64,000 bases of DNA from Haematococcus lacustris (lineage: Eukaryota; Chlorophyta; Chlorophyceae; Chlamydomonadales; Haematococcaceae), in the NCBI GenBank assembly GCA_030144725.1, contig JASKMD010000014.1:2231646-2295645 (forward strand), given 5' to 3'. Shown here in pieces: positions 1-64,000 of this stretch. Under the pieces are notes generated by a model. The model made no database searches and was not told where the DNA came from. It worked only from the letters and a program-made list of their open reading frames with translations. Position numbers and translations under genes: made by a program. How positions within the stretch are numbered: position 1 is the first letter of the stretch; every line of letters starts with the position of its first letter.

Positions 1-1179
1 TGGCAGTGCCGAGTGGCGTGTTTCATGTTAACCTGCGCATCCGCATGTTTAGCCTGTGTCATTGTGTCAGGCGGCTGGTCATGCCTGGTTGGTATAGTGT
101 GCATGGAGCATTCACTACTTCTACTGTGGCACATCATAGCATGTGTAGCAGCCTTGCAGGTTTGGGTTCTTGGCTGAACCTGCAGGTGGGTGTCAGGTGG
201 TTCTCCCCAATGGGGTATAGCCTGTTTTGCAGAGTGCCTGCAGCAGCGCATCATCATGTCAGCAGCGGCGTCGCAGGTTTGGGTTCCTGGTAAATCTTGC
301 CATGGGGTGTCAGATTGCCCACCACTACTGGCTACAGCTTGGCTAGTCCTTTTGTTGCCTTGCAATTGATCTGTGACAAACAGGGCTGGTCTCGGCTGCC
401 GTTTGCTACTTGAGCTGTCGATTGCGACCGAACTGGCTGTCTGGATGTCGGCACCACTCCACCTGTTCATCTCTTCTGTCGTTGGCGTCTGCGAGAGTTT
501 TAGCATCGCCTGTTCCACGTCGTTGCATCTGTTGCAGACATCGCATTTGGGAAGCATTTGGGACCCATCTCTTTCCCGTTTTGTGGCCAGTGGGTCAAAG
601 GTGAACATACTCCAGGACCCACTGGTTGGACCCGCCGCGTTTGTATACTCAGACGATTGCAGCCGGAGGCCCGCAATCCCGTTAGCATAGCCGCATTGGA
701 CCAGTGGGGGAGCAGAGGTCCCCATCAGAAAATAGCACAGGCACAGGCAGGTAAACAGGCGCGCCATTGTCTTCGGCGTCCAGGTCCAAGGTCCAGGGTC
801 CACGATGCGGTACTCGTTCGGCTCGTCTCGGCGTGCAAATTCACACGCCGTGCTCGAACGACCTCGTTGATGCGTCTGCGGTCAGAGGAGACAGAGCGAA
901 GTTTTAGTCAAAAATTGTGACGGACCTAACTAACTCTATACAACGCCTCACGATGTAAGATTGGCACGCCTTGACGCAGCGCCGCGCACGTTAGCATCGG
1001 CTCAGAGGAAGAGGCCTATGGTGATCGGCTGGTCCGCGACCCCGTCCAATGTTCGGGGGCGCTTACCAGCACACAACGCCAGGAGAGCTCCATCGCTGTT
1101 ATTTGCGCCCTTAAGTATGTGTGCTGTTGCAGCGATGTCCTCGGCGATGTCCTACTGGGTGCCTACTGGGTGTCTACAG
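1..1179. other. Unassigned repeat-like DNA
   Basis: No gene could be recognised. Short open frames here have no recognisable motif, no start context and no coding-like composition. An imperfect hairpin lies at about 811-866 (arms CGGCGTG and CACGCC around an 8-base loop, extended by imperfectly paired flanks). Confidence 0.4.
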
Positions 1180-1352
1180 CAATCAGGTCTCCCATGAGGA
1201 CCTCCCCCTGTGGGGGGGAGGCCACTGTACTGTTACAGGGGGACCTTCCAACCGCCCAACCGCATCCCGCCCGCTGTACTGCGCCACCTCTCTGGGCACC
1301 TTTGCGTACCTGTGCGCTCGCACTGCACGCGTGCTAGGAATGCTTACAGTGC
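1180..1352 (-). repeat. 173-bp SINE-like repeat, copy A
   Basis: This segment is the near-exact reverse complement of 5757-5929; the match begins and ends abruptly at both sites. Read on the minus strand, it contains a pol III A-box-like motif (TGGCGCAGTACAGCGG) followed about 30 bases later by a weak B-box-like motif (GGTTGAAAGGTCCCC), which suggests a tRNA-derived SINE. It also holds a C-run/G-run hairpin around CCCCCTGTGGGGG. The SINE reading is inference; the repeat itself is directly visible. Confidence 0.6.
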
Positions 1353-2087
1353 TATTGCTAGGTTGTGCAGCGTGGGCCGCAGCGCTGGCAGCATCAATTG
1401 CCACCACGCTGGATGCGACAAGCTCAGCCACCACAGCAGAAACATCAGTAGGAACAGCAGCTGGCGAGCAGCCCGTAACCGCAGACGGAGTGCAGAGCGT
1501 AATATGCGCAGAACCTGAGCCTGCAACCCCAGCACTTCGAACATCAAGCCTCGCACCCCGCACCTCGCATCTCGGCCCTCGCATGGCACCTCGCATCTCG
1601 CACCTGGTGCTCTGCAGGACAGTAGCGCAAGAGCCAGGAGGTGCAGCCAAGGGAAGCAGCTAGGCAGCGCAGCAAGGAGCAGCAAAGAGCAGCAAGGAGC
1701 AGCGAGGAGCAGTTGGAAGCGGCATCAAAGAGCGGCAACAATGAGCCGGCACCCTTCCCAACCCCTCCACCACCACCCTCGCCCCACATGCACCCCACTA
1801 TCCCCCGCACACACCCCCACCCTGTAGATAGTTAGTGGCTCGCTTTTGCAGTGTGGTCATCATTGCCTAGCCTGACCACATGCATGAACTTCTTCGCTGC
1901 AGGGTTTCATGGTCACAACCATCCTCTTTCCCACAACCACCACACTCACCTTCGCTCTCCCCCTCTTCCGCCACAATGCAACACCCTCTACCTATCTTGT
2001 AGCCTGGAGCAAGCCCTCCCACCCTTCCCCCAAGCACCACCACCATCACCACCACCACCACCTCGCAAGCCCCTCCCTTCCCCAGAC
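1353..2087. other. Unassigned, short-period repeats
   Basis: No gene recognised. Bases 1545-1610 repeat CGCACCTCGCATCTCG-like units, and 1660-1730 repeat AGCAGCAAGGAGCAG-like units. The remainder is pyrimidine-rich (CCACCACC and similar) and leads into the CCCCT array. Confidence 0.4.
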
Positions 2088-2292
2088 CCTCCCCTCCCCT
2101 CCCGTCCCCCTCCCCTCCCCTCCCCTCCCCTCCCCTCCCCTCCCCTCCCCTCCCCTCCCCTCCCCTCCCCTCCCCTCCCCTCCCCTCCCCTCCCCTCCCC
2201 TCCCCTCCCCTCCCCTCCCCTCCCCTCCCCTCCCCTCCCCTCCCCTCCCCTCCCCTCCCCTCCCCTCCCCTCCCCTCCCCTCCCCTCCCCTC
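2088..2292 (+). repeat. (CCCCT)n pentanucleotide array
   Basis: About 200 bases of uninterrupted TCCCC units with slight degeneracy in the first 20 bases. The minus strand (GGGGA)n has closely spaced runs of four G and could form G-quadruplexes. The open frames running through it on both strands are consequences of the repeat. Confidence 0.95.
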
Positions 2293-3297
2293 TTGAGCAC
2301 TTGCGTTGAGCAAGTGTGCACCACAGCAGCCTCCCTCCCCCCGCAGCCATGAGCCATCTCCATGAGCAGCAACTAAGAGCATATGCAAAAGCAGCAAGTA
2401 GGAGGCGCTTGGAGTGGCAGCCAGGACTTTCGTTGAGTGCACATGCTGTTAGGGTGTCAGCCCAGCCTGCCAAACTCTGGTCATGCATGTCCTGCCATGG
2501 CTTGGTGGTTGCAAGCATGTCATGCATGTCCTTATTCATCTGCTTGCTGGCTGATGTTTGCTTGCAGTTGTCGACAGCTGGGGCATGACAAGAGTAGCAT
2601 GGCTTGGTGATTGCAAGCAAGGCGGTAGCGGCATAGTGCAGCAAGCAACAAGGAGCCAGCAAGGACCGTACCCTCCCCGTACCCCGTACCCCGTACCCTC
2701 CCCCATCCCACCACCACCACTTCCAAGTCTGCCACCCACCTACCCTTCTCCCCTCTCCTCTCCCCCACCACGCACCTAGCAGCCTATGGAGTAGCAGCCT
2801 GAGCTAGTAGCATAGAGCAGACAGCATGGAGCGGGCAGCATGGAGCGGGTGGTGCTGCCAGTGGTGATGGTGCTGCTGCTAGTGCTGCTGTTGTTGTTGT
2901 TGCTGCTGCTGCTTGAGCTGCTGAGCAGCCTAGTAGTAGCAACCAACCCAGTTTGGGGACATGGGGCAGGGGGAGCAAGTCACCTACCTTCCCCCCTCCC
3001 CTTACCCTCACCACACGGCACACGCTGCAGCCCTTGGCGTACCAGCTTGGAGCAACAGGGATAGGTGCACCTAGCAGCAAGCTCTGCTGCTTATGGAGCA
3101 TGGCCAGCTGTTTGTCTGGCTGCGGCACATGATTGTTGTGTGCAAGGAGGCATGCGGTGAGCCTGAGCCGCATGGTGAGGCTAAGTCAGGGCAGCTGCAG
3201 CAGTCATTGCAATTAGGGCGGTTGTTCAATATCAAACAACACATGCAGAGGCTACACATACAAGGCTGAGGGCATGCACATGAGCTAGGAGGGCAGG
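2293..3297. other. Unassigned, no gene seen
   Basis: No recognisable coding domain. It contains a CTG/TTG triplet-rich stretch at about 2868-2930 and GCATGTCATGCATGTCC-like short duplications near 2510-2530. Otherwise I see nothing. Confidence 0.4.
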
Positions 3298-3382
3298 GGC
3301 ACTTGTAACACCCTTATTATTCCCTTGTACCACTTGTGACACCCTTGTACCACTTGTAACACCCTTGTAACCCCTGGTAACA
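3298..3382 (+). repeat. Short tandem repeat, CACTTGTAACACCCTTGTAC units
   Basis: Roughly four degenerate copies of a 17-20 base unit built from CACTTGTRACACCCTTGTA. No coding potential. The following 3383-3771 has short repeated CCAACACA(A/G)-containing phrases and no recognisable gene. Confidence 0.7.
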
Positions 3383-3771
3383 TGGTGGTCATGTAATGCT
3401 ATCCAACCAACTGCTTATGTAATTCCTCTGACCTAACTAGACTTCCAGAGCAACCTGGTCCCAACCTATGCATACCATGCATGTCACCAGCCGCGGTTGG
3501 AATAGTAGCTCTTTGTTGAAGCCCAGGCTAAATAGCCAAGCCAAATAGGAAGGGCCGCGCCTAAGCCTAGACTTTCCAGCCTAAACACTGCTAGCACCGC
3601 CCTGCCTCCTAGCCAACACAACAGCTGTGGTACACTCTGATGTAAGCCAACACAGTTGGTGTGGTAGTTGTGGTGGCTGTGATGTCAGCCAACACAACTA
3701 CCGTAGTGACTGTGGCACACTGTGACACCACCCCGCCATACCACTAGCTCATTGCGCACCTACATACCTCG

Positions 3772-4060
3772 GCTATCACATTGGCAGCATGAGCGTATCA
3801 CCACGTGGTGGTGGTGTCCATACAAGGGGCATGTGGCGCACCACACGCCAACATATGGCTGGATCTGGCGAGCCTCCACTATAGGTACCGTCCGTAGTCC
3901 AACTGGCTGTAGCACATTGGGCGTGGATCACTGCCAGGCCTGCACTTGCTAGGCATGACCATGATGCATACATGCAAAGGGGGTTTGTAGCAGGTGGCTA
4001 TCACATTTGCGGCCTTAACGCATCACCGCGTGGTGGTGTTGTCCATACAAGGGGCGTAGG
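3772..4060 (+). repeat. Pair of ~60-bp direct repeats
   Basis: The sequence from GGCTATCACATT through a CGTGGTGGTG core to CATACAAGGGGC occurs at about 3772-3832 and again, diverged by several substitutions, at about 3997-4052. The two copies are 225 bases apart in the same orientation. Nothing else identifies the element. Confidence 0.7.
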
Positions 4061-4249
4061 TATCGTTTGAGAAGAGGATACACGGCTAATGACCACCGCC
4101 GTTTTCTTCATTACATCTTGACCATTCACAGCTTAACAATCAAGTTGTGTGACATGGAACTGAACGGAAGCTCAGGACAGCTTTTTACAAACTTTTGTAC
4201 CATGCAACATACTTCTCAGATGGGCTCAAAGTTGCTGCTGATTGCTAAT

Positions 4250-4842
4250 ACAAGACTGCACTGCCACACACCTACAGCCTGCTGCTACTGTCCATGCACT
4301 ACAGCCTGCTGCTCTTGTTGCTGCTCATGCGCCGCAACACACCTACATCTTGCTGCTCTTGCTGCTGCTCATGCACCGCAACACACCTACATCCTGCTGC
4401 TGTTGCTGCTCATGCACTTAAACACATGCACTGCAGCATGCTGCTGCTGCTCATGCACTGCAGCACACCTGCAGCCTGCTGCTACCTGCACTGCCACACA
4501 CCTACAGCTTGCTGCTGCTGCCGCCCATGCACTGCTGCTCATGCACTAGAACACATGCACTGCAACATGCTGCTCATGCACTGCAGCACACCTGCAACCT
4601 GTTGCTACCTGCAGCCTGCACTGCCACACACCTACAGCCTGCTGCTGCTGCCCATCCACTGCTGCTGTCGTCCTTGCACTGCTGCTCATGCACTACAACC
4701 TGCTGCTGCTGTTGCTCGTGCACTACAGCACATGCCCTGCTGCCTGTTGCTGCTGCTGCTCATGCACTGCAGCACACCTGCAGCCTGCTGCTATCTGCAC
4801 TGCTACACACCTACAGCCTGCTGCTGCTGCTGGTCATGCACC
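4250..4842 (+). repeat. CTG-rich degenerate minisatellite
   Basis: Degenerate copies of a longer unit made of CTGCTGCT, CATGCACTGCAGCACACCTGCAG and TGCACTGCCACACACCTACAG phrases. It gives long Leu/Cys/His/Ala-rich open frames in all plus-strand frames, which marks it as a repeat and not a gene. Confidence 0.8.
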
Positions 4843-5238
4843 ATGTGGGGCAGGGCTGGGAGGGGGTGGGGCAGGGCTGGGAGGGGGTGGGGCAGGGCTG
4901 GGCAGGGAGGGGAGGGGCAACGCAAGGCTGGGAGGGGGTGGGGCAGGGCTGGGAGGGGGTGGGGCAGGGCTGGGAGGAGGTGGGGCAGGGCTGGGCAGGG
5001 AGGGGAGGGGCAACGCAAGGCTGGGAGGACGTAGGGCAGGGCTGGGAGGGGGTGGGACAGGGCTGGGAGGGGGTGGGGCAGGGTTATGCAGGGAGGGAAG
5101 GGGCAACGCAAGGATGGGATGGGGTGGGGTTGGGCTGGGCTGGGGTGGGGTGGGGCAAGGCTGAACGGGGGTGGGGCAGGGCCGGGCAGGGAGGGGAGGG
5201 GCAATGCAAGGCTGGAAGGGGTGGGGCAGGGCTGGGTA
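4843..5238 (+). repeat. 21-bp G-rich minisatellite
   Basis: Tandem units close to GGTGGGGCAGGGCTGGGAGGG, with periodic variant units (CAGGGAGGGGAGGGGCAACGCAAG). Dense G-runs on the plus strand give strong G-quadruplex potential. It directly abuts the CTG-rich array on its left. Confidence 0.9.
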
Positions 5239-5756
5239 TCGAACCATGAACATTAGCACATGTCGGAGGGCAGCCATGGAGACACCTCCACCAAACAAGG
5301 AGAAGTAGTGCCACATGAGACCGATGTCATACCAAGTATGAACCTGGATCTGACTGCTAGGCCAGGGTTTGCACACTCCTTGCAGCCAGTCCAAACAGTT
5401 AGCGAAAAGCAATGATGAACATCGATGTACTCTACCTCATGTCTCTCCACTTGCTGCAATGGTGACGGTCCAGCTGAGCTTGCTGCATGCCGTGCTGCAT
5501 GCTGCTCCCAAGCTAAGTCAAGTTGCTCCTGCATGGCAGCCTGTAGGGACATGAGAAGCTGCTCATGTGCATGAGCTGAGGCGACATAGTCAAACTGACG
5601 TTGTGTCTCATTCTAACGGGCTGCAGCGTCAGAACGCGCCTTGTGGATAGCCCACTTGACCCAAGACGGCCCAGGCTTTTGTTGGGGCTGGGGCTGGTCA
5701 TCGAATGCATGCATATCAGGCATGTCTAGCTCAGCTGCTCCAGGTGCCCGCTGGAA
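5239..5756. other. Unassigned, no gene seen
   Basis: Open frames are present on both strands but show no recognisable motif, and I could not support any as a gene. Confidence 0.35.
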
Positions 5757-5929
5757 GCACTGTAAGCATTCCTAGCACGCGTGCAGTGCGAGCGCACAGG
5801 TACGCAAAGGTGCCCAGAGAGGTGGCGCAGTACAGCGGGCGGGATGCGGTTGGGCGGTTGAAAGGTCCCCCTGTAACAGTATAGTGGCCTCCCCCCCACA
5901 GGGGGAGGTCCTCATGGGAGACCTGATTG
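5757..5929 (+). repeat. 173-bp SINE-like repeat, copy B
   Basis: Reverse-complement partner of 1180-1352. In this orientation the A-box-like TGGCGCAGTACAGCGG lies near 5823 and the B-box-like GGTTGAAAGGTC near 5855. The 70 bases between it and the chromovirus LTR are unassigned. Confidence 0.6.
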
Positions 5930-6943
5930 TCTACAGTGTGTGCTACATGCTGCTTGCTAGAGGCTTGTCTCATGGCCGGCCCAGCCCATCCCAGCCCAGC
6001 CTGTAGCATGTCCATGCGGTCATGCAAATCTGGATCTGAGATCTCCTCATGCAAGTGTAAGATCTGAACTGGTGGTGGTGTTTTGAGGCTGGGTTCAACT
6101 CAGGCGTTCCCAACATGGGGTTGGCAATCTTCATGCAACTGCAGCCCACCTACTCAATCTTTTGATGTAACGTTTGTTGCGTCTGCTGCGATGTGATATT
6201 GCGCGTTTAATGTAAGACTGGAATTGCCATCGGAGTCTTTCGATGCGGGCAGCCACATGTGACCCCGGATGTGTCCCAATCGCAGACCGTGGTTAGCTAC
6301 ACCGGTAAGCTACGTCCTTGGCTATCCGTTAGCGATGCACGACATGTCGGTGGCGCACACCACTGAAGTCCGGCAAACATGGCTGCGCGAGGTTCCTGAT
6401 GGTGCAGGCCGCTTGGCGAGGATGTGAAGGAACTCGAAACTGTGTGTGGCAGCGCTGTATCTCAGTAATGGTGAGCGGCACAGTAGGGATTTGGCACCCC
6501 CTCCAGCTATTATCCGCTTTATGTTTTCAACCATTGCACAAACAGCCTGACCTCACACAGGTTTTTTACAGCATACTCAATAACGCGTCCATGGCACTAT
6601 GCAACTCAATCATTGGGTCTTGTATGTGAAAAGATTGACTCCTTACAAGGTACACATGCTGATGGCTACAGGTGCACGAGGAGCCGACCGAGCTTGGCTT
6701 ACCATTCCGCCACGTGGCCACCACCAACACAGCTTGACCCACCATCTCCCAACCTCGTCTTCACCGCCCAGCTCCCAATAGCCCCTCCTCCCAGCAGCCC
6801 AGCCTCCCCCCTACCTCTCCTTCTCCTCGCCTCCTCCCCCCTACCTCTCCTTCACCCATCTCCTTATCCTTCACCTCCCATCACCCCAAGCCAAGCCCGT
6901 AGCCCCGCTCAGCCACTCACCCCACCCCTCTCAGTCCCTAACC

Positions 6944-8720
6944 ATGAAGAAGAAGAGATTAAGCAAGGCGCATAGTGCCCATCTCAATGCACTAAACAAC
7001 TCGCCAAGCGCTGGCTATCTGCATTGCCCTAACAACATCAAGGCTGCAGCTTGTACGGCACAAACGACAAACCGTGACCTGCAGGCTGAGGTGCAGCGGC
7101 TGCGGGATGTGGAGCAGTCCCTCATGGGCACCGTGGATGGGTTGCAGGGCGACCTAGACGACCTGCAGGCAGCACACCAACGCCTGCAGGGTGAGCACAC
7201 GGCTTTGCAGCAGGTGGCATGCAGAGCGGCAGCTACCAATCACTCCCTACGGACTGCTCGACACCGCCTCCAGGGTCAGGTGCATATCTACCGGAACAAA
7301 CACCGCCCCCACCGCTCCCCACTCACCTTCAAGCAGAGGCAGCAGCTGCTGGTTTTGGAGCAGCACCCCGTGTCAATGGAGGTGTTGAGGCGGTGTGCAG
7401 AGGCTGGCTACGGAAGGCTGAATAGCCATGGCCGGCCCATGGGCAGCATGGCAGAGCAGCTCAGCCCAGCCGGCCTCGCACCCTCACCCTCACCAACAGA
7501 CATCTTCATTCCAACTCAAGAGGGCCCTGTGGGGAGGCCAGCAGCCCGGACTGCACCCTACAATGCTCACCACTGCTTGAGCACCGTCAGGTTGCATCTA
7601 GAGACTGGTGTCAGCCGCCGTGCCCTCTCCAAGTGCCGGCAATTCTTCGTCTCTGAGCAGTGCGTCCTCCCCAACCCACACCGGCCAGGCAAGACATCCA
7701 CAGTTGGGCGTGAATTCCACATCGTGTCCACCTACATGCGGCGCAAGACCCTTGGTAAGATGCAAAGGGGAAGGCAGGGTGGCGTGGGTGGGAAGGGGCT
7801 GGGAGAGAGTGGAAGGGGGTGGAAGGGGGTGGTAAGGGGTGGGAAGGGGGGGCTACGGGGGGGGCTGAGGGGGGGGCTGAGGGGGGGCTGAGGCTGGGAA
7901 TAACCGCATGTTTTTGCTCTGCTACCTGCTTTCAGACCAACTATTGCGCGCAAAGGCAATACACCTGCAATTTGATGGGTGCACATGTGATCGCCATGGC
8001 AAGGTGCTCGTATTGCGAGTGACAGCAGCAGTCACCCCACAGCACCTGACAGAGGGATGGGAGCAGAGGCCCGGTGGTGCAGTTGGGGCTGGGGCTGGGG
8101 CAGCAGCTGGGGCAGCGGCTGGGGCTGGGGCTGGGGCAGCAGCTGGAGCTGGAGCTGGAGCTGGGGCTGGGGCTGGGGCTGGGGCAGCAGCTGGGGCAGC
8201 AGCTGGGGCAGCGGCTGGGGCTGGGGCTGGGGCAGCAGCTGGGGCAGCAGCTGGGGCAGCGGCTGGGGCTGGGGCTGGGGCGGCAGCTGGGGCAGGCCGA
8301 CTCACCACTCAAGTCACCGATGTGTTGGCTATCATCCCCTTGCCTATTGGCACGGCAGAAGCTCATGTCCAGGTCATAATGCAGGAGCTGCTCCTCCACG
8401 GCCTCGACAGTGCCTGCATCGCCAGCATCACAGCAGACAGTGCAGCTGTGAACATGGGTGAATATGGTGGTGTTGTCACCCGCATGAGCAAGGTCCTGCA
8501 GAGCAAGGGGCAGGCTGGCTGCACTCGGGCGCAGCCCTGCTATAGCCACGGCATACACAACACCCTGCTGGCTGGGCTAGCTGCATTGGGTGGTGACATC
8601 CGCCCAGCCATTGAATCCATTGCCAGCTTGCTGGCCCAGTATTGGGTGCCGCTCGGCATGGGAGCATGGGGCGTCCCCTCAGCAGCAGCAACAGCTGGCA
8701 GCGGCAAGCACGTCCCGTAA
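6944..8720 (+). pseudogene. hAT-like transposase, two exons, 3' part disrupted
   Basis: Exon 1 (6944-7754) encodes 270 aa with a coiled coil at about residues 45-115. A GT...AG intron follows (GTAAGA donor at 7755, TTTCAG acceptor ending 7935). Exon 2 continues in phase with a RNase H-like core: first acidic motif HLQFDGCTCD, second acidic motif ITADSAAVN at about residue 438, and a CxxH motif (PCYSHGIHN) that parallels the hAT C/DxxH signature. Between the two acidic motifs lies a 70-80 residue Gly-Ala tract from a GGGGCT/GCAGCT hexamer repeat. After about 8660 the frame leaves the one that matches the other copy, and the expected C-terminal dimerisation region is missing. I infer a non-functional transposase. 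hAT is the best family call, from the C/H motif plus the target duplication. Confidence 0.75.
8083..8300 (+). repeat. GGGGCT/GCAGCT hexamer repeat inside the transposase
   Basis: In-frame hexanucleotide repeat of GGGGCTG/GGGCAGCAGCT units that encodes an uninterrupted Gly-Ala low-complexity stretch within the transposase exon 2 frame. Confidence 0.9.
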
Positions 8721-9293
8721 GCGTGGGGCACCTGCAGCTAACAAGTCGAGGGCAGCAAAGCAAGGTGAGACAACAACACGTTCTGCACCTAGCACCTTGT
8801 TTAAGCGTAGTAGAGCAGCCGGCAGCAGCAGCTCCAAAAGCTCATAGTGGTATCCAGTCGTCACGACTGCCGTCGTCGCGTCCACATGCCAAAAGCAAAA
8901 CATGTTCCGACTGCTGCTGCGTGTTGCAGGTGCCACTCACAACATCGTGGCGAAGCGTGCTAGTGCGGCGCGCCTCGCATGTGGCGAAATCGCATGAATT
9001 CAAATGTGTATCTTTGGACAGGCACTGAGCACCGCTGAGAGCGAGATAGTTTTTGCTGCGTCTGCCACTTCGTAGATATGACTCTCCTCTGTTCAAAGCA
9101 CTGTTTACATATGTTTTTGACTGAGTGGCTGCGGAGATACGGGCTTCGTATCACAGGGGGGTGGTTTTCAGGTAGTTGGGAACGCCTGAGTTCAACTCCC
9201 AGGCAGACTTGACATCCTTAACATCCTTGACTACGCCCTAGTCTGCTCAGGCGACCTCTTAACACTATTGACCGCTGTAGCCTCACGCTACAG

Positions 9294-9580
9294 TGGTTTC
9301 CGACCGATACCCTGGCTGTGGATGGTTCTTGGGTAGGTCGTGCGGCGTTGTGCGATTCGCTACAAGGAGAGGACTACGTGGGCTGGTGGAGACAGTCCGG
9401 TGGATTACTCGAGTTCCCATTTTCACCGGATCAACAACGCGAGATGGAGGCTGTTCGCCAACAACTGGCCGGTAACGTTTGAGCAACACAGCAGCCATCG
9501 CAGCAGTGACACGCTCTCTATAGCAGCAGTCGCATAGTGTCTCTAGAATGTCCGCGACATAGGCGCCGCAGCCCGCAGAT
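9294..9580 (+). promoter_or_regulatory. Primer-binding site and gag leader
   Basis: One base after the LTR end comes TGGTTTCCGACCGATACC, beginning with the TGG that pairs with a tRNA 3' CCA. The position and the TGG start are as expected for a minus-strand primer-binding site; the tRNA species was not identified. About 270 bases of untranslated leader follow before the gag ATG at 9581. Confidence 0.7.
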
Positions 9581-11047
9581 ATGCAAAGCTTGTTGCAACG
9601 ACTTGCGAACACACAGGATGCAAATGAAGTTGCGCGCCTGCTCAATGATGCTGGTGTTTTGCGTCGCACAGATACTAATATGACTGATCCATTCGGCCCG
9701 GGCGGCACATCCGTGCGCGGGGCAAACGGCGGTCAGGATACTGAGGCACTGCGGAAGCAGGTGGCCGAGCTGTAGGCTCAGCTGCAGCGTGTGGGAAGAG
9801 GTGGTGATCAAAGGCCTGACGGTGGCAGTCCGGGGCAGAGCAATGAAAATCGGGCGAGGCCCGTGGGCAGTGGAGGCCCTTGTGGTGGAAATGAGGCCAA
9901 TGGCCGTGAGGAGGCCAGGCAAGGGCCGAGTGGTGGTCTGGTGTGGCCCAGTGGCATTGAGGCGAGTGCAAAGCAGCTGTTTGGCGCTGTGGGACAGCAT
10001 GTTGTGAAGACCACAGTCGTGCCACCTGAGAAATGGAAACTTGATGATGCATTGCACGGCAGAGATTTTGATGCATGGCTAATGGAGCTACGTGCCTACT
10101 GCTGTGCTGCACAGCAACCATTGCTGGTGGGCGTAATGACAGCGACACAAGGTGACCTCAAGAACGCTGTGATCCAACTGGTGAGTAACCTGAAAGCTCA
10201 AGGGAAGGAGCTGACTGATGATGAGCTGGTGTCATACTTGAGAAAGGCTACTGGTAGTAGTGGTCAAAATACTGAGGAGGACCTGATGGAGAAACTGGTG
10301 AAGGGAGAGTACCAGCAGAAGGGTAGTGAGCTGATGTCCTACAACCTGCAGTTCAGCTTGCTTGCCATGCGCCTGCACAAGCTGCCAGAAAAGCTGCTGT
10401 GTATGTACTACGTGAATGGTCTGAGGCCTGACTTGAAGCGTGACTGTGCTCGAACCCAGGAGGGCAAGCGATGGGACTCAGTGGATGCATTGATGCAGTT
10501 TGCTCGGGGTCGTGAAGTGGCTATGCGCACTGCGAAATTGGCTGCAAGTTTCTCGCCCTCTGCTGCTCCCATTGCTCAAGTGACGGAGAGTGTTGACGAT
10601 GCTGATGAAGAGAATGGAACTGCTGCAGTGTTTGTGCGGCGAGGAAGAGGCCGGGGTGCTTTGAGAGGCCGTAGTGTTGGCCGTCCTCCCTCGCAGGCAC
10701 TGATTGACAGCAAGGTGGAGAGCATCCGGCGTGAGGTGCAGGAGCTGCGCAGAGGCTGGCAGAGGCCACGTGAGGAAGAGGAGCGCAGAAAGAGGCCTAA
10801 CCATGGCAGTGGCAGTGGCTGGTGGCAACAGCCATGGAGGCAGTGGCAGCAGCCATGGAGGCAGTGGCAGCGGCCACGGAGGCAGCGGCAGCGGCCATGG
10901 AGGCAGTGGCGCCAGTGGCATTGGCCTGGGTGGTGGATGGAGCCATGGTCACCAGCCAAGGGCCAGGCCAGCCTTCATTGAGGGGCCCAAGTGCGAGGCA
11001 TGCAAGGGCTGGGGGCACAGGACTGAGGACTGTGCCAACAACAAATA
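9581..11047 (+). pseudogene. gag: Chromovirus gag with CCHC knuckle, broken
   Basis: The ATG at 9581 opens a frame with an in-frame TAG at 9773-9775 and continues in the same frame to about 10820. It encodes a Gag core (motifs WKLDDALHGRDFDAWL, MRLHKLPEKLL, YVNGLRPDLKRDC) and then a basic Gly/Ser-rich tail. The zinc knuckle CEACKGWGHRTEDC (CX2CX4HX4C, about 10991-11032) lies in another frame, so a one- or two-base shift occurred in the GGCAGTGGC repeats near 10815-10826. Gag is then cut by the pogo-like transposon at 11046/11047. Before that insertion the codon at this point was TAG, and the reading frame is open beyond it into pol. Confidence 0.85.
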
Positions 11048-13293
11048 CACAGATAAGCACCTAAGTTGGGACATTTTGAAACGGGGGGTGGCACAACTCA
11101 TCACTTGCTTGGACGAAACGAATGCAACTCATATCGTTGGAGAGATCTACAAGTCCTCTAGCTGCCGATGCCTCCAGCTTAGTATAATTCTCAAGGACTG
11201 GAGACTTATGACTCTGGCCAGTGGGATACCCCCCCTAAAACCGGTTTTCCAAACTAAGTGCACCTATGTTGAGACACTCAAGTATAAACATTTTTCAGGA
11301 GAAACTTGGTCCTGCCCTTTTCGCACTGTATCACTATAGGTCCTAGCACCAGATGGCATCAAAAGTTTATGAAAAAACATAAAGTGGTCAGCAGGGTTCT
11401 GTGCCCCTACCCTACTTGCGTGACCTGCCACTCTTGGCACCCCTTTCAGCAACCAACCCACCCAACTCATGCTTGCTGTAGAACCTGTCTACAGCCCTAT
11501 CATACAGCAGTGGCTGGGCCGTGGCGGAGCGCCGCACAGCTGCCTGCACCAGCTCAGGGGACACATCCAGCACCTTCCATGCCGCATGCGTCGTCTTCTG
11601 CTTGCCGCTCTTGATGGAGGCTGCTGCAGCTTCCAGCATCTGCTTCTTGTTGGGGGGGAACAGGCCTGTCTTAGCAAAGGCCCGCTTCAAAGGCTCGCGG
11701 CTGTGGCCCACTGAGAGGTGGAGGGCTGAGTCCACCATGCTGATGCGCTGGGGCAACTTGGGGCTGAACCCTTCCGCACCAGCATGGAATGCCGCCCCGG
11801 CCACCATCTTGCCATGGCTGGCCTTGACACTGCTGAAGAGCTGGTCCCAGGGCTGTAGGAAGTGAGTGCACTGGCCAGGGAAGATGAGCATGTCAAACCC
11901 CAAAGCTGCTGCAGTGTCCCGCGTCTCACTGCTGAAGCGTGAGCCATGCCCATCTAGGAGCAGCAATGCTCGGTTCCTCTTGCTCACACCGCCAGGGATC
12001 TGCCTAGCCATGCTGACCAGCAGCTTGGGGAACAGCTGGCCGTCCATCATGTGGGTGCCTGGCTTGAGGATGATGGCCGAGTCAGGGAAGAAAGCAACCC
12101 CACCCAGGGCATCCGCAGTCAGCATGGTGCCGGCGCTGATGTAGTTAGGCGCGAGCACCTGCCCATCAGCTGATCCCCATGCCACACATGTGAGGCTCTG
12201 CTTGGCATTGGCAGCTGCAGCCTGAAAGACATGCTTGGCACCACGCTCTGCCACCACCTTCTGGCCGCTCAGCGGCTGAAAGCCTGTCTCATCTGCATTG
12301 AATACCCGGTCAGGCCGCTGCAAATACGTCTGCCCCCTGCAGCACGTCTTCTTCAGGGTGGGCATGAGCTTGCTGTCAAACCACTCTTCTAATGCCTCCC
12401 GCTTTTGGGCAGCAGCCCGACGCGCTTTGGTGAGGGGGGAGGCTTTGCGTAGCGTGAGCCCATGGCGCCCCATGAAGGCAGAAAACCACTTCTTGCTTGG
12501 GGTGGCACCACCAAAGGGTGGTGGCTCATCCCTACGCTCACGGGCCTTTGCTATGGTGCCCACAGCAGCCAGTAGTGCAAGCTTTGTCACCCCCTGCCCC
12601 TGCTCCTGTGACCCCTTCACCATGCTGACCAGCCACTTCTCCTCAGCCGGGACCAGAACTGTGGGCCGGCCCTGCTTGGGAAGTGTCCCACCCCTGCTGA
12701 TGACCCTGTTAAGGGTGGAGCGGCTGACTCCATGTTGTTGGGCCAGGGCACGCTGGGAAGTGCGCGCAACACCCCTTTGGTACTTGAAGTAGGCCTTGGC
12801 AGCAGCAACAAGCTTGCTGGGCCTTGCAGCTGCGCTGGTAGAAGCCTTGCTGGATCCCTTCACTGCCTTGCTAGGTGTACGGGCCATGTGGGATGAGGTT
12901 AAAGCTGCAAGTCAGGTGGAATGAACGCCAAAATTTGCCGCATGAGGCATTTTCCGGCTGTTTCTAGCCCGTGCTATGACACAGGTGTTGCAATAACGCG
13001 AAGCGCGCTCATTGCGCAACTTGCGTCACCCACCAAGGTATCTAGCAATGCGGTGGATGCGGCGAATCACGCTCGCGGATGGCCAGGCGCGGCCTTAAGT
13101 CATGTCCCGGTCATTTTGGGCCTAAGCGGCGAATCTCAGAACTCAGCCGCGACAATGTGTGGATAAGACGAGACCCGACAACCACCACCATAACCACCAT
13201 TGCTAACGGTGCGCGAAAGAAAAAGGGGGGGCTACAGCAAGTTTTCGGCGGATCCGGGGGACGCGGGTGTCCCAACTTAGGTGCTTTACTGTG
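11048..13293 (-). mobile_element. pogo/Tigger-like DNA transposon
   Basis: A 2246-bp element bounded by TA on each side (11046-11047 and 13294-13295). Its 26-bp terminal inverted repeats read CACAG, two variable bases, then AAGCACCTAAGTTGGGACA, identical at both ends apart from the variable pair. TA target duplication plus a DDE_1-type transposase places it in the pogo branch of Tc1/mariner. It is inserted in antisense orientation to the chromovirus, at the gag/pol-junction TAG. Confidence 0.93.
11412..12887 (-). CDS. pogo-like transposase (HTH plus DDE_1)
   Basis: Intact 491-aa frame starting ATG at 12887, catalysing cut-and-paste transposition at TA sites. Residues about 25-65 form a psq-type helix-turn-helix (QRALAQQHGVSRSTLNRVIS). 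Residues about 80-150 resemble a CENP-B-type DNA-binding domain (PSKKWFSAFMGRHGL). The catalytic core shows the acidic motifs FNADETGFQPL, LLLLDGHGSR and QPWDQLFSSVK, consistent with the DDD triad of the pogo/Tigger/jerky group. The C-terminus is basic (AKSGRSRK). No stop or frameshift interrupts it, and it fills most of a TIR-bounded element, so it may be active or recently active. It lies antisense to gag/pol. The family call is confident; activity is inference. Confidence 0.92.
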   Translation of the reverse strand: MARTPSKAVKGSSKASTSAAARPSKLVAAAKAYFKYQRGVARTSQRALAQQHGVSRSTLNRVISRGGTLPKQGRPTVLVPAEEKWLVSMVKGSQEQGQGVTKLALLAAVGTIAKARERRDEPPPFGGATPSKKWFSAFMGRHGLTLRKASPLTKARRAAAQKREALEEWFDSKLMPTLKKTCCRGQTYLQRPDRVFNADETGFQPLSGQKVVAERGAKHVFQAAAANAKQSLTCVAWGSADGQVLAPNYISAGTMLTADALGGVAFFPDSAIILKPGTHMMDGQLFPKLLVSMARQIPGGVSKRNRALLLLDGHGSRFSSETRDTAAALGFDMLIFPGQCTHFLQPWDQLFSSVKASHGKMVAGAAFHAGAEGFSPKLPQRISMVDSALHLSVGHSREPLKRAFAKTGLFPPNKKQMLEAAAASIKSGKQKTTHAAWKVLDVSPELVQAAVRRSATAQPLLYDRAVDRFYSKHELGGLVAERGAKSGRSRK

Positions 13294-13296
13294 TAG

Positions 13297-16200
13297 GGCT
13301 TTGCCTGGCTGGTAGATGGTGCTGAACCGCCAGGATGTGAGTCGATGGTTCTGTTCAATGAGGGCTCAATGTGTAAGATGCTCATTGACACCATGGATGC
13401 ACCTGCCATGGCTGCAGCAGGAGCAGAGCTGCAGTTACCTTTTCTGTTCTGTGGAAGATATGGAGGAAAGCCGTGCAGGGTAATGATGGACACAGGTGCT
13501 ACTCATAGCATCTTGAGCAAAGAGTGGTTGGATAAGCAGAAGAACCCAATGCTGACAAGGCACATCTTGGAGAGACCATTAAACTTGCTAACTGCAAACA
13601 ACGACACAGTGCACATTCGTGAGCAGTTTGTGGGACCATTGGAGATACAGAAGAGCAAAGTGGGGTGCTTCGCCAAAATCATGCCAGGCATGCTGGCTGG
13701 TGTGGACTTGATTCTGGGGGCAGACTGGCTGTCCTACTATGACGCGGTGTTAAAGCCAAAGCACGGAGTCTGCACCTTGCAGGCTACAAATTCGGGGAAA
13801 CCGGAGAACTTGTTTGCGCTGCGGCCCAAGCATCTGCCGGGTTTTGCAGCTGTGGCAGAAATGGAGAAACAGCGTTGCAAGGAGGTTGCAGGAGTGCTGA
13901 GCGCAGGGCAGACTGCGAGGCTGTTGCGCTAGGGCTGCAGCAGCTGGCTAATGCTCGTGCAGCCTAGTGATGGCAATGATAAGGAGGGCTGGCACACAGG
14001 CAGCTTAGCAGCTGCAGTGGTGGGCTCAGAAGGAGCCAGGAGTGCTGAAGTGAATCCCTGGCTGGTACCAGCAGCACAGTTGGAGGGGCTGCTGGCAGAG
14101 TTTGCTGATGTGTTTGAGAGCATGCCTGAGGGGCTACCACCTGACAGGAAGGTGGGGCACACCATTAGGCTGGAGCCAGGGGCGGTGCCACCCTATCGCC
14201 GCATGTACAAGCTGAGTCCTAGGGAGGACGCTGAAGTGAGAAAGCAAGTTGCTGAGCTGCTGGCTAAAGGATTGATTGAGCCCAGTAGCAGTCCATATGG
14301 GGCACCCATCCTGTTTGTACAAAGGAAGGATGGCAGCCTGAGAATGTGCATTGACTATCGTGCCTTAAACAAACTGACAGTGAGAGACAGATACCCCCTA
14401 CCAAGGATTGATGAGCTGTTTGACAAGCTGGCTGGCAAGAAGGTCTTCAGCAGCCTGGATCTGCAGGCAAGCTACCATCAAATCAGGATCACAGAGGAGG
14501 ACGTGCCTAAGACGGCATTCCTGACGCCTGTGGGCCAGTTTCAGTTCAAAGTGCTATGTTTTGGGCTGACAAATGCGCCTGCTACCTTCCAGCGGGTTAT
14601 GAACACGGTGTTTAAGCCCCTAATTAACAAGTCGGTGCTGGTCTATATTGATGACATCCTGGTGATGAGTAACACCCCTGAAGAGCACCTGGTGCACCTG
14701 AGAGAAGTGCTGCAGCTCATGCGAGAGCACAAGCTTTACGCAAAAATGTCGAAGTGCGAGTTCAATCAGCCTAAGCTAGTGTTCCTGGGGCACATCGTGG
14801 GCGGCGATGGTATTGCCGTTGACCCTGCGAAGGTACAGGTGGTGAAGGACTGGCCGGCGCCACGCAGTGTGAAAGATTTGCAGGCGTTCTTGGGCTTGGC
14901 AAACTACTTCTGAAGGTTCATTCCCATTTTCAGCGCAATCGCCGCACCACTCACAAATTTGACGAGCAAGGAGGCCGCAGCAAAATATAACTGGGCAGTG
15001 TTCGCTGGGGCTGAACTGGCCGCTTTCAATGCTTTGAAGGAAGCTCTATGCTCCGCACCTGTATTGGCCCTGCCTGATTTTACAAAAGCCTTTGTGGTGT
15101 GCACTGATGCATCCCTACTGGGCACGGGCGGTGTGATGATGCAAGAAGGCAGGCCCATAGCCTACACCAGCAAGAAGCTGTCACCTGCAGAGACCCGGTA
15201 TACCACAGGAGAGCAGGAGCTGCTGGCCATTGTTCGGGCAGTGAGAGAGTGGCGGTGCTATTTAGATGGAGCAGTTGATGTTACAATTGAGACAGATCAC
15301 AACCCTCTCATCTACCTGCAAACACAAACAACGCTGTCTAGAAGGCAGACGCGGTAGATGGAGGAATTGTCACGTTACAAGTATGAAATCAAGTACAAAC
15401 CTGGAGTGCACAACGTGGCTGACCCTATCAGCCGCAACCCGGCTCTGGCCCATCAAGATACACCTGCAGGCTGTGACAACATATCTGTGGCTGCTGCAGT
15501 CTTGTCTCCATGGGCTGATGGCCTCATCACGGTCATGACAACAAGAAGCCAGGCCGCCCGGCTCCATGAGAATGCTGAGATGGAGCGGGTGATTGCCCGA
15601 GAGGCTGCGTACCGTGAAGGCAAGCTGGCGCCCCGTGACCTGTCTAGTGCCTGGCTGCAGCCTCCTGCGCGCCCAGGAGCACATTCAGGTAGAGACAATG
15701 ACCATCGCTCGGGCTACAAGGTCCTACATGCCGACTTGGTTGAAGCCCGGCTGCATGCGCGCCCTAGAGCACAGCCAGGTGGGGAGGAAGACCTGGCTAG
15801 TGCGCGGCTGCTGCCTAATGCAAGCCCTGGAGCGCGGTCGAGTCAAGCGGACCACCCACCTGAGGACCTGGCTAGTGCCCGGCTGCTGCCTCCTGCGCGC
15901 CCAGGAGCACAGCCAGGTGGGGGGGAAGCCCTGCAGCGCACCACACCACAGCCAACCACAAGCAAGCAAGGTGAAGGCAAGCCGGGCAGTGACCCACTAA
16001 CATTACTGCAGGCCATCAGGAGCGCGTATGTTGATGGCGAGCGCTTCAACAATGAGGCATACACGTCCCAGCTACACAGGCTGGAGGGGCTGTGGCTAAC
16101 TGAGAATGGCAAGGTGGTGGTACCAAACAGCAAGCCCTTGAGGCAAAGGGTAATGCGCACCATGCATGACAACCAGGCAGCAGGTCACCTGGGTGTATCG

Positions 16201-17508
16201 AAGACTCTTGACCAGGTGACACGCTGGTTTGACTGGGCTGGAGTGTCGGAGGATGTGCGGCACTACGTGCGCAACTGCCACTCATGCCAAGTGAACAAAG
16301 CCAGCTCCTTGAAGCCTGCTGGCAAGCTGCAACCGCTGCCTATACCCTTGCGGGCCTGGGACAGTGTCTCCATGGACCTCATTGTCAAGCTGCCTGCAAG
16401 TGGGCCACAGAAGTATGACTCTATTCTGGTGTTTGTTGATAGGCTGACTAAGATGGTGCACCTGGTCAAGACGTGGGAGAGCATCACAGCCCCTCAATAC
16501 GCGAAGCTGTTCATTGAGCACGTGTTCAGGCTGCATGGCATGCCCAGAGACGTGATCAGCGACCGCGGGCCCCAATTCAAGAACCATTTCTGGGCTGAGG
16601 TGGCAAAGCTGCTCCGGGTGCAAGTGAATCTGTCTAGCGCCTATCATCCCCAAACAGATGGACAAACAGAACGCATGAACCGAGTGGTGGAAGAGATGTT
16701 AAGACATTACATCAGGCCGGATCAGAGGGACTGGGCAGAACACTTACCCCTGGTTGAATTCGCCATTAACAATGCGAGGCAGGAGTCGACCCGCTTCACT
16801 CCATTCTACCTGAATTACGGCTACCACCCGCGGAGAGCTGAGCTGCTAGACCTGCCACAGAAGGTGCCACGAGCGCATGACTTTGTCCTGAACATACGGC
16901 GAGCTGTGGAGCAGGCTAGGCTATGCTTAGAGAAGGCGCAGAAGCGCCAAAAGGTGTATGCGGATGGGAAGCGGCGTCATGCGACTTTTGCTCCTGGCGA
17001 CATGGTGCTCCTGAGCACACAGAACATGAGGGGACATTCTGCTCAACCCGGTGTCCGTAAACTGAAGCCACGCTATGTCGGTCCCTTTGAAGTGCAGTAC
17101 ATGGTGGGAGAGGCAGCTGTGAAGCTGGAGCTACCTCAGCAGTGGTCTCGGTTCCACAACGTGTTTCATGTGTCTCTAGTGAAGCCCTACCGCTCTGATG
17201 GGTCAAGCGCAGTGCCTGGTGTCTCCAGTCCCCCTCCAGAGCAGTGGCTTGACGGAGAGCCTGTGTATACTGTTGAGAGGGTGCTGGACCATCGGTTGGT
17301 AAACACAGGCAAGCGCAAGGGCAAGGACAAGAAGAGCGAGCCCAAGAAGCCCAGGCTGGAGTTCTTGGTGAAGTGGCAGGGTTATGGTGATGAGCACAAC
17401 ACGTGGGAACCTAGGTCCCAGCTGACAGGCTGCCAAGAGCTGCTGAGGCAGTATGCAGAGGAGTGCAACCTGGGAGCCGACATGGAGGAGGCTGATGATC
17501 AGACCTGA
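13297..17508 (+). pseudogene. pol: Chromovirus pol: PR-RT-RH-IN-chromodomain, with three stops
   Basis: One reading frame from 13297 (usable ATG at 13345) to TGA at 17506-17508. In order: aspartic protease (MMDTGATHSIL at about 13483-13515), reverse transcriptase (FSSLDLQASYHQI, VLVYIDDILVM near 14640), RNase H (VVCTDASLLGTGG near 15100, TDHNPL), a Pro/Ala-rich insert, then integrase. The integrase has an HHCC zinc-binding region, MDLIVKL, SDRGPQF and QTDGQTERMNR for the D,D,E triad. A chromodomain (VYTVERVLDHR...FLVKWQGYGDEHNTWEP) lies at about 17260-17460. The frame is interrupted by TAG 13930, TGA 14911 and TAG 15355, with no frameshift between them. All three are single transitions away from sense codons, so this copy could not make full-length Pol unless stops are read through. 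Confidence 0.95.
15630..15990 (+). repeat. Degenerate Pro/Ala repeat in pol between RNase H and integrase
   Basis: About four degenerate copies of a ~70-90 base unit coding for DLASARLLPPARPGAQPGG-like peptides (near 15640, 15745, 15795 and 15870). They lie in frame between the RNase H and integrase zinc-binding regions. Standard Ty3/gypsy elements have a short linker here. Confidence 0.8.
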
Positions 17509-17620
17509 TGTGTGTGTGGGAACTCGAACACCAAGCGCTAGTATGCGCGAGTGACGGCACACCAGTGCCTGAGCGGGGCAACCACCAGTTAAGGTCAGCT
17601 GAGGACAGCTGAGCCAGGTG

Positions 17621-17628
17621 AGAAGGAA
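17621..17628 (+). promoter_or_regulatory. Polypurine tract
   Basis: AGAAGGAA (with the preceding GGTG) lies immediately upstream of the TG start of the 3' LTR, the standard place for the plus-strand primer. Confidence 0.75.
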
Positions 17629-17818
17629 TGTAGCATGTCCATGCGGTCATGCAAATCTGGATCTGAGATCTCCTCATGCAAGTGTAAGATCTGAAGTGGT
17701 GGTGGTGTTTTGAGGCTGGGTTCAACTCCCAGGCAGACTTGACATCCTTGACATCCTTGACTACGCCCTAGTCTGCTCAGGCGACCTCTTAACACTATTG
17801 ACCGCTGTAGCCTCACGC
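17629..17818 (+). repeat. 3' LTR, last bases missing
   Basis: A 190-base copy that is 99% identical to the joined halves of the 5' LTR. It ends at CCTCACGC, four bases before the expected TACA, where the CCCCG array begins. It preserves the uninterrupted hAT target site (GGGTTCAACTCCC). Confidence 0.93.
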
Positions 17819-18637
17819 CGCCCCGCCCCGCCCCGCCCCGCCCCGCCCCGCCCCGCCCCGCCCCGCCCCGCCCCCGCCCCGCCCCGCCCCGCCCCGCCCC
17901 GCCCCGCCCCGCCCCGCCCCGCCCCGCCCCGCCCCGCCCCGCCCCGCCCCGCCCCGCCCCGCCCCGCCCCGCCCCGCCCCGCCCCGCCCCGCCCCGCCCC
18001 GCCCCGCCCCGCCCCGCCCCGCCCCGCCCCGCCCCGCCCCGCCCCGCCCCGCCCCGCCCCGCCCCGCCCCGCCCCGCCCCGCCCCGCCCCGCCCCGCCCC
18101 GCCCCGCCCCGCCCCGCCCCGCCCCGCCCCGCCCCGCCCCGCCCCGCCCCGCCCCGCCCCGCCCCGCCCCGCCCCGCCCCGCCCCGCCCCGCCCCGCCCC
18201 GCCCCGCCCCGCCCCGCCCCGCCCCGCCCCGCCCCGCCCCGCCCCGCCCCGCCCCGCCCCGCCCCGCCCCGCCCCGCCCCGCCCCGCCCCGCCCCGCCCC
18301 GCCCCGCCCCGCCCCGCCCCGCCCCGCCCCGCCCCGCCCCGCCCCGCCCCGCCCCCGCCCCGCCCCGCCCCGCCCCGCCCCGCCCCGCCCCGCCCGCCCC
18401 GCCCCGCCCCGCCCCGCCCCGCCCCGCCCCGCCCCGCCCCGCCCCGCCCCGCCCCGCCCCGCCCCGCCCCGCCCCGCCCCGCCCCGCCCCGCCCCGCCCC
18501 GCCCCGCCCCGCCCCGCCCCGCCCCGCCCCGCCCCGCCCCGCCCCGCCCCGCCCCGCCCCGCCCCGCCCGCCCCGCCCCGCCCCGCCCCGCCCCGCCCCG
18601 CCCCGCCCCGCCGCCCGCCCCGCCCCGCCCCGCCCTG
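17819..18637 (+). repeat. (CCCCG)n array, ~0.8 kb
   Basis: About 160 pentanucleotide units with rare phase slips (extra C near 17870 and 18352; missing C near 18390, 18568 and 18611). It starts inside the end of the 3' LTR. The minus strand (GGGGC)n is a strong G-quadruplex candidate and the plus strand an i-motif candidate. The Pro-Arg-Pro-Ala open frames are artefacts of the repeat. Confidence 0.97.
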
Positions 18638-19694
18638 GTGGTACTTACACAGTTCTCTCGCCTCCAACGCCATCCCGCTGCTGCCCTTGCTCCACCGCCA
18701 TCACCTCCACCCCTACCACCACCTCCAAGCCCAACCCTGAGCCAGGACTACCCTACCGCTACCTCCACCCCTACCTTATCCCCACCCCTAGCCCCTATGA
18801 TGTAATGAAAATGATGTAGGTAGCAATGATGTAGATAATGATGTAAGTTTAGTTGTAATGATGTATGGTTGAGGGCCGGACGGGCCGCAAACAGCTTTTC
18901 GTTATCAGATAGGAGGGTTTGGAGCTTGGGCATTGTTAACATCCACAGCTTTGCGGGAACTAGGAAGCCGAGCTACCCAGTACAACCGACTGAACGGACC
19001 TGGCTAGCGAGAGAGACGCGCCCCGGCCTTAGACTTTATACGTATGTATGTAGCCACCTACAGCGACCTTGTTGCGTGGACACAACTTTAGGCCCAAACA
19101 CCCATATTGGGCCTGCGGGCCTGAGCTTCGATGCCGCTAACTTTTTTAGCACGCTGAAGCTGGCGGTGCGAATGCGGTAGCAAATGGTGGTCTGAATGTG
19201 GAGAACAGCATAGTACCCAAGTTTCACCTTGCTTGTCTAACCTGACTGCTAGCTAAGGAGAGCGTTGTCTAGGATACAAACGATTGGGCAAAGGTTGAGG
19301 ACCGAGGCTTTTGATGCGTGAAGATGAGCACGTCCAGGCCTTTGTCATAAGAGGTTCGAGCATTACAGAGTGCACCCAACCTGCATGAATGCAACGACGG
19401 ACTAAGCTGGACAGATGGTGTCTGGCACATGCAGACAAACCTACAGCCGCTAGTTGTGACTAATGAAGGTCCCAACAAACGCCTGGCTGCAGGAGGACGA
19501 AGGTTCATGACAGATCAATAAGAACTAGATGTCTTGATCACGCGCCGCAGAGAAATAATGACTGAGCAACTGTTGTGACACATCTGCTGTGCCCAACCAG
19601 GCCTGAGAGCGGTGGCAGCAGACCCAGCCCAGATGCCCATAGCAACCAGACCAGGCCGGCGAGGCCCATCCAGCTCAAAATGCCGAAACAAAGC
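18638..19694. other. Intergenic; pherophorin 3' region
   Basis: No gene recognised. It includes a CCACCACC-rich segment (18650-18790), several ATGATGTA repeats (18798-18866), and the 3' untranslated region of the pherophorin-like gene. TGTAA on the minus strand at 19363-19367 is a plausible polyadenylation signal. Confidence 0.5.
19363..19367 (-). terminator. TGTAA polyadenylation motif of pherophorin-like gene
   Basis: TGTAA is the common chlorophycean polyadenylation signal. This minus-strand copy lies about 330 bases past the stop codon at 19695. Assignment is by position only. Confidence 0.45.
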
Positions 19695-22600
19695 TCAGGG
19701 AGAAGGCAGGGTGGTGGCGCAGACGCCCGACCCCGGGGCAAGGCCGGGCACCACTCCTGCTGCAAGGGTCAACAGCGTAGCGCCGTTGTTCTGGGCCTTG
19801 AACACCATGGTGGAGCGGCAGAACACGTTGGCGCCGCGGATGAAGGCGTTGGAGCGGATGTAACTCTGGGCACCCATGAGGGCGTCCAGCTGGGCGGTGG
19901 TCAGCCTCAGGAAGGCCTTGAGGAACACACGAGACGGCCCCGTAGTGGACAGGTTGACTACGCCGCAGCCATTGAAGCGCTGGCCGTTGGGCAGCAGGTA
20001 GGCCTGGTCGACCCGGGCTGCGGGCGTCAGGCTGAGCAGGGCGGTCTGCACCTCGCGCTGGAAGAGGTTGCACAGGTCCTCGGTCACGATGTCAATTGTG
20101 CTTCCTTGGAGGGGTGGGCTGAGAGTGACAGGGGTGGAAATGTAGAACTCGTACTGCTGGGTGGCTGGGGGAGGGGGAGAGGCGACAGGCACGGGTGGGG
20201 AGGGCGCCACAGTGATGATGGGGGGGGAGGGGGAGGGAGGAGGGGGAGGGGAGGGTGAAGGGGGAGGGGGAGGGGGGGGTGACTTGGGGGGAGGGGGGAA
20301 GGGGGAGGGCGAGCGCACAGGGGGGGGTAGGGGGCAGCACAGCGCTTGGGCCTTGGCTGTGCCACAGCTGAAGGTCCTCACAGGGTCCAGGCCCGCTGTG
20401 CCGGTGGCGGTCACCACTGAGCCGCAGGGGATGCCAGCTGTGATGACGAAGAAGGCGACCATGTCCTCGAAGTTGCGCACCATGGTGCTGATGACAGGCA
20501 GCGAGCCCACCGTGGTCTCGGTGATGCTGCCAAAGCCTGGCGAGCCAAATGGCACGTTGCCGCTGGTGATGACGTTGCTGGGCAGGTTGCGGGGCAGGAT
20601 GTTGGAATCCAGCTGCTGCAGGCGGAACAGGTTGTACACCGTGTTGCTGATGGAGGGGAAGTCCAGCACCGAGGGGATCACGTCCGGCGAGGAGAACTGG
20701 TTGGTGTCCAGGTCGACCTGCACGCTGAAGATGCCAGCGGGGGGGGGAGGGGGGGGAGGGGAGGGGGAAGGGGGAGGGGAGGGTGCGGGGGAGGGAGAAG
20801 GAGGGGTTGGGGGAGAGGGGGGGAGGGGGGAGGGAGGAGGGGAGGGGGAGGGAGGAGGTGCGGGGGAGGGGGGAGGAGGGGGAGGGGGAGGGGGGCTCAG
20901 AGGGGGTGGGGGTGGGAAGGGGGGTGGGGGGGAGCACGAGCTGAAGCCAGCCAGCACGGTGGCACCCCCAGCGCTGCTGCCAGAGTAGGTCAGGTTGGTG
21001 CTGCTGCCACACAGGTCGGAGAAGGTGATGGTGTCCGCACAGCTCAGCACAGGGGTGCGAGTGGAGGCGATGAAGGACACCAGGTTCGGGCTGCTGGTCA
21101 CGAACAAGTAAAAGGGCGCCAGCTGGGTCACGTTGGTCAGGGCCAGCACGGCGGTGAAGGTGGTGGCAGTGTTGGGCGGGTAGGGGGTGAAGGTCACAGG
21201 GGGGGCAGGGGAGATGTCGAAAGGGCGAGGTGATGGCAGCAACGTCACGAACAGCGTGTTGAGCACATTCACAAAGCTGGTCAGGTCCATGCCCATGGGT
21301 GCGGTAGAGGCACGGGTCATCGACACTCGGACGGCACAGTTGGGCAGGGGAGGGGAGGGGGGTGTGGGTGAGGGAGGGGGAGGGGAGGGGCTGGGAGGAG
21401 GGGGGCTGGGGGAAGGAGGGGGGGTGGGCAAGGGGGGGCTGGGGGGGGTAGGAGGGGAGGGGGGGCTGGATGGTGGGGGAGGGGGAGAGCTGCAGACGAT
21501 TGGCGCGTTGGTGCTGTTCATGACCAATACAACAGGCATACTGGGAGGGAAGGGCAGGGTGACCATGTTGCCAGAGGGTATGGGGAAGCGGATGAAGGGG
21601 GCGAAGGGCAGGGTGGCCAGCGCTGGCTGATCAGGGAAGCTGAAGGCGGTGCTGTTGAAGCCACTGTAGGCCACAGTGAAGTAAGGGTTGGTCCAAAAGT
21701 TGGTGGCAGATGGTAACGACTGGAAGTCGGTGCCACGGCCTGGCACACCACCCAGGTCACCCTGGAAGTACAGGGCGAACAGGTTGCACACTGGGGTGGC
21801 TCCTGCGCGGTCGATGCCCATGGTCCTCAGCAGGCCCACCCAGTTGTTGGACACCGCGTTGATGGGGGTGGGCAGGGCCACGCCGACTGTGGTCTGGGCG
21901 AACAGGGAGAACATGAAGTCGCGGTCCACGGGCAGGCCAAAGGCAATGGCCTTGAGCAGCACGGAGGTGCGCAGCACACCCGTCAGGGGGTCCTGGTTGC
22001 TGTACAGGGTGCAGTACTGGGCAGGGTTGTTGGTGCGGCCCACCAAGAAGGGGGCCAGGAACGTGTCGATGGCATTGCAGTGGGCCTGGGTCAGGATGGC
22101 GCCCGACACATTGAAGTACCAGGCAGAGTAGGTGTTGAGGGTGGGTGGCGCGGGAGGGGAGGGGGGAGCAGGGGAGGGGGAGGGGGGCGGAGGGGAGGGG
22201 GGTGGTGGTGAGGGGGAGGGAGGGGGGGGGCTGGGGCTGGGAGGCAGAGGGGCAGGGCTGGGAGAGGGAGGGGAGGGGGGAGGAGGGGGCACTGGGGGGC
22301 GGTTGAAGCCACGGCTGGAGCAGGACTGGGGCAGGCCCAGCGACATCAGGTCCAGGACGCCCTGGTTGGAGGGCAGGTTCAGGCCAATGGTGACGGTGGA
22401 GGCAGGCCAGTATCCATTGCTGGCGGGGTCCAGGTTCACATGGAAGTTGTTCTGGTAGTTGGTAACTGAGGCAATGGGGTTGCTGGCATTGAAGGTAGAG
22501 CTGGACGCTGAACCAGATCCCAGGGAAAAGACTGTGGGCGACACAACATTCATGTCTGCGCAGCCGCAAGCTGAGCTGGCACGGGTGATGGTGGTGGCGC

Positions 22601-24389
22601 TCAGCACGTTGGTGACGTTGATGTTGGTGAGGGAGCCTGAGGGAGTGTTGGCCAGCGCAAGTCTGGTGGTGACATTGACACCACTGGCATAGTCTGCAGC
22701 CTGGCAGCCAGGGGACAGGGAGAACTTGGTGACGGTGAACAGCGGCTGGATGGCCAGCTGGGGGGCAGCAGACAGGTCCTTGGTGAACTGGGGACCAGTC
22801 AGCCTGGTCAGGTTGGCAGGGGCTGCGCGAGGGTAGCAGCCAGGGCCCTGGGGCAGCTGCTGGGGGGACCCTGACGAGTAGTCCAGGAAGCGGTACTCAG
22901 CCAGGTTGGGGTTGCACACGCTCTTTAGGTCAATCTGGTAAGTGAAGCAAGACCACAGCCTGCACAACAGACCAGAGGTGGCAGTGTGACTGATGAAACA
23001 TGCAGTCATGTGGTAGGTGACTGATGAGGTATCCGTCAGATTTGCAGTCAAGCATGATGCACCATGGACAACAATGACGATGCGGATTGTATGGCGGGGG
23101 CTCACCTGTTGTCTGCACCGCTCAGCGAATCAGAGGTCAGCAGGTTGGTGTACTGGGGAAACTGCGTCTGGCTCTGCATGTTCTCCAGCGCGTCCCAGAC
23201 GAACAACGAGCCGACGGTGGGGCCGCTGGCAGTGCCGTTGTAGTCGGCACGGGGCTGGGCGTGGAGGTACTGGCCGTTAAAGAGCGAGTTGAAAAACAAG
23301 GGCGGGGTTGCTGGGTCGGGACCGATACCACGGGTGGCGGGGAAGGTGGCGTTCAGGGACACGGTCAGGTACAGGATGTCGTTGTAGTCCTTGAAGATGT
23401 AGAGGATACCAACCTGCAGCAGGGTGAAGGCCGACAACATCAGGCATAGGGAAGATGATGTGGAAGGTAACCAAAGTAAGCTTTGGGCTAATGTATACGA
23501 CTAGGGTTTGCATGACTCGCATGACCATTACCTTGCTGTATGAGAAGTCGGGAACAAGCGGGGCAGGGGACGGGGACTTGTCCACCAGGTCCAGGGTGAT
23601 GACCTTGTTGTCGCAGGCGTTGGTCAGAGGCAGGGTCCAGGGGTAGCTGGGCCAGCCAGCACCGGGAATCCTGCACTGGGTGGAAACGCTGCCCCAGCTG
23701 TCGGCAGTCTGCAGGGGCACAAGCAGACAGGGGACAAGCTGGTGTTGGGTAGAGGTTCAGTACATGCACGAAATGCTTCGGAGTGTGGTTCATGCACCGC
23801 ATGGAGGTGTGCAGCACAACATGCAGCACAATAACGTGTGCAGCACCTGAGATCACATGATCATGTTACGTACAACCAGATGGCACCAACATGATGTGGC
23901 ACCCACGTTGCACTGTGTGGGATTCAGCGCGGTTGCGCCAAAGCTGTTGCTGGTGCACACTGGGGTGGTCTGGACGGCGTTGCTGCCGTAGGAGGTAGGG
24001 CCGTCCACACCACAGCCTGGGTTAGGGATGTTGGCGAGGGACACAGCGCATGAGCTGTTAGAGGCGCACTGCCCGCCGTTGGTCAGCGGGTAGCGCCTGT
24101 AGCTGAGGGGACCACCAGAACCGTCTGCGCCACCGTAGACATTGCCCCAGTTGCGTGTGCCCCAGGTCTGTACTGCGGGAGTGGAAGGGGCCGTGGTGAT
24201 GGCCGTGTTGGCGCCACCCTCTGCCATACGGCACCAACGGGCTGCGGCAAACTGGTTGGGTGAGGTGACAATGGCGGATCTGAATGGGCAGGAGGCAGTA
24301 GAAGGAACGAAGGAGCGCAGGTCGGGCTGGGCTGCTACGAAGGCGAGCGTTGTCGTGAGGACAGCAGCCAGCAGAGCTGACCGTGCCAT
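19695..24389 (-). CDS. Pherophorin-like, proline-rich extracellular-matrix glycoprotein
   Basis: Four exons with GT-AG borders and agreeing phases: 23907-24389, 23532-23708, 23106-23413 and 19695-22959, giving 1410 aa. Residues 1-20 are a signal peptide (MARSALLAAVLTTTLAFVAA). The N-terminal ~540 residues form a Cys-containing globular region. Then come four Pro/Ser-Pro spacers (about 543-596, 815-862, 999-1063 and 1199-1254), each followed by a 130-220 residue module that starts with a beta-strand-like segment (YFNVSG, VRVSMT, FSVQVDL, YEFYIS). This SPPPP-rod/globule alternation is the hallmark of pherophorins and related hydroxyproline-rich wall proteins of volvocine algae, which are secreted and glycosylated. 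The repeated modules suggest internal duplication. Exact subfamily is not resolved. The 3' end faces the retrotransposon region, and APC4 lies upstream in the same orientation. Confidence 0.87.
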
Positions 24390-25205
24390 CGCGTGTAGTG
24401 CCTGCGGTGCAGTGGAGCGGTTACCAGCTTTGTATCATGGAATGGGCATCCTGCCATCAGCGCAAGCTCGCATAACTGGCTGCTGGAAGACACGGTGGCC
24501 CTCACCTCTGGGGAGCTTGGGAAAGAAAGGTGCCTTCAGGGCAAAGTGGGTGAGAAACGGCTCAGCCGAGTGCACCTCTTGTCAAGAGCACACCTGTTTG
24601 AAGGCAGGGCGGCGGGGCTCGCATCAAAAGTCTCCAGCAGTACAGTGACGGTGTGACGTTCTGCGCGTTTTGTAATCCGGCCAGTTCCCCTGCCGCCGCC
24701 TGGCCAGGTCGTGTTCACGCTGCACACCTTGCCTCTCCCTCCTTCACATCCCGCTAGCATGCTCCTTGAAGTCTGCAAGCCAGCAGTACAGCCTGCTCCC
24801 GGTGCAGGGACCTGTTCCGGCTCCAAGGGGGGTTGCTGTACTAAATGTGCAGTTCAAAAAGGCATGGACCCAAGTTCTGCTGCGCCCCACCTCCTGCAGC
24901 CCACACCACAAACTAGAGTACAAAGACGAAATCGGGGGCTATGCTGCGGTTCAGGGTTCACTTGTGTGCACCTATGGGACGTCCATCTACGTATTTCAAC
25001 ATATGTCGATCGTCTAGTTCCAGCACTAGTAGAGCTGGCACCACTGGGCATGCAGCTGTACTGGATTCAGTTGTGTGCACTCTTATGTGTGCGTGCCGTC
25101 ATAAGGAAGGGTCGCCACCCATTGTGTCGCAATAATCTTGCAGGTATGTGGCACGATGCCCAGCTATGCCCGCTGCTCGCATCCAGATAGTGTATAGGTG
25201 CAGGC
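24390..25205. other. Intergenic between APC4 3' end and pherophorin 5' end
   Basis: It holds the presumed promoter and 5' leader of the pherophorin-like gene and the 3' region of APC4. No TATA box or other element could be assigned with confidence, and no other gene is seen. Confidence 0.5.
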
Positions 25206-28200
25206 TCAGACTGAGCAAGTGCGTGCGGCATCGCGGGCTGGGGTTTGCAGGGTGTGTTCGTCATCTGCAGTACTGCCCATTGCCTCATCCTCCTCACAAT
25301 CCAGCACAAATAGCTGGCCATCTGCACTGCTGACGGCCACCACGCCCCGTGTGCCGCTGGCAAGTAGTGGGGGCACCAGCAGGGGCTGCTTGCTGCCAGC
25401 TGCAGTCATCTCTGCCCTAGCTGCAGCCACACCTACGAGGAGGTCGGCCGGGCTTGCTCTGCAGCCAGAGAGGTGCGTCACCGGCAGTGATGGCCTAGGG
25501 GCAGGCGGGGCGGCTGCGTTACAGCCTGGCACAGACCAAGTCCTGAGACCCAGGGTTGACTGCCGCACAGCCGCTGCTGCGTGCATGTCTCCTAGTCCTG
25601 TGAGCCCTGCAGCAGCAGCGCGCCTTGCAGCCCCCGCCTGCACTGCAGCCAGAGTATTGGTGGCGCCTTGCGCCAAGCATGCCTGCGAGGACCAGGCAAG
25701 CACTGGGCTGGTGAGGGGCAGTGCAAAGCAGCCTCAAGCAGTGCTGGCGCCATGTGTGGAATGTAGCATGAGAGGAGGGCTGGCTGCTACACTGGGGAAC
25801 AGGCAGCAACATGTCCACTCCGGCTAAGGGGGCTGTGGCAGAACACGTCTACTGCAGTGGGCGCTCATGCTGTTGCCAACCCCACCCACCTCCAGCAGTG
25901 ACCCCCAACGCCACCAGTCCTGGACCTCACATAGCTGCACTGCAGGCAGGAGCATTACCATGCTGCTCGGCCATGATCCTACTTCGCCAGGATTAGTCTC
26001 TGCTGCTTGTCTGGCTAGGAGGAGCAGCAGCTGGCCGTCCTTGTATGGAGCCAAGTCGGTCGCACACACACCCAGAGGGAGCAGCACCAGCAGGGCGCGG
26101 GCCTGCGTCCAGGAGGGCAGGCCAAGCTCTGTGCTCCACTGCCGCCGCTGCCCTGCCATATACACTCCTGGCAGCTGACCAGCATTACTATTCACAGCCG
26201 CAACACACGACAGGAAGTGGTTAATGTTGGCAGGGACATAGCCCACAGCCACTGACAGCACCACACCCAGCTCCGGGCCAAGATGGCATGGCGTGACAGC
26301 CTGGCATGGCTGCTGGCCCTGTTTCAGTACAGTGGCTGCCCCATGCCTCTGGCGGTGGCGGGACAGTGAGTAGGGCCTGGCAGCATGGCGGCTGGCTACA
26401 CTTGTTTGCAAGACCCTGCTAACCCGAGCTGTCAGCTGCCTATCCTTCCTGTAGGCTGATGACATGGCTGGCAGTGGTCAGCCTGGAGGTGGCAGCGAGT
26501 GGGACATGCGGCAGCTCCTTACAGCTGTTTAGCAGATTGCTAGACAGTCAGCAGTTCGCAGCCCACACCAGCCCACACCCTATTGCAGGTCAGGCAGCTG
26601 TGGGCCTTAATAGGGGATTGGACAATGTGACGGCGTGGCAGCCAGTGCGAGCCTGGCCAATAGCAATGAGCCTTAACTAGGAAGTGCCGGGGCTGACCGC
26701 ACCTGCACCCCCGTCACGGTGCCAAAGCAGGTGTCTTGCCCCTCCCTAAGCTGGTCTGCCTGCTGCCCACTTGCGCCAGCCTTGCACTGCAGCTCCAACA
26801 GCAGCACACCTTCTTGCGCCCTGCCTGCTGTGTGCTGTGGAGGACTAGGCTGCGGAGGGCTGGGAGACGTGCTGCCAAATACATGCTGCTGGCGGCAGTG
26901 GCGCAGCAGACCAGCAGGCACGTGCATTGCTAGGGTGACTGAGCAGGAGGCTGCTGCAGAGCGGTCAGGACATGGCGGCAGGCCCTCGGCCTTCAGCTGC
27001 GGCAGCACCACTGCCAGGGGGGTGGAGCAACCCCCGCCATGCTTGCCGCTGTCTGTCCCGTGCAGCTCCTCCATGGAGTGGCAGCCCTGTAGCGCAGCAG
27101 CTGGCAGTGAAGGCAGGATGGTCAGTGAGGCCAGAGGGGTCACACCGGGCGACAGGCGGCCAGGCAGCCCCTGCAGCAGCAGCTCCACCTCCGCCTGCAG
27201 TGCAGCCAACTGCTTGCGCAGGGGCCGGCACGGCCAGTCTCCTGCAGCCGCCCCGCTGCTGCCCCCTGCTGGTGGCCGGCCTGGGCCTGGGTCATGGCTG
27301 TCCAGGGCAATGGCTGGGTCAGGGCAGGTGGCAGAGGGCTGCACCGGGCTGCCCTGCACCTGCCCAGCTTGCTCCACCCGGTGCTTTGGGGGGCCTGGGC
27401 TGCTTTCTTGTTGCAGTTGTTTGGGTGCAGTCCAAGCAGAGGGAGACCCAGGTGTGTGCAGCAGGTGCAGCAGAGGGCGCAGGTCCTCTAGGGGCAGCGC
27501 CTGATGCCAGGTGAGGGAGGCGGGTGCCAGGTCAGGATCCACCCAGCCCTCCTGCAGCCAGCAGCATTCACACCCGCTGAGCCTGGTGCCCTGCAGACCG
27601 CAGCAGCAGCTTATACATGGCGGCAGCAGCCAGTGCAGGGCAGGCTGGGCAAGGTGGGATGGTGGGCAGAGCATGGGGCGCACTGTGGCATGAGCACCCA
27701 TCCTTTCCATGCTGCACCCTTAGTAACATGTTCTACATTACAGACTGGCGGTGCCTGACCACCCTCATGACAGCAGTGGCAGCCGCACCAGAAGCAGCAC
27801 CAAGCTGAAAGAGCGCTCATGCCGGTGGTGAGGTGGGCATGATGGTGGGCAGGGCCATGGGCTGCGCATGCCTGACCCTGGCCCTGCTCACTGGCACCCA
27901 GCTAGCCCTGTCCTTGCCCCAGACCCGGGCCCTAGCCTCCTTGTCACCGTCAAGTCCGGAGTGAGGCAGTCAGTGTGCAACCCAGCCTCCAGCAGGGCCG
28001 CCACCGCTGCCTCGTCCACATGCATGCTGGCAGCCGCACAGCCAGCAGCGCTGAGGCCACCCGGCAGCGAGGCTGCAGCCTCAGGCGCCACCTCATCGTC
28101 CAGCACCAGCACTGCAGCCCAGAGCCACAACACACCCACACACCTGGCTGCACACACACACACACACTTGACACAGGCATCTGGGAGAGGGACGTGGCTG

Positions 28201-31200
28201 CACCCCTGTCTGATAGTGTCTGCGGGGTCTGTCTGGAGCTTGCCATCCTGCCAGCTGCCCCCTGGCTGTCACCCAAACCGGCCATGCCCTGCTTGCCTGT
28301 CCTCAACAGCCAGCTGCACAGCGCCCGGTACTGAGCCCCCAGGCGGCTGCAGGACAAGCGCAGCGCCTCCGCCCCTAGCAGCGCCCGCGCAGCCTCAGCC
28401 TCAGCAGCACCGCACAGCTCGGCCTGAGGCGGCATACAGGGGCAAGGGGAGGAGGGCCAGCCTGGGGTGGCAGCAGGGGTCCAAGCGGGGGTCCTGGATC
28501 AGGAGCGGTGGAAAGGAGGGGCAGGAAGAAAGTCAGGACCGAGAGCATGAGGGCAGTTCACTGGTCTGCCAGGAGGCACACAACTGCTGCCCCAGCTAGC
28601 CCTAGCTAGCCCCCGCTAGTCCGTACCACACTGCAGCGGCCCTCAGCACCCCGCCGGCCTCCCCCAGGGTTAACCACCTGCAGCCCCAGCTCCTGTGCGG
28701 CCCCGCCCTGGGGCGCTGCCAGCCCCCTTAGCTCACCCAGCAGGAAGCAGGCGCAGTGCAGGGCCGGCTGGACCTGCAGCGCAGTGGCAGGGCAGCAGTA
28801 GCATCCTTCACACAGGGCAGCCGCTGAGTTCACCGCAGCCAAGGGTCCTGGGCCTTGCCCCCTGCTGGACTGCCCCCCTCCCCTCCACCTGCTCCTGCAG
28901 CAGCGCGTGCACAGCTTGCAGGCTGCCGTCCAGCATCTTGGCCAGCCGGCGCAGTCCAGCCTCCGTGAGCCGGCCTGACAGGAAGGCCGCCAGCCCTGGG
29001 CTTGCCACCCCTGAGGCACAGCCAGCAAACACCCGTGTCTCCCTCGCCTAGCAGCCTGGTTTGAAGCGCAGGGGGGCAGCAGTCAGGCTGGGCAGTCACC
29101 TGAGGCCAGGGTGCAGGCCAGCTCGGCTGCCACCGCCTCCTCTTCGCTGACCTGCTCGCCCTCCGGGCCCTGCAGCCCCTGCAGCCCCTCCTGGTGGTCG
29201 AGCAGGCAGCTGGCCAGCACCCCCAGCTGCTTCACCAGCTCGGCCTGGGCGGACTGCCACTGACGCCCAGCCTTAGCCACAGCGGCGCTGGCCACTGCAC
29301 AGCTCAGCATGGGGCGCACAGGCAGGGAGTGAAGCGAGCCAGGAGGGGCAGGGGCCCCATGTGCCGCCCCATGTACCTGCTCTGGCCCCATAACCCCCTT
29401 GGCCCTGACACTGCCTGGCTGCTTCTTATGGCCCCAGCAGCTCTGGATGTGCCTCCGCTGCACCTGCCAGCCCCCCACCCACCTGCCAGTGTTTGCTGGA
29501 GCTCCCCTGCCAGCACAGCCAGCAGGTGCAGGTCAGCATGGCGCTGGTGCAGGCCGCCCAGCCAGTGGACCCGGCAGGTCAATGCGCCTGCACCCAGGCC
29601 CAGCTGAGCAGGTCGCGGCAGCCAGGCAGACCCATCAGCAATGGATGGCAAGGGCGTCAAGGGTGGTAAGGGTGGCAAGGGCGTCAAGGGTGGTAAGGGG
29701 GCGTCAAGGGTGATGGGCAAGAGGTCAGGGAGTGGTTGGTGCAGCAGCTGGCACTGGCCGCACCTGCCGCCAGGTCATCAGGCAGGCAGTCAGGAGCCAG
29801 GCAGGCTGTTGTGATGAGGAAGGCCAGGTCGCGGCTGAGGTGAGCGCTGCTCTGCAGCCAGGTTGCACACAGGGCTGGCACCTGGGGCCAGGGGCCACAG
29901 CCTCCGGCGCACCGCCTGGCCACCCACCTGCCAGGTAAGACCCCTGGCCTCGGACCCCGTCCCTCCCTCAGACCCAGCGGGTTCAGCAGGGGCAGGCAAT
30001 GTGGAGGGGTCGTGGGCTGCAGCTGTTGGGAGGTACAGGAACTGGAAGCTGCCAAAGGCCGCCACCGCCACCTCCCCGCGGCTGGTGCTGGCCACCAGGC
30101 AGTTGAGCGCCTGTGTCCACAATGCAGGGCATGCAGGCAGGCTGTGGCTGGGGCCAGAGGCAGGGCAGCAGCAGGCTGCGACAGCCACACTGCAGCGTGT
30201 CTCCTGCCACACTGCAGCCAGTACCTGACCTCGGGTGCGGGCGGCCAGTCACCAGGGGCGGGACTGCCTCTCCTGTCCAGCCCCTGCTGGGCGGTGGCGC
30301 TGGCCAGGGCCATACCTGGCCAGCTCAGCAGGCGGTGGTGGCGCATCGCAAACATCTGCAGTAGGGCGGACAGGCCAGCGAGGTTGGTTGCAGGTGCAGT
30401 GCAGCTCAGCTGGAGGCTGACAGGGGCTCAGTTGATTCGTGCTGCTCTGCCCCCCGCAAGCCCCTGGGCCATGGTGAGCGTGCTGCTGACCTGCTGCTGA
30501 GCTGACTTGGGCTGCAGAGGCAGCGCCTGCACCCAGGACAGGCTGACCACCGGTGCCGCCCCCCCTGGCCTGCCCTGCGGCCCAGGCAGCCAGTGGCTCA
30601 GCACCCTGCAGCGCTCCACGTCATACAGCGTCACCCGCCCGTCACTGCCTGCCGCTGCCAGCACCTTGCCTGCAGGGAGCAGCGGGCAGCAGTGGGCAGC
30701 TGTGACAGCCGCCAAGGTGCTGTGCTGGACTCACACAGCGGTTGAGTCACCCTGGTGAGGACTGCAGGTCAGCTGTGTGGCCGCACCCCTGCGCTGCCTT
30801 GCCACACTCCAGCCCTGGGGTTACCCAACGGCCAGCTCCTGGCAGCTGGTCTGAGGCAGCAGGGCAAGAGGGCAGGCAGAGGGGGCAGCACAACAGGGCT
30901 GATGGCACTGCTGATGGGAGCAGGTCCTGGTGGCCAGCCCCAGGACCCCAGCTGACCACCTGGCCTCCAGGACCTGCGCTGGAAGCTCTGGTAACCTGGT
31001 ATTCTGGCCTTATGGTACAACTGGGTACATTAGCTGCATGCTTGTATGCCTCAAGCTGGCTGCTCCCCTGCCACCCATCAGGGCAGGTGGCATGCGGGGC
31101 AGCAGCGACTCACACCGTCTGGGCAGGGCCTGGCCCTCTTCTGCTCCCTTCCTCCTGCACACATCCCTCCCCCCAGCTTGCCATCCCACCCACCCTCAGG

Positions 31201-31630
31201 CTGCCAACACAGCGATGTGAGCGTGTGCAAATCCAGCTGTGTGGACCACAGGCGCTGCGCGTCCAGTCGCTGTACGCTCAGCTGACCATCCTCAGTCACC
31301 AGCGCCAGCAGGTCCATGCAGGGACACCAGCTGCCCCCCACCACCTACGGCCAGCAAGCAGGGAGGTGCAGGCAAGAAGGGGAAAGGCGGCAGCCTGGCC
31401 AGTGGCAGTGTGGTAGGGTATGCCAGGCATTCCCGCATGGCACCCCTGGTGGAAACATTGACATGGCATGCAGTGGCCGCGGTGGTAAGGAGGAGGGCAT
31501 GGTGGGTGGTGCTGGGTGAGTTTAGTGCAGCTGGTACCTGATGTGTGAGGGGGGTGTCATGCAGCAGCGTGAAGGCAGGGCGCAGCAGGTGGGGCGATGA
31601 GGCCCACTGCTTGTCCTCATCAGGGGCCTC
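25206..31630 (-). CDS. APC4: Anaphase-promoting complex subunit 4 (5' exon not found)
   Basis: Multi-exon scaffold subunit of the APC/C ubiquitin ligase, which drives mitotic exit. Five 5' exons chain in phase: 31538-31630, 31194-31344, 30491-30669, 30230-30409, and one starting at 30110. They give the Apc4 WD40 N-terminus (CMDLLALVTEDGQLSVQRL, then GKVLAAAGSDGRVTLYDVE). Further exons show the Apc4 long-domain signatures LSRDLAFLI (near 29800), SPGLAAFLSGRLTEAGLRRL (near 28980) and CFLLGELRGL (near 28740). Nearer the 3' end are DLAPYKDGQLLLLLARQ (near 26030) and the conserved C-terminal strand GTRGVVAVSSADGQLFVLD before a Glu/Asp-rich tail and the stop at 25206. The start codon must lie in an exon upstream of 31630, because the first exon is preceded by a TAG at its acceptor. 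Internal exon borders between 30100 and 25700 were not all fixed. Confidence 0.87.
28148..28168 (+). repeat. (CA)n microsatellite in an APC4 intron
   Basis: About ten CA dinucleotides between APC4 exons. Confidence 0.85.
29641..29712 (+). repeat. Short minisatellite in an APC4 intron
   Basis: Repeats of GGCAAGGGCGTCAAGGGTGGTAA-type units, two to three copies, in an intron between APC4 exons. Confidence 0.75.
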
Positions 31631-32948
31631 CTATAGCCACGGTAGCAGGGTCCATACAGCTGTGCTGGCAAATGAGGTAAGTTGGCGCACATGCCGAGGG
31701 CAGAAGGTCCTGTACCTGGGCGCACAGTGACAAAGCTGGCGCCATGGCTGCTGACCCGCGAGTGTCGAGCGAGCGAGTACCGTGCGGAGAGTGACAAGAG
31801 TCGAAGGTATCAGGCAGCACGGCGGGGGGTTGGGTCACACTCGCACACTGCATCCCGTGAACTCTCGTTATGACATCGTGCAGCGTCATGAACTTGCATT
31901 CCTTTGCTTCCGCATTCTTTCACAATTCAAAAATGTCATGCATAGGGAGCGGCATGTATCATGATATCTCATGATACACGTATATGGACTATTAGGCATA
32001 TCATGATTATCATGATACAGTTATGATACATCCTTGGCGACCCTAGTTCGACTCCTGGTAATCGCAGACTTTCGAGTGCATTCGTCCGCTCAACCAGGTG
32101 TTTACAAAGCGCAACTAGCTCGTTCAGCTTGAGACTGATGCCTGGTAGGCTGTGATGCCACTGCTACTGATTGTGCTCTGTGCCAGTAGTGGCCAGGTAT
32201 GTATATGAAGTGGCCAGGTATGTATTGTTGCCGATGCAATGCATCTCTGCTTAGAGCAGGAGTGCACCTATATGTCCTCTGTTGATTGTGTTCATAGAGA
32301 TGAGGCTATTGGTTGTGTTCATAGAGACTATGCTAGGAAGCGTAGCTGCAGTTTTGGCTGCAGGATTACATGGTTGGTGACAACAAGCTCGCTAATCTCC
32401 CGTTAGCTAGGATGGCGGTGGGGATGATGGTGGTAAGCATCGCAAGTGAAAAGACAAACTTCGGTGCACTGCAGTCGTGCAAGTCAGGACTAGCTAGTCA
32501 ACCAGACATCGCCGCACTAGCGGGACTAGCTATGCAGCAATCTCCGCAGAGCGGAAGTAGCTAAACATTGTCTACAGGCCCGCCGTTTGGCTGATGTTGC
32601 CCACGCTGTGGATTTTCGGGCGCTACTTTTCGGCCAGCGCTTGCACACAGCAACTTCACTGGCCTTCACTGTTGAACTGGGACAGCCAAGCGGCAACATG
32701 CTTGCAACTTGCGGAACACATCGCTTGATGGCAGCATTGTTAAACAGCTGCTCTGGCGTCAGCCATGACCCCAGTGCACGATACATTGCTCAGAAGAGGT
32801 ACTGCCGGCCAACTGCCTCCTAACTGCCACCCGAACCTCAGCGCGCACGGTTACGACCAGTGCGCGAGGGTCATAGGGTCCCCACAGGCGTCTTGCGATG
32901 CAGAAACAGGGCTTATAATGAAATATAATGATATTATCATGATACCTG
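31631..32948. other. APC4 upstream region and unassigned DNA
   Basis: It should contain the APC4 promoter and first exon, which I could not place. Bases 31950-32030 are a palindrome-rich AT stretch built on ATCATGATA/TATCATGAT, and a related stretch (ATGATATTATCATGATA) occurs at 32926-32944 just before the candidate transposon end. No other gene is recognised. Confidence 0.45.
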
Positions 32949-34456
32949 TACCCTTTTCGCATTGGCGAGGCTACCGGTCAACGGAATCTTCCGAACCTCT
33001 CGCGACTGCCTCGGTCCATTCACGTTCTGACCCCGCAGTAAATTGTTTCAGCTTTCTCTTGTATTCTTGGCAAGCCCGCAGCCCTGGAGAGCGTGGTTTT
33101 TTCATAGTTTGAACGGTGTGAAGGGGCTTATTGGGGTGTAATGCATTCTTTGGTGAACGCACTTTTCCAAAATAACCCATTTCTCCTGGGTCCACCCGCA
33201 GCCAGGTCGGGGCCACGCGGAGCCCGGTCACGCACAGCAACCAGGCAGGTGCGGGTTGCAGGTGTAGTCGTTTTTGGCTGCGTTAGCTAGTGCGTTGACC
33301 GATGTGGGAAGTGGGTTGACATCGTGCAAGTGGGTTGACATCGACACGCTTGTCTCTCTGAGGCACATGAAGGACGCCGAACTGCCCTGCGAAACTCCTT
33401 GTCAGGCCAGTGCGGCTCCATGACGTGCTCGTAAAAGCATCCCATCCTGAGACGAGTGTACCATCGCGCCTGCGAACATTTCACGAACATGTCGCGTGTT
33501 GTTGGGTGGCTCTTGAGTGCGGATGTAGGTCAGCAAGCTGATGTTCATAACCACACTGACACACTCATCACATGGAGGCTCAACACCCAGGGGTGGAGGC
33601 TGCTCAAATCACCAAGCTATTGGCATCAGCATGGGCATGTGGGGGGGGAGCTATCCAGGGTGTGTACAACATGTATGCTGCCATTGCCAACAAGCTGGAG
33701 GGCAGAGAGTGAGCGACATGCCATCAGTCTGTGGATCAGCTGTTGATTGTGACTGGGCTGTTTGCATGGTTTACATGGATTGGTTGACAACGATACGTGG
33801 AAGGAGCTTTATGGAAGGGGACAAGTCTAGTTTAACTGCAGAAACGCGTTGGAGAAGACGCTTGTTCATGTTGCTTACATATGTTAGAAAAGGAAACACA
33901 TGTAAGGGGCTGTCTATGCACTGCCCTGCAACCATACTGCTGCCACTCCCTAGCCCCTAGCACCACAGCTGCTCCTGCCCAACACTACAGCTGCTCCTGC
34001 CTGGCACCACAGCGGCTCCTCTCTTTCGCACAGCTGCTCTGTAGCACAGCTGCTCTGTAGCACAGCTGCTAATCTCTACAGCACAGCTGCTCCTTTTTGT
34101 AGCTCCGTGCCAAGTAGTCAAGTAGTCCGCTGCTGCACCTTAGCTTTTCGTCGACCTCACCGGCCGCTTGGCCCACGCCTCTAGCCCGCAGCGTGCGGTT
34201 CCCGTGGCTTTCTGCTTTCACTCTCCTCACCGCACTTTTCCCGCGGTTAGCTCCTCGTCATCGCTATCATAGCATACCATAGCATCCCAGCCAACCGCAA
34301 AACCCAGCACCATTTGGCGTGGCTGAGGCCAACCAGCAATCAACGGGACGAACGGTACGAGCGGGACGTGCGGGAACGACTGTGGCACCAATCGACCGGG
34401 AGGAATCTTATTTGATTCAAATAAATACATTTCGCCGCGCCAGTGCGAAAAGGGTA
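32949..34456. mobile_element. Candidate non-autonomous TIR DNA transposon
   Basis: The 22-base end TACCCTTTTCGCATTGGCGA-GG at 32949-32970 is matched, inverted, by 34435-34456 with two mismatches. TA at both outer ends could be the target duplication, leaving CCCTTTTCGCA... as the TIR; a CTG triplet also flanks both sides. The 1.5-kb interior has no transposase that I recognise. Bases 33955-34095 inside it are a run of GCACAGCTGCTCTGTA-like tandem repeats. The superfamily is unknown. Confidence 0.6.
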
Positions 34457-35699
34457 CTGGTCTATATCATATAATATGATACAGCCCCGGACGCTCCTTA
34501 GTCATGCATGTACACGCAGCTGGGTAATCACAGCATCCCAACCATCCCGCTGCATAATAGGAACCTCTACCACATGCCCCCACCAGGCCACGACCATGCT
34601 ACGGAGCCCTGCTGCTAACAGCGCAAGTGGGGATGTCAACCCGTTCTTTCAGTCTAGTGTTCCACAAGCATTATCGTCTCTACTCTACTCTGAGGTTGGC
34701 ATGGGAGAGTGCGGACAATTCTCCAGCATGAGATACAGCATGAGACACGCAATTAGAATCTCCTGGCTGGCTGGTAGGTAGTATGCAACCCCTACGTTGT
34801 TCCTGCCAAGCCTGCCCCTACAGTGCTACTGTTGGCACCCATCGCTAGATTGACCACGGCTACGCGCAGAGTGTGATAGATAGCTTGTGAAGTGCGGGTC
34901 AGCTCTAGACCTCTGCGGCTATGTCCCCCTCTCCCCTCAGGCTTGCCCTTGCTTTAGGGAAGGGAAGTGCACATCTGCAACTTCTTCTTGTACTCTAACA
35001 ACTCCTCCCTCTTGTATGCTGGCAAGGCAGGCGGGTCCACCTTCAAATCAGCTGGAGAAGGTTGCCCTACCGCCCACCTGTAGCAATGCCCAACAGAGAG
35101 GAGCAAATACTTTTGGTTGTGACACTGTGTTATAGGGCACCTCCGCCGTGATGCTCCTTAATGGAAATGTGCATACTATGCTACCAAGGCATGTGCGCCG
35201 TGTGTGTGCTGTGTGAATCAATGTGGCACTCTATGTGGTACTCTGATTGCTACAGTCAAGGTTCCCTGCTGCTGGAATTGTGACATTGAGGTTAACAACA
35301 CATCATGAAGGCATATTGTACATTGAAGGCTGCACACTTCAGTTTTGTGCGGGGTCCATGTTGTGACATCCTCTCAACAATGACCGGGCACCATCACCAA
35401 GGCAGCGCCACGCATGTTAACACTTGAGCCAGCTGTGGTCAGGGCCTCTCACGGCAACGACCAGAGGTTGGCCAGTCAGTGCTATGGGAAAGATGCACAT
35501 CCATGCCATCCACGAGCACATCAGGCACAGGTCAAGCGCAGTGGCCAGAGGGGCTGCTGTCAGCTCCCGTTTCCTTGGCTGTTGCTGTAGGCCTAAGGAG
35601 CTGCCCAAGGCTGGTCAACCTTACTGAGGACCTTTACCAAGGCAGCCACGTACAAAGCTCTGCCCCTTACCGTCCACCTCAATGCCCAATGTTTCCACA
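34457..35699. other. Unassigned, no gene seen
   Basis: Lower-GC, non-repetitive sequence. Open frames on both strands lack recognisable motifs. It may include 3' exons or UTR of the GT49 gene to its right. Confidence 0.35.
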
Positions 35700-37469
35700 T
35701 ATCACACTCTGGCCCGCCTGATGACAGTGTGATGCATAGAGTTCACAGAGTTCAGACTTCTGTTCCCAGCTTCTGTGGCCCTCAAGACTTGAAGAAGGTT
35801 GATCAGGTTCACAAAGGCATAGGAAGCAGCTCGGGAGGCTTCAGCAGGGGTGAGAGCAACGAGTGTGTGGGGTGGGGCACGTCCTGGGCTACAATGGACA
35901 GGAGGTCTTACCTGCTGCTGAAGGGTTTCCACCAAGGCAGCATCCGCAGTAGCCACATGCTGCTTGGCAAAAGCACTGGCTTGTAGTTAGGCAGGGGGCT
36001 CTGCTCCATGCACACATGTCCCAGCTCCCACATGTGGAGGTACAGCTGTTGTGCCTGCAGCTCCAGCTGGCTGGCCTGACCGCCCTGCTGCTGACAGATC
36101 ATCACTTCCTGCGATTGTGTTACTGCTCAACCAGATGTGGCTGCCAGGCCGTGCTGCCGCCCAGCTAGCCGCTGTCCTTTGAGGCGGACTGAGCTGCTGG
36201 AGGCGCTCATCTGCCAGGGCTGCTGTGCCTGCGCAGTGGCCAGGCTGGTGGGAGTAAGCAGGGTGCGGCGTGAGCTGCTGGCTGTTTTTCACGATTGTGT
36301 GGCAGCTGCAGACCAGGACTGCTGTGCTGGCTGGCGGCCTGCGCAGCGGCTTGCAGCAGCGCCTCGCGATGTGCGCGTGCCTCCTCCATGCTCATGCCCT
36401 GTGCGCTGGAGCCCTGGACAAAGCTGTTGAACTGGCCACCCTGGCCGAACAGGCGGGCAGCAATGGTGGTCTGGTGTGGCAGGTGGATGAGCCACGCATC
36501 GGCCAGCACCATCAGGCGGATGCCCACATTTCCAGCAGCGTATGCCACCTGCACACCAGCATCATCAGCTAAGCCATGCTGCCGTGCTCTGCTGTGCTGT
36601 GCTCTGCTCAGTTATGCCAGCCATTGTGCACTGACAGGAGCGCTCCTGCCCACGCTACCCAGCCTGTAGCTTAGCTGGGTGAAGCTGGCCACCCACTGCC
36701 AGCCGTGCATCGCACTGCACCTGCATTTGCTTGTTGAAGCCAAAGCCCTTGAAGCGCACGTCATACCAAGGCAGCAGCGCACCGTGACCGATGTACCACG
36801 GCTCGCTGATTGGGGCATAGGGCGCCTGGGGGCGAACAACGTCAATGCTGCAAAGTGGGGAGATGATGCATGATGCTGGACACCAGCCATCAGCTTGCCC
36901 TAGCCCATCCAACCCATCCATCACACCCATCCAACGACATAATATTGACCCAGTCACAGCCTAAACTACTAAACCTCATGTGTCCAAGGTACCCTGTGAC
37001 CCCAATCATGTCAGGTGCGGGAGCTATGGCAGTGAGTGATGTCACACCCATTGTAGGGAACACTCCAGCTCCTGGGCTCCAGGAGACAGCAAGGCCCAGC
37101 AGCAGCGTGCATATTTGATCAGTCATGTCCAATCAGTACGACTGGATCCAGCTGCAGGGTGACAGGCAATAGGCCGCCAGGCGCAGGCTGCCCCGCAAGT
37201 GGGTGGACGCAGAACAGCATGATTTTGGCGCAGCTAAGCGTGGCAGCAGGAGCATTGCACAACAGCAGCAGTAGCTGAGGACCATGAGGGGAGCCTGGTT
37301 CCGGTCCGTACCTCATAAGATGTGAACTTCTTGGCTCCTAGCCAGCGCCGAAAGTCCACGTTGTAGTCTGAGGGGCAATGCATGCCACAAGTTGACTCAG
37401 ACTTGTGTTCTTGTCCATTGCACAAGATGGCGTCATTGTAACCAAAGCTAAGGATGGTCACTCCATTCA
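35700..37469 (-). CDS. GT49 (LARGE/B4GAT-like) glycosyltransferase, borders uncertain
   Basis: Probable type II Golgi glycosyltransferase of family 49. Supported exons run right to left: 37312-37469 (ending NVDFRRWLGAKKFTSYE before a GTACGG donor), 36721-36847 (APYAPISEPWYIGHG and FKGFGFNKQMQ), and one from 36548 downward (VAYAAGNVGIRLMVLADAWLIHLPH). EPWY, then F-x-GFGFNK, then a hydrophobic strand ending IHLPH is the diagnostic order of the Glyco_transf_49 C-terminal half. The junction between the last two exons is phase 0 with GT-AG borders. The junction before them does not fit in phase, so a small exon is probably missing. A further Gln-rich stretch (QQQGGQASQLELQAQQLYLHM, near 36070) may be a 3' exon. 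The N-terminal anchor and start were not found, nor was the sugar donor indicated. Confidence 0.72.
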
Positions 37470-38259
37470 CTACAATGGAAGTGAGGTGAGCACTGCCACT
37501 GCAGTTTGCAGCAGACAGGCCAACATGCATCCACTCAACTGAACCCCATTGCATCTGCCATTATTGCAATCTTACTTGCTTATCCTCCATGCTTGTCAAG
37601 TACTAGGGCAGTGGGCCCGTCCCACATCGGAGGGGCAGCAGGCAACATATGTATGGGCGGCCTCCGGCCGCACCACATTTCTTTAACAATCAAGGTCAAG
37701 CATGCCCGCATGCAGCCAAACAAAACTATGCACGTCCAAGTCCACTTGCGTGTGTGTGTTGTTGATGTTCGCATGCTTGCTTGATGTCCGCTTTGCATCC
37801 CTTGGCATCTGAAAATGTGTGTGAGCATGATATCCAGTTATCACTTCTGCAGTGTGCGGTGTGTGTGGGTGCAGCAATAGTGTGTGGCAAGACCAATTGC
37901 AATGGCAGCTGCAGTCATAGTGGCAGCAGCAGTGATGCTAGCTCAGTGCTAGGTCAATGCAAGTTGGCATGGCCAGTCACCAGTCCTCATCGACGTCAGG
38001 GTACACTACGGAAGCACGGAGAGGCAGCACAGACACCACATGCGAATGATGCCACCCACCTGATGAAACCCGTCAAGTAAGCCTACACGACCTGGTTCCT
38101 TACGGTAGCCTGCTGCTTCAGTTCTTCCTTACGATTCTTCCCTTGTGGCGATACAGGAGCCTTAGGACCCACTTTGTCACCAAACGCCCTTTTGGGAGCT
38201 TTCCCTGCCTGGGTTCAACCGTGCACTCCTTGCGCTTCGTTGCCTTTTGTAGTAAACGG
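37470..38259. other. Upstream of GT49; unassigned
   Basis: No recognisable gene. It may hold the first exon and promoter of the GT49 gene. Confidence 0.35.
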
Positions 38260-38575
38260 TCGTTTTGCGGTTGCCCCTGCTGCCGCTGCTGCTGCTGCCG
38301 GTGCTGCCGCTACTACCGCTGCTGCTGCTGATTCCGCCCCTACTACTGCTGCCCCTGCTGCTGATGATGATGATGCCGCTGCTGCTGCCACTGCTGCTGC
38401 TGCCGCCACTGCCGCCGCTGCTGCTGCCACCACTCCTGCCGCTGCCGCTGCTGCTGCTTCCCCTGCCCCTGCTGCCCCTGCTCTGCTGCCCCTGCTACTG
38501 CTGCCCCAGCAGCTGCTGCCCCTGCTGCTGCTACCGCTGCTGCTGCTGCCCCTGCTGCTAGCCTGGCTGATTTTC
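38260..38575 (+). repeat. CTG/GCC triplet-repeat tract
   Basis: About 315 bases of imperfect GCTGCTGCC, GCTGCTACC and CCTGCTGCT triplets that read as poly-Ala, poly-Leu or poly-Cys in the three plus frames. An ORF starting at 38174 runs through it, but its non-repeat N-terminus has no recognisable domain, so I do not call a gene. Confidence 0.8.
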
Positions 38576-39079
38576 GGGGCTAGACACCTGCCACCAGGTG
38601 CATTGGGGACGTGAGGCTCCCTCGCGCTGAAGCAGAGGCTGAACATAGGCAGTGGCACTTTACCGCATAGGCAGTGCGCAAGCTTGACGTGCACGCCACG
38701 CACGCCACGGCCAAGCGCCGCATCCGTGAGGTGCAGCCCAGTCCTGGCCCTGGACTGCGGCTGTCAGTTCAAAATGATTGACCAATCTGTGTCATGTTCA
38801 TCTAGGGCCGGGGCTGTACTCCGCAGGGGTTGGGGGTCTTTGTTTGACTGGGCTGTCGGTTGACGGGCTGGCCAGGCCATTCAAAACGAAACACCGCTGA
38901 TTGGACGCGCTGGCGTGTACATTACCATATCTACTACTCATCTATATTTTGAAGGCCTCCATATTTCAGAACTACCTTCGATCTTCCCGCACAGTGAGTC
39001 GCGCTCGATTTCCTCGATGTACTGTGCGGTGCTAAAGTTAGGAGAGGTTGCACGGAGAATCGCAGGGCATTCCGTGACA
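38576..39079. other. Unassigned, no gene seen
   Basis: Non-repetitive sequence grading into the AT-rich island. Nothing recognised. Confidence 0.35.
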
Positions 39080-39520
39080 TTGCCCCCTTATTTTCTTGTA
39101 TATATATTATTCGTATATAATAAGAATAAATAATATACGATAAACTATATATGTATATAATAAGATACTGCTATATATAGTTAGAAGATACAATACAATT
39201 AGATGTGAATAGTATGTCAAATTATAAAATAATACAATATTATAATCACAAATATATGATTAAATTATTGTATGTTATTATTATTATATATATACATTTA
39301 TTATTATATGTATATCTATATATATATATATATATATATATTATTCGCATATATGTTACATGTAATTTCGTGTATTTTGTATATATAATTATCGTGTACC
39401 GTACTCTCTCTTTCGATTCGCGTCCGCGAATTGTTTTTTTTGCCTCGCGAAGTCGCGAACGAGTAAACAATGTGTTTTTTTACAAAATCGCGAAGTGGTC
39501 AAACAATTATTTGACCTGCG
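39080..39520. other. AT-rich island
   Basis: Several hundred bases dominated by TATATA, ATTATT and AATAAT words, including a (TA)n run near 39316-39340, in an otherwise GC-rich window. Near 39410-39500 short words TCGCGAA/TTCGCGA recur (TCGATTCGCG, CTCGCGAAGTCGCGAACG, AATCGCGAAG). No tRNA, rRNA or protein motif was recognised. Confidence 0.85.
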
Positions 39521-41361
39521 TAAATGATGCTGCGATGGACCGCTTTGTGGTCCGTGGCATCGCCTGTTGACGACGCAGCCGAAAATGTGCTACGCCAGGC
39601 TGACCAACACGATGAAATGCACTATCAGAGGGCTCTAGATCGTGATGCTCCCTCAAAGAGCAATTGATTAGTGGCAATGTCTAAAGCCTATCAGCCTGGT
39701 ATGGGTTGTTGCAGCCCACCAGCACATCAAAGGCATGAGTGACCTCGTCCTTGCATGGCGGCTGCAAGAATGCTAGCGCTTTGCGTGGTTGTGATGAAAG
39801 CTACCAGCGAGTCGCTATGACCCAGCAATAAGACTAGCAGCGAGCAAGGACCTTAAATGACCCCAACAACCCTAGCAGCGAGGGGTGGGTAGTTGGCAGG
39901 TTTTCAGCCGGGGTGGCTGGCTGCACAAAGTCAGATTTTGGGGTGTTTGGTCAGGCTGGGGCAGCAGCCGGGGTGGCTGGCCAAGCTGGGGCAGCAGCTC
40001 GGGAGGCTAACCGCACAAAGTCAGCTACTGGGGTGCTTGCCTTGGCCAAGGCTGCGGCATGGGGTGACTGCTTGGGCAACTTTGAGTGTTTAGAGGAGGA
40101 TGGAGACTTACTTCAGCACTGCGAGCAGCCACAAGAGCACCATGACTTCATGGGGGAGGGTCAGTGCCCTATCTAGTTCAAACGGTGAATTGTTGCATCG
40201 TGACAGTGCCCTTGCACAGTGGCTTTGACTTGGTGACCGGGTGGCTTGACTTGATGACCTGAGCAAGAACAATGTGAACCATGGAGGATTGACATGGTAT
40301 GCAAGGGATGGCTGTCCAAAATATTTACAAGCACACCCACATCCTCGGAACTGTGTTTTGCTGCAAACTTTGCATCGGGGAAAAGTAAACAATGTTTCTT
40401 TGGGGTCGGGAAAGAGTATTTAATTTTAATTTTCGGGGCCTCGCGAATCGAAATACGTATTACCAATCACTGCTGCCAATGTGCACCGCCAACCTAAAAG
40501 TCGCCGTGGCTGGACCGGGGCCCGGGTTTGCAGCAACTCTGCATGGTCGCAGTCGGATCCACATTGTGTCAGCCTCACGCGCTCATTTTTGCGGCTACGC
40601 AGTGAAGCCAATGCCAAGTAGGACGGCCGACGGCATTGGCATGTTCGGCACAAGTTCACGACTCGAGAACGGGGCTGTCTGGAGCTCCACGCAAGACTTC
40701 AGGCCTTCTACCTATGACCAAAACAAGCTTGGCATCGAGGGGTCAATTCTGGCGGGCGCAAGGAATAATCAAGGGACAGGCCTCACTAGACCCCCGTCCA
40801 CTACATGGACCGTCTCAGGCAAAACCAGCCCAACGCCTCCCCCACCTCTCAAGCCACTGGACTTCCAAAGCCTTGGTGCCTAGGACATACAGCCCACGTA
40901 GCTGCCGCCGGAGGAGATGCGCCTCCTCAAATGGCGGTGCCCGCAAACTCGTGCTGCAACATGTTCTTGAGGAGCAGCTAAGGCCTCATAGCCCTCATAG
41001 CGAATGGTCACCGCGATGTGTGCATGCCCAGCAACGCCTCAAATATGAATATGACCATTATGCTTCGGCCCTAATCGCGGTCGCACTTTTTGGCCGCCCG
41101 CCTCACTGACTGGAGCTTTCGGGCTTGTGAGCGCGCATCGCTATTGCGTAGTAACTCATTTGCCCTTCGCGCTGCTACAGAGCGAGGAAGGACGCCATTT
41201 TCCGAGGCGGTTGGCCCAACCACTACCGGACTAGAAAATCACAAAATTGGAATTACTAGCCCGTTCGCGGATAGGCCCCTCAGGAAAATCATATTTCGGT
41301 CGCGCGATAATGGGAGCACGAACGCTCTAATGAGGTGACACGGGGCATATGGATCATGCAT
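39521..41361. other. Unassigned; internal duplication at 39898-40050
   Basis: No gene recognised. Bases 39898-40050 contain repeated phrases GCAGC(C/T)(C/G)GGGTGGCTGGC and CACAAAGTCAG two to three times. Bases 40150-41340 are ordinary sequence without recognisable domains. Confidence 0.4.
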
Positions 41362-41397
41362 CTGGGCTGGGCTGGGCTGGGCTGGGCTGGGCTGGGC
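41362..41397 (+). repeat. (CTGGG)n microsatellite
   Basis: Seven CTGGG units directly upstream of the hAT-derivative insertion site. Confidence 0.9.
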
Positions 41398-41409
41398 CGA
41401 GACTTTAGC

Positions 41410-42741
41410 TCAGGCGTTCCCAACATGGGGTTGGTAATCTTCATGCAACTGCGGCCCATCTACTCCATCATTTGATGTAACGTTTGCTGCGTCAGCTGCA
41501 ATGCGATATTGCGCGTTCAATATTCGACTGGAATTGCCATCGGAGTCATTCGATGCGGGCAGCCACATGTGACCCCGGATGTGTCCCAATCAGAGACCGT
41601 GATTAGCTACACCGGTAAGCTACGTCCTTGGCTATCCGTTAGCGATGCACGACATGTCGGTGGCGCACACCACTGAAGTTCGGCAAACATGGCTGCGCGA
41701 GGTTCCTGATGGTGCAGGCCGCTTGGCGAGGATGTGGAGGAACCCGGGTTTGTGTGTGGCAGCGCTGTATCGCTGTAATGGTGGGCGGCACAGATTAGTC
41801 ACCCCCTCCAGCTATAATCCGCTTCATGTTTTGGACCATTGATCAACAGCCTGACCTCACACATACCATTTGTAGCATACTCATGAACGCGTCCATGGCA
41901 CTATGCAACTCAATCATTGGGTTTGTATGTGACAAGATATACCGCTTACACATGCTAATGGCCCATGCCCTTGCCTTTGGCGGGCATAATTATGGCCACA
42001 CAACTGTCGAGGAGGCAATGAAGATGACAGGAAAGCAGCTTCAGTCATACCTCCAGTTTCACAAGCAGGAGGTACACACGAGCTGGAGGGTACCCAAGCT
42101 ACTGAGCCACGTGTGCACCCACATCCGTGGGAAGCTTGCCGCAGCTGCGCCCCCTCAGCAGCAGCTGACACCTGCAGGCACCACCCCTGAGCTGGCTGAG
42201 CCTGCTGGTGCACCCCCTCAGCAGCAGCAACAGCTGGCAGCGGCAAGCACGTCCCGTAAGCGTGGGGCACCTGCAGCTAACAAGTCGAGGGCAGCAAAGC
42301 AAGGTGAGACAACACCACGTACTGCACCTAGCACCTTGTTTAAGCGTAGTAGAGCAGCCGGTAATGCACCAGCGCCAGCAGCAGCTCCAAAAGCTAATAG
42401 TGGTATCCAGTTGTTACGACTGCCGTCGTCGCGTCCACATGCCAACAGCAAAACATGTTCCGACTGCTGCTGTGTGTCGCAGGTGCCACTTGTAACAGCG
42501 TGGCGAAGCGTGCTAGTGCGGCGCGCCTCGCATGTGGCGAAATCGCATGAATTCAAATGTGTATCTTTGGACAGGCACTGAGCACCGCTGAGAGCGAGAT
42601 GGTTTTCGCTGCGTCTGCCATATCGTAGCTATGGCTCTCCTCTGTTCAAAGCACTGTTTACATATATTTTTGACTGCGTGGCTGCGGAGATACGGGCTTC
42701 GTATCACAGGGGGGTGGTTTTCAGGTAGTTGAGAACGCCTG
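41410..42741 (+). mobile_element. Internally deleted hAT derivative
   Basis: Same termini as the element at 6100-9188: CAGGCGTTCCCAAC at 41411 and GTTGAGAACGCCTG at 42728-42741. It is flanked by a perfect 8-bp duplication ACTTTAGC (41402-41409 and 42742-42749). It shares the left ~550 bases and the right ~510 bases (from about 42218) with the longer copy, lacks the transposase core, and has about 250 internal bases that the longer copy lacks. Confidence 0.93.
41826..42581 (+). CDS. 251-aa ORF of the hAT derivative
   Basis: Uninterrupted ATG-initiated frame covering most of the 1.33-kb element. The N-terminal ~120 residues are ordered-looking (MTGKQLQSYLQFHKQEVHTS). A Gln/Pro/Ala-rich linker with a basic SRKRG motif follows. 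The C-terminus has a Cys cluster CSDCCC and ends SHEFKCVSLDRH. The C-terminal half exists in the longer copy but is frameshifted there by a 14-base deletion near 8825. It has no RNase H-like catalytic motif, so it is not a transposase by itself; it may be the transposase tail or an accessory protein. Family unknown. Confidence 0.55.
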   Translation: MFWTIDQQPDLTHTICSILMNASMALCNSIIGFVCDKIYRLHMLMAHALAFGGHNYGHTTVEEAMKMTGKQLQSYLQFHKQEVHTSWRVPKLLSHVCTHIRGKLAAAAPPQQQLTPAGTTPELAEPAGAPPQQQQQLAAASTSRKRGAPAANKSRAAKQGETTPRTAPSTLFKRSRAAGNAPAPAAAPKANSGIQLLRLPSSRPHANSKTCSDCCCVSQVPLVTAWRSVLVRRASHVAKSHEFKCVSLDRH

Positions 42742-43093
42742 ACTTTAGCAGGTACGAAACTTTCCACGTAGCTGCAAAATACCTATTACCATTAAGCTGT
42801 GAAGCAATCCGGCTGCGAGCAAGAATTTGACATGGATCTCGAGCAAACAGTAACGGAAAAGAGGTGACCTTCAAAGTAAATCGGAACCTAAAACAGGCGA
42901 CCACATTCAAAACATCCTGCATGCTATGATTACCACTCTTGTTTTGTCTCGAGGCTGTTGCATGTGTCTGACGCATCACATCCATGATAACAACTAGGCC
43001 CTGTTGCCACGCGCAGAATGGCTCCGCCAATGGCCAAGGCCGCAGTCCACTGAGCACCATGGTCAATGCATGTAACCCTGAGGTTGCAGCTGT
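42742..43093. other. Intergenic, 3' side of the coiled-coil gene
   Basis: No gene recognised. It would contain the 3' untranslated region of the minus-strand gene to the right. Confidence 0.45.
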
Positions 43094-46000
43094 TCAACTG
43101 AAGTCTGGAGGAGGCTCTAGCTGCGGTAGGCTCCATGCCGAGTCACCCAGCCCTTGCAACAAATCGTCCTCCTGATCCCAGCCCCAGGGACCATTACCCA
43201 CACCTAGCCCTTTGGGCTTTGGGCCGCCAGCGGCAGGCCTGGCCGCACTGTGCTTGGGCAGATGAGACCAGGGCCAGCCACCCTCCTCCCACTCTGAGCC
43301 TTTAAGAGAATGGGGCTGGGTCAAGGGGGTGGTGCGTGGGCCCTGCCTGTCAGGTTCCAACCTTGAGGCCGGCCCCTGCCCCTGCCCCTGTGATGGCAGC
43401 TCTAGCGGCTCCTGCATAGCTGTTCGACTGGGGGAGGGCTTGAGCCGCCCAATGCCTGAACCGCACTGCTGCCCCTGCCCAGCTACTTTGCCTGGCATCA
43501 TCTCGGGAGAACTGCCTGTGCTCATCAGCATTGAGGGCATGGCAGCAGGGGCAGCAGGGCCAGTGAAGCTGCCGGGAGAAGATGGCAGGGCATGGCCAGA
43601 GGCCTGCTGCCCAGCCGGCTGGCCTGGACAGCTCACACAGGCTGCAGTGGGCAGCAGCAGCCCAGCCAATCCAGCACCGAGCCAGGCGGCCTCGCTGCCC
43701 CTGCCCACCCCCTGGGTGTGACCCTCGTCCTGTACGCCAAGCGCTTGCTGAGGAGGTGAAGCCGGTGACCGCAGTTGTGGGAACTCGTCTTGCGGTGCAG
43801 CTTTCAGGGTTGTCCTGTCAACGGAGCGGTGACGGTGCTGGCCTGTGTGGCCCCCTGCTTGCTGCAGCCTGGCGTCCCCCAGCACTGCCCGCACCAAGGC
43901 CTCCAGCTGGGTCTGCCAGCAGCACCGCAGCACACACCTTGAATGCTACAGGCTGAACTCAGGCAGCATTGGTAGCATGTGGTAGGGCAGGGTGTGCCGG
44001 CCAACTCACCCTTGGCAGCAGCTCTGCCATGTGCCTGGCGCTGATACCCATCACTCCCACATGGCTCCCACTCCCTGGTGCAGCTATACAATCCCCGCAG
44101 CCTGGTGCTTTGAGGTCACACAGGCAGTCAAGCACAGTCCAGTGGTCAGAGCTGTGCCACTGCCACACTTCCCCAATGGCAAGATCAAGCAGCCACACCA
44201 AGGTGACGACTAGAAGAGACCAGGCATGCGACCACCAGGGTACCATCCCAACCCAACAAGGCTAGACAGCCACACTGGTCAAACGGACAGCCAGGTGCCT
44301 GACCTGGACTGCTTGGCCCTGACCCACCTGGATTAGTTGCACGCGAGCCTGGCTGGCCGGGGCCTGCCCCCCCAGCGGCTGACAGTGCTGAGCCTCCACC
44401 GCCTGCAGCCTGGCCAGCAGGGCCAGGAGCGCCCTGCCATGCTGGGCCCGGGATTGCGCCGCCTGGGCTGCTGCTGCTTGCTCCCCACCCTGCTGGCAGC
44501 TGCCTAGCTGGCTCGCCCGGTGGCCAGGCCTGTATTGAGCATTGCTGGCGTGGCCCTCCCTGACCTCCTCACCTCCCCAGCCCTGAGAGGGCAGCTGCGC
44601 CAGTGCCCCTAGCTGCTGCTGAGCTGCCTGCTGGGCAGCTGCCAGGAAGGTAGCCAGCAGGGTCTGTTTCTCAGCCAGCTGCTGCTCCAGGGCTTCCACT
44701 TGCGATTGAGCCAGGAGCAAGGCAGAGGAGCTGCCCTGGACCTCCCTTCCCACGTCAGCTTCTACACGGCTGCTGTCACCCGGCATGGTGTCTGCTGCTG
44801 CGCTGCTGGGCTGGTGCCTGCCACTGGGCTGGAGGGCGGGTGATTCTGAGGCTGCCGTGCCACAATGCGTTGCCTGCTGCTGCAGAGCCTGCAGCTGGGC
44901 CTGCGACAAGGTCATCACTGCGACTCAAGCTCAGCTGCCAGCGGCATACAGGCGCAGGCAGGGGCTAAGCAGGTTAAGCAAGCAGGTGGATCGGGTGCTG
45001 CTCAAGTGGAGGCCTGAGAGTGCGCCCGGTGAGGCATGTGAGGAGAGATGAGCAGGCAGGCAGGGCGGGAAGCAGACAACAGCAAGGGGAGGGCGGCTTA
45101 GGGCTTAAAGAGGGTGAGGGCTGAGGGAGGTTACGGCCAGCGCCCCCCTGACCTGTAGCACCCCCACTTGCTGGTGGCTAAGCTGAGCAGCGGCCTGTGA
45201 GGCCTGCAGGGCGCACTGCAGCCGCTCCACCTCAGCCTGCAGACGCGCCAGGTGCGCCTACAGCCACAAACCAGCTTTGATGAGCCAGAGCAGCAGCAGC
45301 ACCACCAGCAGTAGTAGCAGCAGTGGTCAGTGGGGGAGACAGCAGCACAGACAGCCCTTCACCCGCCTGGCCCTGAGTGCACCCCCCCTCACCCCCCACC
45401 CCCCACGCCCTCACCCCTCCTGCCTCTGCCTAGCTGCAGGCCTCTGTGCACTCCCCTGCCACCCCATCACCTGGGCCTCCACAAGCTCTGCAGCAGCAGC
45501 AGCAGCAGCTACCTCCCTCTCCGCCCCTGCTGCACCCAGGCTGGCCCCTGAAGCCGCCGCCAGCTCCCTCAACGCAGCCAGCTCGCGCACAGCCTGACCC
45601 GCCCGGCTCTCACTCTCACTGCTCCGCTGCCGAGCCTGGCGTCACACCACACCACACGCAGCAGTGTGTGACAGCAACAGCGGCTGTCCTGCAAGCCGTG
45701 CCCTCAGGTGCTCTTCATGGCCCCTGACCTCAGGCCTGTACCAGCTGTGGCCCTGCCCCTCCCCCCCACCTGTTGGAGCTCATGCAGCACCGCCTCGTAC
45801 AGCTCCGTCTGCTGCTCCAACTCCCGTTGCAATGCTTCAGCACGCTGCTGCCAGGCCAGCTCATGCTGACCCCCCATGTCACATGCCATCTGCTCTGGCC
45901 CCTGCCCAGGAGCAGCTCCCTGCTGTTGCTGGGGTGGCACAGCACCTGCCTGGCTGCGCTCCCAGCTGGCATCCTGCTGGCCAGCGGCGGACCCCTTGGT

Positions 46001-47963
46001 GGCCAGGTGTAGGGAGGCGCGGGGGCCACAGGCTGGGCCTGCCGCCCGGCTCCCAGCGTGGCTCCCAGCCGTCGCTGCCTCCCCCTCACCTGCCTGGGGT
46101 GGCACGTGGGCCTGGAATGCATCCTCAACCCCAGCGGCAGAGTGACCAGGCAGGGTCGGGGAGGCATGCTGCTGCTGCTGCTGCAGGTGCTGGTCCAGCT
46201 GCTGCTGCAGGCGCCCACACTGCGCTTCAAGCCCTTCTATCCGCGCATCTTTCTCTCGAACCTAAAGGGCCAGGGGCAGGGCAGGGGCGTGTGGGCGGGG
46301 ATAGCCCCAGCCCAGCGGAGTGAGCAGCCGGAGTGAGGCCAGGGGCAAGGCAGGGCATGGCTCAACGCATGGCTGATGATGTTGGTGACCTCAGCTGCAG
46401 CCTCCAGCTGAGTCACACATGTTGACCACCTGCCTGACTGCCCTGACCTGACCTGTGTCAACCAGGGCCAAGGCCAGGGCTAGCCAAGAGGACCAGCACA
46501 GCCGGTGGCCAGGGGGAGAGTGCTTGGGGTTCTGAGCATGCCCGCTCACCACTGCCTGGTTCTTGTCCACGACCTTCTTCAGCACCGAGTAAAACTTGCG
46601 GTTGGCCTGCAGGTGGCAGTGAGGCGTCAGGGTCAGCGGGGGCCAGGCTCAGGGCACAAGGAGACACTGGGCAGAGACGGCCCAAGCAGCTGCGGCCAGG
46701 GCCCTGCTAGGCTCTTAGCAGCAGCGGGTGCGCCAGCAATGCCCTGACGCGCCTTCCCTGGCAGCCCTGCCCCACCCAGCCTCCCTCCCCGCCTTATAGT
46801 CTGGCCTGGACCTCACCTTCTCCTCCATCCTCCTGCCCCCTTCAGGCAGTGCGGGGGGCAGCACCACGGCCTGAGGGGCAGCACCATCCAGCCTGCAGGC
46901 ACCCACACAGCCACTGCCCGACACAGCCCTGCTGCACAAGGCTGCCACGCAGTTCAGCTGCGGCTGCAAGCCAATCAACAGATCACCGGTCAATCGCAGC
47001 TGCCAGCTGCAGGCTGGGCCAGGCATGGGCCAAGCATCCTGTGAGCCATGCTCGTGCAGGCTGGCCTAGCAGCAACCAGGTCCCTGCCACCTTCTGCCTG
47101 CTGCCCCTGCTGTTCAGCCTCCCTCACCCTCCTTGACTCACGTGCCCCTGCTGCTCGCCTTTTCCGCCCATGTTCCCTGCTCCCCTTCCGCTCACCATGA
47201 CATGGGCGTGGAGGGGTGTGGGTCATGTGGCCATGCGCCTGGTGAGGGGTCAGCAGCTGCTTGCTCAAGCTGCTTGCTCAGCTGCTCTGACCAGCCCTGG
47301 CTGCCCAGGGCCTGCTGAGGCAGGCAGGTGTGGGGCGGCGGTGAGGCGCAGGGGCTGCGAGGGAGTGAGAAGGAGTGGGTGCTGGGCTGTGAAGGCGGGG
47401 CCAGGTCTGCAGGGGGTGCCTCTGCCTCCAGCGCCTAGCCAGGCAGGGCAGCGGGCAGTGGGGTCAGCTGCTGCCGCAACACCCTAGCAGGACCACCTCC
47501 TCAGCAGCAACACCCAAGCCACGTCAGGATTTGGGATCAGGAGAGGGACTGGCACTCAACACCTAAACAGGCCACTGCTCCTCTCTAGCCTCTCCTCACC
47601 CCTCAGCCGCACAGTCTGATGCCTCCTTGGCTGTCCTCCACCACCCTTACCTGCACACCAGTCCAGCTGCCCCACCTCCTGTCACACGTCTCACACTCCC
47701 ACTGCCAGGTCCTGGGGCCCGCCCTGGCCACGGCTCTGATTCCCAGCTGCCCCTGACCTGGCCCCAGCCCCGGACCTGCAGCTGCTGCCTCAGCGCTCGC
47801 CCCTCCGCCTGCTGCTGGCACAGGGCCTCCGTGAGCTTCACCAGCTCCACCTGGCTGCGCTCCAGCAGGTCCTGCGCGGCACAGGAGGCCGGACACAGGC
47901 CGGCAGGCCCACATCACACGTCATGGACTTCACGCAGCAAGGCAGGCACAGCATGAAAGGCGT

Positions 47964-47994
<31 letters not shown>

Positions 47995-50237
47995 GTGCCT
48001 GGCAGGGCATCCAGGGCACTGCCTGTCACACGCCATGCTGGCAAAGTGCTGATGTGGGCCAGGCCTGCAGCGCACCGTGCACAGGCCGCCGCTGCTGCCT
48101 TTCCTGCCTGCGCTGAGCCACCCGCTGGTCCTGCCTGCCTACCCTATTCAGTGACCTATACTCCACAGCCTCCATGCCCTGCCAGGCCTGTCACCCAGGC
48201 TAGCAGCCCAGGCACTGCCCCTGGCGGGCACTTGCTGCTGGCACTGACCTTGCTGCTCTGCTGTGTGCGCGCCCCTTGCTCCCGCTCCTGCTGCAGTTCA
48301 TGGTGCAGCAGCCGCAGCTCCCCATCCTTCTCCTGCACGCCGTGACAGCAGTGCAGTAGCAGCGGCCGCAGCAGCCACAGGCACAGCCGCAGCAGCAGGC
48401 ACAGGACGCAATCTCCGCTGCCCTGACGCCTGGAAAGCCTTGCGCGGGCTCAGCTCCTTCGCCATGCTCTCAGCACACAGGCAGCAGCAGAGTATTGCGC
48501 CGCAGCAAACAGTGTGCAGGGACGGCAGCCATGCGTGCATGGAGCCAAGTTGAGGGATAAGGACACCACCCTACACCCACCCACCCACCCACATGGCCCT
48601 GCGCTGAGTCCCCCGCTCACACAGCGGCCCCTCCTCCTCCCCTGTACCCTCCCTGCAGCGCGCCACAACGCCTTAAAGCCGCTGCTCTGGCACACGCCAT
48701 GCACCAGGTGACTGGCCCCACCCCTCCCCTCACCTCACCTCCCCTCCCCGCCTCTCAGCAGCAGCCTGGCTGACTCAGCACCTGCCTGCATGATGTGTGC
48801 AGCCCGGATCAGGTCCTCATGCAGCTGCCCGCACTGCGCCTTGTACACCTCCAGCTCGCGGCTCAGCTGCACCACCTGCTTGGCCCAGTCCGCCATGTGC
48901 TGCGCCTCCTGCAGCCATGCACAGGGTCCTGGGCAGGGCTGGCGGGCAGCTGGGGCGCACTGCCACGCAATCAAAAGCCCAGCAAAGCACTGGACCGCAG
49001 CCTTCGACACTGCCATGCATGCATAGCAGTAGCTGGTGAGACATAACTGCAAGCCGGGCATGCGCACTGAGAGGGGCACAGCCCCTGGACCCGCCTGCAA
49101 CATGGCCGCTCCATGCGCAGGGCAGCAGGCTAGGGTGGACGCAGGCAGGCATGTGCCAGCAGGGGGAGCGGTGGCTGGCCCACCAGCCCAGGCTCAGCAG
49201 GGGGCGGCTGGCCCTCTGGCGCCGCACCTGGAGCGAGGCGCTGCTGTCTGCCATGCGGCCATCCAGCCGCTGCAGCAGCGCGTTGTTGCGCAGGGCCAGG
49301 GTGGCGGTGCTGTGCACACCCCGAGCCTGCAGCCAGGAGGGGTGCAGCAGCAGGGCTCTGCAGCACTGCCTGCATCTCCTTGGTCCTGACCACTGCTGCT
49401 GCCGTATGTCTTGCTGGTGGACGCATGGGCTGCTAACTGTGCGGCCCAGCTGCTGTCATGCTGCAATGCCAGCCAAGTAGGGCCCTGGCCCAAGCACTGC
49501 CTGCCCTGGCCCTAGCGCTGCCTGCAAGCTAGCAGGCTGGGCCTGACCTGCAGGCGGGAGGTCTGCGCCACCAGTGCTGTCAACGCTTTCAGCGCCCGGG
49601 CAGTGGCGCCGCGCATGGCCCGAGCTGCTCGGCGGGGTGCACCGACCATGCCGCTGGCCTGTGCTTCCTGGGACGCAGCCTCCCCTCCTGCAACCTGGCC
49701 TTGGCTTGACCTATCACTGGCTAGCTGGCAGTGCGGCCTGGCTTGGCTCGGGGACGGGGGGAGCTGCGAGGTGGAAGGTGGTAGGCTGGTGTCACCCCCC
49801 ACATCAGACCAACCACCAGAGGACATGGAGCCATCTTGGTCCCCTGGGCCAAGCCCTGCAATGCCTGACTGCGCATGTGGGTCAAAGTGTCTGCTAGGAA
49901 GGGAGGGAGCAACCACCAGGCTCTCTGTGTGGTTGGCAAGCACTGTTAATGCTTCCCATTCTTCATCGTTAACGAAGTAAGAGGGCTTGGATAAGGCATC
50001 GACGGCTGTGTCATGTGCACTCCAGTGCGCCACATGCCGCACATGCGTGTCGTCCAGCTGGATGGCTAAGCCAGATGCGGTGCATTGAGGAGCATGCATG
50101 AACGCCATAACCCTGCGAGTGGCAGAGAGCTGGCGCTTGAAGAGACGAAATAAATGCGACAAGGGTTCACCCACGAAGCACAGCTGGTCCACCTGACTTG
50201 GCGAATAGGTGGTTCGCGCCAGAAGTGCCGTGGTCAC
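43094..50237 (-). CDS. Large coiled-coil protein, unknown family
   Basis: Many short exons rich in Leu/Gln/Glu/Ala heptads. Exon 49548-50237 (phase 0; upstream stop at 50250) encodes CFVGEPLSHLFRLFKRQL and a Ser/Pro-rich region. It joins in phase to 49228-49326 (ALRNNALLQRLDGRMADS) and 48782-48908 (MADWAKQVVQLSRELEVYK). Later phase-0 exons include 48249-48332 (GELRLLHHELQQEREQG) and 47776-47871 (DLLERSQVELVKLTEALCQ), with further helical pieces near 46570 (YSVLKKVVDKNQAVV), 46240, 45800, 45240 and 44900-44270. The last exon ends ...DDLLQGLGDS with a stop at 43094. The frame at 50237 opens with GTG, so the true start is either ATG 50108 or in an unseen upstream exon. The border after 48782 does not fit GT-AG in phase. 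A structural or centrosomal/ciliary role is only a guess. Confidence 0.7.
47967..47997 (+). repeat. (CAG)n microsatellite in an intron
   Basis: About ten CAG triplets between exons of the coiled-coil gene. Confidence 0.9.
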
Positions 50238-50663
50238 GCCAAACCACGGCTAAGGCACGGGTGCTCCTTTCCTCGCAGCGCAAGCGGATGAAGCACCTAG
50301 CTACAAGTACAAGAGACCAAGAGTTGGTGCTGATGCGGCTAACGAAACTGAGTATACGCAGAGCGCGATAACCGGAGCGCTATGGGCTATGTCAGTTCGT
50401 CTATCAAGGCTACACAGTGTTAAGTAACCTGCCGATCCAGGTTGCTACATTTAGGGTAAAAATGAATTTGGCCATGCCATACTCTGTGTTGTGTCTTTGT
50501 GGAGCCGTTGTCACAGCTTGTGTCTCAAGCCCAGCATTCTGCAAAGCACAACCAACTAACTACCAACCTAGACTGCTTATATATGTACAAACGCACAGAC
50601 AGACTCACTTGCTGCTGGCTGCTTTGCTCATGCAGTGGTTACTTCCTGAAGAAGATGCCAGGA
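50238..50663. other. Region upstream of the coiled-coil gene
   Basis: Presumed 5' region of the minus-strand coiled-coil gene. No other gene recognised before the CCCCG array. Confidence 0.4.
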
Positions 50664-51935
50664 AAGCCCGCCCCGCCCCGCCCCGCCCCGCCCCGCCCCG
50701 CCCCGCCCCGCCCCGCCCCGCCCCGCCCCGCCCCGCCCCGCCCCGCCCCGCCCCGCCCCGCCCCGCCCCGCCCCGCCCCGCCCCGCCCCGCCCCGCCCCG
50801 CCCCGCCCCGCCCCGCCCCGCCCCGCCCCGCCCCGCCCCGCCCCGCCCCGCCCCGCCCCGCCCCGCCCCGCCCCGCCCCGCCCCGCCCCGCCCCGCCCCG
50901 CCCCGCCCCGCCCCGCCCCGCCCCGCCCCGCCCCGCCCCGCCCCGCCCCGCCCCGCCCCGCCCCGCCCCGCCCCGCCCCGCCCCGCCCCGCCCCGCCCCG
51001 CCCCGCCCCGCCCCGCCCCGCCCCGCCCCGCCCCGCCCCGCCCCGCCCCGCCCCGCCCCGCCCCGCCCCGCCCCGCCCCGCCCCGCCCCGCCCCGCCCCG
51101 CCCCGCCCCGCCCCGCCCCGCCCCGCCCCGCCCCGCCCCGCCCCGCCCCGCCCCGCCCCGCCCCGCCCCGCCCCGCCCCGCCCCGCCCCGCCCCGCCCCG
51201 CCCCGCCCCGCCCCGCCCCGCCCCGCCCCGCCCCGCCCCGCCCCGCCCCGCCCCGCCCCGCCCCGCCCCGCCCCGCCCCGCCCCGCCCCGCCCCGCCCCG
51301 CCCCGCCCCGCCCCGCCCCGCCCCGCCCCGCCCCGCCCCGCCCCGCCCCGCCCCGCCCCGCCCCGCCCCGCCCCGCCCCGCCCCGCCCCGCCCCGCCCCG
51401 CCCCGCCCCGCCCCGCCCCGCCCCGCCCCGCCCCGCCCCGCCCCGCCCCGCCCCGCCCCGCCCCGCCCCGCCCCGCCCCGCCCCGCCCCGCCCCGCCCCG
51501 CCCCGCCCCGCCCCGCCCCGCCCCGCCCCGCCCCGCCCCGCCCCGCCCCGCCCCGCCCCGCCCCGCCCCGCCCCGCCCCGCCCCGCCCCGCCCCGCCCCG
51601 CCCCGCCCCGCCCCGCCCGCCCCGCCCCGCCCCGCCCCGCCCCGCCCCGCCCCGCCCCGCCCCGCCCCGCCCCGCCCCGCCCCGCCCCGCCCCGCCCCGC
51701 CCCGCCCCGCCCCGCCCCGCCCCGCCCCGCCCCGCCCCGCCCCGCCCCGCCCCGCCCCGCCCCGCCCCGCCCCGCCCCGCCCCGCCCCGCCCCGCCCCGC
51801 CCCGCCCCGCCCCGCCCCGCCCCGCCCCGCCCCGCCCCGCCCCGCCCCGCCCCGCCCCGCCCCGCCCCGCCCCGCCCCGCCCCGCCCCGCCCCGCCCCGC
51901 CCCGCCCCGCCCCGCCCCGCCCCGCCCCGCCCCGC
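50664..51935 (+). repeat. (CCCCG)n array, ~1.27 kb
   Basis: About 254 pentanucleotide units with a single visible phase slip near 51616 (one C missing). It is the longest simple repeat in the window and has the same unit and orientation as 17819-18637. Frames through it in several phases produce Pro-Arg-Pro-Ala or Gly-Arg-Gly-Gly-Ala artefacts. Confidence 0.97.
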
Positions 51936-52261
51936 TAGATTCGCCAATGAGTCAAGAACAAACATGGCAGGCAGGGAACCCAGCGCATCACGGCATGCAC
52001 ATAGATGGGTGCTAAAACCTTAAATGTGGACCATTGTGTGTCGTTTACTTCTTTACATCCGCAAATCCAGCCGGTATACAGCAGTGCGTTGGTAGTCAGA
52101 TCTGCGGGGCTGTATTACATGGTGTCTCTGAGTCCAGCCTCCCGTGGTCCCGTTGCCATCATACCATTGCCGACCGGCCGCGTTTTCAAGTAGCTGTCTT
52201 CACGACACCCTACTACTCTCCTGCACGCTGTCAAGGGGTTATCTGGTTGTGTACATGCGCC
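51936..52261. other. 3' region of the RlmL-like gene
   Basis: Contains the 3' untranslated region of the minus-strand methyltransferase gene. TGTAA on the minus strand at 52115-52119 lies about 145 bases beyond the stop and is a plausible polyadenylation signal. Confidence 0.55.
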
Positions 52262-55200
52262 CTATATCGTTATCGCGACAGCGCCTTCGGCGGACGACTC
52301 TGCTGCGTGCGACGCCGACTTAGGGGGCAGGACATGGTACGCGTGCACGCGGGCCTCCACTCCGCCCACCGTGAGCGGCCACTTCCGGAAGGTCTTCATA
52401 CGCAGGTAGTTGAAGGCGTTTTTGTTGCCCGAGAGCACCAAGGCGGTGGCGTCTGCGCATACGCACGGCATGGTAAATCGTTAGTTGCACCTCGAAGTGG
52501 TAGAGCCAGCTGCTAGACTGCCTCATGTCTCGCAACTCCTGCCAATTGCACCCCCTCCCTCAAACCCACACAGCCCTGCTTTAAAAGCTCCTCACTGCTC
52601 TACACCTCACTCCCTCCACCTAGACTCGTCTAAGTCCTCCCCTCTGGCACTCAACTACCGCTCAACAGATGGATCAGGACTTTGGCTTGGCTTACCTCCC
52701 CGACCGCTCCCCCACCTTTCCCCTCCCTGCCCCCCCACACTGCTTGCTCCCCCCCACCCGCACTGCCGTTGGCCCCGCCTCCCCACCAGGACATTGAGCA
52801 CGAAGGAAGGTGGCCAGCGAGCGCCAGCTGCTCTCCAGCTGCCCCTCATCACCCGGCTCAAGGTCAGGTAAGAGGCCGCGGGGCCCGGCTCGCTCCTCTG
52901 CATCATCCTGGTCGTCATCGCTGCGCTGGCTGCCCAGCCGCAAGCCCCAGGGGGGGTTGGTGACCACCAGGTCGGGGGCCTGCACCACCCCCAGCACCCC
53001 TCACCACACACTCAGGCTGATGCTTCTCCCGTCACAAGCAAGCATGCAGATTGCATGGACATGGGCACTGCCAGGTCCCTCTTTTGTCACACTTGTTGCT
53101 AGGCCCCTGTTCATGCGTCACAATCACTTCTAGGTCCCTCTTGCAGCAGACATGCACATGGCCTGGCTGCCCACCTGCAGAACCTGTACCTCATGCAGCC
53201 CCATCACCGCCACCATCACCACCACCAACACATCGCATACGCGCATGAACAGTGCCTTGTCCGCCATCCCCTGCCCCTGACTGTGCCCTGTATGTGTTTT
53301 GGCAGTGCCAGAGGTGACCCCCCCCCCCTCCCCCTCCTGCACCCCCCTGACCCGGCCTGGCCTGCCCAGCCCCACCTGGGGCAGGGTCCAGGAGGCGGCG
53401 TCCCCCTGGTGCAGCCGGCACTGTGTCAGCAGCCCGGCCCGGCCCAGGTCACGCCTGGCCAGCCCTAGGGCGGCCTTCAGGCAGCAGGGGCAGCAGGGCA
53501 GGGGCCGCAGCAGCAGGGCAGGCAGGCAGTTCTTGTGGGTAGTCGACCAGCCCATCTGACCATCTGATCCCAGCAGCTGACCTGGCAGTGTGTGTGATGC
53601 CTGGCCGTGACCTGGGTGTGACCTGGGTGTGACCTGGGTGGCAGCTGCCAGTTGAGTCCGTTGAATCCGTTGAGTCAGTTCAGCAGGTGTGAGGCCACCC
53701 AGCCATGTCAGCCATCTTGACACACTGCAGCGCACCTGTTGTGTGTCATTGCCATACAGGCGCCCCCCCCAGGGCTGGACCAGGTCCTGCGCCTCCTCCT
53801 TCGCCTGCCTCCAGCCCTGAACCCACAAGCACAGCCACCATGCAGTTGTTGCCCTGCTGCCGTGCAACCAACCTACAAAGGCCATGCAAGCACAGTCTGT
53901 TGCTCGGAAATGTTGTTCGTGTTGGTTTTACACCGCTTAGCCGCCAGCCTGATTTGGCTGCTGTGCTGGGCTGCTGCAAAGCATGACAGGGAGGTAGGGC
54001 GGCGGCCTGTTCAGGCAACCCCTGGATGAGGCCAGACCAGGAGCCCGCTGCGCAGCCACCCCCCTAGCCTGCCCCACCTGGCTGTCAAAGTCATGCCAGC
54101 GCGTGAAGGGCCAGGAGCCAGAGGGCCGGGCCAGGCCTGGGGCGCGGCGCGAGGCCATGAGGCCCGCCTCCAGCAGCAGCGTCCCGCTCCCACACATGGG
54201 GTCAGCCAGCACCGCCCCTGCGCCCCACAACCACTAGCTTCCCACTCACCAAGGCATGAGCTAGGTCACTCGTAACACGCAAAACACCCCACCCCACACG
54301 CAGGGCCCCCAGGTAGGCCGGGCTGAGAGGGGGCCGCTGCCTCACCTTGCTGGCTGAGGCGGTGCCAGCCCGCCATCATGAGCATGCCTGCTGCCGCGGC
54401 CTCGTTGAGAGGGGCACGGTGCATGGCGTCCCGGTAGCCCCGCCTGCATCCAGGACAACCTTAGCAGTGAGGGGGAGGGAAAGGGGGAGGGAAAGGGGGA
54501 GGGGGAGGGGGAGGGGGAGGGGGAGGGGGAGGGGGAGGGGGAGGGGGAGGGGGAGGGGGAGGGGGAGGGGGAGGGGGAGGGGGAGGGGGAGGGGGAGGGG
54601 GAGGGGGAGGGGGAGGGGGAGGGGGAGGGGGAGGGGGAGGGGGAGGGGGAGGGGGAGGGGGAGGGGGAGGGGGAGGGGGAGGGGGAGGGGGAGGGGGAGG
54701 GGAGGGGGAGGGGGAGGGGGAGGGGGAGGGGGAGGGGGAGGGGGAGGGGGAGGGGGAGGGGGAGGGGAGGGAAAAGCGGTGACAGGGTCCGTGAGGGGTA
54801 AGGCAGGAGCTGCTGAGCAGTGTGTCTGACCTGGCCAGCTGCCAGGCCACGGTCCCAGCAGCACCTAGCTGGGGCCTAGCGGCCAAGGCAGCTGCTGCAC
54901 TGCTGCATGCAGTGCAAGCTACTGGCCTAGCAGGCAACGGAGGGTATGGGTCACACGGGTACAACACAGGTTGTACCAAAACTAGGCCTGAACTAGAGTC
55001 TGTGTGAGGATGTGTGAGGCGGTGCCCACTTGCACCACATATCAAGGATTGCCTACAAGATGATGATGGTGACTGGCTGCCTCAGCCAGCTCCGCTGCAC
55101 CACCTAAGCTGAGCCCAGCCTGTCTTGGCTGACGTGCGACTGCAGCCCCGCTGCCAGCTGCTAAAGTCAGGACAGAGCCTCACACTAGCCATGGCCACCT

Positions 55201-57914
55201 CAGCTGGCAGCAGGCATGGAGTGGATCCACAGGCGACCAGGACCAGCCATGAAGAGCGGCAGCCTGACCCTACCAGTAAAGCACAGCCATGACTGCGTCC
55301 CCTGGCCCTGCCCCCTGGCCCTGCCCCCTGGCCCTGCCCCCTGGCCCTGCCCCCTGGCCCTGCCCCCTGGCCCTGCCCCCTGGCCCTGCCCCCTGGCCCT
55401 GCCCCCTGGCCCTGCCCCCTGCCCCCTGGCCCTGCCCCCTGCCCCCTGGCCCTGCCCCCTGGCCCTGCCCCCTGGCCCTGCCCCCTGGCCCTGCCCCCTG
55501 GCCCTGCCCCCTGGCCCTGCAAGCACTGATAAACACGGGGCTGCCCCTGCCCCTGCCCCCTCACCTGTGTAGGCTGGTGCCGCATAGGTCCCGGTACAGG
55601 GTGACCTGATCCTGGTAGGCGGCCACAAACAGCGGCACGTCAGGACCGTTCACCCCGGGCGGCTGTGGCCTCTCCCGCCTGCACTCGGCAGACATTGAGG
55701 GGTCAGGGGGTGGGAGGGCCCTGAGGCCCTGCCCCTACTACTCTGCCCCTGCAGCCTCAACACACCGCGCATCATACACGGCGTCACACACGGCATCCTT
55801 CACGCGCTGCCACACCAGGTGGCTGCTGTTGAGGTCACTGCAACTCCTCAGCCGCACGGCCACCTCAAAGCTGCAGCCTGCAGGGTCATCGCCAGGGGCG
55901 GTGGCTGGGCATGGCCAGGGTGGGGTGGGGTGGGGTGGGGTGGGGTGGGGTGGGGTGGGGTGGGGTGGGGTGGGGTGGGGTGGGGTGGGGTGGGGTGGGG
56001 TGGGGTGGGGTGGGGTGGGGTGGGGTGGGGTGGGGTGGGGTGGGGTGGGGTGGGGTGGGGTGGGGTGGGGTGGGGTGGGGTGGGGTGGGGTGGGGTGGGG
56101 TGGGGTGGGGTGGGGTGGGGTGGGGTGGGGTGGGGTGGGGTGGGGTGGGGTGGGGTGGGGTGGGGTGGGGTGGGGTGGGGTGGGGTGGGGTGGGGTGGGG
56201 TGGGGTGGGGTGGGGTGGGGTGGGGTGGGGTGGTACCCGCCTGGGCGGATGACTTCCTGCCACCTTACGCCACAGTCCCTGACCAGGTCGTACAGCTGTG
56301 AGGCAGCAGCCAGAGCAACATCCACAGTTTGCATGGAGCAGCAGCCATAAGGAAGTGAGAGGGCAGGGGAGGGCAGCTGCCCCTCTCATACCCTTCCCGT
56401 CCTATTCCACTCCCCCCTGCCACCCCCACCCCCACCCCTACCCTCACCCACCAGCTCTGCCCCGTTACGTCCGCCCAGCCCAAACGTGTCCAGGCGTCCC
56501 TCCCCCAGCTTCACCAGCACCCGGATCGCGCAGCGCAGCCACAGAGCAGCACGGTAGCCCCCTGACAGGCTGGCGCTCCTGACCAGCCAAGGGGCAGGGC
56601 AGCAGGGCCTGGGCAGGAGGGCTGGGAGGGGAGTAGCAGGCGGAGGCGCTGTAGGGCTTGCCTAGTTGGGGGGCCAGGCCAGTGCGGGTGAGGCAGGGCG
56701 TCAGTGTGTGAGGGCGAGGGGGAGCGGAGGGAGGGGAGAGGGGGAGAGTAGGGGAGGGAGCGAGTGTTGGCAACCCAGGACTGACCTGAAGCTGACTCCC
56801 GCCTTGCCTGGCACCACCTCTGACAATCCCAAGCTCTCCAGCTCCTCCACCACATACTGCACACAGGCATGCCCACCCACCCCTTGCACTCACTTAGTGC
56901 CTCACATACCTCTCATTGGCAACCTTTCTCACAGCTATACATTACCACTGTGCATACACTGCCAACCTCAGTTGGGCGAGTGTGAGTGTGAGTGTGAGTG
57001 TGACCAACCCAAGCCACCCGATGCTGACCCAGGTGCTGGCTGGAGGCTGGGCACTTGCTGTTGCTGGCCGACCCTGTGGCCCAGTGCCTGGCAGGTGTGG
57101 AGGAGCGCTGGCCTGCGCCAGTTCACCAGCTGCCAGGGGCACGACGGCTGACCTGTGTGGCAGCCCACCTGCTCAAGACCCGGGTGGCAGGTGGCAAAGA
57201 ATTGGAATGGCAGCGCAGCATGTTGCTGCCCGGCTCTCAGGCTGTGTGGGAACAGGGCTGGGTTGTCTCCCTCAAGCTCCGGGCGCGCTGCAGTCGAGGG
57301 TGGTGCTGCAGCCTGACCCGCAGTGGCCCGCTGCTGCCTGGCAGGTGACCTCGTGTCCAGAGGGGGCGGCATGTGCCTGCCAGCAGCAGCCCGACCCTGC
57401 GGCTCCTGCCCCTGCCCCTGCTGCTGCTGCTGCTGCTCCTGCTGTCCTTGCTGCTGTCTGTCATTGAGCTGTTGTCTGTCATTGGGCTGCTGATGTGGTA
57501 GAGGCAGTGCTGCCTCCGCTGCCTCTGGCTCGGCAATGTCAGGGGCCAGCAGGTCCCTGCTGCTTTGCTGCACGGGATCAGGTCTGGGTCGCAACCCCAA
57601 GGGGGCTGCTGAGGCTTGCTGCTTGCCCATAGACTCATCTGCTGATGTGTCAGGCTTGACTGGCAGCCGAATGCCATTGGCTGTGACATACCTGCATTGG
57701 GAAGCAGATGGCAAAACATGACACAAGGCTGAGCATGAAGGCGATGCTCGGCATACTTGCTGTTGCTAGGCCACCCACGTTCCTGGGGTTGGTACGCTAG
57801 TGCGGCGTGGCCTGGGAGGGCCGTCGAAGCGCTCACGGTACGGTATGGGCTCAGGCCGCCTTTGTGCGGCGACGAGGCATAGCCTTTTCGTGGGGGTTTT
57901 TGACATACGTACAT
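52262..57914 (-). CDS. RlmL-like THUMP-domain rRNA (guanine-N2) methyltransferase
   Basis: Thirteen exons, every GT-AG border in phase, 652 aa: 57757-57914, 57169-57691, 56786-56856, 56452-56578, 56237-56295, 55766-55870, 55565-55678, 54346-54443, 54078-54217, 53736-53816, 53376-53474, 52787-52979, 52262-52452. The start is ATG at 57914, with a basic Ser-rich N-terminus that could be an organelle transit peptide, then a Gln-rich linker. [10 protein letters not shown] opens the conserved part and [11 protein letters not shown] follows. The THUMP region spans about residues 228-400 ([12 protein letters not shown]), then [20 protein letters not shown]. The Rossmann methyltransferase has SAM motif [15 protein letters not shown] (about 422-436) and catalytic NPPW (about 533-536). 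The closing domain has [13 protein letters not shown]. This order matches bacterial RlmL N-terminal-half enzymes and their plant relatives, which methylate large-subunit rRNA on guanine N2. Introns 5, 7 and another carry long tandem arrays. Confidence 0.92.
54467..54772 (+). repeat. (GGGGGA)n array in an intron of the RlmL-like gene
   Basis: About 50 hexamer units with one slip near 54700, in the intron between exons 54443 and 55565. On the coding (minus) strand it is a CCCCCT polypyrimidine tract of about 300 bases, close downstream (in transcript order) of the 13-bp minisatellite in the same intron. Confidence 0.95.
55302..55520 (+). repeat. 13-bp minisatellite CTGGCCCTGCCCC, same intron
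   Basis: About 16 units with two shortened copies (near 55417 and 55437). It lies in the intron between exons 55565-55678 and 54346-54443 and is G-rich on the coding strand. Confidence 0.95.
55919..56232 (+). repeat. (GGGGT)n array in an intron of the RlmL-like gene
   Basis: About 62 perfect pentamer units in the intron between exons 56237-56295 and 55766-55870. It starts only five bases from the 5' splice site GTACC on the minus strand. The His-Thr-Pro repeat frame across it is an artefact. Confidence 0.97.
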
Positions 57915-58589
57915 GACAAGGAGGCATATGGTGGCAATCTGCTATATGTGAACTAGGCAGCGCCAGCCGGTTAGCCAGGACAGTTAAGGCTGCCCCCTAT
58001 AGTGCCCGTGTGAGTACTACGGTGGTTTGTGGGCTGCCCTTCGCTCAGCACTCCAGCATAGGTTAAGTTCAGTCCTGAAGAATTGCATGATAGTCGTGCA
58101 TGGTCATTACCTGCTTTATGGACGTGTGACGTGGCAAGAACAGGAGCTTGAAGGCAGTAGGAGCTTGCACGCGTCGGAGGTACTCACTCCGTACAAGCGA
58201 AAGTATGTATATTGCTGTAAGGTCGCGCGTGTAACTGGCGCGACGAAGCGTGTCAATGTTATATGTTCACAACCCAATGCTGTGTGAGCAAGGCGCTGGT
58301 AGTAGCTTGACGCTCTCTCTTCTATCCGCCTTGGATTCGTCGGCCGCCTCGTAGAGTGAGGGTCGCCCGCTTCGCAGCACTGCTGCTGTTGGCGTGCTTC
58401 GCTAGAGTGCGTAAGCATTGATCACCTGTGTGTTGTATCCCATTGCCGGGCGTCACTCAGCATAGTAACAGAATGGAGGCTGTAAAACAGATGGTTGGAC
58501 ATAAACATCGGATGTGCAGATCAATTAGGAGTATGTCTGTCATGGCACCTGGCTGATAGCTCCTCCTCGAGTATGATCCAGCTTCACAG
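57915..58589. other. Upstream region shared by RlmL-like gene and Fanzor-like relic
   Basis: 675 bases containing the presumed promoter and leader of the minus-strand methyltransferase gene. I searched it for the N-terminal half of the Fanzor-like protein and found none. No TATA box is obvious. Confidence 0.4.
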
Positions 58590-59932
58590 GTTGGGGTGGG
58601 CATCGACCCCGGCGTCACCGAAGCAGTCACCGCAGCCTCTGAGGTGTGGGACCAGCAGTCAGGCAAGCTGGTAGCTGACCAGCTGGACCGGTGGAAGCTG
58701 ACCAAGGGCCAGGTGAAGCATGCCAGCGGCCTGAACAACTCCTGCCGTGACACCAAGCGGTGGCTGGCTCCAATCAAGCCCCACCTCCCTGCTGCTGCTC
58801 TAGCATCTGGCAGCAGTAAGCTCAGCCGGCACCTCCCTGGTGGCCAACCTGAAGCCCATCACCGTCACCCTGGCCACCTGGGACGTGATGTGGGAGGTGT
58901 ACCTGGACCCCATATGGGCACGGCCGCGGCTGAGGCTGTATGGAACCCAGGACCGGGCGCTGGAGCAGTTCTTCAAGCAGGTGAGGGTGGGTGGGTGGGT
59001 GGGTAGAAGGGAGGGTAAGGAACTGAGAGGGGGTGGCTTAGGCATGAAATGAAAGAGGAATTGACTGTGCCATGCCTAACGTGGTGCCGCCATGTCAGCC
59101 ACCATTTGTGTGCCTTGTACGCATGGCTGCAGATGGAGGAGGACATGGCGGAGGTGTCCATGGAGCGCCTTGGGCGTGCTGAGCAGCTGGTTGTGTTCTT
59201 TGGCGCAGCTAGCATTGGCACTGGGGGAGGTTGGGGTGCTGATGCGGTGTTGCGGGCCTGCTGCAAGGTGGTGTGCAGGCCCAAGGGCGCAGGCCAGCTG
59301 CGGGGCAGGGTGGTGCTTGTGCATGAGCTCCGCACCACCCGGGTCAGCTCAGCAGTGAATGGCCAGTAGCCCTGTGAGGAGGAGCTGGACCATGAGCAGC
59401 CCACCAGGCGTGCAGGCACCCAACAGGGCAGGTGGGCCTCCGCCCTTTGTGCTCAGCCTGGAGCCAACAGCGTGACAAGCCAGTGCGGGGCCCGATGTAG
59501 TGCCCGGCAGTGGCCCCCCGCAAGCCCCCACATGCTCCATGCAGCAGCCAAGAAGCCACACCGGCAGCGGCCTTAGAGCCTGGGCCCAGCACTCCCCCTC
59601 GAGCCAAGCGCAGCAAGCGCACCGAGGCTGAGCAGGCAGGTGAGCCCACCCAGCCCACCAAGGCTGAGCAGGCAGCTGAGCTGAGCAAAGGCAAGGCTGC
59701 CAAAGCCAAGCCAGCACCACAGCCAGGCAGGTGGTTGGACAGGGACTGCAATGCAACTCTGAACATGCAGCGCATTGGGGAGAGCAGGTGGCGCCCACTG
59801 GAGCTGTGCTGGTGGTCACAGCAGACAGCTCCGCGAGCCAAGGGCAAGGAGTACCCCGGCCTGGGCTACAAGCGGCTGCTAGACAAGCCACCCAAGCCCC
59901 AGCAGCAGCAGCAGCCTGCTGTGGCACTGTAG
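58590..59932 (+). pseudogene. Fanzor/TnpB-like RuvC nuclease, truncated and frameshifted
   Basis: It begins right after a CAG acceptor-like site with VGVGIDPGVTEAVTAAS, a RuvC-I-type motif with its Asp at 58605. A one-base frame change near 58800 leads to TSLVANLKPITVTLATWDV and ARPRLRLYGTQDRALEQFF. A GT-AG intron (58982-59132) separates this from QLVVFFGAASIGTGGGWGAD and VVLVHELRTTRVSS, the place where TnpB-family proteins have an E-x-x-TS motif. A TAG at 59367 and another frame change precede WLDRDCNATLNMQRIG, a RuvC-III-type Asp motif, and the stop at 59930. The usual CxxC zinc-finger pairs after the E-containing motif are absent. The N-terminal RNA-binding half is not upstream. I infer a decayed copy of a Fanzor-type (OrfB/TnpB-descended) element protein, whose relatives use a guide RNA to cut DNA. 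The family call rests on motif order only. Confidence 0.68.
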
Positions 59933-60535
59933 AGTGTGCCCCCCTTCGTTGAGCTGTTATCGACCTACAATCAACGCATGTTTTTCATGTCAACCCTACA
60001 CAATAGCCCTCGTGGTCAGGCAATAGTGCAGGTGGTAGGCACTCATGCACCATGTCCATGTGCATTGGGTATACTCCACACCGCCCATTAACACTATTCT
60101 AGTCGGGTCACTAGTGGTCCCTAGTATTCCCGGTAGTGCCCGATGGTGGCCACTACTGGTCCGGCTCTATTGGCCCTAGTGAGGGACAAGGGTGCTGAAG
60201 CAACCAGGATGACATGACTGTATCAGGAGTCCCGCAACGGCTCCAATTCCATGCTTCGCTCAGCACGGGCTTGTGACAGGGTACGAGAATAAGAGGGTAA
60301 GAAGCGGACCAACTGGGTTATTGTGGTGTCATCAGCCTATTATTTGGCGCAGCCCGTGGATTGAAAGAATACGGTTGAGCAGCTGTGCTGACCACGAGGC
60401 CCCCAGCACGTCAGGCTCATATCGTTGCGCTCATTTTGCGGGATTGCATGTACTTCATGTTTTACACCAGAATGCAAGCCGGCTGGAGTCGGGGCCCAAC
60501 CTAGCAAAGCCATAACCGTATGCGTGTTTGCTCAT
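59933..60535. other. 3' flank of the Fanzor-like relic; CFAP418 upstream region
   Basis: No gene recognised. In TnpB/Fanzor elements the guide RNA derives from the 3' end of the ORF and this flank. Here 60100-60180 has repeated ACTAGTGGTCC/CCACTACTGGTCC phrases that could fold, but no element end was identified. Confidence 0.35.
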
Positions 60536-61198
60536 ATGACAGACCTTGATGACCTGCTCCGCGAGCTTGACGACCTTCCCGCACCATCACAGTCCTCGCA
60601 GAACAGGAGCGTGCACTCCACGCCCCTGCAAACAAACCAGTTGGATACCATAGCCCGCAAGCCCATGCGATGTTCAGTGACCCCCACATCACTTCAAAAA
60701 CAAGGAACACGGCGCAGCTCCATAGACCAATTGCTTGACGACTTAGACATTCATTCGCCCAGCAGCTCGCTACTGGCGACCCAGCGTTCGCCAGCGCCCA
60801 CCACAGCAGCATTGGCGGGCAGCAGCTCGTTGTCCCGCACCAGCAGCAGCCAGGTGCACAAATGTATGGGCGTGCATCTAGGCGGGGCTAACCTGCCTCG
60901 TGGACGCAATGGAGCAGCTGTTGGCAGCATCCAGTGCTGTGATGCATTGAGATGCACCAAATGTGACTTCAGTGTCATCTCCTTTCCTCAACGAGCGTGG
61001 CATGCGGATGTGGACTACCTGTTCCTTCGCAACAATTACCCCACCTCTGCCAAGCTGAGCCCCTTGTTGGTCAGTGAGGCCGGGTCGTGCGCATACTGCT
61101 GTCAGTGCTCCTGGCGAGCAGTGGCAACTGGGGAGGTGGCGCGCATTGACCCATATGCCAGCGAGCTGCGGTGGGTGTGTGCCGGGCATGGGAGTTGA
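60536..61198 (+). CDS. CFAP418: CFAP418 (C8orf37-like) cilia-associated protein
   Basis: Single-exon 220-aa protein starting at ATG 60536 (MTDLDDLLRELDDLP), the acidic N-terminus typical of the family; an upstream in-frame ATG at 60425 gives an implausible Cys-rich extension. The middle is Ser/Thr-rich and includes a second Asp-rich motif (IDQLLDDLDIHSP). The C-terminal domain (about 142-219) carries the family signature: RCTKCDFSVISF, DYLFLRNNYP, YCCQCSWRAV and LRWVCAGHG, with paired cysteines that may bind metal. In animals this protein is needed for photoreceptor outer segments, and the family is found in ciliated eukaryotes. TGTAA at 61721-61725 could be its polyadenylation signal. COG5 follows on the same strand. 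Confidence 0.93.
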   Translation: MTDLDDLLRELDDLPAPSQSSQNRSVHSTPLQTNQLDTIARKPMRCSVTPTSLQKQGTRRSSIDQLLDDLDIHSPSSSLLATQRSPAPTTAALAGSSSLSRTSSSQVHKCMGVHLGGANLPRGRNGAAVGSIQCCDALRCTKCDFSVISFPQRAWHADVDYLFLRNNYPTSAKLSPLLVSEAGSCAYCCQCSWRAVATGEVARIDPYASELRWVCAGHGS

Positions 61199-62263
61199 CT
61201 TTTAGTACCAGGCCAGCACAGTAATAGATCGATTGCATGCATGCTGTTTCCATGGACAAAGTGATAAATTTTCCAAGTTCTTAGGCTCAGCTGGTGCAGT
61301 AATGCTGTCCATGTCTCAATTTGCATATAGCTTCCTCCCTCCCTTGTTAAACACAAAGCAAGGGCTCACCATACGTGCCCTGAGGCTTAAGGTTTCTGCA
61401 GGGACAGCTATCTTTGCTGCAGGAGGGCTGTGGGCAAAAGGGTTCCAGGCTGGACACAGGCCTCATGCACGTGCTTGAGGTGGGCTCATGGTGCTCATGG
61501 TGCAGAGCACAGGGAAGCCAGGCACACCGGTGTCAATGGTGTTTAGTTCCTAGAGTGCTCATGCATCATTTGTGGTGGCAGGACAGTGCATGTGAGCACC
61601 ACGTTGCATCAGCTTGGGAAGAGGTGAGGTTCTAGCACAGATGTGCGTCATTTGCTTAGGGCCATAGGGTGCACACAGCTGCCACGGTGTATGAATGGGC
61701 TGGGGTGAAATTCTTCGCGTTGTAAATCATCCACAGTTGACAAAGCACAGCGGCAGGCTGTATTCCTGAATAGCGATGTGCCCGGGCCGCAGGAGGGCTG
61801 CATGAACATGCCATGGTCCAGGTAGCTGCGTGTAGCATGGAGTGCCTGCTTAATAGGGGAGTTCGCACAAAGTTTGCAAAGGTCTAGGCATTCAAGCATA
61901 GGAAGAAGGCAGCTGGTGCAGCTGTCAATGTAAGTGCAGCCTAGACGTTGTGTCGGCTTCATTGCATGAAGTTGACCCCAACTTTGGTTGACAGAGAGCA
62001 AGGACCTATCGGCCTAAGCTTGCTTAGCCTGCAAGGTAACGAGTTGCAGTACGTGGCATACAAGTTGTACTACGAGAACACCAAGGCAATTCTTGTGTGT
62101 GGTCATACTTTAGTACAAGAAAAGGCCTGCACAAGGAGACAGGAGCAAGGTGGCAGGAGCCCCCGGGCAGCGGCCAGCAAAGCAAAAGCAATTAAACAGA
62201 TGCAAAGAAGCATGGGAGGAAAAGGAACACCATACTTTGCAAACATTTGACATCACTCAGCAA
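61199..62263. other. Intergenic between CFAP418 and COG5
   Basis: 3' region of CFAP418 and upstream region of COG5. Open frames on both strands show no recognisable domain. Part of 62150-62263 is open in the COG5 frame, so the COG5 start could be earlier. Confidence 0.45.
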
Positions 62264-64000
62264 ATGCCATTGCGAAGCAGTAGCGGTGCCGCCATCCTTG
62301 CAAACAGCGAGTTTGCTCCGTTCCTTCAAGATGAGTTTAACGTGTCGCAGTTTACCAGCGTGGTTCTGGCGGGCTCACAAACTACCGCACAGGCGCAGTC
62401 TGAACAATTGCGTGAAGGCGTGCGACAGCTGGAGTTGGAGCTCGCGGGAGAGGTCACCGGCAAGAACAAGGAGTTGTTGCGTTCAATGAAACGGATGCTC
62501 GATGCGGAGGTCGCATTGAAGGACGTCGTGTTGAGCATGGACTCACTGCAGAAATCAGTCAGGCGCATCCGAACAGAAATCGCAGGCCCGTACGAGCACA
62601 TCAAAGCTCGTACCACCCAGCTGCACAACCTACACAGCATCGTGGAGTTGCTGAGACATTTAGTACACCGGATCAAACTGACGGGCAAGCTTCGAGCTCA
62701 AATGACAGCCCCAACCTCTACATTAGATTTGCCCAAGGCTGCCAAGCTCATCACTGACATCAAGGCTGTTGATGCTGGAATGGATTTTACCAACATTGAC
62801 GTTGTTGAGGAGGACACTGCTTTCATTCAAGCAGCAGCTGCCACCGTCCAGGAGCAGGCCAAGGTGTGCAACAGGCAGAGTCCAGCTGCCATTCTCAATA
62901 CTTGCAAAACATTTCACATTGAGTGCAGGGTATCCATTGGAGCATTTGTGCGGCCTACTGACTTGCAGGCCTGCACAGGGTGACCATGCTTCTGAGGACA
63001 GCCCAGCCACTGTCCTCCAAGTTCTCCAGCTGCTGCCGGCTCTGATGCTGCTGGTGGTGCTTCTCGTCCTGGTGCTGGTGCTGTTGGTGATGCTGGTGGT
63101 GGTGCCAGCGCAGGCCGCCTTGGATGAGGGTATGGAGTGCATGTCCCAGGCCAAGGTGGGCAGCGCGCTGCAGGTCTTCTTCAACCTGGACCAGCTCAGC
63201 CAGGTGAGGGGGCAGTAAGCAGCGAGGGAGAGATCAGGGCCCTGGCTGGCAGGAGAGCTCTGCAGGATGAGGGTGAAGGAGGCTGCAAACAATTTCGATG
63301 AGAGCTGGGGGTATAGGACATCAGGATGCTCATGTGAGCATTAAATTGCAGTAAGCCATAGGCCTGGCACACCCCTTTCTTCACACATGTGCCGCCTACA
63401 AGCTAACCCTGACTGCCCTGCCCCTTTCTTCCTGCCTGTGGCTCAGTCTTAGTCCCACTCCCTTGCCCTTGCAGGCTGTGGACTCCCTGCTAGCTCAGCA
63501 CCTGCAGCAACTGGACAAGGCAGCCCGCAGCAGCCTCGACCCCAGACATCTAGGGGGAGGCCCTGGAGCAGCAGTGGCCACAGCTGGGCTGCTGGGAGCT
63601 GCTGCTCGCGGCCCCACTGCTGCTCAGCCAGGAGCAGGCGCTTCATGGCAGGTCAGAACTGGCAGTAGGGGAGCCCCAGCACCAGCAGCAGCAGCGCTGG
63701 AAGGGTATGACAGATGTCCAGCAGCAGCAGCAGCAGGTAGCTAGCGGCAGCAAAGAGGCAGTAAGTGCTGGGGTGTGTCCCTCAAGAGCGCCTTGTGCCC
63801 GGCCCCTGCTGCTGGGAGCAACTGGCAGGGAGTGGGCTGCAGGCTGGGGGTGATGCAGCTCTCATGGCAGCGCTGCTCAGCTGTAGCTGGTGGGCTGAGG
63901 CTGTGCGACCGCCATGTGTGATTCAAGCATTGAGCAGCATCTGTGAAAAAGGAGTGAGGGGGAGGACCTGGGACGGCCACCCTGCTTTCCCTGGCTTGTT
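62264..64000 (+). CDS. COG5: Conserved oligomeric Golgi complex subunit 5, 3' partial
   Basis: Vesicle-tethering subunit of the COG complex, acting in retrograde intra-Golgi traffic. Exon 1, 62264-62863 (200 codons), has FAPFLQDEFNVSQFTS, the coiled N-terminal segment (GVRQLELELAGEVTGKNKEL; MDSLQKSVRRIRTEIAGPYE; ARTTQLHNLHSIVELLRHL) and DAGMDFTNIDVVEEDTAFI. All of these are positional signatures of the COG5 N-terminal domain. Exon 2, 63114-63203, has AKVGSALQVFFNLDQLSQ. Exon 3 starts at 63475 (AVDSLLAQHLQQLDKAARSS). All three join in phase 0 at GT-AG borders. The end of exon 3 is unclear and the gene runs off the window. ATG 62264 is chosen because coding-like sequence starts there; ATG 62150 in the same frame is the alternative. 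Confidence 0.92.
62864..63113 (+). other. COG5 intron 1
   Basis: A 250-base GT-AG intron. Its 3' part (63020-63110) is a CTGGTGGTGCT-type GT/CTG-rich low-complexity stretch that stays open in the reading frame and encodes a Leu/Val run (LLVVLLVLVLVLLVML-like). It could be mistaken for a membrane segment. Confidence 0.7.

Follow-up and report, generated by a model that had tools for sequence, protein, structure and literature searches.

A decayed repeat copy in Haematococcus lacustris and its probable Fanzor1-related family lacking the first zinc knuckle

The analyzed window, a stretch of 64,000 nucleotides from Haematococcus lacustris (GCA_030144725.1, contig JASKMD010000014.1, positions 2,231,646 to 2,295,645 of the forward strand), contains a 5'-truncated and decayed copy of a Fanzor1-type repeat with two ordinary eukaryotic genes downstream of it (Table 1). 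The first of these matches PF14996 (Retinal Maintenance) and is presumably of the CFAP418 type, and the second matches COG5_N. The first-pass annotation had described a methyltransferase gene starting within 700 bases of the fragment; this neighbor was rejected, as the open reading frame starting there is the PF14996 gene and the following one is COG5_N. No sign of an effect of the fragment on either gene was seen. At approximately 55833-56252, a short G-rich unit is repeated in a long array, which reads as GWGGV in one frame and as TPPHP on the other strand, with proline-coding arrays nearby.

The copy comprises the 3' part of the gene and a conserved 3' flank. When aligned to P0132, a relative of 930 amino acids, its similarity started at around 58565, equivalent to residue 540 or thereabouts. 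This 5' limit is the point at which similarity fades, and the 3' limit of 60111 is a minimum; the previously annotated extent of 58590..59932 is contained in the repeat, which begins slightly earlier and extends beyond 59932, reaching 60111 or further. An absent N-terminal half had been reported and was borne out by tblastn: with P0132 residues 1-545 and P0155 residues 1-470 as queries, no match in the window had an E below 0.59. A further copy of the family was not seen within the window. The motifs GIDPGV, FFGAASIGTGG, HELRTTR and DRDCNATLNM are present on the + strand in the order originally described, and the codons for the three acidic residues are in place. Both frame changes claimed for the gene were recovered as frameshifts, one between about 58787 and 58804 and the other at about 59417-59420, while an additional break is probably an intron. 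Two internal in-frame stops were found instead of one. With no open reading frame spanning the region, the window copy is, judged by its sequence, dead and would be unable to make a nuclease.

The GT...AG interval between the two exon parts is most simply read as an intron on account of its GTGAGG and CTGCAG ends, its absence from collinear relatives, and its apparent partial read-through in a few gene models (FFKKVRVGG in P0003 and ...MPNRVPPCQPPCVCLV in P0014). Past the natural stop codon, similarity ran on in the four gene models P0089, P0042, P0144, and P0076 in different reading frames (blastx), and this indicates that DNA and not protein is shared in the flank. Only P0089 reaches 60111; the other three models end at 60011-60039. 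The flank is the place where the guide-RNA scaffold of a Fanzor would be expected. An Rfam search of it returned nothing at E<=1, and the predicted fold of 59890-60150 was not unusual (z -1.58), with 15 of 200 shuffles folding at least as well.

Table 1. Features of the repeat copy and of the genes downstream of it (positions in the window).
Feature	Position	Strand	Evidence and remarks
Fanzor1-type repeat copy, 5'-truncated, decayed	58565..60111	+	tblastn with H. lacustris relatives; blastx for 3' flank
Exon piece with RuvC-I, GIDPG, putative catalytic Asp codon 58605-58607	58565..58803	+	alignment to relatives
Same exon, other frame, HLAAVSSAGTSL...LEQFFKQ	58804..58980	+	48/60 residues identical to P0132 614-673
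Probable intron, GTGAGG...CTGCAG	58981..59132	+	sequence; collinear relatives without it
Exon piece with VVFFGAASIGTGGGW strand, VHELRTTRVSSAV, putative catalytic Glu codon 59325-59327, stop 59367-59369	59133..59417	+	
C-terminal piece past second frameshift: Lys/Pro/Ala-rich linker, then RuvC-III WLDRDCNATLNM with Asp codon 59744-59746	59420..59932	+	stop 59498-59500; natural end TAG 59930-59932
3' flank common to other copies	59933..60111	+	blastx to gene models
PF14996 (Retinal Maintenance) open reading frame	60392-61198	+	Pfam E 8.2e-39
COG5_N gene	62114-62983	+	Pfam E 6.4e-22

A search with the piece 58560-59006 retrieved 38 related proteins with a best E of 1e-31, 37 named H. lacustris and one labelled Nevskia sp., and its motifs are therefore not a product of chance. 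A composite query returned at least 854 protein clusters at E<=1e-3 with at least 7998 candidates scored, and the best 120 of the 854 were all from H. lacustris. The same held for the best 120 of at least 250 clusters that a query from a second subfamily returned at E<=10, with at least 7988 candidates scored. Among the matches listed, 263 of 264 distinct proteins bear the name of this alga. Gene models from two series, HaLaN and QJQ45, are represented, and the family can therefore not be explained as an artefact of a single annotation. The first-pass annotation had named intact multicopy relatives with conserved D, E, and D as support for its reading, and such relatives were indeed found as open, near-full-length gene models of approximately 930 amino acids, with the aligned D, E, and D conserved. 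Subfamilies A and C share 40-46% identity and A and B 62%, while D, recognized from P0252 and P0253, is only about 35% identical to the others. Within the listings, family proteins carry NCBI names of the hypothetical or uncharacterized kind, apart from one UniRef name, 'RRXRR domain-containing'. Many of the models listed are fragmentary, joined in tandem, or fused to Pfam domains unrelated to the family. From P0039 to P0264, many H. lacustris models that contain Fanzor fragments have additional Pfam domains (kinase, WD40, ribosomal, or other), and these fusions are perhaps due to annotation merging across repeats.

The Nevskia sp.-labelled cluster, P0012, has 82 amino acids. No close relatives of the family turned up when one genome per bacterial and archaeal species was scanned, and P0012 may therefore be algal DNA that entered a bacterial assembly. 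A scan of viral sequences with the family likewise gave no relative.

Viral and other Fanzors for comparison were found by pattern search. The strict CxxC-Ealt DNA pattern had no match, and two looser versions gave 29 loci, nine of which were retained by an ORF screen, with L011, L020, and L030 being the useful ones. Of the 12 stretches matched by a DEFRTS pattern, none looked like a Fanzor by eye. L020 and L030 are Fanzor1. L030:2654-4660:+, on the uncultivated viral contig IMGVR_UViG_3300042562_001070, encodes a full-length viral Fanzor1 of 669 amino acids with its zinc cysteines, for which a PDB search gave SpuFz1 at E 1.1e-22 and GtFz1 at E 1.4e-8. An open reading frame near it appeared helicase-like by eye. 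L011 (2-1003:+) is Fanzor2-like, with DPG, a relocated Glu, and a C4 finger, and its closest PDB match is the TnpB-like L79 (9b0l) at E 1.7e-21.

The first-pass annotation had classed the fragment as a Fanzor/TnpB-like relic and proposed a profile match to such proteins as a check. In our sequence comparisons, the link to Fanzor1 is clear only with the four subfamilies pooled, while most comparisons that use a single sequence or a profile of just one or two subfamilies fail. A pooled profile of 13 sequences from subfamilies A-D was compared by hhalign with a Fanzor1 profile of three sequences (viral L030 and stretches of SpuFz1 and GtFz1), which gave a probability of 97%, a score of 86.0, and an E of 4.8e-11 for this single comparison, not a database search. 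The best of 99 column shuffles scored 20.3 and the reversed control 17.3. An earlier H. lacustris profile of 20 sequences had scored 35.5 (E 6.7e-4, one comparison), against 19.8 for the best of 59 shuffles and 12.2 for the reversed control. Subfamily D alone reached E 7.8e-6 in pairwise hhalign with Fanzor1, and the matches of profile A1 to single viral Fanzor1 sequences were weak (E 0.027 and 0.057). Using blastp against a three-sequence database, a stretch of P0132 matched SpuFz1 over 409 columns at E 2.8e-7 with the low-complexity filter off, and the best values for D and C in this database were 6.7e-4 (SpuFz1) and 3.7e-4 (GtFz1), respectively. When local hmmsearch with the pooled profile was scaled to 177,635 sequences, E was 1.1e-4 for the viral protein, 8.9e-4 for SpuFz1, and 9 for GtFz1; single subfamilies were not significant. 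In the PDB, SpuFz1 (8gkh) ranked first of 177,635 sequences with a pooled ten-sequence profile at an E of only 0.057; the match consists of two stretches in the right order, neither of which is significant by itself. The Fanzor1 match also takes in the TDGVS block, which lies N-terminal to RuvC. No Fanzor was found when the single window pieces were searched against Pfam and NCBIfam, or when the PDB was queried using a single sequence or a profile built from A, from the C-terminal segments of A+B+C, or from A+C.

PF07282 (OrfB_Zn_ribbon / Cas12f1-like TNB, gathering cutoff 26.3 bits) was exceeded by two of 11 whole proteins, P0110 with 27.6 bits and P0064 with 26.5 bits, both of them multi-copy gene models. 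P0141 scored 25.3, P0077 14.3, P0132 14.1, and a single B domain 15.1 bits; a scan of P0079, P0014, and P0126 gave no match to it, and most single members stayed at 12-15 bits or had no match. The viral Fanzor1 L020, which has the zinc cysteines, also reached only 15.9 bits. Database annotation assigned PF07282 to seven of the best 120 composite-query matches. Two AlphaFold predictions were of too low a quality for use (pLDDT 34.5 and 41.9), and a Foldseek search found no match at E<=0.001.

With window pieces that are approximately 60-80% identical to relatives, the survival of all three acidic residues, as pointed out in the first-pass annotation, is not striking in itself, and the weight of evidence is on family-wide conservation. 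For the phmmer domains aligned to P0132, D552 was found in 157/163, E737 in 263/266, and D871 in 317/330, with neighboring G554 in 159/164 and R870 in 307/331; these counts rest on gene models, which favor open copies. Conservation of E737 is unsurpassed among 380 columns (rank 1), and the Asp columns rank 39 and 37. In the family, the three residues stand in the contexts GIDPG, VDEHRTS, and RDCNA, respectively, and the Glu of the window copy occupies the E737 column (VHELRTT versus VDEHRTS). The distance from this Glu to the first zinc-Cys column is exactly six residues, the position of this column having to be inferred, its Cys being gone, and S744 is seven residues on from E737. Via L030, D552, E737, and D871 align with D383, E541, and D606 of SpuFz1, which are its catalytic residues (PMC11423790). 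This mapping was counted by hand (chain positions 777, 935, and 1000), and the spacings of 158 and 65 equal those of the published triad. The family carries the RuvC-I DPG, the relocated Glu (Ealt), and the RuvC-III RD of Fanzor1. Yoon et al. regard the combination of DPG with a Glu located six residues ahead of the zinc finger as the fingerprint of Fanzor, and the DPG and Ealt pair occurs in <1% of TnpB-family homologues (PMC10711439). The spacing from DPG to Glu had a median of 185 (132 cases), longer than the 120-160 of the published search pattern, and that from Glu to the last Asp a median of 133 (119 cases), far above the published X(5,50) after the zinc finger, which is due to an insert.

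This insert lies between the third zinc ligand and RuvC-III. In subfamily A it is a Lys/Pro/Ala-rich segment of approximately 60 residues; most of C has a Pro-rich segment there, and B and D have a short one. The zinc-finger cysteines had been reported missing, and they are absent at the first knuckle: in the aligned domains, the C1 column is Ser in 249/261 and the C2 column Val in 251/265. Subfamilies A and C have Ser-Val at these two columns, B combines Ser with either Leu or Met, and D has Ser-Tyr. Among 250 Glu motifs, Ser and Val stood at the first-knuckle places in 223 and Cys at both in none. For the second knuckle, which we placed on VRG..WCPVV, C3 is Cys in 220/245 and C4 Val in 213/254, and by this placement C3 would be the only one of the four cysteines to be kept. 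Neither the C4 motif of Bao and Jurka nor Ealt-CxxC occurred in any of the 264 proteins, although DPG and the Glu motif lay in range in only 124 of them, and the single ExxxxxxCxxC match, in P0057, lies elsewhere than the Glu motif. This family-wide replacement of C1 and C2 supports, at the sequence level, the earlier proposal of a Fanzor lineage that lacks the usual zinc ribbon, and we would file the family as a Fanzor1-derived, zinc-ribbon-less variant. The simplest reading would be a single loss of the zinc ribbon before the subfamilies split, with the nuclease residues staying afterwards. C753 (QPCE) and C798 (WC) of P0132 are nearly invariant in subfamily A; they may be left over from a metal site or may have no significance.

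The C4 zinc finger is called strictly conserved in Fanzor and TnpB by Bao and Jurka (PMC3627910), while Yoon et al. state that 'many' members have a C4 zinc ribbon (PMC10711439), and structures put the zinc finger in the NUC/TNB domain (PMC10432273, PMC11423790). Among the papers listed by literature searches on Fanzor with zinc and on Fanzor1, with most subscription papers outside their scope, no title or abstract opening dealt with a zinc-less Fanzor. Compared with SpuFz1 (8gkh), GtFz1 (9cer), and viral L030, the H. lacustris family has the same order of the TDG block, DPG (DPN in SpuFz1), and W..YL block, followed by the VV.G strand, DE.RTS with the relocated Glu, RD..N..N, and RP.E, in a collinear profile match. 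It differs from these Fanzor1 proteins by the replaced C1, C2, and, by placement, C4, and by the insert before RuvC-III.

Chlamydomonas is, as is Haematococcus, a green alga of the order Chlamydomonadales. Its Fanzor1 families CRe-1, CRe-2, and CRe-3 resemble the present family in being multicopy and often 5'-truncated with 3' ends kept (PMC3627910). They are borne by Helitron2 (PMC3627910), whereas a repeat search around the window copy gave no convincing terminal repeats. A strict C4 finger is given for Fanzor in the same source, which has five entries from C. reinhardtii and two from Volvox, whereas the H. lacustris family is without it.

Taken together, the locus very likely holds a dead, 5'-truncated copy of a many-copy H. 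lacustris repeat, the open copies of which encode Fanzor1-related proteins with DPG, relocated Glu, and RD but without the first zinc knuckle, and would work like other Fanzor1 nucleases. This agrees with the earlier relic reading. In the proposed mechanism, the protein would take up a guide RNA made from the 3' end of the element and cleave matching DNA with its D-E-D RuvC site, thereby helping the element to persist or spread. The TNB domain, with its zinc hold gone, may have been remodelled around the Lys/Pro/Ala-rich or Pro-rich insert. The window copy would take no part in this activity. Tentatively, and with somewhat more doubt than trust on our part, the family may be an active Fanzor1 lineage that lost the zinc ribbon once, before at least four subfamilies diverged (down to 35% identity), gained a Lys/Pro-rich low-complexity insert, and kept its nuclease site under strong selection in hundreds of copies in one alga, which would make it a naturally zinc-free RNA-guided nuclease.

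Alternatively, the protein could descend from Fanzor1 but no longer be a nuclease, traveling as a passenger of a non-autonomous transposon and losing its zinc ribbon through general decay. The Helitron2-borne elements of Chlamydomonas offer a precedent, the window copy is 5'-truncated as their CRe families are (PMC3627910), and the many fragmented, joined, or fused gene models fit as well. However, plain decay would scatter the triad and the zinc columns alike, whereas in the gene models, which favor open copies, the triad is among the best-conserved columns, and C1 is uniformly Ser and C2 mostly Val across subfamilies only 35-62% identical; we regard this explanation as rather unlikely. Convergence of another RuvC/RNase H protein of the TnpB, IscB, or Cas12 type on the Fanzor layout would agree with the weak single-sequence profile matches, but it is very improbable given a fingerprint as rare among TnpB-family homologues as DPG with Ealt (PMC10711439), a match that also spans the TDGVS block before RuvC, and SpuFz1 as the top PDB match of the pooled profile. 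Chance motif resemblance in a non-coding GC-rich stretch, for which the lack of an open reading frame across the window copy might speak, is refuted by relatives at E 1e-31 and by open near-full-length copies.

If the family is a diverse, many-copy Fanzor1 lineage that keeps its cutting residues without the zinc ligands, it would show which parts of the NUC/TNB domain are dispensable and represent a natural experiment on the evolution of RNA-guided nucleases. Search patterns that demand CxxC would miss such a lineage. Full-text literature on Haematococcus together with Fanzor yielded only two versions of a paper on Auxenochlorella (PMC12636532), in which a Fanzor-coding repeat is described as the most abundant repeat of that green-algal genome, a likeness to the family described here.
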